The notes under the pieces are model-generated. The model was not told where the DNA came from. It was given only the letters and a program-made list of their open reading frames with translations, and searched no databases. Source: Salinisphaera sp. Q1T1-3 (GTDB lineage: Bacteria; Pseudomonadota; Gammaproteobacteria; Nevskiales; Salinisphaeraceae). From it: a DNA stretch of 46,862 nucleotides. Below, piece by piece: positions 1 to 46,862 of this stretch (within the stretch, counting starts at the first letter, position 1; each line of letters starts with the position of its first letter). A program made the position numbers and the translations under genes. Location of the stretch: positions 1 through 46,862 of the forward strand of contig NZ_QZWD01000024.1 in assembly GCF_003602005.1 (NCBI RefSeq), read 5' to 3'.

Positions 1-159
1 ACCCACCCCGAAACAAAGCAAAAACACCACAAACCGCTTGGCTCGTTGTGCTCGCCCCGTTGCGAGAGATGCGCATCATATACATCACACATCTGCCGTC
101 AACGGGTTTTTTACAGCCGCGTTGCAGCCGAGTCGTTTCGCCTGTCATGACGGGCTTTG

Positions 160-190
160 GGGACACGACAATCCCACGCTGTCGTGTCCC
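160..190. repeat. Perfect 11-bp stem-loop
   Basis: Arms GGGACACGACA (160-170) and TGTCGTGTCCC (180-190) pair perfectly around a 9-nt loop. No T-tract follows on either strand, so it is not a canonical intrinsic terminator. No gene abuts it inside the window. It could be the end of a transcript entering from the left, or part of another repeat. Confidence 0.55.
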
Positions 191-347
191 GGCTGCGCCC
201 GCTCGCGCACCGCCCTCGCCGTCGTTTTATCGATCGGCCTTCCAGAAGCCGGTTCCTGCCGAGGGATCTCTTCGACCATTCCGAACGAGACCAGCCCCTA
301 AACGAGTCCTGTCGGCTGGTTGATCTGATACACGACGGTGCTGGCTA

Positions 348-626
348 CTAGAGCGTGTTGAGGTTTCGTGCGAGTCCGCGCCAAGTGTGCCCTGAAATTG
401 ACGATGGGCGGCAAGACGAGGCGTCGCAGGCATAGCGTGTCATTCTGCGCCAGCGGGCTAGAACGCTGTATTGCCGTCGTGTTCTTTATTTTGGGGCGCT
501 TGTCCCTTCGGGTTGGGCCGCCCATGAAAAATCGACGATGGGCGCCCGGCGGCGTTGCGAGCCTTGCCGGACACACTGCGGTCTCTCGACGAAAAGGCGC
601 TCGAACGAAACCTCAACACGCCCTAG
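348..626. mobile_element. MITE-like element with CTAG ends, copy A
   Basis: The 22-bp ends at 348-369 and 605-626 are inverted repeats matching at 21 of 22 positions. The core GCGTGTTGAGGTTTCGT (353-369) is perfectly repeated in reverse at 605-621, and each end finishes in CTAG. The 279-bp interior encodes nothing credible. Its text recurs in decayed form at 43989-44212: the block CGTGCG(A/G)GTCCGCGCCAAGTG, the word CGGCAAGACGAGGC, and CTCTCGACGAA near the right end. A short non-coding unit with terminal inverted repeats and a palindromic tetranucleotide at its borders is the form of a MITE. CTAG is a target used by several IS5-family transposases, so mobilisation by an IS5-type enzyme elsewhere in the genome is a reasonable inference; none is encoded here. 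Confidence 0.75.
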
Positions 627-937
627 CGAAAACAGACGGGGCGCCTTTCGGGCATCGCACCATCCTTATCTCAACCATTTTCGGTTACGCCGGCTTCCCA
701 CAATCCAGCCCTGGACCGATCGACCCAACGCAGCGCCGCCACCACAACCAGCCATGCCGGTGGGCTTTATGGCGGCTCGTTGCCAAACGCTGCGTGTTCG
801 TTACCCCGGAATAACCTGATCAGCCGTCATCGACTCACACGGCTCCCTCCCCTGTCCTATACATCCCACGATAAGACCCACTTGCTTTACCCCGTGAATT
901 CTTCGAGAATCGCAACGGAGAGGACGCTAGATTTCGT

Positions 938-1013
938 GCGGCAGTAGCTCAGTTGGTAGAGCGCGACCCTCCCACGGTCGAGGTCGCGAGTTCGAATCTC
1001 GTCTGCCGCTCCA
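938..1013 (+). tRNA. tRNA-Gly (CCC anticodon)
   Basis: A full cloverleaf is visible: 7-bp acceptor stem GCGGCAG/CTGCCGC, D-arm with AGTTGGTAGA, anticodon stem CGACC/GGTCG around loop CTCCCAC, a T-arm with TTCGAAT, discriminator T and an encoded CCA at 1011-1013. The anticodon CCC lies at 971-973 and reads GGG. The gene is monocistronic as far as visible and faces the end of the lipoprotein gene (stop at 1038). Confidence 0.96.
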
Positions 1014-1037
1014 CCCTCTCCCCCGCTTCTTGATCGC

Positions 1038-1583
1038 TTACCGCGGCTGCAACAGCCCTTTGCGGTCAAGCGCGCTCACGGTGGCCCGTGCGACGGCTTC
1101 GGCTTTTGCCGGCAACGCTTCTGTCGATCGGCCCGCGGTATCGATGGCCATACGCGCGATGACACGCTGTGTTCTCGTATCGACAAGACTGACCCGATAC
1201 CCCGGACAACCGTTGGCCAACATCTGACGCGATGTGGTGTCGGGATCGGCCAGTTCGATGACGAGCGCAGCCTGAGCACCGCTGTGCGCCATGGCACGCT
1301 GTCGGCTGGCGGCGTCCTGCGGCCGTGTCGGCGAGGCCGCGGTGAGCATCGGCGTGCACGCATGGCCAGTGGATACAAGCTGCTGGCACATGGCTTTTTC
1401 GAAACGGCCTTCAACGGCCAGATCCTTGAACGCAGCATAGGCGAGAAATCCGTCGTACTTGGTCTGGTTCGTCGTGACGGACGGGTCGATGAAGGTCTGT
1501 GTATCGACGGGCCCGGCACAGCCGGCCAGTGCCAGCCCCATCAGGCCGGCAAGGTGCCACCCCAGACGCCGATACATACTCAT
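1038..1583 (-). CDS. Putative lipoprotein, last gene of cstA block
   Basis: This 181-residue protein begins MSMYRRLGWH and has a hydrophobic signal ending in the lipobox LAGC, so it is predicted to be lipidated at Cys22 and held in the periplasm-facing membrane. The mature part has no family I can name with confidence. Its C-terminal half (GYRVSLVDTRTQRVIARMAI) has the beta-strand rhythm of small periplasmic lipoproteins that carry a conserved 'D..t..ivwra' strand. The start was chosen at 1583 because it forms an ATGA overlap with the stop of the ATPase gene; the longer open frame upstream lies inside that gene. It carries three further Cys residues in the mature part. It may belong to the operon functionally or only by position. 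Confidence 0.75.
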   Translation of the reverse strand: MSMYRRLGWHLAGLMGLALAGCAGPVDTQTFIDPSVTTNQTKYDGFLAYAAFKDLAVEGRFEKAMCQQLVSTGHACTPMLTAASPTRPQDAASRQRAMAHSGAQAALVIELADPDTTSRQMLANGCPGYRVSLVDTRTQRVIARMAIDTAGRSTEALPAKAEAVARATVSALDRKGLLQPR

Positions 1584-2557
1584 GTGCCGCGCGTTATCGC
1601 GACACGTGCCTGGCTGACGCGTTCGGCCAGAGCCTCGAGCTGTTCTCGGCCCACGATATCGCGCGCGCTCTGCGCGACCTCGATCAACGGATAGTCCACG
1701 AACCGCTGGCGTATTTCGCATAGATATTCATATTGTTGGGCAACACGCTCGGCCACGAAGACACTGTCGGTATCGTTGGGCCAGAGCCGATTGACGATGA
1801 TATCGCCGATCGGGATCTCGGCCTGCCGCAGTTGTTCGATCACACGTGCGGTTTCTTCGATGGGCAGACGCTCGGCGAGCATGACCGGATGGAATCGTGT
1901 CTCGGTGGCGAGCCGCCGACGCGCGTCGCTGAACCGCTCGGCGCGCTGGCGAAGGCGGGTCAGCACACGGTCCTCGCGATCCGGCTCGGAGACCCCGGCC
2001 ATCGACCGCCACATGCCCTGCAGTTTGTTCACGCGGGCACGTTGCCCGGCCAGTCCTTCAACCCATGCCCCCAACATCGATGGCAGGGTAAGAAGTCGCA
2101 GCGTGTGGCCGCTCGGCGCGGTATCGAAAACAATACGGTCGTAATCATCCGGGCACCACCGCATGATTTCCGTGAAACGATCGAACAGGGCCGATTCGGC
2201 CGTACCGGGCGCCTGCACCGCGAGTTCGAGATGACGCTCCAACGCCGGCAGCACGGCTTTGGACACTGACTCGCGGGCGTCTTCACGAATCGAAGCGACG
2301 TAAGCACGCGCATCCGCCATCGGATCCAGCTCCATCGCCCACAAGGATGTGCCGGCCCGGGTCGGCTGATCACCCAGCGGTGTTTCGAGCAGGTCCGAGA
2401 CGGAATGCGCCGGGTCCGTGGAGACAAGCAGCGTACGCTGACCGGCCGCCGCCAGCGCGAGTGCATGCGCACTGGCCAGCGTGGTCTTGCCGACGCCGCC
2501 CTTGCCGCCGAACAGATCGAAACAGACCGGGGGTGGCGCAGCCGTCGTCGCTGACAT
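1580..2557 (-). CDS. ArsA/Get3 (TRC40)-like ATPase
   Basis: This soluble P-loop ATPase of the ArsA/Get3 branch of the SIMIBI class has 325 residues and a single nucleotide-binding domain, so it should act as a homodimer like Get3. Visible motifs are the deviant Walker A GGKGGVGKTT (17-26, signature Lys19), a switch-I-like STDPAHSVSD (46-55) and the family block FDTAPSGHTLRLL (144-156). It has only Cys12, Cys135 and Cys280 and no CxxC, so neither the Get3 zinc site nor the ArsA metalloid site is evident; arsenite pumping is unlikely and no arsB is near. The ATG at 2557 overlaps the preceding stop (TGATG) with AGGAG 10 nt upstream. A GTG at 2566 is possible but too close to that AGGAG. A role as targeting factor or chaperone for a membrane partner such as CstA is inference. 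Confidence 0.88.
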   Translation of the reverse strand: MSATTAAPPPVCFDLFGGKGGVGKTTLASAHALALAAAGQRTLLVSTDPAHSVSDLLETPLGDQPTRAGTSLWAMELDPMADARAYVASIREDARESVSKAVLPALERHLELAVQAPGTAESALFDRFTEIMRWCPDDYDRIVFDTAPSGHTLRLLTLPSMLGAWVEGLAGQRARVNKLQGMWRSMAGVSEPDREDRVLTRLRQRAERFSDARRRLATETRFHPVMLAERLPIEETARVIEQLRQAEIPIGDIIVNRLWPNDTDSVFVAERVAQQYEYLCEIRQRFVDYPLIEVAQSARDIVGREQLEALAERVSQARVAITRGT

Positions 2558-2829
2558 CAGCAGCACACTCCTGCCTCGGGAAACGTCTCCATACCCATGC
2601 GCTGGTGCCAGCGATGAAAGGATTCGATCAGATCGGGATAGAGTTCGAGCGCGTAATAGTCGGCCGGTCCGGGAATGCCGAGCGCTTCCAGAAACAATAG
2701 CGCAACCAGAACATCCTCGGCATCACGTGCCTGACGGGCAATGCCCGCTCGCCAGGGTGCGACGAATAACTCGTCGTGGAAGGCATTGATGCGCCGCCAC
2801 AGCGTGCGGTCATCACCGGTATCGGTCAT
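2557..2829 (-). CDS. Small protein ending in Cys-Cys (cory-CC-star type)
   Basis: This 90-residue, mostly helical soluble protein has its last two codons TGC TGC before the stop, so the chain ends exactly in Cys89-Cys90. The body carries a pattern I associate from memory with the family named cory-CC-star: aromatic/acidic N-terminal helix, ARDAEDVLVALLFLEALGIP (31-50), DYYALELYPDLIESFHRWH (57-75) and RMGME before the tail. No signal peptide or membrane span is seen. Both junctions overlap neighbours (ATGA with the gene upstream, TGATG with the ATPase downstream), which implies translational coupling. A C-terminal vicinal dithiol suggests redox exchange, metal binding or docking to the ATPase; none of these is shown by sequence alone. 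The family name is recalled and should be confirmed. Confidence 0.75.
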   Translation of the reverse strand: MTDTGDDRTLWRRINAFHDELFVAPWRAGIARQARDAEDVLVALLFLEALGIPGPADYYALELYPDLIESFHRWHQRMGMETFPEAGVCC

Positions 2830-3323
2830 CGGTCGTGTTCTCCCGGTATGGCATCACGGTCGCGCAGGTCCAGCCGGAGTCCGATCTCATCGACCACGGC
2901 CCGTGCCGAAGGCAGCTGGCCCACATGCAGGACTTCGCCATCGAGTATGGCCCCGGCCGCCGAACCGGCACGCACAAACTGACGCAGACGCCAGCCCAGG
3001 CCCTGTCCGGCCCCGGCCGAGCATCGCCACACGGCCGGATAGAGCCAGAGGGTATTCCGCGGGTCGACGATATCGATCGCCAGCGCCGGATGCGCGATCC
3101 GCAGACGACGGTAGATTTCACCGACGTGTTCCATCCATGCACGGCTGTGGCTGAAATCCGCGGCACGGCCGAGCATGGTATGGCGCTCGCCGAGCCGGCC
3201 GCAGCACCCCGAGCCGCTGTGCTGGGCATCCTGCTCGCGTACCAGGATCAGGCGATGCCCCCGACCGTCACGAGTCCGCGGCGACATGCCCGCCGGCAAG
3301 ATGCTGTCGATCGCGGCGGTCAT
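2826..3323 (-). CDS. Vicinal-Cys protein, thioredoxin-like pattern
   Basis: I cannot name a family with certainty for this 165-residue protein. The order of elements resembles a thioredoxin fold: strand HRLILVRE (23-30), a GSGCCGR motif with Cys40-Cys41 where CxxC would sit, a long helix around 60-76, strand LAIDIVDPRN (81-90), then GAILDGEVLHVGQLPSAR (124-141), which looks like the terminal beta hairpin and helix of thioredoxin-like proteins. No signal peptide is present. The start at 3323 was chosen because its ATG overlaps the cstA stop (TGATG); the much longer open frame upstream is a shadow of cstA. It ends in an ATGA overlap with the next gene. A cytoplasmic redox or metal-handling role beside CstA is inference. 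Confidence 0.72.
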   Translation of the reverse strand: MTAAIDSILPAGMSPRTRDGRGHRLILVREQDAQHSGSGCCGRLGERHTMLGRAADFSHSRAWMEHVGEIYRRLRIAHPALAIDIVDPRNTLWLYPAVWRCSAGAGQGLGWRLRQFVRAGSAAGAILDGEVLHVGQLPSARAVVDEIGLRLDLRDRDAIPGEHDR

Positions 3324-5020
3324 CACGTCGCCCCGGCACTGCCGCGACGCTGCCGGTTGAGTGCCGTGACCGCTTCGACGATCAGCCACGCTGTCAGTAT
3401 CGCAATGGCGCCGTCCATGACCAGCAACATCCAGCTGCCTTCGCGCAGGAATTCGAGCAGGTTGAGCACCAGCGCCCAACTGGTCATGAACAACAGAAAG
3501 ACCAGCGGCACGATCGCGGCGATCGGGCTGCGATTGCGCGCGAGCACCCAGACACTGACGACCGACAAGGCCAGGCCGGCGGTGAGCTGGTTGGTGGTAC
3601 CGAACAACGTCCAGAGCTGACCGAAAGCAAAGCCCTTGCCGCCGGCACCCTCGCCGCCCGGCACCAACGCCAGCGCCAAAGGCACGAGCACGGCTAGCGT
3701 GGTCAGCAGGGTCGTACGGCCGACCAGCGCCCGAAACCCGGCGAGCTCGGCGATTTCCTCGAGGATATAGCGCTGCAGCCGCACGCCGGTGTCCATGGTT
3801 GTGCCGGCAAAGGTGACCACCACGACAACCGCGAAAGAAGCGCCCAGTTGCGCCTGGATGCCCAGATTCGACAGGAAATGGCCCACACCGGTCACGAAAT
3901 TGCCGAGCGCGCCGCCGGAGGCCGCGCCGAAACTGGCATAGGCCGTCTGCCAGTCCGCGGCCGAGCCGAGCCCGGCCGTACAGGCCAGAATAGCGGCAAG
4001 CGCCAGTGACCCCTCGCCCATCGCGCCGCCGTAGCCGATATAGCGGGCATCGGTCTCCTTGTCGATCTGCTTCGACGTGGTGCCGGAGGCCACCAGACTG
4101 TGAAAGCCGGAAATGGCACCGCAGGCGATGGTGATGAACAGATACGGGAACCACTGCTTGGTATCCGCGGCCACCGGATTGACCGCGGGTGCCGTGATCT
4201 GGTCCCAGCCGACGATCACGCCAGCGAAGATCACCACCAGCGCGACGAGTAATTGTTGCCCATTGATGTAGTCGCGCGGCTGCAACAGCAGCCAGACCGG
4301 CAGCCGCGAGGCCACCCAGGTATAGGCGAAGATCAGAATCACCCAGGTCGTGCGTACCGACAAGCCGACCATCTCGGCCAGGCCATCGATCCGGATCGGA
4401 AACATCTGCCCGACCGGAATCGCGACGTATAGCAGCACCAGGCCGATGATCGAGGGGATCAGTACCGCGCCGCGCATGCGATAGACCCACTGGCCGATGC
4501 ACATCGCGATCGGAATCACGATCACGGCCGGGATCACCGATCCGGGATGAGCCTGGAACAGGATCGCCATCACCACGCCGAACACCGCGTTCACCAGCGT
4601 CAGCAGAAAGAAGATGATCAGCAGAAAGAGTGTGGAGGCCCGCGCCGAGATCACCTTGCCGGACAGGGTCCCGATGTTCTGGCCGCGATTGCGGGCCGAG
4701 GTGACGATAGCGCCGAAATCGTGCACGCCGGCACCGAAGACGGTGCCGAGAATCACCCAGGCGATCGCCGGCAACCATCCCCAATAGACCGCGATCGCCG
4801 GGCCGACGATGGGGGCGGCACCCGCCACCGCGGTGAAATGATGGCCGAGCAGGATGTGCTTGTTCGTCGGCACGAAATCCACGCCGTCAGCAAGCTCGTG
4901 CGCGGGCGTCCTGAAGTTGGGGTCCAGCGCATAGACCCGCTCGGCCAGATACTTCGAATAGAAGCGATAGCCGAGATAGAACGCTCCCAGCGTGATGACG
5001 ATGAGATAAAAGGCCGGCAT
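3323..5020 (-). CDS. cstA: CstA-family carbon starvation transporter
   Basis: This 565-residue polytopic membrane protein belongs to the CstA family, whose studied members import pyruvate or peptides during carbon limitation. Family signatures include LADGVDFVPTNKHILLGHHF near residue 45, the GAGVHDF and RNRGQNIG segments, FGVVMAIL, and a C-terminal block with GTTMDTGVRLQRYILEE. Hydrophobic segments run throughout, about 15 by eye. It is shorter than Escherichia coli CstA (about 700 residues) and similar to compact homologues. It is the first gene of the five-gene minus-strand block and has its own upstream region with a perfect dyad (5090-5114) and a hairpin in the probable leader (5035-5059). 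Unlike the Escherichia coli arrangement, it is followed by an ArsA/Get3-like ATPase and small Cys-pair proteins. Confidence 0.93.
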   Translation of the reverse strand: MPAFYLIVITLGAFYLGYRFYSKYLAERVYALDPNFRTPAHELADGVDFVPTNKHILLGHHFTAVAGAAPIVGPAIAVYWGWLPAIAWVILGTVFGAGVHDFGAIVTSARNRGQNIGTLSGKVISARASTLFLLIIFFLLTLVNAVFGVVMAILFQAHPGSVIPAVIVIPIAMCIGQWVYRMRGAVLIPSIIGLVLLYVAIPVGQMFPIRIDGLAEMVGLSVRTTWVILIFAYTWVASRLPVWLLLQPRDYINGQQLLVALVVIFAGVIVGWDQITAPAVNPVAADTKQWFPYLFITIACGAISGFHSLVASGTTSKQIDKETDARYIGYGGAMGEGSLALAAILACTAGLGSAADWQTAYASFGAASGGALGNFVTGVGHFLSNLGIQAQLGASFAVVVVVTFAGTTMDTGVRLQRYILEEIAELAGFRALVGRTTLLTTLAVLVPLALALVPGGEGAGGKGFAFGQLWTLFGTTNQLTAGLALSVVSVWVLARNRSPIAAIVPLVFLLFMTSWALVLNLLEFLREGSWMLLVMDGAIAILTAWLIVEAVTALNRQRRGSAGAT

Positions 5021-5034
5021 TGAAAGCTCCCAGA

Positions 5035-5059
5035 TGCCGCAGCAAAGGCCTGTGCGGCA
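5035..5059 (-). promoter_or_regulatory. Hairpin in the cstA leader
   Basis: TGCCGCA (5035-5041) and TGCGGCA (5053-5059) form a 7-bp stem with an 11-nt loop, ending about 15 nt upstream of the cstA start codon. In the mRNA it would sit next to the ribosome binding region, a place where structure or an RNA-binding protein could affect translation. cstA is a known CsrA target in Escherichia coli, but no diagnostic GGA loop is present here, so this is only a structural observation. Confidence 0.4.
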
Positions 5060-5089
5060 GGCTGATCAGGGTAGCAATCACATGTCTGG

Positions 5090-5114
5090 GTTCTACACTG
5101 GACGATTGTAGAAC
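5090..5114. promoter_or_regulatory. Perfect dyad upstream of cstA, candidate operator
   Basis: GTTCTACA (5090-5097) and TGTAGAAC (5107-5114) form a perfect 8-9-8 inverted repeat about 70-95 nt upstream of the cstA start. The spacing is that of a dimeric regulator site. No downstream gene reads in the other direction close by, so the site most likely serves the cstA block. The regulator is unknown. Confidence 0.5.
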
Positions 5115-5293
5115 GACGGCCGACCCGTCGGCGCGCGTTCACCGGTTCACACGGCGGCCATTACGATCCGGATCGACCCGCCCCACTCCCGCACCGTGAG
5201 CAGGTCACCTCCTTCAGCTTCGGTGCGCTGTCCGCGACCGGGCCGATCGCCAAGCCCTGCCGGGAACATCGGGATGACGCCCGGCGCGCCTCC

Positions 5294-6406
5294 TCAGGCG
5301 TGTACGCCGCAGATCACGCACGCTGGATTGGCCGGTATCTGCATCGTATGCCAGCGCTGGCGCGCCAGATCGATCGACAACAGCCGGGCCGACAGCGTCT
5401 CCGACATGCCCACCAAGAGCTTGATCGCTTCGAGTGCCTGGAGCGTGCCCACGATGCCGGGCACCGCGCCAATGACGCCGGCCTCGGCACAGGTCGGCGC
5501 GGCCCCGGCCGGCGGCGCTTCGGCGAACAGGCAGCGATAACAGGGGGCGCCCCCGGCCGGAAACACCCCGACCTGTGCCGCGAATCGTTCGACCGCGCCG
5601 TAGACGAGTGCCACATCAGCGGCGACACAGGCATCGTTGACCGCATAACGGACATCGAAGTTGTCCGAGCCGTCGATGACCAGATCCTGGCCGGACACCA
5701 GTTCGGCTGCGTTGTCGACCGAGACCCGGGCTTCGACCGGCACGACTTCAATGGCCGGATTCAGTGCGACCAGCGTCGCATGGGCCGATCGGACCTTCGA
5801 TTGGCCGACCGTGGCATCCCGGTGCAGGATCTGGCGATGCAGATTGGAGCGATCCACCGTGTCGTGATCCACGACGGTGATCCGCCCCACGCCGGCCGCG
5901 GCGAGATAGAGTGCGGCCGGACTGCCCAGCCCGCCGGCCCCGATGATCAGCACACGCGCCTCGCGCAGGCGTGCCTGACCGGCCGCGCCGATCTCGGGCA
6001 GCGTGACCTGGCGCGCGTAGCGGGCCCGATCGGCGGCGTCCAGCGAGACCGGCGTCTCGAATGCCAGGCCGGCATCCTTCCAGCCATCGAATCCGCCGGC
6101 CACGGAGTGGACATCGGTATAACCGATCGCTCGCAGTTGTTCGGCCGCCAACAACGAACGCGCCCCGGAGGCACAGAGCAGGAGAATCGGCTCGTCAGCG
6201 GTCGCGCCTTCCGACTCCAACCGCATCTCGAGGAAGCCACGGCCGAGCGGTCGGGCACCGACCGGTGTGCCCTGGCTGATCTCGTCCGCCTCACGGATAT
6301 CGATCAGCCAGGCCCCGGCCTCGGCGCGCGTTGCGGCCTCGGTCGGAGAGACGGGCGGCAGAGTCTCGCGTAGCTGCGCGAGACGATCGGCGATGCGTTG
6401 CTTCAT
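5294..6406 (-). CDS. Rhodanese-ThiF/MoeB fusion adenylyltransferase
   Basis: This is a 370-residue E1-like enzyme that adenylates the C-terminal Gly-Gly of sulfur-carrier proteins (ThiS or MoaD) and passes sulfur to them. The N-terminal rhodanese domain (about 20-118) carries the active-site loop CASGARS with Cys78. The ThiF domain (about 128-370) shows the ATP loop GAGGLGSPAA (156-165), the DGSDNF acceptor region (245-250), the PTCAEAGV segment with Cys306, and zinc ligands CYRC (289-292) and CVIC (363-366). Rhodanese is N-terminal here, whereas in eukaryotic MOCS3/Uba4 it is C-terminal. The ThiS-ThiG fusion at 39907 is a plausible client; no moaD or moaE is in the window. Its start overlaps the rmuC stop by ATGA, so the two are co-translated. 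Confidence 0.93.
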   Translation of the reverse strand: MKQRIADRLAQLRETLPPVSPTEAATRAEAGAWLIDIREADEISQGTPVGARPLGRGFLEMRLESEGATADEPILLLCASGARSLLAAEQLRAIGYTDVHSVAGGFDGWKDAGLAFETPVSLDAADRARYARQVTLPEIGAAGQARLREARVLIIGAGGLGSPAALYLAAAGVGRITVVDHDTVDRSNLHRQILHRDATVGQSKVRSAHATLVALNPAIEVVPVEARVSVDNAAELVSGQDLVIDGSDNFDVRYAVNDACVAADVALVYGAVERFAAQVGVFPAGGAPCYRCLFAEAPPAGAAPTCAEAGVIGAVPGIVGTLQALEAIKLLVGMSETLSARLLSIDLARQRWHTMQIPANPACVICGVHA

Positions 6407-7785
6407 GGGGTTTCTTCGTTGCGGTCGGTCGCGCGCGGCGTGTCTTCGGCAGCCCGACCGATGCGTTGCTCACCGAGTTCGGCACGATCACGCCAGTCGT
6501 CGGGCAGACTCTTGGACGCGTTCGCGCCCATCTCGCGCAGCATCTCGGCCTGGCGCACCAGATTGCCGCGCCCGTCGGTGAGCTTGTTGCGTGCTTCGGC
6601 CATCGAATTGTTGACCGTTTCCAGGTTGCGCGACACCTTGTCGAGATCGGCCACGAAGCCCGCGAACTTGTCGTACAGCACGCCGGCCCGCGCCGCGATG
6701 GCCTCGGCGTTCTTTTCCTGCTTGTCCAGGCGCCACAAGTTCTCCACCGCGCGCAGCATCGGCATGAGCGTGGTCGGCGAGACCAGCGCGATATTGGCCT
6801 CCAGCGCCTCCCGCTGGAGGCCGAAGTCTCCGCGCAACGCCTCGACATAGGCGGCCTCGGACGGGATGAACATGAAGACATAATCCAGCGTGCGGATCGC
6901 CTCGATGCCCTGGTAGTTCTTGGCCGAAAGTTGTTTGAGATGACGCCGCACGGACGCGATGTGATCGGCGAGTGCGGCTTGTCGACTCGCCTCGTCCGAG
7001 GCCTCCTGGACCCGCAGATAAGCGGTCAGCGAGACCTTCGAATCGATCACCAGCGAACGCTCGCCCGGCAGATGCACCACCGCATCCGGCAGCTGGCGGC
7101 GGCCGTCCTCGGTAGTGGCCGCGAACTGAGTGACGTACTGCGTGTCCTTTTCAAGCCCCGAGCGTTCCAGCACGGTCTCCAGAATCATCTCACCCCAGTT
7201 GCCCTGGGCCTTGGACTCGCCGCGCAGCGCATTGGCCAGATTGGTCGCATCCTCGGCGATCGAGCGATTGGACGCCTCGAGCATCCGGATCTGCTGGGCG
7301 AGCGCCGAGCGCTGCCGATTCTCGGTGTCATAGGCCTCGCGCACCTGTTTTTCGAACCGCCCGATATGTTCACGCAACGGGTCGATCAACGGCGCCAGAC
7401 TGGCCTTGGTCGAGGCATCGAAGGCCTTGGTCTTCTCGTCGAGAACCTCCTGCGACAGGGCCCTGAACTGATCACTCAACTGCGCGCGTGCGTCGGTGAG
7501 CGTGGCCAGCTTGTCGGCGGCATGGCGCTGTTCGGCGTCAAGCCGCTCGCTCAGCCTGGCCTGTTCGCTGCGCGCCCGGGCCAGTTCGGCGTGTGCACGC
7601 TCCAGTGATTCCCGGTGTTCGTCGCGATCGGCCTCGATCCAGTCCATACGGGCATGCAGCGCTGCCCGTCGTGCGCGCGCGACCAGTCCGGCGATCAACG
7701 CCCCGACGGCGGCGCCGGCAAGCAGCCCGACAAGCCCCAGACCCAGTGATTGCGGCGCAAGCCATGCCTGCGAAGGAAAAGCCAT
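6403..7785 (-). CDS. rmuC: DNA recombination protein RmuC
   Basis: This 460-residue RmuC family member is a nuclease-fold protein that limits inverted-repeat and short-homology recombination. Residues about 12-36 form an N-terminal membrane anchor, residues about 40-150 are Ala/Glu/Arg-rich coiled coil, and the RmuC domain follows with the recognisable KAQGNWGEMILETVLERSGL, DSKVSLTAYL and FMFIPSEAAY blocks. Length and layout match the family. It is divergent from uup with 96 bp between start codons, and its stop overlaps the next gene's start. A link between the two co-translated genes is not obvious; the arrangement may be purely transcriptional. Confidence 0.95.
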   Translation of the reverse strand: MAFPSQAWLAPQSLGLGLVGLLAGAAVGALIAGLVARARRAALHARMDWIEADRDEHRESLERAHAELARARSEQARLSERLDAEQRHAADKLATLTDARAQLSDQFRALSQEVLDEKTKAFDASTKASLAPLIDPLREHIGRFEKQVREAYDTENRQRSALAQQIRMLEASNRSIAEDATNLANALRGESKAQGNWGEMILETVLERSGLEKDTQYVTQFAATTEDGRRQLPDAVVHLPGERSLVIDSKVSLTAYLRVQEASDEASRQAALADHIASVRRHLKQLSAKNYQGIEAIRTLDYVFMFIPSEAAYVEALRGDFGLQREALEANIALVSPTTLMPMLRAVENLWRLDKQEKNAEAIAARAGVLYDKFAGFVADLDKVSRNLETVNNSMAEARNKLTDGRGNLVRQAEMLREMGANASKSLPDDWRDRAELGEQRIGRAAEDTPRATDRNEETP

Positions 7786-7840
7786 CGATAGGTATCCGAT
7801 GCCGACCAGTCGACTTCACATTCTAACGCGCCGTGCCGCG

Positions 7841-7846
7841 TACAAT
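7841..7846 (+). promoter_or_regulatory. Possible -10 box for uup
   Basis: TACAAT lies 36 nt before the uup start in the 96-bp divergent rmuC-uup region. No good -35 hexamer sits 16-18 nt upstream; TTCACA at 7815 gives an overlong spacer. It is offered only as the best sigma-70-like candidate. Confidence 0.3.
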
Positions 7847-7881
7847 GGCCGATTGTCCGTCATCCACGGCCACCACTGCCC

Positions 7882-9774
<1,893 letters not shown>

Positions 9775-9885
9775 GCCGCAGGCGCCAAGCTCAACGTGCC
9801 GGCCTCGATGCAGGCTTGAGTCCGGCACCGATGATATCGCCGCGCCCAGCTGGTCTGCGAAGGCGGTACACGCCTGCCCTCGTTC

Positions 9886-11865
9886 GTGTCACAAACGCGT
9901 CACACCGGGCGTTCAAGCTGGCGTTTCGATAAAGCCGCGTTCATATCGCAAGAACGCGACGGCTCATCAAACGGGGGAAAGGGCGTGCGCGAGCTGGAAA
10001 GAAAACACCTGCCCGCCTCATCATATCGCCCGGAATCATCCACGCCTGCCGTCACTCTTGCCGACTGGAAGCAGGCGCTCGACACGATCGACTACGCGTT
10101 TCAGCCGATCGTCACCACGCAAACCGGGCGGATATACGGCTACGAAGCGTTGTTGCGGAACTGGGCCGAAGCCGGATTCCATTCGATCCAGGACGTCTTC
10201 GACACGGCCTGGCGGTGCGGATGCCTTCATCAGATCGATACGCTGCTGCGCCGGCAGGCAATCAACAAATTCGCCGACCTGCCGCATGCGGGCCAACTCA
10301 AGTTGTTCTACAACTTCGACAGCCGGACAACCGATACCCCGGATTACCAGCCCGGTCGCACGCTGCGACTTTTGGCCGAAGCGGGACTGGCCCAGGACAC
10401 GATCTGTCTGGAGGTTTCGGAGCGCCAGGACATGACACTGGCCCATCACGGGGTCGATATTCTCTCTCGATATCGGGACCAGGGCTTCATGGTCGCGCTC
10501 GACGACTACGGCAACGGATTTTCCCAACTGCGCGCGCTATACGATTGCCAACCGGACATCATCAAGATCGACCGGTTCTTCATCGATGGCATATCACAGG
10601 ATCGCCGCAAGGAACTCTTCGTCGGCCAGACCATCAGTTTCGCCCATCTCATCGGGGCCAGGGTGGTCGCCGAAGGCATTGAAACGCCCGAAGAATTTTC
10701 GGCGTGTCGGCGACTCGGCTGCGACATGGTCCAGGGCTATTTCGTTGGCCGTCCCTCGGTGGCGTTGCCCGATCACAGCGACACAACCGTCGCCCATATC
10801 GCCCGGCTCATCTCCAGTCACCATCGCAGTCGTGATCCGGATCGCGAACTCGTACGGTCCTTCATGCTGGAGACGCCGCCGATTCCCAATACCGTCGCTG
10901 CCAAGGACTTTTTGGCCTTCATCAAGCAGAACAACGATATCTCGCTCTATCCCGTCGTCAATCATCGCGACGAACCCATCGGCGTGATTCGGGATGCCGA
11001 CTTGAAGGCTTTCGTTTACGCCCCCTTCGGCCGCGAGCTGTTGCAGAATCCGCACAACCCGGACTACCTCGCGCGGTTTCTGCGTCGTTGTCCGTCTGCG
11101 GATATCGATACCAGCCTGTCCGAACTGCTGGAAACCTTCGTTATCTCCGACAGTCTCGACGGCCTGATCCTGACCGAGCACGGCCATTATCTCGGCATCC
11201 TTGACCAACAGGCTCTGCTACGCGCGATCAGTGAACGCAATACGCTCAACGCCCGGGATGAGAATCCGCTGACCCGCCTGCCCGGCAATGCCGCGATCTA
11301 TAGCCATACCGACCACGCACTGGCCCAACCGCTCGATCGACGGATCGCCGTCTATTTCGACTTCGACCATTTCAAGCCATTCAACGACCACTACGGTTTT
11401 CGCCAAGGTGATCGTGCCATCCTGTTGTTCAAGGACATCCTGGGCAAGGCCCTGAGTCGCCAGACCTGGTTCGTCGGCCATATCGGTGGCGACGACTTCT
11501 TCGCCTATGCGGCGTCGATCGACTATGCAGATGCAGTGACCGCCGTCAGAAAAGCGCAGGCCGACTTCGACGCTCAGATCAAAAGCTTCTACGACGCCGA
11601 AACACGGGCCCGCGGGTATATCCAGGCCACGAAACGCGACGGCCACAACTGTCGATTCGGATTGATGACCGTGAGTGCCGCGATCGTTCGCATCCCCTGC
11701 CGGCGTACCGATATCACCCTCGATGAGATATCGCATCGCGCCGCGCATCTGAAGGCGCTCGCCAAGAACGATCCGCGACGCTTTGCCGCCGGCGATTACT
11801 GCGATAAGAAAAACGCGCCGCCGGCGACGCGGGCGCAGACCGACACCGCCCAGGCGGCGTATTGA
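9886..11865 (+). CDS. EAL-CBS-GGDEF cyclic-di-GMP protein
   Basis: This 659-residue cytoplasmic signalling protein has domains in the order EAL (about 60-300), a CBS-like pair (about 320-450) and GGDEF (about 465-640). The EAL motif is literal (Glu87-Ala88-Leu89), and LEVSE, LDDYGNG, IKIDRFFID, VVAEGIET and QGYFVGRP keep the metal and substrate ligands, so phosphodiesterase activity is likely. The cyclase signature reads GGDDF (534-538), so activity or mere GTP binding is open. No transmembrane segment or PAS domain is seen; the CBS pair may sense a nucleotide. The start is uncertain: GTG 9886 gives the longest frame but lacks a ribosome binding site, while GTG 9985 (residue 34) follows a purine-rich GGGGGAAAGGG. 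It stands alone between uup and the hydrolase. Confidence 0.9.
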   Translation: MSQTRHTGRSSWRFDKAAFISQERDGSSNGGKGVRELERKHLPASSYRPESSTPAVTLADWKQALDTIDYAFQPIVTTQTGRIYGYEALLRNWAEAGFHSIQDVFDTAWRCGCLHQIDTLLRRQAINKFADLPHAGQLKLFYNFDSRTTDTPDYQPGRTLRLLAEAGLAQDTICLEVSERQDMTLAHHGVDILSRYRDQGFMVALDDYGNGFSQLRALYDCQPDIIKIDRFFIDGISQDRRKELFVGQTISFAHLIGARVVAEGIETPEEFSACRRLGCDMVQGYFVGRPSVALPDHSDTTVAHIARLISSHHRSRDPDRELVRSFMLETPPIPNTVAAKDFLAFIKQNNDISLYPVVNHRDEPIGVIRDADLKAFVYAPFGRELLQNPHNPDYLARFLRRCPSADIDTSLSELLETFVISDSLDGLILTEHGHYLGILDQQALLRAISERNTLNARDENPLTRLPGNAAIYSHTDHALAQPLDRRIAVYFDFDHFKPFNDHYGFRQGDRAILLFKDILGKALSRQTWFVGHIGGDDFFAYAASIDYADAVTAVRKAQADFDAQIKSFYDAETRARGYIQATKRDGHNCRFGLMTVSAAIVRIPCRRTDITLDEISHRAAHLKALAKNDPRRFAAGDYCDKKNAPPATRAQTDTAQAAY

Positions 11866-11988
11866 CTGGCCACACACGTCCCCGTCGAATCGTCGCGATC
11901 AGGTCGCCCGCGCGCGTCCTGCGGGGTGGCACCCGCATATTCCGTCAGAAGATAGACTGGGGCCATCACTCGCCTCGGTCGCATTCGC

Positions 11989-12573
11989 ATGACCACTGCT
12001 CTCATCGCTCTCGATTTCATCAACGATATCGTCCATCCGGACAGTCCAATGGCCGATGCCGCACCGCATATTGCCGAGCGAAACGTGATCGGCAACGCCA
12101 ATAGCGCACTGGCACACGCACGCGCCAACGACTGGCTCGTGGTACTCGTCAAGGTGGGGTTCGGACCGGGCTATACCGAATGCCCGGCCCACTCGCCGCT
12201 GTTCGGCGCCGCCAAACACAACGGGGTGCTGCAGCTTGGCAGCTGGGGCACCGAATTCCATGAACAGCTGGATGCCACGCCAGCCAACGCCGAGCGCGAA
12301 TACGTGCTGGAGAAGCCGCGCGTCAACGCGTTCTATGCCACGCCGCTGGAAGCCGTGTTGCGTGCCAATGCGATCGACACGCTGTTCCTGTGCGGCGTGT
12401 CCACGACCTGGGCTGTCCAGGCAGCCGCCCGCGACGGGCACGATCGGGACTATCGCATCCGGGTGATCGAAGATGCCTGCGCCGCCGCCGAAGCCGACGA
12501 CCATGCGGCCTCGATCGCACAGCTGTCGCGGATCGCCGATATCGTCTCGGCCGCCGAACTCGCGTCAGCCTGA
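11989..12573 (+). CDS. Isochorismatase-fold cysteine hydrolase
   Basis: This 194-residue enzyme belongs to the isochorismatase-like superfamily, which hydrolyses C-N or ether bonds in amides such as nicotinamide or N-carbamoyl compounds. The catalytic triad is in place: Asp9 (LIALDFIND), Lys109 (LEKPRVNAF) and Cys135 (CGVSTTWAVQ), with the adjacent turn typical of the cis-peptide region. True isochorismatases lack the Cys, so this is a cysteine hydrolase of unknown substrate. It has no signal peptide and no operon partner, since its neighbours are separated by more than 100 bp or face it. Confidence 0.88.
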   Translation: MTTALIALDFINDIVHPDSPMADAAPHIAERNVIGNANSALAHARANDWLVVLVKVGFGPGYTECPAHSPLFGAAKHNGVLQLGSWGTEFHEQLDATPANAEREYVLEKPRVNAFYATPLEAVLRANAIDTLFLCGVSTTWAVQAAARDGHDRDYRIRVIEDACAAAEADDHAASIAQLSRIADIVSAAELASA

Positions 12574-12603
12574 GACACCCTGTCAGGTCATAGCCACCGC
12601 GCT

Positions 12604-12619
12604 CGGCCCGCTTGGGCCG
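12604..12619. terminator. Weak hairpin after the cysteine hydrolase
   Basis: CGGCCC (12604-12609) pairs with GGGCCG (12614-12619) around a 4-nt loop, between the convergent hydrolase and YceI genes. No U-tract follows on either strand, so it is at best a poor intrinsic terminator. The rest of 12574-12731 shows no gene. Confidence 0.25.
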
Positions 12620-12731
12620 GGCGCGTCTTGCTACCCGGTACGACGTTGCCACACGCCATCAATGATCTCGGCGTCGTGGGAGAAGTCCCGCGCACTGTCG
12701 GCAACAAGCCGGCCGGCCAACGTCGATGGAA

Positions 12732-13358
12732 TCAGCTCTCGTCGACCGGTTTGTTGGCCTCGACTTCCAGCGAGATCTCGATCTGATCGCCGACCAGATC
12801 GGGATATGCCTTCATGCCGAAATCGCTGCGCTTGATCTGTGTTTCGGCCGAGAAACCGCAGGTATATTTCGATTTTTCGAGCGGATTGACCCGGCAGGCG
12901 ATATCGTCGACTTCCAGCGTCACCGGCCGCGTCACGCCGTGCAGGGTCAACTGGCCTTCGACCCGGGCTTCATCGTGATCCTCATCGTCGAAGACGACGC
13001 GACTCGATTGGAAGCGCATCTTCGGATACTGGCTCGTATTGAAGAACCCCTCCTGATCACGCAGATGTTCATCACGTGCCTTGTTGCCGGTATCCACGCT
13101 CGCCGGGTCGAGCGAGACCTGGATACGGCTGTCGCTGGGCGACTGGCCGACCTCGATCGTGCCGCCGGTGACATCCAGCCGGCCGTGCATGGTGGAAAGC
13201 CCCATGTGGTCGACCGAGAAATGCGCATAGGTATGGCTCGGGTCGATCTTATAGGTGCCCGGCTTGAGGCCCGGCGCGCTGTCTGCCAGCGCCGGCATGG
13301 CCAGGAATGCGGCGCCGAAAGTCGTGGCGGTCATCAGAATCTGGCGGCGTGAAATCAT
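12732..13358 (-). CDS. YceI-family periplasmic protein, Tat-like signal
   Basis: This 208-residue YceI family protein has a lipocalin-like barrel that in characterised homologues binds a polyisoprenoid. The family blocks GTYKIDPSHTYAHFSVDHMG, the repeated DV/TGG strand, and GQLTLHGVTRPVTLEVD are clear. The signal peptide MISRRQILMTATTFGAAFLAMPALA carries SRRQIL, close to the twin-arginine SRRxFLK consensus, so Tat export with a bound ligand is plausible. There are only two Cys, near residues 155 and 167. The start has GGGAG about 6 nt upstream. No cytochrome b561 gene, a common neighbour of yceI, is present. Confidence 0.93.
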   Translation of the reverse strand: MISRRQILMTATTFGAAFLAMPALADSAPGLKPGTYKIDPSHTYAHFSVDHMGLSTMHGRLDVTGGTIEVGQSPSDSRIQVSLDPASVDTGNKARDEHLRDQEGFFNTSQYPKMRFQSSRVVFDDEDHDEARVEGQLTLHGVTRPVTLEVDDIACRVNPLEKSKYTCGFSAETQIKRSDFGMKAYPDLVGDQIEISLEVEANKPVDES

Positions 13359-13498
13359 GGGCGGCTCCCTCGTTCCAATAGGAATTCAAGCATGGCGAAA
13401 ACCGCGAACGCCGACAACCAATCGGTCGGACGCAGACACTCATCCGCACCCGGCCAGGCTGCGTAGACTCGCCCACTTGGCCCATTCATACGCCCGTC

Positions 13499-14347
13499 AT
13501 GCCTGAAGGACCGGAAATAAGACGCATGGTCGACGACATCGATCGAGCCGTCGGCAATCGGGATGCAGAGTCGGTTTTCTTTGCCTTCGACCGGTTCAAG
13601 AGATTCGAATCGGCACTGGCCGGCCGACACATCACGCGTGTCGCCGCGCGTGGCAAGGCCGTGCTCATCCACTTCGCCGGCCGCGGCGACGACGGCCCCT
13701 GGTGTGTCTATTCGCACAACCAGCTCTATGGCAAGTGGTACATCAACGCCCCGGATACCGCACCGCAGACCAATCGGCAGCTGCGTTTCGCGGTATTCAC
13801 CCACCATCGAACGGCTCGGCTCTACAGCGCCTCGGATATCCGTCTCGTGCGACCGGATGCACTGGACAGCGTCGACTATATCGCCCGGCTGGGCCCCGAC
13901 CCGCTGAACGAAAACCTGAACTCAGCCGACATCGCGCATCGGATCAACGCATCCGATTTCGCACGCCGCAATCTCGGCGGTCTGCTACTTGATCAGCGAT
14001 TCATCGCCGGTATCGGCAATTATCTACGCTCGGAAATACTTTTTTCGGCCGGCATCGCGCCCGGCAAGCGACCGACCGATCTCGACGCCACCCAGCGCCG
14101 GGCACTGGCCGAGGCGGTGGTCACGCTGATCTGGCGCGCTTATCAAACCAAAGGCGTGACCAATCCTTTCGAACGCGCGCAACGGCTCAAGGCCGAAGGC
14201 AAGCGTTTCGGCGCGCGTCGTCACATGGTGTTCGGCCGGGCCGGCCAACCTTGCTATGTCTGCGATAACGAAATCGTCAAGACAACCGTGGCCAGCCGGC
14301 GCCTGTATTACTGTCCGGTGTGTCAACAATCCGACGACGGCGGCTAG
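13499..14347 (+). CDS. nei: Endonuclease VIII (Nei) DNA glycosylase
   Basis: This 282-residue Fpg/Nei family bifunctional glycosylase/AP lyase removes oxidised pyrimidines. It shows the N-terminal catalytic Pro2-Glu3 (PEGPE), Lys53 in the conserved RGKAVL turn, the helix-two-turn-helix GIGNYLRSEIL (171-181) and a C-terminal zinc finger with Cys252, Cys255, Cys272 and Cys275. The Nei rather than MutM assignment rests on the PEGPEIRR start, the YSHNQLYG segment and the Nei-type NYLRSEIL. The stop codon is the TAG inside a CTAG that opens a repeat remnant, so the last residues (QSDDGG) may have been altered by an insertion. No clear ribosome binding site precedes the ATG. Confidence 0.93.
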   Translation: MPEGPEIRRMVDDIDRAVGNRDAESVFFAFDRFKRFESALAGRHITRVAARGKAVLIHFAGRGDDGPWCVYSHNQLYGKWYINAPDTAPQTNRQLRFAVFTHHRTARLYSASDIRLVRPDALDSVDYIARLGPDPLNENLNSADIAHRINASDFARRNLGGLLLDQRFIAGIGNYLRSEILFSAGIAPGKRPTDLDATQRRALAEAVVTLIWRAYQTKGVTNPFERAQRLKAEGKRFGARRHMVFGRAGQPCYVCDNEIVKTTVASRRLYYCPVCQQSDDGG

Positions 14348-14478
14348 GGCCTGTTAACGCTTCGCGCGCAACCCGACGGGACGGCGGTCATTTTTTCGCA
14401 ATCCGGCGTTGTCGTTCGCTACGGCAGAATGACGGCCGTACGCGCCCAATGCCTTGTCTTGCAAAAAAATGATCGCCG
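14344..14478. mobile_element. Partial CTAG-ended repeat, copy C
   Basis: The segment opens with CTAGGGCCTGTTAAC (14344-14358), the same kind of end as element A (CTAG, one or two purines, then GTGTTGAG or CTGTTAAC). It contains an imperfect inverted repeat: CGGCGGTCATTTTTTCGCAA (14382-14401) against TTGCAAAAAAATGATCGCCG (14459-14478), 18 of 20 matching, with a 57-nt loop. No opposite CTAG end is found before the alcohol dehydrogenase stop at 14529. It may be a remnant of a related element or an unrelated intergenic hairpin between two convergent genes. Confidence 0.45.
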
Positions 14479-14528
14479 GCGCGGCCACGCGGCTCGCGAC
14501 CGAGCGGCCGCATGAAATCACGACACCC

Positions 14529-15551
14529 CTATCTCATGTCCAGCACGACGCGTCCTTCGATCTGGCCCTGTCGCATGCGTTCGAAGATGGCGTTGATGTT
14601 CTCCAGCTTATCGCCGCTCACCGTGGCCTTGACCGCCCCATGGCCGGCGAAATCCAGTGCTTCCTGAAGGTCCAGCCGCGTGCCGACAATGGAGCCGCGG
14701 ACCGTGATGCCGCCGAGTACCATGTCGAAGATCGACAGGTCGAACTTGCCGGGCGGCAGACCGTTGAGCGCGACCGTCCCCCCGCGACGCACCACATCGA
14801 GCGCCTGGCTAAACGCGATTTCGGAGACCGCCGTGACCAGCGCGCCGTGGGCACCACCAATCGACTCGCGCACCACGGCGCCCGGATCCTGGGTGCGGGC
14901 GTTGATGGTGAGCTCGGCGCCCAGACGCTCGGCCAGGCGCAGCTTGTCTTCCGCCACGTCGATGGCCACGACGCGCATGCCCATTGCCCGAGCATACTGC
15001 ACAGCCAGATGACCGAGTCCACCGATACCGGAGATCGATACCCACTGGCCCGGCTTGACCTCGCTCATCTTCAGGCCCTTGTAGACGGTCACGCCGGCAC
15101 ACAGGATCGGGGCGATTTCGAGGAAGTCGGTCTGGTCGGGCAGCCGTCCCACATAGTCGGCGTCGGCCAGAACATAGTCGGCGTAGCCGCCATCCACGCT
15201 GTAACCGGCATTCTCCTGGGTTTCACACAGCGTCTCCCAGCCCCCGAGACAGTGCTCGCAATGCCCGCAGGCGCTGAACAGCCACGGTACGCCGATGCGA
15301 TCACCTTCCTTGACGTGGGTCACCCCGGCACCGACGGCATCGACAAAGCCCACCCCCTCGTGGCCGGGAATGAACGGCGGATTCGGCTTGACCGGCCAGT
15401 CGCCTTCGACCGCATGCAGATCGGTATGACAGACCCCGGACGCCTGGACCCGCATCAAGACCTGACCGGGACCGACTTCGGGTACCGGCACTTCACGGAT
15501 ATCGAGCGGTTCCTTGAAGCCCGGCACGACGGCTGCTTTCATCATTCTCAT
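14529..15551 (-). CDS. adhP: Zinc-dependent alcohol dehydrogenase (AdhP-like)
   Basis: This 340-residue medium-chain dehydrogenase oxidises primary alcohols to aldehydes with NAD. Catalytic zinc ligands are Cys41 (CHTDLH), His64-Glu65 (GHE) and Cys151. Structural zinc is held by Cys95, Cys98, Cys101 and Cys109. The coenzyme-binding GIGGLG lies at 175-180. Length and spacing match the compact AdhP/thermostable bacterial group rather than class III enzymes. The start at 15551 follows a strong GGAGGAGA six bases away, so upstream parts of the open frame are not used. It lies 50 nt downstream of the aldehyde dehydrogenase gene on the same strand, forming an operon likely controlled by the divergent AraC regulator. 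Confidence 0.93.
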
Positions 15552-15601
15552 GGTATTTCTCCTCCTTGGGATGTCGACCGCTGGATCCGGCGACGAGATG
15601 C

Positions 15602-17122
15602 TCAGAACAGCCCGGCCGGATTCAGGTCGTAGGACACGAGCTGACATTTCGTCTGCTGGTAGTGACCCAGCACCTGCTGATGGGTCTCGCGTCCGATGCC
15701 GGAACGCTTGTAGCCACCGAAGGCGGCATGCGCCGGATACTGGTGATAGCAATTCACCCAGATACGCCCGGCCTGGACAGCGCGGCTGACGCGGTGAACG
15801 CGATTCATGTCACCAGTCCACAGCCCAGCGCCGAGGCCGAATTCGGTGTGGTTGGCGATGGACACGGCCTCGTCGTCGTCGGCAAAGGTCGTGATCGCTT
15901 GGGTCGGCCCGAAAATCTCCTCCTGAAAGATGCGCATGTCGTTCCGGCCCTTGAACATGGTGGGCTGAATATAGAAACCGCCGGCCAGTTCTTCCGGCAT
16001 ATCGGCCCGACCGCCCCCGATCAGGAGTTCGGCTCCCTCATCGCGGCCGACGTCCATGTACGCCATGATCTTGTCGAACTGTTCGCGCGAAACCTGGGCT
16101 CCGAGCTGGGTATCGGTATCCAGCGGGTTGCCCTGACGCAGGCTGCGAGCCCGATCGACGGCCCGTTCGATCAGGGGCTCGTAGATGTCCTCGTGAATCA
16201 GGGCCCGTGATGGGCAGGTACAGACCTCGCCCTGATTGAGAAAGGTCATCATCAGACCCTCCACGCATTTGTCGACGAAGGCCTCGCCCTGATCCATGAC
16301 ATCGGCGAAGAAGATATTCGGCGACTTGCCGCCCAGCTCCAGCGTGACCGGCACAATGCGCTTGGCGGCATGAGCCATGATCTGGCTGCCGATGGGCGTG
16401 GATCCGGTGAAAGCCAGCTTGGCGATGCCGGGATGCTCGGCCAGCGCCGCGCCTGCCTCGCCGCCGAGGCCGTGGACGACATTCAGAACGCCGGGCGGCA
16501 GCATATCGCCGATCAACTCCAGCAGCTTGCAGATCGAGGCCGGGGTCTGTTCGGCCGGCTTCAATACCGTGCAGTTGCCAGCCGCCAATGCCGGCGCGAT
16601 CTTCCAGCCGGCCATCAGTAAAGGAAAGTTCCAGGGAATGATCTGACCGACGACGCCGAACGGCTCGTGGGTGTGATAGGCCACGGTATTGTCGTCGATC
16701 TCGGAGATCGAGCCTTCCTGTGAGCGGATACAACCGGCGAAGTAACGGAAGTGATCGACCAGCAGCGGCAGATCGGCGGCCAGCGTCTCGCGAACCGGCT
16801 TACCGTTGTCCCAGGTTTCAGCCACGGCCAGGGGTTCCAGGTTCGCCTCGATTCGATCGGCGATCCGGAGCAATAGCCGCGATCGCTCGGTGGCCGACGT
16901 GGCCGCCCAGCTCGGCGCGGCCCGGGTGGCCGCGATCACCGCGCGATCAATATCCGCGGCACCAGAGCGTGGCACGTCGCAGAACACCGCGCCGGTGACC
17001 GGCGTGACGTTGCTCAGATAGGCGCCATCGGACGGCGCACACCAATCGCCGTCGATGAAGTTGCCATAGCGTTCATTGAAGGAGACCAGAGCTTCCGGCC
17101 GTCCGGGATTAGCATAAAGCAT
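15602..17122 (-). CDS. NAD-dependent aldehyde dehydrogenase (ExaC/AcoD type)
   Basis: This 506-residue aldehyde dehydrogenase oxidises an aldehyde to its acid. Visible features are the oxyanion/coenzyme block IIPWNFPLL (161-169), the KPAEQTP turn, Glu262 in LELGGKSPN, catalytic Cys301 in [10 protein letters not shown] and the C-terminal SGIGRE signature. The GEVCTCPSR sequence and the length are typical of the acetaldehyde dehydrogenases that accompany ethanol or acetoin use (ExaC, AcoD). It is the first gene of the pair with the alcohol dehydrogenase, so alcohol to aldehyde to acid is the likely pathway. A 154-bp region with a short dyad separates it from the divergent araC-type gene. Confidence 0.93.
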
Positions 17123-17198
17123 GATGGACCTCGCTCAGCGATTCGTGATTTACCAAAAAAAGCAGGTGGTAACGACGTCGGGTTCACGCTAGCGCCGA

Positions 17199-17220
17199 CC
17201 GGACCGCTCGACTTGTCCGG
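17199..17220. promoter_or_regulatory. Dyad in aldehyde dehydrogenase-araC interval
   Basis: CCGGAC (17199-17204) and GTCCGG (17215-17220) form an inverted repeat with a 10-bp spacer in the region between the divergent operons. It could be a regulator site. AraC proteins usually prefer direct repeats, so the assignment is weak. Confidence 0.3.
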
Positions 17221-17276
17221 CAATCGCAACCGCTTGCCTGGCATTCTCAAATCGCGCGAAAGAGAAGAAGAATCGG

Positions 17277-18191
17277 ATGCTGAGCTCTATTGCACTCAAA
17301 AACCGCCAGAACCCACGGAAACTCATCGAAAACCGCGTTTCCGTAGCCGGAGAGAACGCGGAACTCTCCATCTACGACACGTATTGCGCGGCGGAAAAGG
17401 TCGCGCTGTCCTCGAGTCACGTGCTGTATTGCGGGATGGTCACCGGGCGCAAGATCATGCACGGCGCCACACCCGAGGCCTGCGAATTCCGCCCTCGCGA
17501 ATCGTTCATCATGGCGCCGGACCAGACGGTCTATATCGATTTCCCCGATGCCCGACCGAATGCACCGACGACCTGCATGACCGTGGAGATCCGACGACAA
17601 CTGGTGGATAGTGTCTGCGAGCGGCTCAACACGGACCGTCCGGGCGAGGCGGATACGCCGGCCTGGGAATACACACCGCGCGCCCTGCATGTGCCTCACG
17701 GACGCGAGACCCAGGCTCTACTCGACCGACTGATTCGACTGTTCTGCGACGATCACGCGGATCGCGACGCGCTCATCGATCTCGCTCTGAACGAGCTTGT
17801 GGTGCGCATGCTGCGGACACAGAGCCGACAGCTGCTCATCGAGACCAGTCAGACGAACGATATACCGGCCCGAAACGGCCTCGAAGCCGCGCTGCGGTGG
17901 ATCAGGGACCATCCGGCAACACGCCTGGACAGCGCCGCTCTGGCTCGCGAGGCCTGTATGAGCAAGGCTCGTCTATATCGACAGTTCAAGCGCGAGATCG
18001 GATGCACGCCCGGCGAATATCAGCAGCGAATAAGACTGCAGCTTGCCCGGACCCGCTTGTGTGACGGCTCGGATTCAGTCACCCGCATCTGTTTCGATCT
18101 CGGTTACAAGAGCCTCAGCCATTTCACGCACTGCTTCAAGGCCGCCACCGGCATGCCGCCGAGCCGATATCGAAAGGCGTGGCAGCGTTGA
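17277..18191 (+). CDS. AraC-family transcriptional regulator
   Basis: This 304-residue regulator has an effector/dimerisation domain in the first 190 residues or so and a two-helix-turn-helix AraC domain in about 205-303. The first recognition helix lies in MSKARLYRQFKREIG, and the second half shows the hallmark VTRICFDLGYKSLSHFTHCFKAATGMPPSRYR. The N-terminal half has no membrane span and resembles the AraC_N type domain, so a small soluble inducer is expected. Divergent placement from the aldehyde/alcohol dehydrogenase pair suggests it activates them in response to an alcohol or aldehyde. The start has GAGAAGAAG just upstream. Confidence 0.9.
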   Translation: MLSSIALKNRQNPRKLIENRVSVAGENAELSIYDTYCAAEKVALSSSHVLYCGMVTGRKIMHGATPEACEFRPRESFIMAPDQTVYIDFPDARPNAPTTCMTVEIRRQLVDSVCERLNTDRPGEADTPAWEYTPRALHVPHGRETQALLDRLIRLFCDDHADRDALIDLALNELVVRMLRTQSRQLLIETSQTNDIPARNGLEAALRWIRDHPATRLDSAALAREACMSKARLYRQFKREIGCTPGEYQQRIRLQLARTRLCDGSDSVTRICFDLGYKSLSHFTHCFKAATGMPPSRYRKAWQR

Positions 18192-18209
18192 GCGCGGCCC
18201 GAGGTCGCA

Positions 18210-18788
18210 TCAGGTGAGCAGCGTATAAACCAGCCCGGCGCCGATGCCGGCCGGTAGAAGCCCAAGCAGGACCCATAGCCCATCACGGCCGGCCAGCCCC
18301 AGACTGATGAGCGCGATGCCGACGCCCGGCGCCGCGGCCGCGAACGGAATCAGTTCGAGCGGCGGCATGCAGGCAGCGAAAATGACGAACAACACGCCGA
18401 TCAGGCGTGTCGCGATACCGCCGACGAGCTGCTCCAGACGTGGTTTGACCAGTTTGTCCAGCCGGCGGGTCCAGGGCATGGTGCGTTCGGCAACCCGCAC
18501 ATAGCGACTGCGGCTGATCGCCATACGGCGCAGACGCGCCGGCAGCCACGGGTAGCGTTTGCCAAAGACCAGCTGCAACGAGACCAGGGCGATACATACG
18601 CCGCAGACGGTCGGTACGCCCGGCACGGCGCCGGTCGGCAACGTCGCCAGCAACGACAGGATGAGTGTGAGCGGCGCGTAGCCACGCTCCCCGACCGTCT
18701 TGAGCACCTCATCGATCGAGATCTGATCACCCTCTCCGGCCTGTTGGAGCGATTCGAGTAGTTCGGTCAGCGTGATGCGATCAGTCAA
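18210..18788 (-). CDS. ExoD-like exopolysaccharide synthesis protein
   Basis: This 192-residue inner-membrane protein belongs to the ExoD family, named for a rhizobial gene affecting exopolysaccharide and alkali tolerance; the biochemical role is unknown. Family features are the N-terminal acidic helix (TLTELLESLQQ), GYAPLTLILSLLATLP and three or four hydrophobic spans, including GVLFVIFAACMPPLELIPFAA. No ATG lies at a sensible distance; TTG at 18788 gives MTDRITLTELL, a start of the expected length, although its ribosome binding site is weak. The longer frame to 19142 is a shadow of the divergent aldo/keto reductase. It is convergent with the araC gene, 19 nt apart. Confidence 0.82.
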   Translation of the reverse strand: MTDRITLTELLESLQQAGEGDQISIDEVLKTVGERGYAPLTLILSLLATLPTGAVPGVPTVCGVCIALVSLQLVFGKRYPWLPARLRRMAISRSRYVRVAERTMPWTRRLDKLVKPRLEQLVGGIATRLIGVLFVIFAACMPPLELIPFAAAAPGVGIALISLGLAGRDGLWVLLGLLPAGIGAGLVYTLLT

Positions 18789-18911
18789 TGCAGGTCTGCC
18801 ATGCAGCGATGAAACGGGAACAGGCCGCCCTTGCCCGTGGCGGCGACCGGCTTGTCGATCGTGTGCGCGCTCCTTATTGTACGACGCACACATTTCGTCA
18901 TTCCTCATACC

Positions 18912-19895
18912 ATGGAATACAAACGTCTGGGCTCGACCGGCATGAAGGTCTCGCCCCTGTGTCTCGGCACCATGACTTACGGCACGCCCGAATGGCGTGA
19001 ATGGGTGCTCGACGAGCAGGCCTCGCGTCCGTTCATCGAAAAAGCACTCGACGCCGGTCTGAATTTCTTCGACACCGCCGACATGTACTCGCTCGGCGTA
19101 TCGGAAAAAGTCGTCGGCAAGGCCCTGCTCGACTATGCCCACCGCGAGGATTTCGTGCTCGCGAGCAAGGTCTTCAACCCCATGGGCGACGGGCCCAACA
19201 ATCGCGGCCTGTCACGCAAGCACATCATGCATGCGATCGACTCGTCGCTGACGCGGCTGGGCACCGATCACGTCGATCTCTACCAGATTCATCGATTCGA
19301 CGATGAGACCCCGGTCGAAGAATTCATGGAGGCACTGCATGACATAGTCAAGGCTGGCAAGGCGCGCTATATCGGCGCCTCGTCCATGTATGCCTGGCAA
19401 TTCGCCAAGTGTCAGGAGGTTGCACGGGCCAACGGGTGGACCGAATTCGTGACCATGCAGCCGATGTACAACCTCATCTATCGCGAGGAAGAACGCGAGA
19501 TGCTGCCGCTTTGTGCCGATCAGGGCGTGGGCGTGATTCCGTGGAGTCCGCTCGCCCGCGGCGTGCTGGCCGGCAAGAAACAGGGCGCCGAGGGCGAATC
19601 GACGCGTTCCCAGACAGACAACATGACCGAAAAATGGCAGCTCGGCGCATCCGAATCGGACGATGCCGTGGTCGCCGCCTTGCGCGAGGTCGCCGAGGCA
19701 CGCGGTGTCTCGATGGCTCGTATCGCCCTGGCCTGGGTGGCCGCCCATCCACAGGTCACAGCCCCGATCATCGGTGCCAGCAAGGAACGTCATCTGGACG
19801 ATGCCATCGCGGCCCTGGATATCGAGTTGACCCGCGAGGAAAAAGAAAAGCTCGAAGCGCCTTATGTGCCGCATCGCATTGCCGGCCATGCCTGA
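18912..19895 (+). CDS. Aldo/keto reductase (YajO-like)
   Basis: This 327-residue NADPH-dependent aldo/keto reductase has a TIM-barrel fold. The catalytic tetrad is intact: Asp54, Tyr59, Lys86 and His127 (FFDTADMYS, ASKVF, QIHR). The opening MEYKRLGSTGMKVSPLCLGTM and the PWSPLARGVLAGK segment place it with the AKR11/12-like bacterial enzymes related to YajO, which reduce small aldehydes. The start was taken at 18912 to give the family N-terminus; the open frame extends 27 codons further but that part is unlike the family. A second, more distant aldo/keto reductase sits at 45561. A bidirectional terminator follows. Confidence 0.92.
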   Translation: MEYKRLGSTGMKVSPLCLGTMTYGTPEWREWVLDEQASRPFIEKALDAGLNFFDTADMYSLGVSEKVVGKALLDYAHREDFVLASKVFNPMGDGPNNRGLSRKHIMHAIDSSLTRLGTDHVDLYQIHRFDDETPVEEFMEALHDIVKAGKARYIGASSMYAWQFAKCQEVARANGWTEFVTMQPMYNLIYREEEREMLPLCADQGVGVIPWSPLARGVLAGKKQGAEGESTRSQTDNMTEKWQLGASESDDAVVAALREVAEARGVSMARIALAWVAAHPQVTAPIIGASKERHLDDAIAALDIELTREEKEKLEAPYVPHRIAGHA

Positions 19896-19962
19896 TTGAC
19901 CGACGGCGGCGCCTTGCCGGCACGCTGGTCCCCAAAGGCTAGCCCCTTGTGGGGCCGAACCG

Positions 19963-19988
19963 AAAAGCCGCTCTTGGGAGCGGCTTTT
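19963..19988 (+). terminator. Intrinsic terminator after aldo/keto reductase
   Basis: AAAAGCCGCTC (19963-19973) and GAGCGGCTTTT (19978-19988) form an 11-bp stem with loop TTGG. The GC-rich core followed by TTTT (and preceded by AAAA) makes it bidirectional, serving the reductase on plus and possibly transcripts from the right on minus. Confidence 0.8.
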
Positions 19989-20115
19989 CCATGTCCGGCG
20001 GCTTTGGCGCGTGTCGTCATGAGCGAGACAGCACGCGCGCTGCATAAGCCGGCGCCAATCGGGCCCACTCCAACCCGCGGGCCCATCCTCGGCAGCTATT
20101 ATTGATCCGGCACCC

Positions 20116-20140
20116 AAACAGCTGACGACGTCAGCTGTTT
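20116..20140. terminator. Perfect 11-bp hairpin
   Basis: AAACAGCTGAC and GTCAGCTGTTT flank a 3-nt loop GAC. Only four T residues follow on plus and three on minus, so it is either a weak terminator or a protein-binding palindrome. Confidence 0.45.
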
Positions 20141-20243
20141 TCAACGCCATCGAAAGAAAAGCCGGCACTTGTCCGTCGTTTTATTTTCAATGGCTTCACG
20201 GCCGTTGGCCATGGCGCGCGTGCTTTCGCACACGCGCGTTATC

Positions 20244-20276
20244 AACCCGAAAAATCATCTATTTTTATACCGGGTT
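20244..20276 (-). terminator. Hairpin overlapping the transglycosylase stop
   Basis: AACCCG (20244-20249) pairs with CGGGTT (20271-20276), with an inner AAAAAT (20250-20255)/ATTTTT (20261-20266) stem and a CATCT loop. It overlaps the stop codon of the minus-strand gene and is the AT-richest spot nearby. It is a likely transcript end, although no clean U-tract follows. Confidence 0.4.
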
Positions 20277-21606
20277 AATAAGTGCGCCCTGCCGCCTCTG
20301 TCACGGCCTGCAGCAGGTCCTGGGTGGCGAATCCGTCGGCCGGCAGGCCGCGATCGCGCTGGAAACGGCGCAACGCCGAGCGGGTGTTCGGGCCCATGAT
20401 GCCATCGGGCGTACCGGCGCCGTAGCCCAGCGCGTTGAGCTGACGCTGCAGCGCCCGGGTCTGGCTGTTGGACAAAACGGCTGTATCTCGCGGCCAGGCC
20501 GCCTGTACGCCGGGCTCGCCGTCGATGCGATCGGACAGGAGCGCCACGCCGAGCGCGTAGGCGGTGGCGTTGTTGTAGCGCAGGATCACGCGATAGTTGT
20601 GGCCGACCATGAAAGCCGGCCCGGCGGCGCCGGCAGGCGCCAGAATGCCGGCATTGGCCAGATCCGGGAGGCTTCGATCGTCGATGGGACGCACACCGGC
20701 CGTCGCCCAGGCCGCGCTCGACTGGCGGGTATCGCCGTCGGCCTGCGAATAGTCGAAGTCGGCCGGCAGACGAACCTCTCGACCCCACGACTGGCCCGCA
20801 CGCCACCCGTTCTTCGCCAGATAATTGGCGGTTGAGGCCATGGTATCCGGGATACTTCCCCAGATATCGCGGCGACCATCACCGTCGGCATCGACCGCAT
20901 AGGCGACGAAACTTGTCGGAATGAACTGGGTGTTGCCCATCGCCCCGGCCCAGGAGCCCCGCATCCGGTCACGCGGGATATCGCCGTTGGACAGAATCTT
21001 CATCGCGGCATAAAGCTGATTCTCGGCAAACGACTGTCGACGGCCGTCATAGCCGAGCGTTGCCAGCGCATCGATGGTTTCGTAATGGCCGAAATTGGCG
21101 CCGTAATTGGACTCCATGCCCCAGATGGCGGTGATGATATTGCCCGGGACGCCGTAGCGCCGCTCGGCATCATCGGCTGCGCTGCGATGCGCGGCGAGTT
21201 TCGCCCGGCCATTGGTCACGCGGGTCGCAGAAACCGCCGTGTCCAGATAGTCCCAGATCGCGCGATTGAATTCGGGCTGGCGATTGTCGAGCTCGACTAC
21301 CCGTGGCAGATATTCGGCGTCGTCGAATGCCGCATTCAGCGTTGTTGCATCCACGCCGCGGGCCGCGGCCCGCGCGCGGAAACCAGCCACCCAGTCAGCA
21401 AAGCCGGCCGCGTTGCGCGGTGTCGGTGTCGGCGATGCCTTGGCGGCCACGTCATCGCCGTCCTGCCCGTTGGACTCGGCCGGCGGCGCCTCGACCGCCG
21501 GGTCAGCAACCGACGCCGATCGGGCAGCGGCATGCGGCGCGGGTGCATGCGTGGCGCACGCAGCCAGGAAGACGACAAGCGGAACAGCAACAACGAACGA
21601 ACGCAC
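20275..21606 (-). CDS. Lytic murein transglycosylase, MltB-type lipoprotein
   Basis: This 443-residue outer-membrane lipoprotein cleaves glycan strands of peptidoglycan, leaving 1,6-anhydro ends. The signal ends at lipobox LAAC (Cys17), followed by a Pro/Ala-rich linker to about residue 65. The SLT_2/MltB catalytic domain spans about 66-370, with catalytic Glu165 in GMESNYGANFG and the conserved GAMGNTQFIPTSF block. A C-terminal PG_binding_1 domain (about 380-437) carries LNALGYGAGTPDGIMGPNTRSA. The catalytic plus PG-binding architecture is that of the SltB/MltB family common in gammaproteobacteria. It stands alone in the minus direction, 34 nt from the flavoprotein gene stop. Confidence 0.94.
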   Translation of the reverse strand: MRSFVVAVPLVVFLAACATHAPAPHAAARSASVADPAVEAPPAESNGQDGDDVAAKASPTPTPRNAAGFADWVAGFRARAAARGVDATTLNAAFDDAEYLPRVVELDNRQPEFNRAIWDYLDTAVSATRVTNGRAKLAAHRSAADDAERRYGVPGNIITAIWGMESNYGANFGHYETIDALATLGYDGRRQSFAENQLYAAMKILSNGDIPRDRMRGSWAGAMGNTQFIPTSFVAYAVDADGDGRRDIWGSIPDTMASTANYLAKNGWRAGQSWGREVRLPADFDYSQADGDTRQSSAAWATAGVRPIDDRSLPDLANAGILAPAGAAGPAFMVGHNYRVILRYNNATAYALGVALLSDRIDGEPGVQAAWPRDTAVLSNSQTRALQRQLNALGYGAGTPDGIMGPNTRSALRRFQRDRGLPADGFATQDLLQAVTEAAGRTY

Positions 21607-21640
21607 TGAGAGGGTGACCGTTGAAATCAGGACGATGCGC

Positions 21641-22867
21641 TCAGACTACCTGACCTGCGGCCCATCCGGAGGCCCATGCCCACTGAAAATTGTGTCCACC
21701 GAGATGGCCCGTGACATCCACGACCTCGCCCACGAAATAAAGACCGGGCACGTCCCGCGCGGCCATGGTCGCCGAGTCCAGAGCCCGCGTATCGACACCG
21801 CCAAGCATGACTTCCGCGGTCTTGTAGCCCTCGGTCCCGTTGGGTTCATAGCGCCAGCAGCCGAGCCGTTCGGCGATCCGGGCGCGTGCGGCCGCATCGA
21901 GCTGGCGCATGCGGGGCTCGCCAAGGTCCTCGGGTGCGGTCTGACACAACTGGACGGCCAGACGTTTGGGCAGACGCTCGGCCAGCACACCGGGCAATCG
22001 CGCCTGGGGACGTGCTGCGGCACGCTCGGCCAGCCAGGCCTCGATATCAGTGGTCGGCAGCCAGTCGATGGTCACCGACGCGCCCGGCGACCAGTAGGAC
22101 GAGACCTGCAGCATGGCCGGCCCCGACAGGCCCCGGTGGGTGAACAGCAGGCCGGCATCGAAACTTGATCGGCCACAGCTTGCTTCCACGTCGATCGACA
22201 GCCCCGACAGCGGTGCGGTGCCCTGCAACGCACCGGCATCGAGCGTGAAGGGCACCAGGCCGGCACGCGGCGGCCGCACGGGCAATCCGAAGCGTTCGGC
22301 GATCTCCATGCCGAAACCGGAGCCGCCCATCCGCGGAATAGACAACCCGCCGGTTGCCACAACCACCGAAGCCGCCTGCCACCGCGCGTTGCCGGCAACG
22401 ATTGCGAAGCGCCCATCGTCCAGGCGCGAGATCGTCTCGACGGCGATCTCGGTCCGAACGGTGACATCAACCGCCGCGCACTCGTCCAGCAGCAGCCTGA
22501 CGATCGCCTTGGCGGAATGATCGCAGAACAGCTGCCCGCGCTCCTTCTCGTGCCAGGCCACACCGTGGGCTTCGACGAGGCCCAGGAAATCGGCCGGCGT
22601 ATAGCGGGCCAGCGCCGACTTGCAGTAGTGCGGATTCGCCGACAGGAAATTGGCCGGCTCGCTGTACAGATTCGTGAAATTGCAGCGCCCGCCGCCGGAC
22701 ATGAGGATTTTCTTGCCGCAACGCCGGGTCTTTTCCAGCACCACGACCCGGCGACCGCGCCCCGCCGCGACCGCAGCACACATCAACCCGGCGGCTCCGC
22801 CACCCAGCACGACCACATCGGTGTCGTGGTTCATGGCCTCGGACACGGCGTCAGACGATCGATTCAT
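21641..22867 (-). CDS. HI0933/BaiN-family flavoprotein
   Basis: This NAD(P)/FAD-dependent oxidoreductase of the HI0933/YhiN/BaiN family has about 408 residues. The dinucleotide loop DVVVLGGGAAGLMCA is near the N-terminus, followed by the family hallmark KKILMSGGGRCNFTN, VVVATGGLSIPRMGG, and the C-terminal VGEVVDVTGHLGGHNFQWAWASG. Members bind FAD; a gut bacterial member was reported as a bile-acid reductase, but physiological roles in proteobacteria are unknown. Two in-frame ATGs are possible, 22867 (MNRSSD) and 22834 (MNHDTD), and neither has a convincing ribosome binding site. Frame further upstream to 23011 runs into the promoter of the divergent TRAP gene and was not used. Confidence 0.92.
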   Translation of the reverse strand: MNRSSDAVSEAMNHDTDVVVLGGGAAGLMCAAVAAGRGRRVVVLEKTRRCGKKILMSGGGRCNFTNLYSEPANFLSANPHYCKSALARYTPADFLGLVEAHGVAWHEKERGQLFCDHSAKAIVRLLLDECAAVDVTVRTEIAVETISRLDDGRFAIVAGNARWQAASVVVATGGLSIPRMGGSGFGMEIAERFGLPVRPPRAGLVPFTLDAGALQGTAPLSGLSIDVEASCGRSSFDAGLLFTHRGLSGPAMLQVSSYWSPGASVTIDWLPTTDIEAWLAERAAARPQARLPGVLAERLPKRLAVQLCQTAPEDLGEPRMRQLDAAARARIAERLGCWRYEPNGTEGYKTAEVMLGGVDTRALDSATMAARDVPGLYFVGEVVDVTGHLGGHNFQWAWASGWAAGQVV

Positions 22868-22907
22868 GCGCGAATTGTCGCATGCGGCCCGTCGCCGCAT
22901 GCCGGGC

Positions 22908-22936
22908 TTGGCGGCATACTTTATAAAAGATATATT
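22908..22936 (+). promoter_or_regulatory. Sigma-70-like promoter for the TRAP permease
   Basis: TTGGCG (22908-22913) and TATATT (22931-22936) are separated by 17 nt in the only AT-rich stretch of the divergent region. Start of transcription would be near 22943, giving a leader of about 85 nt to the short ORF at 23030 and 230 nt to the permease start at 23173. Confidence 0.55.
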
Positions 22937-23029
22937 TTCCAAAAATCGATGTGCCGACCCGGCCCACGCCAGTCGTGACATATCAGGCCGTCGTCCGATG
23001 ACGAGCGACATCCGGAGGAGATCCTAATC

Positions 23030-23119
23030 ATGATGCGACGACTTTGCCTGCCGCCCTCGCGCCCCGGCACTCGGCCCCGGCACCACGCATCATTCGGGAC
23101 AGGCTTGAACGCCGGCTGA
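23030..23119 (+). CDS. Possible 29-residue leader peptide
   Basis: ATGATG at 23030 follows the strongest ribosome binding site in the area (GGAGGAG, 23014-23020, 9 nt away) yet opens a frame of only 29 codons, starting MMRRLCLPPSRPG and ending at TGA 23117-23119. The next start, that of the TRAP permease at 23173, is 53 nt further on and in a different frame. It could be a translated leader controlling the permease, or the true start of the permease with a frameshift mutation or sequencing error between 23030 and 23119. The peptide resembles no leader I recognise, with Arg, Pro and His but no run of a single amino acid. Confidence 0.4.
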   Translation: MMRRLCLPPSRPGTRPRHHASFGTGLNAG

Positions 23120-23172
23120 TACCACGCGTTCGTCGCGGCAATCCAGGCAACCGCGGCAAGACGGGAGTCTTC

Positions 23173-25323
23173 ATGGTCGATGCATTCCGCGCGGATCCGC
23201 CCGCGATTTGCGATCCGCACGGCGGTGACAAACCGGTCCATTACCCGGCCCTGCGCAACGGGCTGATCACGCTGCCGGTCGCCGTGCTGTTGATGCTGGC
23301 CGTCGCCTTCGGCACCAGCGCATTCGTGCACGGCCAGCTGCTCAGTCTGGGGTCCAGCCTCTGGCACGACTACAACACCCTGCGCTACGACATGGACAAG
23401 CCGGTCTGCGATCCGCAGCCGGACATCGATGCCGAGGTCAGACGTCGCACGACCGATCGTCCGGCGAAGACGGATAGTCTGTTCGATGCCGGGCCCGCCG
23501 ATCCGCAGGCCATCCGGCGGTCGCTGGAAAGTCGACGGGACGAGTGCCGACAGACTCTGGCGCTCTACGACTATAACCGGACCGAGACGGCCATGGCCTC
23601 GCTCCGGGTCTTTCGTGCCATCGAGCTCGGCGCCGGCCGCATCAACGATATCGGCCAGACATGGCAGCCGCGCATCCTGATTCTACTGATCATCTTCGGC
23701 GGCCTGATGGCTTTGCTCGGCAACGAACAGATCGCTCTGCGCCCGCCGGTGAGCCGGCTTGATCATCGCGCTGCCGCGGCCGCACAGCTGGCCGTCCATC
23801 TTGCGATGGTCGTCAGCGCGATCGCGTGGATCCGCGTCGATACCGGCGGCGATGCGGCGCTCAACGAGCTCTGGCTGCTCGGCTTCGTTGCCCTGTCACT
23901 GGCCAGCGTCTATCGATTGATCCGGGTACCGCGCGATGCACGTGCGAGTTCGCCCTCGCCGCTGCGCGCCGGGCTGGCGATCCCGCTGTACTGCTGGCTG
24001 GGACTGATCTCTCTGCTGTATTTCTTCGCGGTCGAGGATTATCTCGCCGGCCCGGTCGTTCAGCTGACGAAGATGATCCGTTTCGCCGATCTGTATACCG
24101 GTATCGGGTTGTTCGTATGGGTGGGCATGATGCTCAAGCACACCCGCATCGCCGAACTTCTCTTCGGGCTGTTTCGGTCCTGGGAGATGCGCCCGGAGTT
24201 CGTGGTCCTGCTGGTGGTACTGGCCTCGGCATGGCCGACCGCATACACAGGCGCCTCGGGGATCTTCGTGCTCGCGATCGGCGCGGTGATCTATCAGGAG
24301 CTACGCATCGCCGGCGTCTATCGCCAGCTGGCCATCGCCTCGACCGCCATGTCCGGCAGCATGGGCGTGGTGCTCAACCCCTGCCTGATGGTGGTGATCA
24401 TCGCGGCCTTGAACCGCCAGGTGACTACCGACCAGCTCTATGGCTGGGGCCATTACGTATTCGCGCTTTCTGCCCTTGTCTTCTGCGGGTTCATCTATCT
24501 CACACGCAAGACGCGCCCCTATCTCGCCACGCCCGACGAGGCGCTGCCGGGCACGTTGCGCGCCCTGGTACCGCTCGTGCCCTATTTCCTGATCTCGATC
24601 GCGGTGATCCTGGTCTACGGCCACCTGATCGGGCAGCGCTTCAACGCGTTTTCGGCGCCGGTGATCCTGCCCCTGCTCATGCTCGTCCTGTTGTTCTACG
24701 ATCGATGGCGTGCCCGGCGTCTGCATCAGGCCCGTCTCGTGGCCGCCGACTGCGGTCAGGATCGGGCGCCGGACTACGAACCGGCCGGATTCGGCAACGC
24801 CCTGGGCGCGGCGACGGCCGAGACGGCCACGTTGATCGGCGCGCTACTCCTGCTCATGGTGCTGTCGATCATCTTTGGCGGCGTGATGGAACGCTCCGGC
24901 GTCATGGATCTGTTCCCGAACCAGCTCGGCAACATCTGGTTGGCCACGGCGGCGCTCGTCGTGATGCTCGTGATCATCGGCATGATCATGGATCCCTACG
25001 GCGCCATCATCCTCGTTAGCGCCACGCTCGCGCCGGTGGCCTACGACAACGGCGTGAACCCGGTCCATTTCTGGATGATGGTGCTCGTGGCCTTCGAGCT
25101 CGGCTATCTCAGCCCGCCCGTCGCACTCAATCAGCTGCTGACGCGACAGGTGGTCGGCGAATCGGAAGTGGCCGCGGCCCGTGCGGAAGTCGCCGATGAC
25201 CCCAGCTTCTGGCGCCGCCATGAAGCCATGCTGCTACCAATCGCGGTCATGAGCACCGCGCTACTGCTGGTTGCTTTCGCGCCGCTGGTCTTCGTGGCGC
25301 TGTTTCGTGGCCTGTCGCCGTGA
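23173..25323 (+). CDS. Fused TRAP transporter large permease
   Basis: This 716-residue inner-membrane protein carries the C-terminal DctM (large TRAP permease) signature: MDPYGAIILVSATLAPVAYDNGVNPVHFWMM and GYLSPPVALNQ near the end, TAYTGASGIFVLAIGAV in the middle. The first 250 residues add one span near residue 25-50, an extracytoplasmic segment of about 130 residues with Cys, and then further spans that could substitute for the small DctQ subunit. TRAP systems import organic acids using a sodium gradient with a DctP receptor, but no dctP or dctQ adjoins this gene, so the receptor is elsewhere or the N-terminal domain replaces it. The start ATG 23173 has GGGAG five bases upstream; the frame continues upstream without a better start. 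Confidence 0.85.
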   Translation: MVDAFRADPPAICDPHGGDKPVHYPALRNGLITLPVAVLLMLAVAFGTSAFVHGQLLSLGSSLWHDYNTLRYDMDKPVCDPQPDIDAEVRRRTTDRPAKTDSLFDAGPADPQAIRRSLESRRDECRQTLALYDYNRTETAMASLRVFRAIELGAGRINDIGQTWQPRILILLIIFGGLMALLGNEQIALRPPVSRLDHRAAAAAQLAVHLAMVVSAIAWIRVDTGGDAALNELWLLGFVALSLASVYRLIRVPRDARASSPSPLRAGLAIPLYCWLGLISLLYFFAVEDYLAGPVVQLTKMIRFADLYTGIGLFVWVGMMLKHTRIAELLFGLFRSWEMRPEFVVLLVVLASAWPTAYTGASGIFVLAIGAVIYQELRIAGVYRQLAIASTAMSGSMGVVLNPCLMVVIIAALNRQVTTDQLYGWGHYVFALSALVFCGFIYLTRKTRPYLATPDEALPGTLRALVPLVPYFLISIAVILVYGHLIGQRFNAFSAPVILPLLMLVLLFYDRWRARRLHQARLVAADCGQDRAPDYEPAGFGNALGAATAETATLIGALLLLMVLSIIFGGVMERSGVMDLFPNQLGNIWLATAALVVMLVIIGMIMDPYGAIILVSATLAPVAYDNGVNPVHFWMMVLVAFELGYLSPPVALNQLLTRQVVGESEVAAARAEVADDPSFWRRHEAMLLPIAVMSTALLLVAFAPLVFVALFRGLSP

Positions 25324-25487
25324 TGCCGAGCCCGGCGGGTCTCCGAGACCAACCCGGCCCGGCTCTTGCTTGGCTGGTGTCCTGAGCCACCGGCCGGCAC
25401 ATCGGGCGTATTCGCAAGCGAGCATGTAAGCTGTCGCGATGGCCGCTCTACCGGCCGATAGGGGAAAAAAAGGAGTACGGCGACACG

Positions 25488-26948
25488 ATGCACTGGTTAC
25501 AGGCGCTCGAGCAGGCTGCGAATGCGGTCATCAACCCGGTCAGCGAATTCATCTGGGATTACATCCTGACCTACCTTCTCCTGGGGGCCGGGCTGTTGTT
25601 TACCCTGGCCAGCCGCTTCATCCAGTTCCGGTTACTGGGTCACATGGCCAAGCTGGTGTTCACCGCGCCCGGTTCGAGCAAGGGCGTGAGTTCATTCCAG
25701 GCGCTGGCCACCTCGCTGGCCGCGCGCATCGGCACCGGCAATCTGGCCGGCGTGGCCCTGGCACTGTTTGTCGGCGGGCCGGGCGCGATCTTCTGGATGT
25801 GGATGACGGCACTGGTCGGTATCGCCACGACCTTCATCGAATGCACCCTCGGTCAGGTCTACAAGGTCCATCACGGCGACGGCGTCTATCGTGGCGGGCC
25901 GGCCTATTACATCGAGCGCGCCCTCGGACAGCGCTGGATGAGCATTCTGTTCGCCGTGTTCTTGATCATCGCCTATGGATTCGCCTTCTGCGGCGCCCAG
26001 GCCAATACCATCGCCCAGGGCCTGGAAGGCGGTTTCGGCATCCCGAGCTTGGCCACCGCGGCCGGGCTGGTGGTGCTTGCCGGCCTGGTGGTCTACGGCG
26101 GCCTGAAATCCATCGCCCGTACCGCCGAGATGATCGTGCCGGTGATGGCCTTCGGCTATTTCCTGGTGGCGGCCTATATCCTGATCGTCAATTACGCGGC
26201 CGTGCCGCACATGCTCGGGCTGATCGTTCAGTCCGCCTTCGGCTATGGCCCGGTGGCCGGCGGCGCGGTCGGTTACGCGGTCATGGCGGCACTGCGTAAC
26301 GGCGTGCAGCGCGGTCTGTTCTCCAACGAAGCCGGCATGGGCTCGACACCGAACGCCGCGGCAACGGCCGACGTGAAGCATCCCGCGGCCCAGGGCCTGG
26401 TTCAGTCCTTCGGCGTGGTCATCGACACACTGATCATCTGCAGCTGCACGGCCGTCGTCATCCTGCTCTCGGGGGTCTACGACCAGATTCTCAACGCCCA
26501 CGCGGCCGGGGCCTCGCTGCAGGGCATCAAGCTCACCCAGGATGCGATGGCCGATCACCTCGGCACGTTCGGGCAGTATTTCATCGCCGTTGCGATCTTC
26601 TTCTTCGCCTACAGTTCGATCCTGGCCAATTTCGCCTACACCGAGATCAACGTCGAATACCTGTTCAAGCACCGCAGCCGACTGGCCATCACGCTGCTGC
26701 GTCCGTTTCTGTTGGTGATGGTCTTCATCGGATCGGTCGCCAATCTGTCGTTTGTCTGGCACTTTGCCAATCTGGCGATGGGCCTCATGGCCACGACCAA
26801 CCTGATCGCGATCCTGTTGCTGTTCCCGATCTCGCTTCGGGTACTGCGCGACTACGAACGCCAGCGCAACGGCGGCACTCTGGAACCGGTCTTCAACAAG
26901 CGCGTGCTCCGGAATCCGGCGCAGGTCGAACCGGGCATCTGGGACTAA
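25488..26948 (+). CDS. AGCS-family sodium:alanine/glycine symporter
   Basis: This 486-residue inner-membrane carrier of the AGCS family imports alanine or glycine with sodium. Family landmarks are FIQFRLLGHM in the N-terminal region, the SLAARIGTGNLAGVALAL helix (matching the family signature of an N-terminal glycine-rich span), GGPGAIFWMWMTALVG, and the NEAGMGSTPNAAATADVKHPAAQG loop. About 11 hydrophobic spans are visible. Its start has AAAGGAG 12 nt upstream. It follows the TRAP gene by 164 bp and is probably separately transcribed; a sodium-coupled carrier agrees with a saline habitat. Confidence 0.95.
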   Translation: MHWLQALEQAANAVINPVSEFIWDYILTYLLLGAGLLFTLASRFIQFRLLGHMAKLVFTAPGSSKGVSSFQALATSLAARIGTGNLAGVALALFVGGPGAIFWMWMTALVGIATTFIECTLGQVYKVHHGDGVYRGGPAYYIERALGQRWMSILFAVFLIIAYGFAFCGAQANTIAQGLEGGFGIPSLATAAGLVVLAGLVVYGGLKSIARTAEMIVPVMAFGYFLVAAYILIVNYAAVPHMLGLIVQSAFGYGPVAGGAVGYAVMAALRNGVQRGLFSNEAGMGSTPNAAATADVKHPAAQGLVQSFGVVIDTLIICSCTAVVILLSGVYDQILNAHAAGASLQGIKLTQDAMADHLGTFGQYFIAVAIFFFAYSSILANFAYTEINVEYLFKHRSRLAITLLRPFLLVMVFIGSVANLSFVWHFANLAMGLMATTNLIAILLLFPISLRVLRDYERQRNGGTLEPVFNKRVLRNPAQVEPGIWD

Positions 26949-27061
26949 AGCCCCGTGCCGTGAGCCATCGCACGCGGCATGCATCGCCGGGCGGGATCTC
27001 GGCGTAGACTGATCAGATAACCAGCTGTCCATACGGGGCGTGCGCCCCGGGGGAAAAGATC

Positions 27062-27616
27062 ATGCGCAAGACCCGCCTTTCCGTGATGGTGGGCGCCGTG
27101 ATGGCGCTCGCCGGCTGCAGTCTGATGCCGCCCAAGACGTTTCCGACGGCCGATCATGTCGACCTCGACCGATTCATGGGCCCCTGGTACGTCATCGCCC
27201 ACATTCCGCCGTCCAAGACGAAGAACGCCTACAACGAGATCGAACGCTACACGCGCGGTGATGACAGCGACACGATCAACGTGAAATTCACATACCGGGA
27301 CGGCGGTTTCGACGGCGAGCAGAAAACGATGACGCCGTGGGCCAGTGTGCTCGAGAACTCGGAAAACGCGGTCTGGGCAATGCATTTCTACTACGTGCTG
27401 CGTCTGCAGTACGTCATCTCTTATGTCAGCCCGGACTACGACACCACGATCGTGGCGCGCGACAAGCGCGACTATGTCTGGATCATGGCACGGACGCCGA
27501 AAATCAGTGATGCCAAGTATCAATCGCTGGTCGAGCGCGTCGGCGATATGGGCTACGACACCTCGAAGCTGCGCAAGGTGCCCCAGCAGCCGTTATCGGA
27601 ACGCGATGATCTCTAG
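27062..27616 (+). CDS. Lipocalin-family lipoprotein (Blc-like)
   Basis: This 184-residue outer-membrane lipoprotein belongs to the bacterial lipocalin (Blc) group, which binds lipids or lysophospholipids in an eight-stranded barrel. The signal ends in LAGC (Cys19). The family motif GPWYVIAHIP (40-49) matches the conserved G-x-W strand, and YVWIMARTPKISD near the C-terminus matches the R-T-P segment of Blc. The central strands diverge from Escherichia coli Blc (FYYVLRLQYVISYVSPDYD). A stem-loop GGGGC/GCCCC lies just upstream of the start together with the GGGGGAAAAG ribosome binding region. Confidence 0.92.
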   Translation: MRKTRLSVMVGAVMALAGCSLMPPKTFPTADHVDLDRFMGPWYVIAHIPPSKTKNAYNEIERYTRGDDSDTINVKFTYRDGGFDGEQKTMTPWASVLENSENAVWAMHFYYVLRLQYVISYVSPDYDTTIVARDKRDYVWIMARTPKISDAKYQSLVERVGDMGYDTSKLRKVPQQPLSERDDL

Positions 27617-27739
27617 ACCTTTTCATTGCCACGATGAACACCTGCACGGCCCGGCCGGCGTGGACGCTGTAAAGCAGCCGGCACCAGACGCCGAGGCGCC
27701 AGCGGCATCGCGCACGCGCGCGATACCGCTATACGCACA

Positions 27740-29620
27740 TTGGCCGACGCTGTGGCAGCGTCCGACCGCGTGTGCGGTGACCGATCCGCGAACGAGCCGC
27801 GCCCGGCCCCGCCCTGCCATATCCTCCCATTGAGGCCCGCGGTCTCTCGCGGTGCACGCGATGAGCGGCGCGCCGAGTGGCGCCGACTCTGGCGGCTGTG
27901 GCCTTATCTGCGTGCGCACACTCTCCGTGTCTCGATTGCAGTCGTCTTCCTGATCGCCGCCAAGGGCGCATCGGTGCTGCTGCCGATCGCGCTCGGTCGA
28001 ATCGTGGACAGTCTGGATCGCTCCGAGCACAGCGCTGCCGTCGTCCTGCCGCTGGGCCTGCTCCTGGCCTATGGTGCGCTGCGTCTCGTCTCGGTCCTGT
28101 TCGGCCAGATCCGGGATCTCGTATTCGGCCGAGTCACCGAACATTCCATGCACCGCATCGCGCTGGGCGTATTCACGCATCTGCACGCGCTGGACCTGGA
28201 CTTCCATCTCTCACGACGCACGGGCGGTCTATCGCGTGATATCGAGCGCGGTCTGGGCGGCATTCGCTTCCTGCTGCGTTTCATGCTGTTCAATATCCTG
28301 CCGACCGCTCTGGAGATCGTGTTGGTCGCCGCGATCCTGTTCTATCACTACTCGGTGTGGTTCGCGGTCATCGTCGTGACGAGCGTCGTGGCCTATGTCG
28401 GTGTCACGGCCACGCTGACCGAATGGCGCACGACCCACGTGCGCGAATCCAACCGGCTGGACACACGCGCCAACACGAAGGCCGTGGATGCTCTGCTCAA
28501 CTACGAGACGGTCAAGTATTTCGGCAACGAGGCATTCGAGGCTGCCCATTACGACCGTGCTCTGGCCGGTTGGGCGGATGCCATGGCGCGTGCCCGACGC
28601 TCACTCGGATTGCTCAATACACTCCAGGCGCTCGTGATCGCCGCCGCGGTCACGGCAATGATGATCCTGGCCGGCGAACGGGTGGTCGCCGGCACCATGA
28701 CGCTGGGCGATCTCACGATGGTCAACGCCTACATGCTGCAGATCTTCTTGCCACTCAATGCACTGGGCTTCGTCTATCGACAGCTCAAGAAGGCTCTGGC
28801 CGACACGGCCCGCATGTTTGCACTGCTGGAGGTCGAACCCAGTGTGCGGGATCGGCCCGATGCCGTGGCGCTCGATGCCGATCGCCCGGCCATCGCGTTC
28901 ACCGATGTGATGTTTCGCTACGGCCCGGCGCGCCCGATCCTGCAGGGGGCCAGCCTGGCCATCGGTCCGGGCGAGAAAGTCGCGGTGGTCGGCGCCAGCG
29001 GCGCCGGCAAATCCACACTGGCCCGGCTACTGTTCCGGTTCTACGATCCGGATGACGGCGCAATCGTCATCAACGGTCGCGATATCCGCGATTACACGAT
29101 CGCCAGTCTTCGTGCCGCCATCGGCGTGGTGCCCCAGGACACCGTGCTGTTCAACGACACGATCGGCTACAACATCGCCTACGGCGCCGCGGAAACCGCC
29201 ACCGCCGCCGACATCGAAACCGCAGCGGAGCTGGCCAGCCTGTCCGATTTCATTGCCCGCCTGCCCGAGGGCTACGACACGCTCGTGGGCGAGCGCGGAT
29301 TGAAACTGTCGGGGGGCGAGAAACAACGCATCGCCATCGCCCGCGCGATGATCAAGAATCCGGCGATTCTCGTCTTCGATGAGGCAACCTCGTCACTGGA
29401 CAGCGAGGCCGAAAGCGCGATCAACGGCGCGCTCGCGCATCTGGCCGCCGACCACACCACGCTAGTCATCGCCCATCGCCTGTCGACGGTCGTCGATGCC
29501 GATCGCATCGCGGTGATGGAAGACGGCCGGATCATCGAGCAGGGGACGCACACGGCCCTGCTGGCCGCGGACGGTCTCTACGCCCGCATGTGGCAACGCC
29601 AGCGCGCCGAGGCCGCCTGA
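27740..29620 (+). CDS. ABC exporter, Atm1/heavy-metal type
   Basis: This half-transporter of about 626 residues fuses a six-helix ABC exporter domain (about 60-360) with an ATPase domain (about 385-620). It has Walker A GASGAGKST, Q-loop VVPQDTVLFND, signature LSGGEKQRI, Walker B ILVFDEATSSLD and the H-loop in VIAHRLST. The NYETVKYFGNEAFEA segment is characteristic of the Atm1/ABCB7/HMT1 group, whose bacterial members export glutathione-linked metals. The start is uncertain: no ATG is available; TTG 27740, GTG 27752 or GTG 27770 are candidates, and the first 45 residues before the Arg-rich ARDERRAEWRR look non-native. It follows the lipocalin gene on the same strand by 123 bp. Confidence 0.9.
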   Translation: MADAVAASDRVCGDRSANEPRPAPPCHILPLRPAVSRGARDERRAEWRRLWRLWPYLRAHTLRVSIAVVFLIAAKGASVLLPIALGRIVDSLDRSEHSAAVVLPLGLLLAYGALRLVSVLFGQIRDLVFGRVTEHSMHRIALGVFTHLHALDLDFHLSRRTGGLSRDIERGLGGIRFLLRFMLFNILPTALEIVLVAAILFYHYSVWFAVIVVTSVVAYVGVTATLTEWRTTHVRESNRLDTRANTKAVDALLNYETVKYFGNEAFEAAHYDRALAGWADAMARARRSLGLLNTLQALVIAAAVTAMMILAGERVVAGTMTLGDLTMVNAYMLQIFLPLNALGFVYRQLKKALADTARMFALLEVEPSVRDRPDAVALDADRPAIAFTDVMFRYGPARPILQGASLAIGPGEKVAVVGASGAGKSTLARLLFRFYDPDDGAIVINGRDIRDYTIASLRAAIGVVPQDTVLFNDTIGYNIAYGAAETATAADIETAAELASLSDFIARLPEGYDTLVGERGLKLSGGEKQRIAIARAMIKNPAILVFDEATSSLDSEAESAINGALAHLAADHTTLVIAHRLSTVVDADRIAVMEDGRIIEQGTHTALLAADGLYARMWQRQRAEAA

Positions 29621-29678
29621 TCGGCCCCACCGACTCGTCTTACGGCCTGTCAATGCAATCGCCGCCTTGCCGTCCAGG

Positions 29679-29695
29679 ACGCCGCCATGCGGCGT
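29679..29695. repeat. Short perfect hairpin between ABC and MFS genes
   Basis: ACGCCGC (29679-29685) and GCGGCGT (29689-29695) with loop CAT lie between the convergent ABC exporter and MFS genes. No U-tract is present. Nothing else is seen in 29621-29800. Confidence 0.35.
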
Positions 29696-29800
29696 TGCCT
29701 TGATCGTCTCACACCCTCGCGCGGGCTCGGCACGCCTTATCCGGCACAACATGGGCCACGGCCCAGCGGCTTCGTTCGAGCTGACAGCGCTTGAAACGAC

Positions 29801-31003
29801 TCAGTGCGCATCCGCGATGCCGATGCCACGCCGCTGGCGCCACAGCAACAGCATGGCCGAAACCAGGGCCAGCACCGCGACCATTGCCGCGAACAACATG
29901 CCGGCACTGGCCAAACCGGCCAGGCGTGCCGTCACACCGAGGCCGACGACAGGAATCGAGATCGCCACATAAGCGACCACGAAGAACGTCGACGCCACTT
30001 CCGCGCGCCGCTCGGCCGGGCTCGCGGCACTGATCTCGCCCATCCCGGCGCGGAACGCCGCGCCCTGCCCGGCGCCGGCAACCAGGCCGCCAAGTACCAG
30101 CAGCATCAACGATTGCAACGCGATGGCGCCGATCACACCGCCCATGCCGATGATCAAGCCCAGACAGCCGGTCGGCAGACGGGCCGCGCGGGGCAGCCGC
30201 CCCTGCAGCATCTGGCCGACCGTGGACGCAACGAAGACCGCAAAGACGACGACGCCGGTCAGCGCATGATTGTCATACCCCAGAACCTGGCCCATGAAGG
30301 CCGGTGCGATCGCGGTGAACAGCCCCATGACCGCAAACCCGGCGAAGCCGGCGATGGCCGCCGGCACAAACACGCCGAGCACGGCCGGCGGCACGTTCGG
30401 TCGGCGAATCCGCAGCTGTGGTTTCGACGGCCGCTGCGCGGTCTCGGGCGCCAGGGCGACGACAACCCCGGCCAGCGCGATGAGCACGACGTCAACGATG
30501 AAGCACAGCTGCAAGGACATGGTGAAATATTCGGCCAGTACACCGGCTAGCAACGGGCCGAAGCCCAGCCCGCTCATATTGGCGCCGGTGGCCACGAGCG
30601 TGGCCTGCGGCCGCCATCCCGGTGGCGCCATCTCGACGACCGCCACGGTCGCCGTACCCGTGAATATGCCCGCCGAGAATCCGGACAGCAGGCGACCAAG
30701 GATCAACGGCCACAGACTGCCGCCCCAAAGGAAACAGGCCGCACTGGCCGCAGAGAGCACTAACCCCACCGCCAACAGCGGCCGCCGGCCGACCTGATCG
30801 GACCAGGCCCCGGTAACCAATAATGCCGCGATCACGCCCACGGCATAGACCGCAAAGATGACGGTGATCATCAGTTCGGAGAACCCGAGCGTCTGCTGAT
30901 AGATCGGATACAGCGGCGTGGGCAGCGTGGTGCCCATCATGGCAATGAAAAATGTCGCCGCCAGGGCGACGAACATGAACCGTGATGACGGTTTCTGCGG
31001 CAT
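29801..31003 (-). CDS. MFS transporter
   Basis: This 400-residue major facilitator superfamily permease has 12 predicted spans. Motif A between helices 2 and 3 reads GAWSDQVGRRPLL (conserved D-x-x-G-R-R/K), and PTPLYPIYQ in helix 1 plus a motif-C-like GFGPLLAG in helix 5 resemble proton-driven drug and sugar-type exporters. The substrate is not predictable. The start at 31003 gives MPQKPSSRFMF, placing a short cytoplasmic tail before helix 1; the frame upstream to 31081 overlaps the terminator of the neighbouring operon and is not used. No repressor gene adjoins it. Confidence 0.9.
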   Translation of the reverse strand: MPQKPSSRFMFVALAATFFIAMMGTTLPTPLYPIYQQTLGFSELMITVIFAVYAVGVIAALLVTGAWSDQVGRRPLLAVGLVLSAASAACFLWGGSLWPLILGRLLSGFSAGIFTGTATVAVVEMAPPGWRPQATLVATGANMSGLGFGPLLAGVLAEYFTMSLQLCFIVDVVLIALAGVVVALAPETAQRPSKPQLRIRRPNVPPAVLGVFVPAAIAGFAGFAVMGLFTAIAPAFMGQVLGYDNHALTGVVVFAVFVASTVGQMLQGRLPRAARLPTGCLGLIIGMGGVIGAIALQSLMLLVLGGLVAGAGQGAAFRAGMGEISAASPAERRAEVASTFFVVAYVAISIPVVGLGVTARLAGLASAGMLFAAMVAVLALVSAMLLLWRQRRGIGIADAH

Positions 31004-31064
31004 GAGTCGTATGGGTCTTGGCGATGCCGTACAGGCTATCAGGCCGGACTGTGGTCGCCGGACG

Positions 31065-31095
31065 AAAAAAGACCCGGCCATGGCATGACCGGGTC
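31065..31095 (-). terminator. Terminator of the betaine ABC operon
   Basis: On the minus strand GACCCGG and CCGGGTC (31095-31089 and 31077-31071) pair around an 11-nt loop and are followed directly by TTTTTT (31070-31065). It lies 34 nt after the stop of the substrate-binding protein gene and upstream of the MFS gene start, so it ends the ABC operon and insulates the MFS gene. Confidence 0.85.
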
Positions 31096-31128
31096 GTCTT
31101 TTGCTGAGGCGATAGCGAACCTATGCCA

Positions 31129-32016
31129 TTACTGACTGCCGGCGAACCAGCTGTCGACCTCGTCCGGGTGCTCGTCGATGAACTGCTTGATCGCCTTCTT
31201 GTAGCTGGTCTGGCGCGCCTGATACATGGCGGCCTGCAGCTGTTCCAGCGGGATGTGCATATTGCTCAGCACCGAAGCGAGCTGCGGATAATCCTGCTTG
31301 AAACCCTGACGCGCGACGACGTCGATGTGCTGCGCGGAGCCGAGCGTACCCTTCGGATCCTTGAGGAATCGCAGGTGCCACTTGCCGAACATCCAGTGCG
31401 GAGTCCAGCCGGTCACCACGATCCATTCCTTCTTCTTCTCGGCGCGCGCCAGTGCGGCCGTCATCGCGGCGCCGCTGGCCGAGACCAGGCGATACTGATC
31501 GTCAAGACCATAGGCCTTCATGGTCTTTTCGGACAGCTGCATGAGCCCCGCGCCCGGATCAATCCCTTGGATCTTGCCGCCGAGCTTGCTGGCGACTTCC
31601 GACTTCTTGAGATCCGAGATCGAGGACAGCTGATCGGCCGGCACGTAGTCCGGAACCACCCAGCCGAGCTGCGCGTTGTCGTAGAGCGTGCCCAGATCCT
31701 CGACCTGCCCCTTGAACTTCTTCCAGTAATCGGCGTGCGTATCGGGCAACCAGGCCATCATCATCAGGTCGAGATCGCCGTTGGCCACACCCTGATACTG
31801 GACGCCGATGGCCGACATCTTGAGTTTGACGTTGTAGTCGGTGCGCTGCTCGATCAGCGTCTTGGCGAGCTTGGTCACGAACTCGGCATCCGACCAGGCC
31901 GTCCAGCCGATCGTGACGGTCTTGTCGGAGGCCGCCTGGGCGCTGCCGAAGCTCGTCATCACGACGCCGGCGCCGACCAGCGCCGCGGATAGAACACTCT
32001 TGAGTCGATGTTTCAT
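31129..32016 (-). CDS. Glycine betaine-type ABC substrate-binding protein
   Basis: This 295-residue periplasmic receptor of the OpuAC/ProX superfamily captures quaternary-amine osmolytes such as glycine betaine. It has a Sec signal peptide (about 1-28, ending GSAQA), then TVTIGWTAWSDAEF, the MMMAWLPDTHADYW block and VVTGWTPHWMFGKW; the Trp- and Tyr-rich pattern is what forms the aromatic cage in this family. It is the last gene of the operon, 53 nt after the permease, with GGGAG upstream of the start. Soluble, since no lipobox is present. Choline or proline betaine remain alternative ligands. Confidence 0.92.
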   Translation of the reverse strand: MKHRLKSVLSAALVGAGVVMTSFGSAQAASDKTVTIGWTAWSDAEFVTKLAKTLIEQRTDYNVKLKMSAIGVQYQGVANGDLDLMMMAWLPDTHADYWKKFKGQVEDLGTLYDNAQLGWVVPDYVPADQLSSISDLKKSEVASKLGGKIQGIDPGAGLMQLSEKTMKAYGLDDQYRLVSASGAAMTAALARAEKKKEWIVVTGWTPHWMFGKWHLRFLKDPKGTLGSAQHIDVVARQGFKQDYPQLASVLSNMHIPLEQLQAAMYQARQTSYKKAIKQFIDEHPDEVDSWFAGSQ

Positions 32017-32069
32017 CGTTTTCGTTACTCCCTCGTTTGCAAATGATCCCGGAACACGACGCCGACGGC

Positions 32070-33016
<947 letters not shown>

Positions 33017-33017
<1 letters not shown>

Positions 33018-34261
33018 CAGGCAGCCTCCTCTTCCGAACGACTGAGCGTACGCAACAACACGGCGCGCGAAATCGCGCCGAGGTAGCGGCCGTCCGCGTC
33101 AACCACAGGCACCGGGTACGGGCTGCTCGCCACCGGCTCCAGCAGTTCGTTGATCGACGTATCGGCCGAGACCTGCGGCACGTCGTCGACGAACGCGGCC
33201 TCGAGATCGCCCTCGTCGTCCGCGGCCAGGCCTTCCAGACAGATCCGCAGCGATTCGACGGACACGGTGCCCAGATAACACCGATGACGGTCATGCACGA
33301 TGGCCGCGTCGCGGCCGTGATCGTCCAGACGCGACAGCGCGGCGCGCACACTCATGCCGGCGCGCTCGATGACCGTGAGCTGATTGCGCTTGGCGACATC
33401 GCGCGCCGAGAAGACGTGGCTCACATTGACGTCGCGGAAGAACGATCGGACATAGTCATTGGCCGGCTTGCGCACGATGTCCTCGGGCGTGCCGACCTGG
33501 ACCACACGGCCCGACTGCATGATCGCAATACGGTCACCGACGCGCATGGCTTCATCGAGATCATGCGTGATGAAGACCACTGTTCGAGCCTGCTCGGACT
33601 GCAGGCGCAGGAGTTCATCCTGCATCTCGGTGCGAATCAGCGGGTCGAGCGCGGAAAAGGCTTCGTCCATGAGCAGGATGGACGGATTGACAGCCAGCGC
33701 ACGCGCCAGCCCCACACGCTGTTTCATGCCACCGGAAAGCTCATCCGGGAAACTCTGGGCATTGGCCTTCAGACCGACGGCGTCCAGTGCCTGCATGGCG
33801 CGCTTTTCGCGTTCAGCCTTGCCGACACCCGCCGTGGCCAACCCGAAGGCGGTGTTCTCGAGCACCGTCTGGTGCGGCATCAGCGCGAATGACTGGAACA
33901 CCATGCTGATATCGCGCCGGCGAATCTTGATGAGCTCCTTGCGGCTCATTCGGATGATGTCTCGGCCGTCGATCTTGACGGCACCGCTGGTCGGTTCGAT
34001 CAGGCGATTGAGCATCCGCACCATGGTCGACTTGCCGGAGCCCGACAACCCCATGATCACGAATATCTCGCCTTCCTGGATATCGAAACTGGCATCCGAT
34101 ACCCCGACCGTCATGCCCGTTTCCGCGAAGATCCGGTCCTTATCCTCACCCTTGGCGACACGTGCCATCGCACGCTTGGGGTGACTGCCGAAAATCTTGT
34201 AGACGTTCTCTACGGATAACTTGGTTTTCAAACGCTCCCCCTGAGCCGATTCAAACCGCAT
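33017..34261 (-). CDS. proV: Betaine/proline ABC ATPase with CBS domains (ProV-like)
   Basis: This ATPase of the osmolyte importer has about 414 residues. It has Walker A GLSGSGKST, Q-loop SMVFQSFALMPH, signature LSGGMKQRV, Walker B ILLMDEAFSALD and, after about residue 285, a C-terminal pair of CBS repeats which in OpuA homologues sense ionic strength and c-di-AMP. The N-terminus LKTKLSVENVYKIFGSHPKRA matches ProV (which starts just before the KLEIKNLYKIFG block), so TTG 34231, preceded by AGGGGGAG, may be the real start; ATG 34261 adds ten residues and has a poor ribosome binding site. It is the first gene of the operon ATPase-permease-receptor. Confidence 0.93.
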
Positions 34262-34295
34262 CCTAACGCAATGATCGGACACCGCCAGCCGGTAA

Positions 34296-34326
34296 ACACG
34301 ACCGACCGGACGGTCGGAGGCCGTGT
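34296..34326. promoter_or_regulatory. Dyad upstream of the betaine operon
   Basis: CCGACCG (34302-34308) and CGGTCGG (34311-34317) are nested within ACACG (34296-34300)/CGTGT (34322-34326). The site lies 35-65 nt upstream of the ProV start in the divergent region shared with the kinase-fold gene, a plausible regulator site or transcript hairpin. Confidence 0.35.
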
Positions 34327-34410
34327 TGTGCCAGCCTTTCAGGGGCTGTCACGGCCTGGGCAAGGACGCGTTTTTCCGCCGTCAGGCAATGGTTTCGAGT
34401 GGTAACTGTA

Positions 34411-34426
34411 TGGCACAGGTGTTACA
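34411..34426 (+). promoter_or_regulatory. Degenerate sigma-54-like motif
   Basis: TGGCAC-N5-TTACA matches the sigma-54 consensus (TGGCAC-N5-TTGCW) except for G to A in the -12 element. It is 27 nt upstream of the start of the 34453 gene. One of two invariant positions is missing, so it may be chance. Confidence 0.25.
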
Positions 34427-34452
34427 TTCAGCATCCATAAAGGATTGCTGCC

Positions 34453-35292
34453 ATGATCGAAACCAAACTCGTTGAACGATCGGTTTATCCGATCAGGCGA
34501 CGCGTCCGCCGCGCTGCCTTGCGCCGCCTCGGCCGGTGGCCACGCGGCAACTACGACGTGCGCGTCGTCTACGATGCCGGGACACCGCGCTTCAAGAAGA
34601 TTGTCTTCAACGGGGTTACCGAAGCACGGCGCGTTGCCGGCGTGCTCGCGTCATTCGGGGAGTCGGCACATGCCCCGCGCCTGCGGGCCCATTCCGGCAA
34701 CGCGGTCTGGGTCGACTACGTCGATGGCCGACTGTTCCAGCCGGACGCCGCGGATGCCATCGCGCGGGCCGGCGACTGTTTCCTCGCCTTTGCACAACGC
34801 CACGCTATCCCGATCTCGCTGGCTGAGTCCGGCTACCGACAGCAGTTGACGGCGTCGCTGGCCTGGCTGCGGTCTGCTTCGGTGATCGATGCGACGCTGG
34901 CTCATGCGCTTCAGGCCCGTCTGGCCGCATTCGCCGACGACATGACGGTGCGACACGGTTTCGACTATATCGATCCGATCGTGCCGAATCTGCTGATCCG
35001 ACATGACACCGGCACGGTCTGCGCGATCGATGTCAAAAATATCGCCCGCGATGGACTGGTCGGGGTCGGTCTGGCCAAGGCCCATGCGCGCTGGCTTGCC
35101 GATACCGAACTCGACCGGATCCTCGACCGGTTCACTGAACAAGGCATGCCCGACATCGCCAGCGCCTACGATTTCATCCGGTTCTACGAGCGCATCGCGC
35201 GGGTCACCGATCAGGCATCGCGTGAAATCGACAACCGAGGCGGGCTGCGCAAGCGCGCGGACAAGATCGCCAAGCTTGGCTCACTGATCTGA
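34453..35292 (+). CDS. Kinase-fold protein of unknown function
   Basis: I do not recognise an exact family for this 279-residue soluble protein. The layout resembles the small-molecule kinase (APH/LPS-kinase) fold: RFKKIVFNGVTEARRVAGVL (46-65) as strand-and-helix around a candidate ATP lysine, AVWVDYVDGRLF (84-95) as the hinge, YIDPIVPNLLI (172-182) in place of the catalytic loop with Asp174 and Asn179, and VCAIDVKNI (189-197) in place of the Mg-binding DFG-type Asp (Asp193). The usual HGD/HxD catalytic motif is absent, so it may be an atypical kinase or pseudokinase. The N-terminus is strongly basic. AAAGGA is placed eight bases before the ATG. No operon partner. Confidence 0.75.
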   Translation: MIETKLVERSVYPIRRRVRRAALRRLGRWPRGNYDVRVVYDAGTPRFKKIVFNGVTEARRVAGVLASFGESAHAPRLRAHSGNAVWVDYVDGRLFQPDAADAIARAGDCFLAFAQRHAIPISLAESGYRQQLTASLAWLRSASVIDATLAHALQARLAAFADDMTVRHGFDYIDPIVPNLLIRHDTGTVCAIDVKNIARDGLVGVGLAKAHARWLADTELDRILDRFTEQGMPDIASAYDFIRFYERIARVTDQASREIDNRGGLRKRADKIAKLGSLI

Positions 35293-35564
35293 GCCCGCGG
35301 GGGCAGCTGGCGCGCACGTGAGCAACCGCCCAGGCATGCATATGCTCGACGACATGCCGCAGGCTCGGCCGCCGATGGCGACATCGGGCCGTTGCCACGT
35401 TGTGTGGCCGAGATCGATATCGACGGATCGAGTCGAAAAGACAATCGATCGCACGGCAGCGCGTAGCATCAGGCTTTTCGGAGAGACAGCCGACGTCTTG
35501 CCGGACTGTGATCAGGTGCAGCTCAGCCGGTTTGCCCGGAAAGCGCGATACCTGAAGAAGAGAA

Positions 35565-35640
35565 TGGTGGCCGGAGACAGAATCGAACTGCCGACACTGC
35601 GATTTTCAGTCGCATGCTCTACCAACTGAGCTATCCGGCC
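35565..35640 (-). tRNA. tRNA-Phe (GAA anticodon)
   Basis: On the minus strand the sequence forms a full cloverleaf: acceptor GGCCGGA/TCCGGCC, D-arm with AGTTGGTAGA, anticodon stem GCGAC/region with loop CTGAAAA and anticodon GAA (complement of 35605-35607), T-arm with TTCGATT, discriminator A and an encoded CCA (35565-35567). It follows yggX by 67 bp on the same strand, with a hairpin between. From memory, tRNA-Phe also follows mutY-yggX in pseudomonads, suggesting an old gammaproteobacterial arrangement. Confidence 0.96.
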
Positions 35641-35643
35641 ACG

Positions 35644-35664
35644 CTCTCGCCGTTGCGGCGAGAG
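35644..35664 (-). terminator. 9-bp hairpin between yggX and tRNA-Phe
   Basis: CTCTCGCCG (35644-35652) and CGGCGAGAG (35656-35664) pair perfectly around a 3-nt loop, just before the 5' end of tRNA-Phe on the minus strand. It lacks a U-tract. It may be a weak terminator for the yggX transcript or a processing hairpin that separates the tRNA from a longer transcript. Confidence 0.5.
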
Positions 35665-35707
35665 GCGTATTAAACCGATACGTGCGCCTCGGGTCAACCG
35701 CCCGTGT

Positions 35708-35980
35708 TCATGATTTCGGCGGAACGTAGTGTGTCTCGGCGATGTCGCCGTCACCGAAGAAATATTTTTCGGTCTGCTCGGCCAGGAATTCGCGCGCCTT
35801 GGGGTCGGCCAGATGCAGACCGTACTCGTTGATCAGCCGGGTCTGTTCCTGCATCCACTGCTGCCAGGCCGTCATCGAGACGTTGTCATAGATACGCTGT
35901 CCCAGCTCACCCGGCAGCGGCGGACGCGGCAGACCTTCGGCTTCGTAACCCAGCTTCACGCAGTTGACGGTATGGCTCAT
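35708..35980 (-). CDS. yggX: YggX, iron/oxidative-damage protection protein
   Basis: This 90-residue cytoplasmic YggX protein helps protect iron-sulfur clusters from oxidation and was proposed to carry Fe(II). It has the single conserved Cys7 (VNCVKLG), the family core [24 protein letters not shown], and the [19 protein letters not shown] helix. Length matches the family (about 90). Its start overlaps the mutY stop (ATGA), which preserves the widespread mutY-yggX gene pair; both serve oxidative-damage defence and MutY itself holds a 4Fe-4S cluster. Confidence 0.97.
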
Positions 35981-37047
35981 AGATTCAGATCGTGTTGCGG
36001 TGTATCGACCAGACGCGCGATCGGCGCCGGCACGCCGGGCAACGCGTCGCGCGCAAACCATTCGGCGTGGCCGTCCATGATACGAGTCGCGGCAAGCGAT
36101 CGCACCCGCCAGGCATGAATCGTGAGCAGAAAATGGGTGAATCCGTGCTCGATGGGCGTCATCGGCACATCCGGCACGACATCCAGGCCGAAGCGTTCCC
36201 GGCAGGCTGCCTCGATATCGGCGTCCGCCGCGATTTCGGGCAGGCTCCAGAGACCGCCCCAGATTCCCGATGGTGGGCGTTTTTCCAGCAGCAGATGCCC
36301 GACCTCGTCCTCGATGACCAGCACCGTGACCGCTCGCTGCGGTCGGGCTTTTTTCTTGCGGCGTGCCGGAATGTCGGCGGTGATCCGTTTGCGACGCGCC
36401 TGACACCTGTCTTCCAGCGGACACGCGCTACAAGCCGGCGCCCGGCGCGTGCACAGCGTCGCCCCGAGATCCATAATCGCTTGCGTGTAGTCGGTCACGC
36501 GATGCGTGGACGTGTAACGGGCGGCCAGGGCCCAGAGCGGCTGTTCGTAGGCCGCCGTTCCCGGCGTGGCGGTGACGGCGGCCAGGCGTGCAATCACGCG
36601 CTTGGCGTTGCCGTCGAGAATCGGCGCCCACACACCGAAGGCCTGTGCCACGACAGCCCCCGCGGTCGAGCGGCCGATGCCGGGTAGCGTCATCAGTGTC
36701 TCGACATCGCGCGGAAAGACCCCGTCATGGGTTGCGACGAGCTCGCGGGCCGCGGCATGCAGATTGCGCGCGCGAGCGTAATAGCCCAGACCGGCCCAGT
36801 AGCCCATGACCTCGTCGCTGGCGGCCTCGGCCAGCGCGTACACGTCCGGGAAACGCGCCATGAACGCATTGAAATAATCGATGACTGTGGTGACCTGCGT
36901 CTGCTGCAGCATGATTTCGGCGACCCAGACCCGATACGGCGTGCGCGGGTGCTGCCACGGCAGATCGTGGCGGCCGTGGACATCGAACCAGGACAGCAGG
37001 GGATCGGCGATCGCTGTCGGTGCGTCGGCAGGCGGATCAATCGGCAT
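35977..37047 (-). CDS. mutY: A/G-specific adenine glycosylase MutY
   Basis: This 356-residue base-excision repair glycosylase removes A mispaired with 8-oxoG. It has the catalytic Glu in EIMLQQTQV, the helix-hairpin-helix [13 protein letters not shown], the active-site Asp in [12 protein letters not shown] and an iron-sulfur cluster loop with spacing C-x6-C-x2-C-x5-C ([17 protein letters not shown]). A NUDIX-like C-terminal domain that reads 8-oxoG follows from about residue 235. The ATG at 37047 fits the family N-terminus; the long frame upstream overlaps the SRPBCC gene. It overlaps that gene by 11 bp and yggX by 4 bp. Confidence 0.96.
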
Positions 37048-37663
37048 GGCGGGCGGTATCGGCTCGGGAGTCGGGCGACACAGGATGCGCGGCACGCGCG
37101 CTTTCGGCCACCGCCTCGATGGCTTTGCCGGTATCGGCGATCTGATGACGCAGGGCACGCCCGATCGCCCAGTCTCCGACCATCGGCGGCACCCAGAACG
37201 CCGGCTCAATGGTGCTGTCGAAACCAATGATCGTCCGGTGCGGGCCATCGGCCCGGAATCGCCAGTGCGCGGCACCGGCCTTGAGATCGCCGGCATCGGG
37301 GACGACTTTCATGTCGATAGCCTTGGGCGGCGTCAGACGATAGGTCATGACCTGCTGGATCTGCTTGCAATAGAACAGCACACACATCGACAACGCCGAC
37401 GAGAGCCGATCGCGGCCGATGCGACGAGTCGAACGGATCAGCTCGGCCCGATCGGCCAGTGCCTCGAACGACGTGGCCGCGCGATAGGCGGCCTGCCGCC
37501 CGACCGCGACCGACAACCGTGCGGTGACGTGGTAGCGCGTGCCGTCATGGCTGACATCGACGTGCTCGACGTCCGCTGCGTTCGCCGGTCCGGCCAGCAT
37601 GAACCCCAGACCGAGCCACAGCAGACAGCGAGCGCGACGCGATTTACGCACCGTTCGGGGCAT
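37037..37663 (-). CDS. Exported SRPBCC-like protein
   Basis: This 208-residue protein has an N-terminal signal peptide (RCLLWLGLGFMLAGPANAA). The mature part has the features of the START/SRPBCC helix-grip fold: SVAVGRQAAYRAATSFEALADRAELIRSTRRIG near the start of the domain, alternating strands, and VVPDAGDLKAGAAHWRFRADG followed by IEPAFWVPPMVGDWAIGRAL with a long C-terminal helix. Such domains bind hydrophobic ligands; the ligand here is unknown. The chosen ATG 37663 makes a 20-bp overlap with the AsmA-like gene; later starts would shorten the overlap but remove the signal peptide. It sits between asmA-like and mutY genes. Confidence 0.8.
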   Translation of the reverse strand: MPRTVRKSRRARCLLWLGLGFMLAGPANAADVEHVDVSHDGTRYHVTARLSVAVGRQAAYRAATSFEALADRAELIRSTRRIGRDRLSSALSMCVLFYCKQIQQVMTYRLTPPKAIDMKVVPDAGDLKAGAAHWRFRADGPHRTIIGFDSTIEPAFWVPPMVGDWAIGRALRHQIADTGKAIEAVAESARAAHPVSPDSRADTARHAD

Positions 37664-39782
37664 CGGGCGACGTGTCCCCCGCCGTCCCGGCGTTATCGGG
37701 CGCGTCGGGCCGCGTTGATCCGGCCGTGCTCGACGGCGATCGGTGCTCGGCATCGCCCCGGGGCGCCGGCGTGGGCTGACCGATCGCCGGACTCGGCGCG
37801 AGCAGGCTACCGTCGAGCGCAACCGGCACACTCTGGCCGGCGAGCGCGGCCAGAGGCGCATCGGCGTCGGCCGGCACGGCGACGAGCAGCTGATAGTCGA
37901 AGCGATTCGCCGGAATATTGAACAGGCCGTCGCCCCGTGCCACGAGCCGCGGCGTGACCAGCGACAGATCCTCGTTGGTCGCCACACCGGCCTTGAGCAC
38001 GAACCGCGCCGCCAGCGACTCGATCGCCGTATGCGGCGCGCTCGCGTTTCCTGTGCTGTTGTTCGCGTTCCCGGCAGCACGGTGCAGTGCATTCGCCAGA
38101 TCGTACCCGTCGATCTTGCCATCGGTCAGACGCAGCGCGAACGTGCCGGCCAGCGAGCGTTTCAGATCCGCCACACGACGCCCGCGGGCACTCAGATCGA
38201 TATCGAAATCACCCAGCCCCGAGACCCGTCGATTCATCACGGCGTCGCCGAGCAGTGGCCCGAGGGCGATGTGTCGCAGATCGCCGCGCACACGATATTG
38301 CGGTGTCTCGGCGCTGGCATCGATGGCCCCTGTCAGATCGAGACGGCCGCCGTAGGCGCCGGCCACGAGCGAGTCGACGTCGAGCCGGCCGTCGTCGGCC
38401 GACAGTTTGACCGAGGCCCGGGCCAGACTCATGTTGGCAGCGGTCAGCGCGCCGATGGACAACCGCCCATCGAGCCGCATGGCACGGAGCAGGCTGAAAT
38501 CCAGTGCATCGGCATCCGTGTCCGCGGCGGCGGTCCTGGCGTCGCGTTTGACCGGGCCGGTGGCCTGGGCCGCACTGCCGGGCGGCAGGTAATGATCGAT
38601 GTTGAGCGTATCGAGTGCGAGTGCGAAATGCACCATCGGGTCGCCGAAATCCGCGATACGCAAACTGCCCGTCAGATGGCTGTCGTCCAGCCGCGCGGCG
38701 ATCTGGCGAAACCGGATCTCGTCGGCGCCGCCTTCGAACTGGGCATCGAAACCGGCTCGCGAGAGTGCGGCCGACCACTGGGTATGGGGCGGTTCGATCT
38801 CGAGTTGCTGCATCACCGAGCGCGGCGAAAACGGCGCCACCGTCAGACGCCCGTAATAACGCAAACGGTCGTTCAACCCCTCGCCATCGACGTTGCCGGT
38901 AATCGTCAGCCCCGAACTCTGGAGCGTGACTCCGTCGAGCCCGAATCGCCCGGAATTGAAATCGACATCACCCGAAGCCCCGAGATTGGCCTCCTGTTGC
39001 CCGCCGGGCACATCCGGCCCGTCAACGAGTAGATTCAGACTCATGTCGGAAAAACGATAGAACCGATCGGCCAGATGCGGTTCGATCCGGGTCACCAGAT
39101 GAATCCGCGCCACATTGCCGTGCTCGGCGCGACGCAGGCGGCCGCTGGCCTCCAGCCGGAAGGGGCTGCCGTCGGTCATGCGGCCGGTCTGCAGGCGGGC
39201 GTCGAAGAGTTGCCAACGCCGATGGCGGCGGGCGTTGTCGTAAGAGATCCGAGCCCCCCGCAACCGGACGGCATCAACAGCCAGTGACGTCACCGGCAGC
39301 CCGGGCGTGACGACCGGCGTCTCGCGCGCCGGCGAGGCCGAGGAAGCACCGAGCGCCTGCCCGGGGCCGGCAGCGATCGCATCGATCACGCCCTGCCAGT
39401 TGGTGCGGCCATCAGCGTCCCGGGCCAGGCGCAGTCGCAAGCCGTCGATCGTCAGCGTGCCGAATGCCAGCCGGCCGAATACCAGCGCCAGCGGTCGCGG
39501 CGAGACCCGCACGGCCCGGGCGTGTGCGAGCGGCGCGTCACCGACCCCCGTGGGATTGTCCACCTGGACGTCGTCGAGACGGATCGAGGGCCATGGCAGC
39601 ACCGACAGCGTAATCGGCCCGCGGATCTGGACATCCCGCCCGATCGCCTTCGTTGCCAGCGCTTCGATGCGCCCGCGATAGGTCGCCGGATCCACGCTCG
39701 CGTACAGCGTACCCAGCGCCGCGCCCAGCAGGATGATCACGCCCAGCAGCAGGCCCAGCGTCCATTTGTGCCATGTCTTCAT
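37644..39782 (-). CDS. AsmA-family inner-membrane protein
   Basis: This 712-residue AsmA-like protein, of the repeating beta-groove or bridge family implicated in phospholipid transport to the outer membrane, has an N-terminal transmembrane helix (about 8-29, [21 protein letters not shown]). The AsmA domain follows, with [39 protein letters not shown], and a C-terminal AsmA_2 domain has [27 protein letters not shown]. The tail after about 660 is Pro/Asp/Ala-rich and low in complexity. The start has GGGAAGAGGG upstream. It is divergent from thiSG by 124 bp and is the first gene of the asmA-SRPBCC-mutY-yggX set; asmA next to mutY is a recurrent gammaproteobacterial order. Confidence 0.92.
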
Positions 39783-39906
39783 CGTCCGCCCTCTTCCCAG
39801 CAGGACCGCATCCAACGGCCGGGTGACCATGCAGGTCCGCAACAGCCGCGTTATTCTAGCCGCCGCCTCATTCACGCGCCCGCGCGCCCCGATTCACCGC
39901 CTCGCT

Positions 39907-40905
39907 ATGCAGATCGAAGTCAACGGCCAGTCCACCGAATGCGCCGACGGTGCCACACTCGACCGACTCCTCGTGGCGCTGGGTTACGGCGAGTCCCGTG
40001 TCGCCGTCGAACGCAACGGTGAAATCGTGCCGCGCGCCCAGCTCGGCGAGACCCGGGTCACGGCCGGCGACCGGCTGGAGATCGTGCATGCCATCGGGGG
40101 CGGTCAGGCCGAATCGGTCACCGACACGTTCACCGTGGCCGGCCGGCGCTTCACCTCGCGCCTGCTGGTCGGCACCGGCAAGTATGCCGACCTGGCCGAG
40201 ACAGACGCTGCCATCACGGCCTCCGGCGCCGAGATCGTCACGCTGGCCATCCGTCGCACGCCGGCCCTGACCGATCCGGAGGCCGCCGCCAAACACAATC
40301 TGCTGGATGTCGTGCCGCCCGAGCGTTACACGCTACTGCCCAACACCGCGGGCTGCTATTCGGCCGAGGAGGCCGTACGCACCTGTCGCATGGCGCGCGA
40401 ACTGCTCGACGGCCACAACTTCGTCAAACTCGAGGTCATCGGTGACGAAAAGACGCTGTACCCGGATGTCACCGAAACCCTCCGCGCTGCTCGGGAACTG
40501 GTCGACGACGGCTTCGATGTGATGGTCTATACCAGCGACGATCCGATCGTTGCGCGTCGTCTCGAAGAGATCGGCTGCTGTGCGATCATGCCGTTGGCCG
40601 GGCCGATCGGCTCGGGGCTCGGTATTCAGAACCGTTACAACGTGGCCGAGATCGTGGCCAATGCGCGTGTGCCGGTGCTGGTCGATGCCGGCGTCGGCAC
40701 AGCCTCGGACGCGGCGATCGCCATGGAGCTGGGCTGCGACGGCGTACTGCTGAACACCGCGATCGCCAATGCCGAGAAACCCGTGCTCATGGCCCAGGCG
40801 ATGCGCCACGCCGTCATCGCGGGTCGCCAGGCCTATCTCGCCGGCCGTATGCCACGGCGCCGCTATGCGCAGGCGTCGTCGCCGACCACCGATCTGCCCT
40901 TCTGA
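39907..40905 (+). CDS. thiSG: ThiS-ThiG fusion, thiazole synthase
   Basis: This 332-residue protein fuses the sulfur carrier ThiS (1-66, [18 protein letters not shown] ... IVHAIGGG) with thiazole synthase ThiG (about 72-330). ThiG makes the thiazole phosphate of thiamin from deoxyxylulose phosphate, dehydroglycine and ThiS thiocarboxylate. The Schiff-base Lys174 sits in VKLEVIGD, and [14 protein letters not shown] and [20 protein letters not shown] bind phosphate. In the separate protein the ThiS tail Gly-Gly is C-terminal and is adenylated; here GGG (64-66) is internal, so cleavage or a special route is needed. Such fusions are known in other proteobacteria. trmB follows 21 nt later. Confidence 0.94.
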
Positions 40906-40926
40906 CTGTCGCCGGCCCTGTTCTCA

Positions 40927-41625
40927 ATGACCGACTCGATCGACCATCCCCGGCGCATCCGCAGCTTCGTCAAGCGCGAGGGTCGGCTCACGCCGAGCCA
41001 GGAACGCAATCTCGCCGCGCTCTGGCCGCGCTACGGGCGCGAGCGCCCCGCGGCTCCGATCGACTGGCCGCACGAATTCGGGCGCGATGCCCATCGCACC
41101 CTGGAGATCGGCTTCGGCGCCGGCGAAGTCCTCGCGGATCTGGCGATCCGTCGCCCGGAGGCGGATTTCATCGGCATCGAGGTATATCGCAACGGCGTCG
41201 GCCGCCTGCTCGGGGCGCTCGACGAAGCCGAGGCCGACAACGTGCGAGTCTTTCGTGACGATGCCGTGGAAGTGCTGGCCGGCGCGTTCGCCGACGCGTC
41301 GCTCGACGAGGTCCTGCTTTATTTTCCCGACCCCTGGCCGAAGAAGAAGCATCACAAGCGTCGGATCGTCCAGCCGGGCTTCGCCGACGAGATCGCGCGT
41401 GTGCTCCGGCCCGGCGGCATCTGGCGTCTGGCGACCGACTGGATCAATTACGCCGAACACATGCGCGACGTGCTCGATGCCCATGCGGCCTTCGAGAACA
41501 TCGGCGACACGAACGGCTATGTCACGGCCCCACCGCGTCGCGACACACGCTTCGAGAATCGCGGGCTGAACAAGGGCCATTTGGTTCACGACATGGCTTA
41601 CCAGAAGCGATCGACGCCGCCATAA
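40927..41625 (+). CDS. trmB: tRNA (guanine-N7)-methyltransferase TrmB
   Basis: This 232-residue SAM-dependent methyltransferase makes m7G46 in the tRNA variable loop. It has the SAM loop LEIGFGAGEVLADLA, the acidic IGIEVYRNGVG end of strand 2, and the family signature LLYFPDPWPKKKHHKRR with the basic catalytic region. The start ATG 40927 is 21 nt after thiSG, so the two genes are probably one transcript, a pairing seen in many gammaproteobacteria. The N-terminus (PRRIRSFVKREGRLTPSQ) matches TrmB. Confidence 0.96.
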   Translation: MTDSIDHPRRIRSFVKREGRLTPSQERNLAALWPRYGRERPAAPIDWPHEFGRDAHRTLEIGFGAGEVLADLAIRRPEADFIGIEVYRNGVGRLLGALDEAEADNVRVFRDDAVEVLAGAFADASLDEVLLYFPDPWPKKKHHKRRIVQPGFADEIARVLRPGGIWRLATDWINYAEHMRDVLDAHAAFENIGDTNGYVTAPPRRDTRFENRGLNKGHLVHDMAYQKRSTPP

Positions 41626-41642
41626 GCCCTGAATCGGCTGAC

Positions 41643-41658
41643 TGGCACTCTTCTTGCT
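41643..41658 (+). promoter_or_regulatory. Sigma-54 promoter of dctQM
   Basis: TGGCAC-TCTTC-TTGCT matches the sigma-54 consensus TGGCAC-N5-TTGCW at all conserved positions. The -24 GG is at 41644-41645 and the -12 GC at 41656-41657. Start of transcription would be near 41668, leaving a 120-nt leader before dctQ. A small dyad GACCA/TGGTC (41681-41698) follows in the leader. TRAP and Dct systems are classically sigma-54-dependent with DctB/DctD; no such regulator is in the window. Confidence 0.7.
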
Positions 41659-41788
41659 CTGATACATCCATCGTCTATCTGACCAACGATCAGTGGTCGC
41701 GCCGACGGATTCGCGATAGCGTCGCGTAAAGGTTTCGACGCGGTCCGGCGCCGGATCGGCGCCGCGCGTCCGATCGAAAAGGATCGCC

Positions 41789-42406
41789 ATGGCAGCAAGG
41801 GCCGAGGGCGGGCGCCCTCTCAACGCGTGTCTGCGCGTACTCGATTTCATCGACCGTGCACTGGGATGGTGCGAGCGCATCATCGTGGCCGGGAGCGTGC
41901 TGTTGATGGCCGCTCTCATGTCCGGACACGTGGTCGGCAATCTGCTGTTCGGTACCGGTATTCCGGGCACCTATGAAATCACCGAGATGCTGATCGTGGT
42001 GATGACGTTCGTCGGCGTCGGTTATGCCGCCCGCTGTGCGCGCCACATCAGCATGTCGGCGATCTACGACCAGCTGTCGGGCAGACCACGCAAGGCGTTG
42101 CTGATCCTCATCAGTGTCGGCACCGGCGCCCTGATGTTCTATTTCGCCTACAAGGCGGCCCAGTACGATATCCAGATCCATGACCGCGGCCGGGTGAGTT
42201 CGTCCGTGCATGTGCCCTTGTGGCTCGTCTATCTCGCCCTGCCGATCGGCTTCACGCTGGCCGGCGTGCAATATCTGCTGACCGTGGTACGCAACCTGGT
42301 CAGCCCGGGCGTATGGCGCTCGTTCCGCGAGGAAGAGGAATATGCCAGCGTGCCCGTGGACGATTCGGGCGCCACGCATGCCGACGACACACCGCGCGGC
42401 GTGTAG
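41789..42406 (+). CDS. dctQ: TRAP transporter small permease (DctQ)
   Basis: This 205-residue small membrane subunit of a TRAP system has four predicted spans: IIVAGSVLLMAALMSGHVVGNLLF, TEMLIVVMTFVGVGYAAR, LLILISVGTGALMFYFAY and LWLVYLALPIGFTLAGVQYLL. The WEE/EMLIVVMTFVG region and the RHISM pattern are typical of DctQ. The start has AAAGGA six bases upstream, downstream of the sigma-54 promoter. It is followed by dctM after 42 nt, and the dctP gene is on the opposite strand further right. The C-terminal tail is acidic and soluble. Confidence 0.92.
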   Translation: MAARAEGGRPLNACLRVLDFIDRALGWCERIIVAGSVLLMAALMSGHVVGNLLFGTGIPGTYEITEMLIVVMTFVGVGYAARCARHISMSAIYDQLSGRPRKALLILISVGTGALMFYFAYKAAQYDIQIHDRGRVSSSVHVPLWLVYLALPIGFTLAGVQYLLTVVRNLVSPGVWRSFREEEEYASVPVDDSGATHADDTPRGV

Positions 42407-42448
42407 TCCCGTGCCCGATACAACACCAATCGATACGAGGAAGCGCCG

Positions 42449-43732
42449 ATGACGATGTGGCTCGGCCTGATCATGCTCGTGCTGCTGATGCTCGGGTTTC
42501 CGATGATGCTGCCGCTCGCGGTGGGCACGTTGTTCATGATGTTCACCGGCATGACATTCTTCGGGCCGGACCAGATGGTGTCCTGGATGATCACGGGCGT
42601 CGGCAGCTGGGTGCTCGCCGCGGTGCCGATGTTCATCTTCGCCGCGGATATCCTGACCAAGGGCCATACCGCCAATCGTCTGCTCGATCTCGTCGACTCG
42701 TTCACGCGGCATATCCGGGGCGGCCTGCCGATCACCACGGCTGCGTCCTGCGCACTGTTCGGTGCCGTATCCGGCTCGACACAGGCCACCGTGGTGGCCA
42801 TGGGCGGGCCGATGCGCCCGCGCCTGCTGGCCAAGGGCTATTCCGACAGTTTCACGCTCGCGTTGATCATCAACGCCTCGGACATCGCGCTGCTGATCCC
42901 GCCGTCGATCGGTTTCATCGTCTACGGCGTCGTGATGAAGACCTCGATCGGCGATCTGTTCTTGGCCGGCATCCTGCCGGGCCTGCTGATCCTCGCCCTG
43001 TTCGCGGGCTACTGCTATATCGGGGCCCGGATCCGCGGGATCGCCCCGGAACCGCGAGCCAGCTGGGGCGAACGCCTCCGGGCGCTGCGCAAGACAATCC
43101 TGCCGCTCGGGTTCCCGATCCTTGTCGTCGGCGGCATCTACGGCGGCTATTTCAGCGCCGTCGAGGCCTCGGCGGTGGCCGTGGCCTATGCTTTCGTGCT
43201 CGAAGTGATCATCTATCGCCAGGTCTCGATCCGTGATCTGGGCAGTCTCGCGCTATCGACCGGCATGATCACCGCCGTGGTATTCATCCTCGTGGCCGTC
43301 GGCGCTGCGTTTTCCCAGACGCTCGGCACTGCCGGCGTGCCCGAAGCACTGCTCGGGCCGGCCATCGATGCGATCGGGCAGAACCAGTTCCTGGCCCTGC
43401 TACTGATCGCTGCGGCATTTTTCGTCGGCTGCATGTTCGTCGATCCGATCGTGGTGATCCTGATTCTCGTGCCGATCTTCAAGCCGCTGGTCGAATCGGC
43501 GAATCTGGCCCCGGTTCACGTCGGCGTGATCGTCACGCTGCAGGCCGCGATCGGCTCGGCGACGCCGCCGTTCGGCTGCGATATCTTCACCGCCATCGCG
43601 GTCTTTCGCCGCCCTTACATGGATGTCGTGCGCGGCACGCCACCGTTCATCGCGATCCTGCTACTGGCCACCCTGATCCTGATCCTGTTCCCGCAGATCT
43701 CGCTGCTGCTGCCCTCGCTCGGCGGCAACTGA
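42449..43732 (+). CDS. dctM: TRAP transporter large permease (DctM)
   Basis: This 427-residue large membrane subunit has about 12 spans in two inverted repeats, forming the sodium-coupled channel. It shows the DctM hallmarks GAVSGSTQATVVAMGGPMRPRLLAKGYSDSF, IPPSIGFIVYGVVMKTSIGDLFLAG and, near the C-terminus, MFVDPIVVILILVPIF and GSATPPFGCDIFTAIAVF. The GAGGAAGCGCCG ribosome binding site lies upstream. Length fits the family (about 425). The substrate is set by dctP; homology to C4-dicarboxylate or other organic acid systems is likely but the ligand is unknown. A hairpin without U-tract follows its stop. Confidence 0.95.
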   Translation: MTMWLGLIMLVLLMLGFPMMLPLAVGTLFMMFTGMTFFGPDQMVSWMITGVGSWVLAAVPMFIFAADILTKGHTANRLLDLVDSFTRHIRGGLPITTAASCALFGAVSGSTQATVVAMGGPMRPRLLAKGYSDSFTLALIINASDIALLIPPSIGFIVYGVVMKTSIGDLFLAGILPGLLILALFAGYCYIGARIRGIAPEPRASWGERLRALRKTILPLGFPILVVGGIYGGYFSAVEASAVAVAYAFVLEVIIYRQVSIRDLGSLALSTGMITAVVFILVAVGAAFSQTLGTAGVPEALLGPAIDAIGQNQFLALLLIAAAFFVGCMFVDPIVVILILVPIFKPLVESANLAPVHVGVIVTLQAAIGSATPPFGCDIFTAIAVFRRPYMDVVRGTPPFIAILLLATLILILFPQISLLLPSLGGN

Positions 43733-43745
43733 TCAGCCCACCGCG

Positions 43746-43774
43746 CGCGGCCCGATCATTGTCGTCGGGCCGCG
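43746..43774 (+). terminator. Hairpin after dctM
   Basis: CGCGGCCCGA (43746-43755) and TCGGGCCGCG (43765-43774) form a 10-bp perfect stem with a 9-nt loop, 14 nt after the dctM stop. It lacks a U-tract, so it may be a rho-assisted or 3'-end stabilising structure. Confidence 0.5.
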
Positions 43775-43988
43775 TCACGCCCGATCGTCGGATGACGGGA
43801 TACCGGCACTCGGCTTGCGCGGAGCCGTCCGATCTTGCACGTCGCGCCGTCACCGGAACAATCGCCACCGTCATATATCGGTCACGGCGAATACAAGACC
43901 GCTCCGAATCGGCTATCAAAGCCGTGCCCGCATGCCCGCCAACCCGATCCCAGGATCAGGATCTTGCGGTTGTCATCCCGCCTGCACC

Positions 43989-44212
43989 GGGCCAGTTGAT
44001 GTGTCGTGCGGGTCCGCGCCAAGTGCTGTTTTTCGGCAAGACGAGGCATAGCACGCTGGATTGCCGCAAAACAGCACTTGTCCCGAAGGGTCAGGCCGCC
44101 TATGGCCATTCGATGAAGAAGCCTCCCGCGTTGCCAGTGTGGATCGTGGCACGCCACGATGCCGCGACTCGCGCCTTGCCGTACGCACTGCGGGCTCTCG
44201 ACGAAGGCGCGC
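43989..44212. mobile_element. Decayed MITE-like repeat, copy B
   Basis: This segment shares words with element A in the same order: CGTGCG(G)GTCCGCGCCAAGTG (44005 on), CGGCAAGACGAGGC, CTTGTCCC, and GCCTTGCCG..CGCACTGCGG.CTCTCGACGAA. Its left margin (GTTGATGTGTCGT) resembles the terminal repeat of A; the right terminal repeat has been lost. Inside lies an inverted repeat of 20-bp arms (44020-44039 and 44061-44080, 19 of 20 matching) with a 21-nt loop containing the GACGAGGCATAGC word. It is a degenerate copy of the same family. Confidence 0.65.
44020..44080. repeat. Strong 20-bp hairpin inside copy B
   Basis: Arms CAAGTGCTGTTTTTCGGCAA and TTGCCGCAAAACAGCACTTG differ at one position when paired; the loop is 21 nt (44040-44060). 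Such a stable hairpin between convergent dctM and dctP could act as a transcription barrier or an RNA stabiliser. Confidence 0.65.
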
Positions 44213-44268
44213 GCACGGCCGAGTGCGGGCAGCCCATCGGGCGACAACCCCGGATACCGCCCAATAAA

Positions 44269-44293
44269 AAGCCGGGCCATCGAGGCCCGGCTT
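44269..44293 (-). terminator. Terminator of dctP
   Basis: On the minus strand AAGCCGGGCC and GGCCCGGCTT pair around loop TCGAT and are followed by TTTTATTGG. It is 37 nt after the dctP stop, the strongest terminator in this interval. Confidence 0.85.
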
Positions 44294-44330
44294 CGCTTCG
44301 CTGACGACCGTCTGGCGGTCGGCGGCGGGA

Positions 44331-45392
44331 TCAGCTGGCGCTGTCAGCGCTCTGGCTGTCGCTGCTCGATCCGTTCGAGCCGCTGCTCTGGCTGAACTGC
44401 TTCAGCAGGATGTCCAGCGACTGCTTGCCGAGCTCACCGGTATCGTTGACGTAGACCTGACGAACCGGCTTGGCCAGCTTGCGGAACTGGTCACGCTGCT
44501 GGTCGTCGAGATGAATGATATTGATGTCCGACTTGTCCTTGATGGTCTGAAGGCGCTTGTCGTTGAACTGCTTCTGGACGTCGTAGCCCTTCTTGACCAT
44601 CTGCTGGGTCACGCTCTTGACCATCTTCTTCTGGTCGGCCGACAGTCCCTGCCACCAGTCCTTGTTGCCCATCAGCGTGGCCACGAACTGCGACTGATCG
44701 GCGAAGATCATGTCCTTCTGCACCTCGTAGAAGCCCATTTCCTCATGCGCGAAGACAGGCTGGATGTTGCCCTCGGCCTGGCCCTGCTGGAGCGCGCTGT
44801 AGAGCTCGCCGTAGGCGATGCTGATCGGGTTGGCGCCGTAGGCCTTGTAGGTGGCACGCAGCAGGCTGTTGTCCATCACACGGATCTGCAGGCCCTTCAT
44901 GTCGGCCGGCGTGTGAATCGGCTTGTTGGCGGTCCAGACCTGATAGCCCTCGGTCAGCTCGGCGAGCGGCACGAGCCCGCGCTTCTTGAACGCCTGCTGC
45001 CAGGGCTGGCTTTCGAGGAATTCCGGCGAGTTGAGGACCTTGACCGTCTGCCATTGATCGGACGGCATCACGAAGTTCAGCGAAAGCAGCTGCGATTCCG
45101 GCACCGTGCCGCCCAGCGCGCCCGAGCCGAAGCCAATCTGGATCGCCCCGCTCTGAATCGCATCGTAGAGCGCCGAATAGGTGGAGCCCCACTTGCCGTA
45201 GGGCAGCAGCTGCACCTTGATATCACCGTTGCTCTTCTGCTCGATGAGCTTCTTGAAGTCTTCGGCGTACTGATACTGGACGCTGCCCTTGATCTCCTCG
45301 AGGCCGAAGCGCCACGTCGCGGCACTGGCCATGGTGCTCGCACTCATCAGACCCAATGCGACCGCACCCAGCAGGACATTTCGCAATTTCAT
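44331..45392 (-). CDS. dctP: TRAP transporter substrate-binding protein (DctP)
   Basis: This 353-residue periplasmic receptor of the TRAP system has a signal peptide about 1-24 (cleavage after MASA), followed by TWRFGLEEIKGSVQYQYAEDFKKLIEQKSNGDIKVQLLPYG, a family opening in which GS(V/P) is typical. IHTPADMKGLQIRVMDNSLL carries the conserved Arg that salt-bridges the carboxylate of the ligand. The C-terminal tail (about residue 333 on) is Ser/Gln/Gly-rich and unlike the family. It reads opposite to dctQM although they presumably work together. It has a sigma-54-like motif upstream (45434-45450), GGGGG before the start and a terminator downstream. Confidence 0.92.
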   Translation of the reverse strand: MKLRNVLLGAVALGLMSASTMASAATWRFGLEEIKGSVQYQYAEDFKKLIEQKSNGDIKVQLLPYGKWGSTYSALYDAIQSGAIQIGFGSGALGGTVPESQLLSLNFVMPSDQWQTVKVLNSPEFLESQPWQQAFKKRGLVPLAELTEGYQVWTANKPIHTPADMKGLQIRVMDNSLLRATYKAYGANPISIAYGELYSALQQGQAEGNIQPVFAHEEMGFYEVQKDMIFADQSQFVATLMGNKDWWQGLSADQKKMVKSVTQQMVKKGYDVQKQFNDKRLQTIKDKSDINIIHLDDQQRDQFRKLAKPVRQVYVNDTGELGKQSLDILLKQFSQSSGSNGSSSDSQSADSAS

Positions 45393-45433
45393 TGCGACCC
45401 CCGTTATAGAAATGAACTCTCAGGTAAGAACAA

Positions 45434-45450
45434 TGCAAGGATCGTGTCAA
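45434..45450 (-). promoter_or_regulatory. Sigma-54-like promoter of dctP
   Basis: On the minus strand TTGACACG-ATCC-TTGCA matches TTGGCACG-N4-TTGCW at all but one position, A replacing the second G of the -24 pair. The -12 GC is at 45435-45436, placing the start of transcription about 32 nt upstream of the dctP start codon. Since dctQM has a perfect sigma-54 motif, shared regulation is plausible; the missing G makes this copy less certain. Confidence 0.55.
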
Positions 45451-45482
45451 ATGCGAGGCAGCCGGCATACGCACGATAGTCG

Positions 45483-45501
45483 AACCACGGCCACCGTGGT
45501 T
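45483..45501 (+). promoter_or_regulatory. Perfect dyad upstream of Tas-like reductase
   Basis: AACCACGG (45483-45490) and CCGTGGTT (45494-45501) with loop CCA form a 19-bp palindromic unit directly before a possible -10 box TACACT (45502-45507), 59 nt from the start codon. It has the location of a repressor operator. The site lies between dctP and the reductase gene, which are divergent. Confidence 0.45.
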
Positions 45502-45560
45502 TACACTGCGCCGCGTTTTTCGACAGGGCCGGCAACCCCGGCCGATGACAGAGACGCTTC

Positions 45561-46607
45561 ATGGAATATCGCAAGCTCGGCCAGACCGATATCGACGTCA
45601 GTGCCCTGTGCCTCGGCACCATGACCTTCGGCGAACAGAACAGCGAAGCCGAAGCCCACGCGCAACTCGACTATGCCGTCTCGCGCGGCATCAACTTCAT
45701 CGATGCCGCAGAGATGTACCCGGTTCCGCCCCAGGCCGAGACGCAGGGCCGGACCGAGGCCTATATCGGCAGCTGGCTTGCGGCGCGCGGCAAGCGTGAC
45801 GACGTGGTCCTCGCGACCAAGGTCACAGGCCGTGCCCGGACACCGATGACCTATCTGCGCGACGGCGAGACCCCACGTCTGACGCCAGCCCAGATCCGCA
45901 GCGCGCTGGAGGCGAGTCTTTCACGTCTGCGCACGGATCATGTGGACCTGTATCAGCTGCACTGGCCGGATCGCTTCACCAATTTCTTCGGCCAGCTCGG
46001 CTACACGCACGATGCACACGAGTCGCCCGTGGCCATCGAGGACACGCTCGGCGAACTCGGCCGCTTGGTCGACGAGGGCAAGATTCGCCACGTCGGCCTG
46101 TCCAACGAAACGCCCTGGGGCGTGATGCGGTTTCTTGCTGCCGCCGAGACCGCCGGCCTGCCGCGCGTGGCCTCGATCCAGAACCCCTATTCGTTGCTCA
46201 ATCGCAGCTTCGAGATCGGCCTGTCGGAAGTCGCTATCCGCGAGCAGGTCGGCCTGCTGGCCTATTCCCCGCTGGCCTTCGGCATGCTGTCCGGCAAATA
46301 CGAAAACGGCGCGCGGCCCGCGGGCGCACGTCTGACGCGCTGGGACCGTTTTGCCCGCTACAACGGCGAGCGTGGTCGCGATGCCACCGCGGCCTATGTC
46401 GCGCTGGCCCGCGAGCACGGGCTGGATCCAGCGCAAATGGCCCTGGCCTTCGTCACCTCGCGAGACTTCGTGACTTCGAACATCGTCGGCGCCACGACGA
46501 TGGATCAGCTCCGGACGAATATAGACAGTGCCGATCTCGTCCTGTCCGAAGCGCTGCGGACCGAGCTGGAAACGATTCACGCCGCGAACCCGAACCCCTG
46601 CCCCTGA
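45561..46607 (+). CDS. tas: Aldo/keto reductase Tas
   Basis: This 348-residue NADP(H)-dependent aldo/keto reductase belongs to the Tas type. Catalytic tetrad Asp48, Tyr53, Lys87 and His134 (FIDAAEMYP, LATKVTG, YQLHWPDR). The insertion VPPQAETQGRTEAYIGSWL after the catalytic Tyr, and the WPDRFTNFFGQLGY and NPYSLLNR segments are hallmarks of Tas as opposed to the shorter reductase at 18912. Length and start match. In Escherichia coli, tas was isolated as a suppressor of tyrosine auxotrophy; its natural substrate is unclear. A strong terminator follows. Confidence 0.93.
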   Translation: MEYRKLGQTDIDVSALCLGTMTFGEQNSEAEAHAQLDYAVSRGINFIDAAEMYPVPPQAETQGRTEAYIGSWLAARGKRDDVVLATKVTGRARTPMTYLRDGETPRLTPAQIRSALEASLSRLRTDHVDLYQLHWPDRFTNFFGQLGYTHDAHESPVAIEDTLGELGRLVDEGKIRHVGLSNETPWGVMRFLAAAETAGLPRVASIQNPYSLLNRSFEIGLSEVAIREQVGLLAYSPLAFGMLSGKYENGARPAGARLTRWDRFARYNGERGRDATAAYVALAREHGLDPAQMALAFVTSRDFVTSNIVGATTMDQLRTNIDSADLVLSEALRTELETIHAANPNPCP

Positions 46608-46665
46608 AGACCTATGGCCGACCCGGCCGATCACGGCATGCATTGATCCGATATCGCCGGATATA

Positions 46666-46696
46666 AAAAAGCCGACGGCCCAACCGTCGGCTTTTT
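46666..46696 (+). terminator. Intrinsic terminator after tas
   Basis: AAAAAGCCGACGG (46666-46678) and CCGTCGGCTTTTT (46684-46696) form a 13-bp stem with a 5-nt loop, ending in TTTTT. It is bidirectional in shape. The remaining 166 bp to the window end show no gene. Confidence 0.9.
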
Positions 46697-46862
46697 CCGG
46701 CATGGCCGATGGGACTCCGCAATCCGGGCCTGTCGCAATGCCGTTCACTTTACGATTCGCACGGAATAATCCGGCCTTCGATTGAGCGGTTCATCGCCTT
46801 TTCGCGACAAATAGTCTTTCGTACGCCGCTTGATTCGCCTTGGATTGGTTCGGCCTCTGGGG

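Follow-up and report, generated by a model that had tools for sequence, protein, structure and literature searches.

A probable Cys form of a conserved CstA transport module with a cory-CC-star protein and an ArsA/Get3-type ATPase in Salinisphaera sp. Q1T1-3

In ars operons, the genes for a transporter, a CC protein and an ATPase adjoin one another. The ArsA ATPase of the arsenite pump carries conserved metalloid-binding cysteines, and the vicinal thiols of ArsD-type proteins bind As(III)/Sb(III). For the CstA family, part of PMC5847655 describes import of pyruvate or peptides and reports that ybdD is needed for CstA-dependent pyruvate uptake in E. coli. Under the conditions of that paper, a strain missing cstA, btsT and ybdD together is reported not to have grown. 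According to part of PMC4607533, the YbdD family (DUF466) has a C-terminal selenocysteine (Sec) in some Campylobacterales, and part of PMC13188914 states that Sec replacing Cys usually signals redox chemistry. Table 1 of the latter paper lists the Sao selenoproteins, among them SaoC ending in Cys-Cys-COOH and the thioredoxin-like SaoT, with ABC transporter parts named Sao; compared by these Table 1 entries, they are alike in such features to the locus described here, whereas the transporter type and the families differ.

The window, i.e., the whole 46,862 nt of contig NZ_QZWD01000024.1 of Salinisphaera sp. Q1T1-3, contains a gene array at positions 1,038-5,020. An earlier note on this DNA had described five minus-strand genes whose four junctions all overlap (TGATG at 3321-3325, ATGA at 2826-2829, TGATG at 2555-2559 and ATGA at 1580-1583), encoding CstA, a protein with Cys40-Cys41, a CC-ended protein, an ATPase and a lipoprotein. 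The junctions held, and the products proved to be as claimed when their sizes and cysteines were re-read. The features of the array are as follows.

3323..5020, minus strand: cstA, CstA-family (PF02554) importer of 565 aa, of the cory-CC-star-linked type
2826..3323, minus strand: P0002, 165 aa with Cys40-Cys41, a probable thioredoxin-fold CC protein
3201..3206, minus strand: codons of P0002 Cys40-Cys41, Cys40 being the position of TGA in 13 homologues (alignments)
2557..2829, minus strand: P0003, the cory-CC-star protein (hereafter cory), 90 aa, NF041419, predicted to be helical with a free C-terminal tail
2560..2565, minus strand: codons of cory Cys89-Cys90, directly before the stop, the CC end being found in 97/97 loci
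1580..2557, minus strand: P0004, ArsA/Get3-type ATPase, 325 aa, with a single nucleotide-binding domain and without conserved Cys
2480..2509, minus strand: P-loop GGKGGVGKTT of the ATPase, read from the translation
1038..1583, minus strand: P0005, lipoprotein of 181 aa (LALAGC by reading), outside the conserved module

Named loci were fetched with the cory profile, and the best 80 of at least 512 relatives (at least 590 stretches) were analyzed. Among these 80 loci, whose fractions lean to close relatives because they were ranked by likeness to the query, the ATPase gene lay directly after cory in all 80 and cstA lay ahead of cory in 77, with two of the three exceptions being contig ends. The cstA gene in L032 and the ATPase gene in L076 were each split into two open reading frames, and CstA was partial in L072 and L092. 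A phylum sample of 398 genomes contained six other genomes with cory, and all six had the cstA-cory-arsA order as well, showing at the level of sequence that the cstA-cory-ATPase order is kept across phyla. Close CstA relatives were also found with neither cory nor the ATPase alongside (L096-L098). The locus sets L128-L145 and L016-L095 may overlap in genomes (L054 = G398, L073 = G541). The proposed association of cory, the ATPase and P0002 with cstA was thus borne out beyond chance (77 of the best 80 loci, 6/6 phylum-sample genomes and 19/19 genomes with P0002), and we consider it almost certain that cstA, P0002, cory and the ATPase gene are members of a real, conserved module. The best explanation of the window is that it holds the Cys form of this transport module, in which P0002 occurs in part of the relatives. 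The module was not found as a described system in the portion of the open-licence PMC literature covered, in Table 1 of PMC13188914 or in the Pfam/NCBIfam scans.

The importer itself clearly belongs to its family (PF02554, 451 bits against a cut-off of 27), and no solved structure was found for it by sequence. In a tree that included 36 of 96 cory-linked CstA proteins, left out the long row L101 and carried a long-branch warning, YbdD-linked CstA stood apart from the rest and cory-linked CstA fell outside the YbdD-linked group. Cys300 was invariant in all 119 CstA proteins compared, whatever the partner, so it does not mark out the cory module and was rejected as a module-specific target.

P0003 matched NF041419 (cory-CC-star) with 111 bits against a cut-off of 80, which was its sole NCBIfam match. 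While NCBIfam provides the family of which P0003 is a member, its linkage to CstA, the ATPase and P0002 is shown in the present analysis; the name cory-CC-star was not found in the open-licence PMC papers searched. The C-terminus was Cys-Cys in all 97 cory loci examined, and Sec in cory itself was rejected on this ground. The predicted model, with a pTM of only 0.40, is a small helical protein with a free C-terminal tail, and a sequence search against solved structures returned rows at E 0.59 and worse only.

The position, size and tail of cory recall those of YbdD, a parallel that the earlier note had not raised. As in the E. coli CstA-YbdD pair (YbdD = DUF466, PF04328; KCU-star NF033934), CstA here has a neighboring small CC-ended protein, and all ten YbdD homologues that could be aligned ended in Cys-Cys (a pattern search located the proteins in 10 of the 13 regions fetched). 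Unlike in that pair, cory has no detectable relation to YbdD, the module adds an ArsA-type ATPase and P0002, and the CstA of the module is not in the YbdD-linked group of the tree. P0003 gave no match to PF04328, and hhalign assigned a probability of 5.5% to cory versus YbdD, by which cory was rejected as a YbdD homologue, so that the parallel is limited to position, size and tail and bears on likeness of working only. The cory genomes examined were almost always without a detectable YbdD/KCU-star gene (present in 0/7 and 1/50, or 1/57 together, the 50 being hand-picked for variety from the best 80 named genomes), versus 67 of 398 phylum genomes. This scarcity could reflect lineage: YbdD was present in 66 of 189 CstA genomes, and seven of the 189 drawn at random would all be without YbdD in about 5% of draws. 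By analogy, we regard it as fairly probable that cory is the counterpart of YbdD for the module's CstA.

P0004 belongs to the ArsA/Get3 family by its scores (PF02374, 225 bits; TIGR00345, 242 bits; over the cut-off), its P-loop GKGGVGKT and its DTAPTGHT-type switch. The view that it has one nucleotide-binding domain and no CxxC was upheld by reading. The motif GGKGGVGK.T was kept in 102 aligned ATPases, among which no column had Cys at 30% or more; the metalloid-binding cysteines of the ArsA pump are thus missing, and metalloid binding by the ATPase was rejected as unsupported. Against the ArsA pump model TIGR04291, P0004 scored 145.9 bits versus an equivalog cut-off of 650 and covered profile positions 5-284 of 565, i.e., it lacks the two-domain form. 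Its nearest solved chains were 5zme (ArsA1), 3zq6 and 3ug6, the latter two of which we take to be archaeal Get3. P0004 therefore shares the fold family and the single nucleotide-binding domain with Get3/TRC40, the ATPase of tail-anchored protein targeting, but it is without CxxC and is encoded beside the genes of the CstA module. The module as a whole is like ArsD-ArsA-ArsB in combining a membrane transporter, an ArsA-family ATPase and a small vicinal-Cys protein, probably of thioredoxin fold. It differs in that the transporter is CstA, the ATPase has one domain without conserved Cys, and P0002 has neither a PF06953 match nor an hhalign link to ArsD.

The place between cstA and cory was taken by a P0002 homologue in 11 of the best 80 loci, and the same held for 17 of 18 additional regions. 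In the order of Filobacillus, 19 of the 299 genomes analyzed had a P0002 homologue, and all 19 were among the 112 genomes with cory (hypergeometric 2.8e-9). P0002 was absent beside the module in 69 of the best 80 loci and from 93 of the 112 cory genomes, which makes it dispensable to the core. Neither P0002 nor its homologues matched a Pfam or NCBIfam family, and no solved structure was found for P0002 by sequence. In the predicted model, the elements follow the thioredoxin order, and the 50 VIA rows listed for this model were thioredoxins, PDI domains, calsequestrins and similar proteins, with ArsD not among them; on this modeling, P0002 is probably a thioredoxin-fold protein. The best Foldseek row was ArsD 3mwh_B at E 0.025; ranks 4, 7, 20 and 25 were also of ArsD type, and no row reached 0.001. 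As hhalign against five ArsD proteins gave 12.9%, covering the CCGG stretch only, and neither P0002 nor nine homologues matched PF06953, P0002 was rejected as an ArsD; it was likewise rejected as a YbdD relative (1.7%).

Of the 19 homologues in the order of Filobacillus, 13 have an in-frame TGA in place of the first Cys codon of the P0002 CC pair, while the window itself has Cys. Twelve were flagged by the search, and the thirteenth (G421) was identified by reading, as its match began past the TGA; a flagged TAA in G525 was read as the gene end, and L019, with an unreadable start, was excluded from the Cys/TGA counts. The reading frame stays open for 104-206 codons past the TGA in the 13 genomes. 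SelB was over the cut-off in 13/13 TGA genomes versus 0/6 Cys genomes (Fisher 3.7e-5, the 13 being all of one order and not independent), and tRNA-Sec was over the gathering score in 12/13 versus 0/6, the TGA genome without it being G438. In a separate set, SelB was found in one TGA genome (G398, also among the 13) and in none of eight Cys genomes.

A SECIS-like hairpin starts 13 nt past the UGA codon, with 90 of 91 cells paired (7/7 in 12 of 13 loci and 6/7 in one), a constant GGGU loop, and a closing pair that is C-G in 8 and G-C in 4. Synonymous-codon shuffles matched this pairing in 1-11% per locus. Compared with 500 shuffles, the number of paired cells, the number of covarying cells and the score exceeded all 500, while the count of covarying pairs (1) and extra pair types (3) was attained by 426 of them. 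Taken alone, the hairpin of L054 was modest (z -1.70, with 13/200 shuffles equally good). The control comprised five Cys loci with the same spacing, L128, L130, L132, L041, L045, L081 and L092 being outside the search pattern, and Rfam gave no SECIS match at the hairpin. Because of the TGA codons, SelB, tRNA-Sec and the hairpin, P0002 is probably the Cys form of an unrecognized selenoprotein family. Judged from these sequence features, the CC site of the family is very likely Sec-Cys in genomes of the order of Filobacillus. It appears to be an unlisted one: the Table 1 entry in PMC13188914 for Hypothetical protein DG (NF049953, motif GUxG) would suit the P0002 motif, and P0002 homologues had no match to NF049953 in the NCBIfam scans, which presumably include this model. 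The idea of a redox- or metal-responsive device, put forward in the earlier note, gains on its redox side, as TGA replaces the first Cys codon in 13/19 homologues and exactly in the SelB genomes, and loses on its metal side, as Cys reaches 30% in no column of the 102 aligned ATPases.

Reading the TGA codons as stops of pseudogenes would avoid Sec altogether. Many of the assemblies are drafts and the Sec assignment comes from sequence, yet TGA falls at the same codon in 13 genomes with long open frames beyond, SelB matches exactly and tRNA-Sec nearly, and the hairpin is conserved, making such decay very improbable. A device in which a thiol-binding metalloid or selenium is moved or sensed, with the CC pairs as ligands instead of redox centers, would fit vicinal thiols as in ArsD-type proteins and an ATPase of the ArsA family. 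The ATPases have no conserved Cys, no ArsD (PF06953) was found in the genome of Q1T1-3, the CstA import role in the consulted part of PMC5847655 concerns pyruvate or peptides, and the usual redox meaning of Sec given in part of PMC13188914 also speaks against it; we consider this a long shot.

Two other alternatives keep the ATPase at the center, and each seems unlikely to us. In one, it would dock on CstA like ArsA on ArsB, so that a secondary symporter would work as a primary pump; cory would be the adaptor, and P0002 would take the ArsD-like place. Its ArsA/Get3 family, the 5zme chain, the ArsD-type Foldseek rows for P0002 and the resemblance of the adjoining genes to ars operons argue for this, while the weak Foldseek E-value, the lack of ArsD among the 50 VIA rows, the low hhalign probability and the one-domain ATPase without conserved Cys argue against it. 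A fuller version, similarly doubtful, would have the ArsA-type ATPase act via the CC-tailed adaptor, with redox set by the thioredoxin-fold selenoprotein, yielding a selenothiol-controlled, ATP-energized CstA; if true, an ArsDAB-like architecture would have been reached for a carbon-source importer. In the other, the Get3-like ATPase would be a chaperone for the membrane insertion or assembly of CstA or cory, with P0002 as its redox switch and the transport cycle not involved. The Get3/TRC40/ArsA family match (TIGR00345), the adjacency of cory and the ATPase in 80/80 of the best 80 loci and the small helical cory model are consistent with this. However, the same broad CstA group includes members without a neighboring ATPase (L096-L098), and the cory consensus end, FHDWHxRMGMExSPLDGxRCC, has by reading no evident hydrophobic tail anchor.

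We prefer the reading in which a conserved module, a selenoprotein family, a YbdD-like role of cory and a shared mechanism are combined, and assign it as a whole a probability of about 0.5. The full mechanism of the parts acting together is more tentative. Cory would serve the module's CstA as YbdD serves that of E. coli, its CC tail acting on the cytoplasmic face of CstA and being required for uptake. The ATPase may be the direct partner of cory, whose loading or resetting on CstA would be driven by ATP. P0002 might keep either the CC tail of cory or the invariant Cys300 of CstA reduced and so in working order, and import would then track the thiol state of the cell. These results place cory-CC-star, a family found by name only, in a context, and likewise a group of bacterial ArsA/Get3-like ATPases. 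They also suggest that CstA transporters may often depend on a small protein with a Cys-Cys or Cys-Sec pair, and that YbdD and cory, families without detectable relation, may each have come to supply a CC pair to CstA. If so, the role of YbdD for CstA becomes testable in a second system, that of cory.

The lipoprotein P0005, which the earlier note had counted among the four partners of cstA, did not share in this conservation. It matched no Pfam or NCBIfam family, and its scarcity, with a one-sequence profile matching just 3 of the best 80 loci, ruled it out as a fifth module member. In these three Salinisphaera-like loci (L016-L018), the homologue does not adjoin the ATPase gene and lies 1.4-2.0 kb past it.

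Translations and reading frames confirmed five minus-strand genes joined by four overlapping junctions, each where the earlier note had placed it. A family scan named the CstA gene (PF02554), the cory-CC-star gene (NF041419, hereafter cory) and the ArsA/Get3 ATPase gene (PF02374, TIGR00345), while Pfam and NCBIfam at E 0.1 returned no match for either the lipoprotein or P0002, the 165-aa protein with adjacent Cys40 and Cys41 encoded between cstA and cory. PF02554 was found at one place in the 3.87 Mb genome, its match split into two pieces of one gene. The following features flank the array (the two ORFs named by reading):

938-1013, tRNA-Gly, past the last gene of the array
5294-6406, minus strand, 370-aa ORF upstream of cstA, whose sequence resembles a fusion of a rhodanese domain with a ThiF/MoeB-type adenylyltransferase
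6403-7785, RmuC-like ORF adjoining the 370-aa ORF

Within the phylum, 7 of the 398 sampled genomes had NF041419, the Salinisphaera genome included, and the order cstA-cory-ATPase was found in all six others, with neither P0002 nor the lipoprotein near the module. A genome-collection scan with these seven cory proteins as query gave at least 512 related stretches, of which the 80 kept span Salinisphaera, the Idiomarina group, Psychrobacter, many Bacillaceae and Planococcaceae, and metagenome-assembled genomes (MAGs) titled Nitriliruptoraceae, Gemmatimonadetes, Longimicrobiales, Spirochaetaceae and others. Profiles for cory, CstA and the ATPase placed the ATPase downstream of cory in 80/80 of these kept loci and CstA upstream of it in 77/80. 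Two exceptions (L019 and L089) start at contig ends, and the third, in Salinicoccus albus (L077), had no CstA within 8 kb of cory; its cory-ATPase pair (L077:6572-9226) has a glutamine-synthetase-like ORF upstream (named by reading). The CstA module crosses phyla. In the three Salinisphaera-like loci (L016-L018) the lipoprotein gene lay 1.4-2.0 kb past the ATPase. A match to NF041419 under the cut-off in the control genome, Haloferax volcanii, is a hint of a distant cory in haloarchaea.

CstA-dependent pyruvate uptake in E. coli requires ybdD: a cstA mutant retained 13% and a ybdD mutant 20% of wild-type uptake (PMC5847655). All ten aligned YbdD homologues end in Cys-Cys, and a terminal selenocysteine (Sec) is described in DUF466 of some Campylobacterales (PMC4607533). 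In the phylum sample, YbdD was found in 67 genomes and CstA in 189; YbdD was absent from all seven cory genomes of that sample and from 49 of the 50 named cory genomes searched. The remaining one, a Bacillota MAG, has another CstA adjoining YbdD (L159:549-2824). In the rebuilt CstA tree, the YbdD-linked CstA (15 rows) formed one side of a branch with support of 100/100. Cory therefore appears to take the place of YbdD on another CstA branch, with no detectable homology between the two proteins. Three cory-less CstA (L096-L098) were nested among cory-linked CstA in the first tree, and the rebuilt tree again required two changes of cory label. These three belong to a group of loci (L096-L103) in which neither cory nor ATPase adjoins cstA, in genomes without YbdD or cory matches; the group includes f40, a large family in the phylum sample.

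Of the 80 loci kept from at least 512 stretches, 11 carried a P0002 homologue in the interval from cstA to cory: L016-L018 (Salinisphaera-like), L019 (Nitriliruptoraceae), L054 (Filobacillus), and L041, L045, L049, L081, L091 and L092 (Halobacillus). The constant positions of the alignment (15 rows, Sec counted as C) were GxGCCG, one G and one Y within the long helix, DPRN, and a G towards the end. A profile search of 299 genomes from the order of Filobacillus found homologues in 19, all among the 112 with cory (hypergeometric 2.8e-9). The homologue was flanked by cstA and cory in 17 of 18 newly fetched regions, the exception being that of G541.

In Filobacillus milosensis (L054, genome G398), the codon for the first Cys was TGA, and among ten genomes compared SelB exceeded the cut-off in this one only; it stayed under the cut-off in the Salinisphaera genome, seven other Cys genomes and that of L019, where the CC region is unreadable. 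With both strands read, TGA stood at one shared codon (Gx[GD]-TGA-CGG) in 13 of the 19 genomes.

Codon at the first CC position of P0002 homologues
TGA (13 genomes): G398, G407, G421, G423, G438, G454, G468, G522, G541, G573, G611, G627, G683
TGC or TGT (6 genomes): G458, G496, G525, G578, G674, G695

SelB exceeded the cut-off in 13/13 TGA genomes versus 0/6 Cys genomes, and tRNA-Sec reached the Rfam gathering score in 12/13 versus 0/6, falling below it in G438. Five TGA-form members had no NCBIfam match and only Pfam rows far under the cut-off. A 2026 review (PMC13188914) has a table of 119 families and subfamilies of prokaryotic selenoproteins; in the portion covered here, no entry is linked with CstA or ArsA. 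Judged from sequence, P0002 represents a probable new selenoprotein family, which, together with a CstA module found across phyla, is what the analysis adds.

A hairpin, typically CUGAUGA-CGGGU-UCAUCAG, begins 13 nt 3ʹ of the UGA codon, with GGGUUCAUCA constant, 90 of 91 pair cells standard, and a closing pair that is C-G in eight loci and G-C in four. Cells paired, covarying cells and covariation score lay above all 500 shuffles, a comparison in which the TGA-form loci are related and not independent; the counts of pairs that covary and of pair types were not beyond shuffles (matched by 426/500). The best slid version paired 73.6% of cells, and synonymous-codon shuffles paired as fully as the real sequences in 1-11% of trials, depending on the locus. 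At equal spacing, five Cys loci gave 5/7 pairs, the same as shuffles.

The replacement of Cys by Sec points to redox chemistry at the CC site of P0002. The earlier note had proposed a redox- or metal-responsive device acting on CstA; this is partly supported. The lipoprotein drops out and the metal reading is weakened. The aligned ATPases share no conserved Cys, and the ATPase is therefore unlikely itself to be the thiol partner; candidates are Cys300 of CstA, which is not specific, and the CC tail of cory, which is constant. In the favoured reading, cory would be a tail protein that activates CstA, the ATPase would load cory, and P0002 would reduce it.

Three TGA-form homologues differed in arrangement. 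One (L138:4868-5260) is solitary: the 10 kb fetched around it showed neither cstA nor cory nor ATPase. Its genome (G541), to which the Sinobaca qinghaiensis locus L073 belongs, has cstA-cory-ATPase elsewhere. At L142:5264-5938 the homologue and cory lie in a single frame that no stop interrupts, with 206 open codons after the TGA, so the two may, in this single case, be made as a fusion; cory also retains an ATG at 5672. The third (L145:4704-5207) carries about 35 extra residues after the motif, with another CC.
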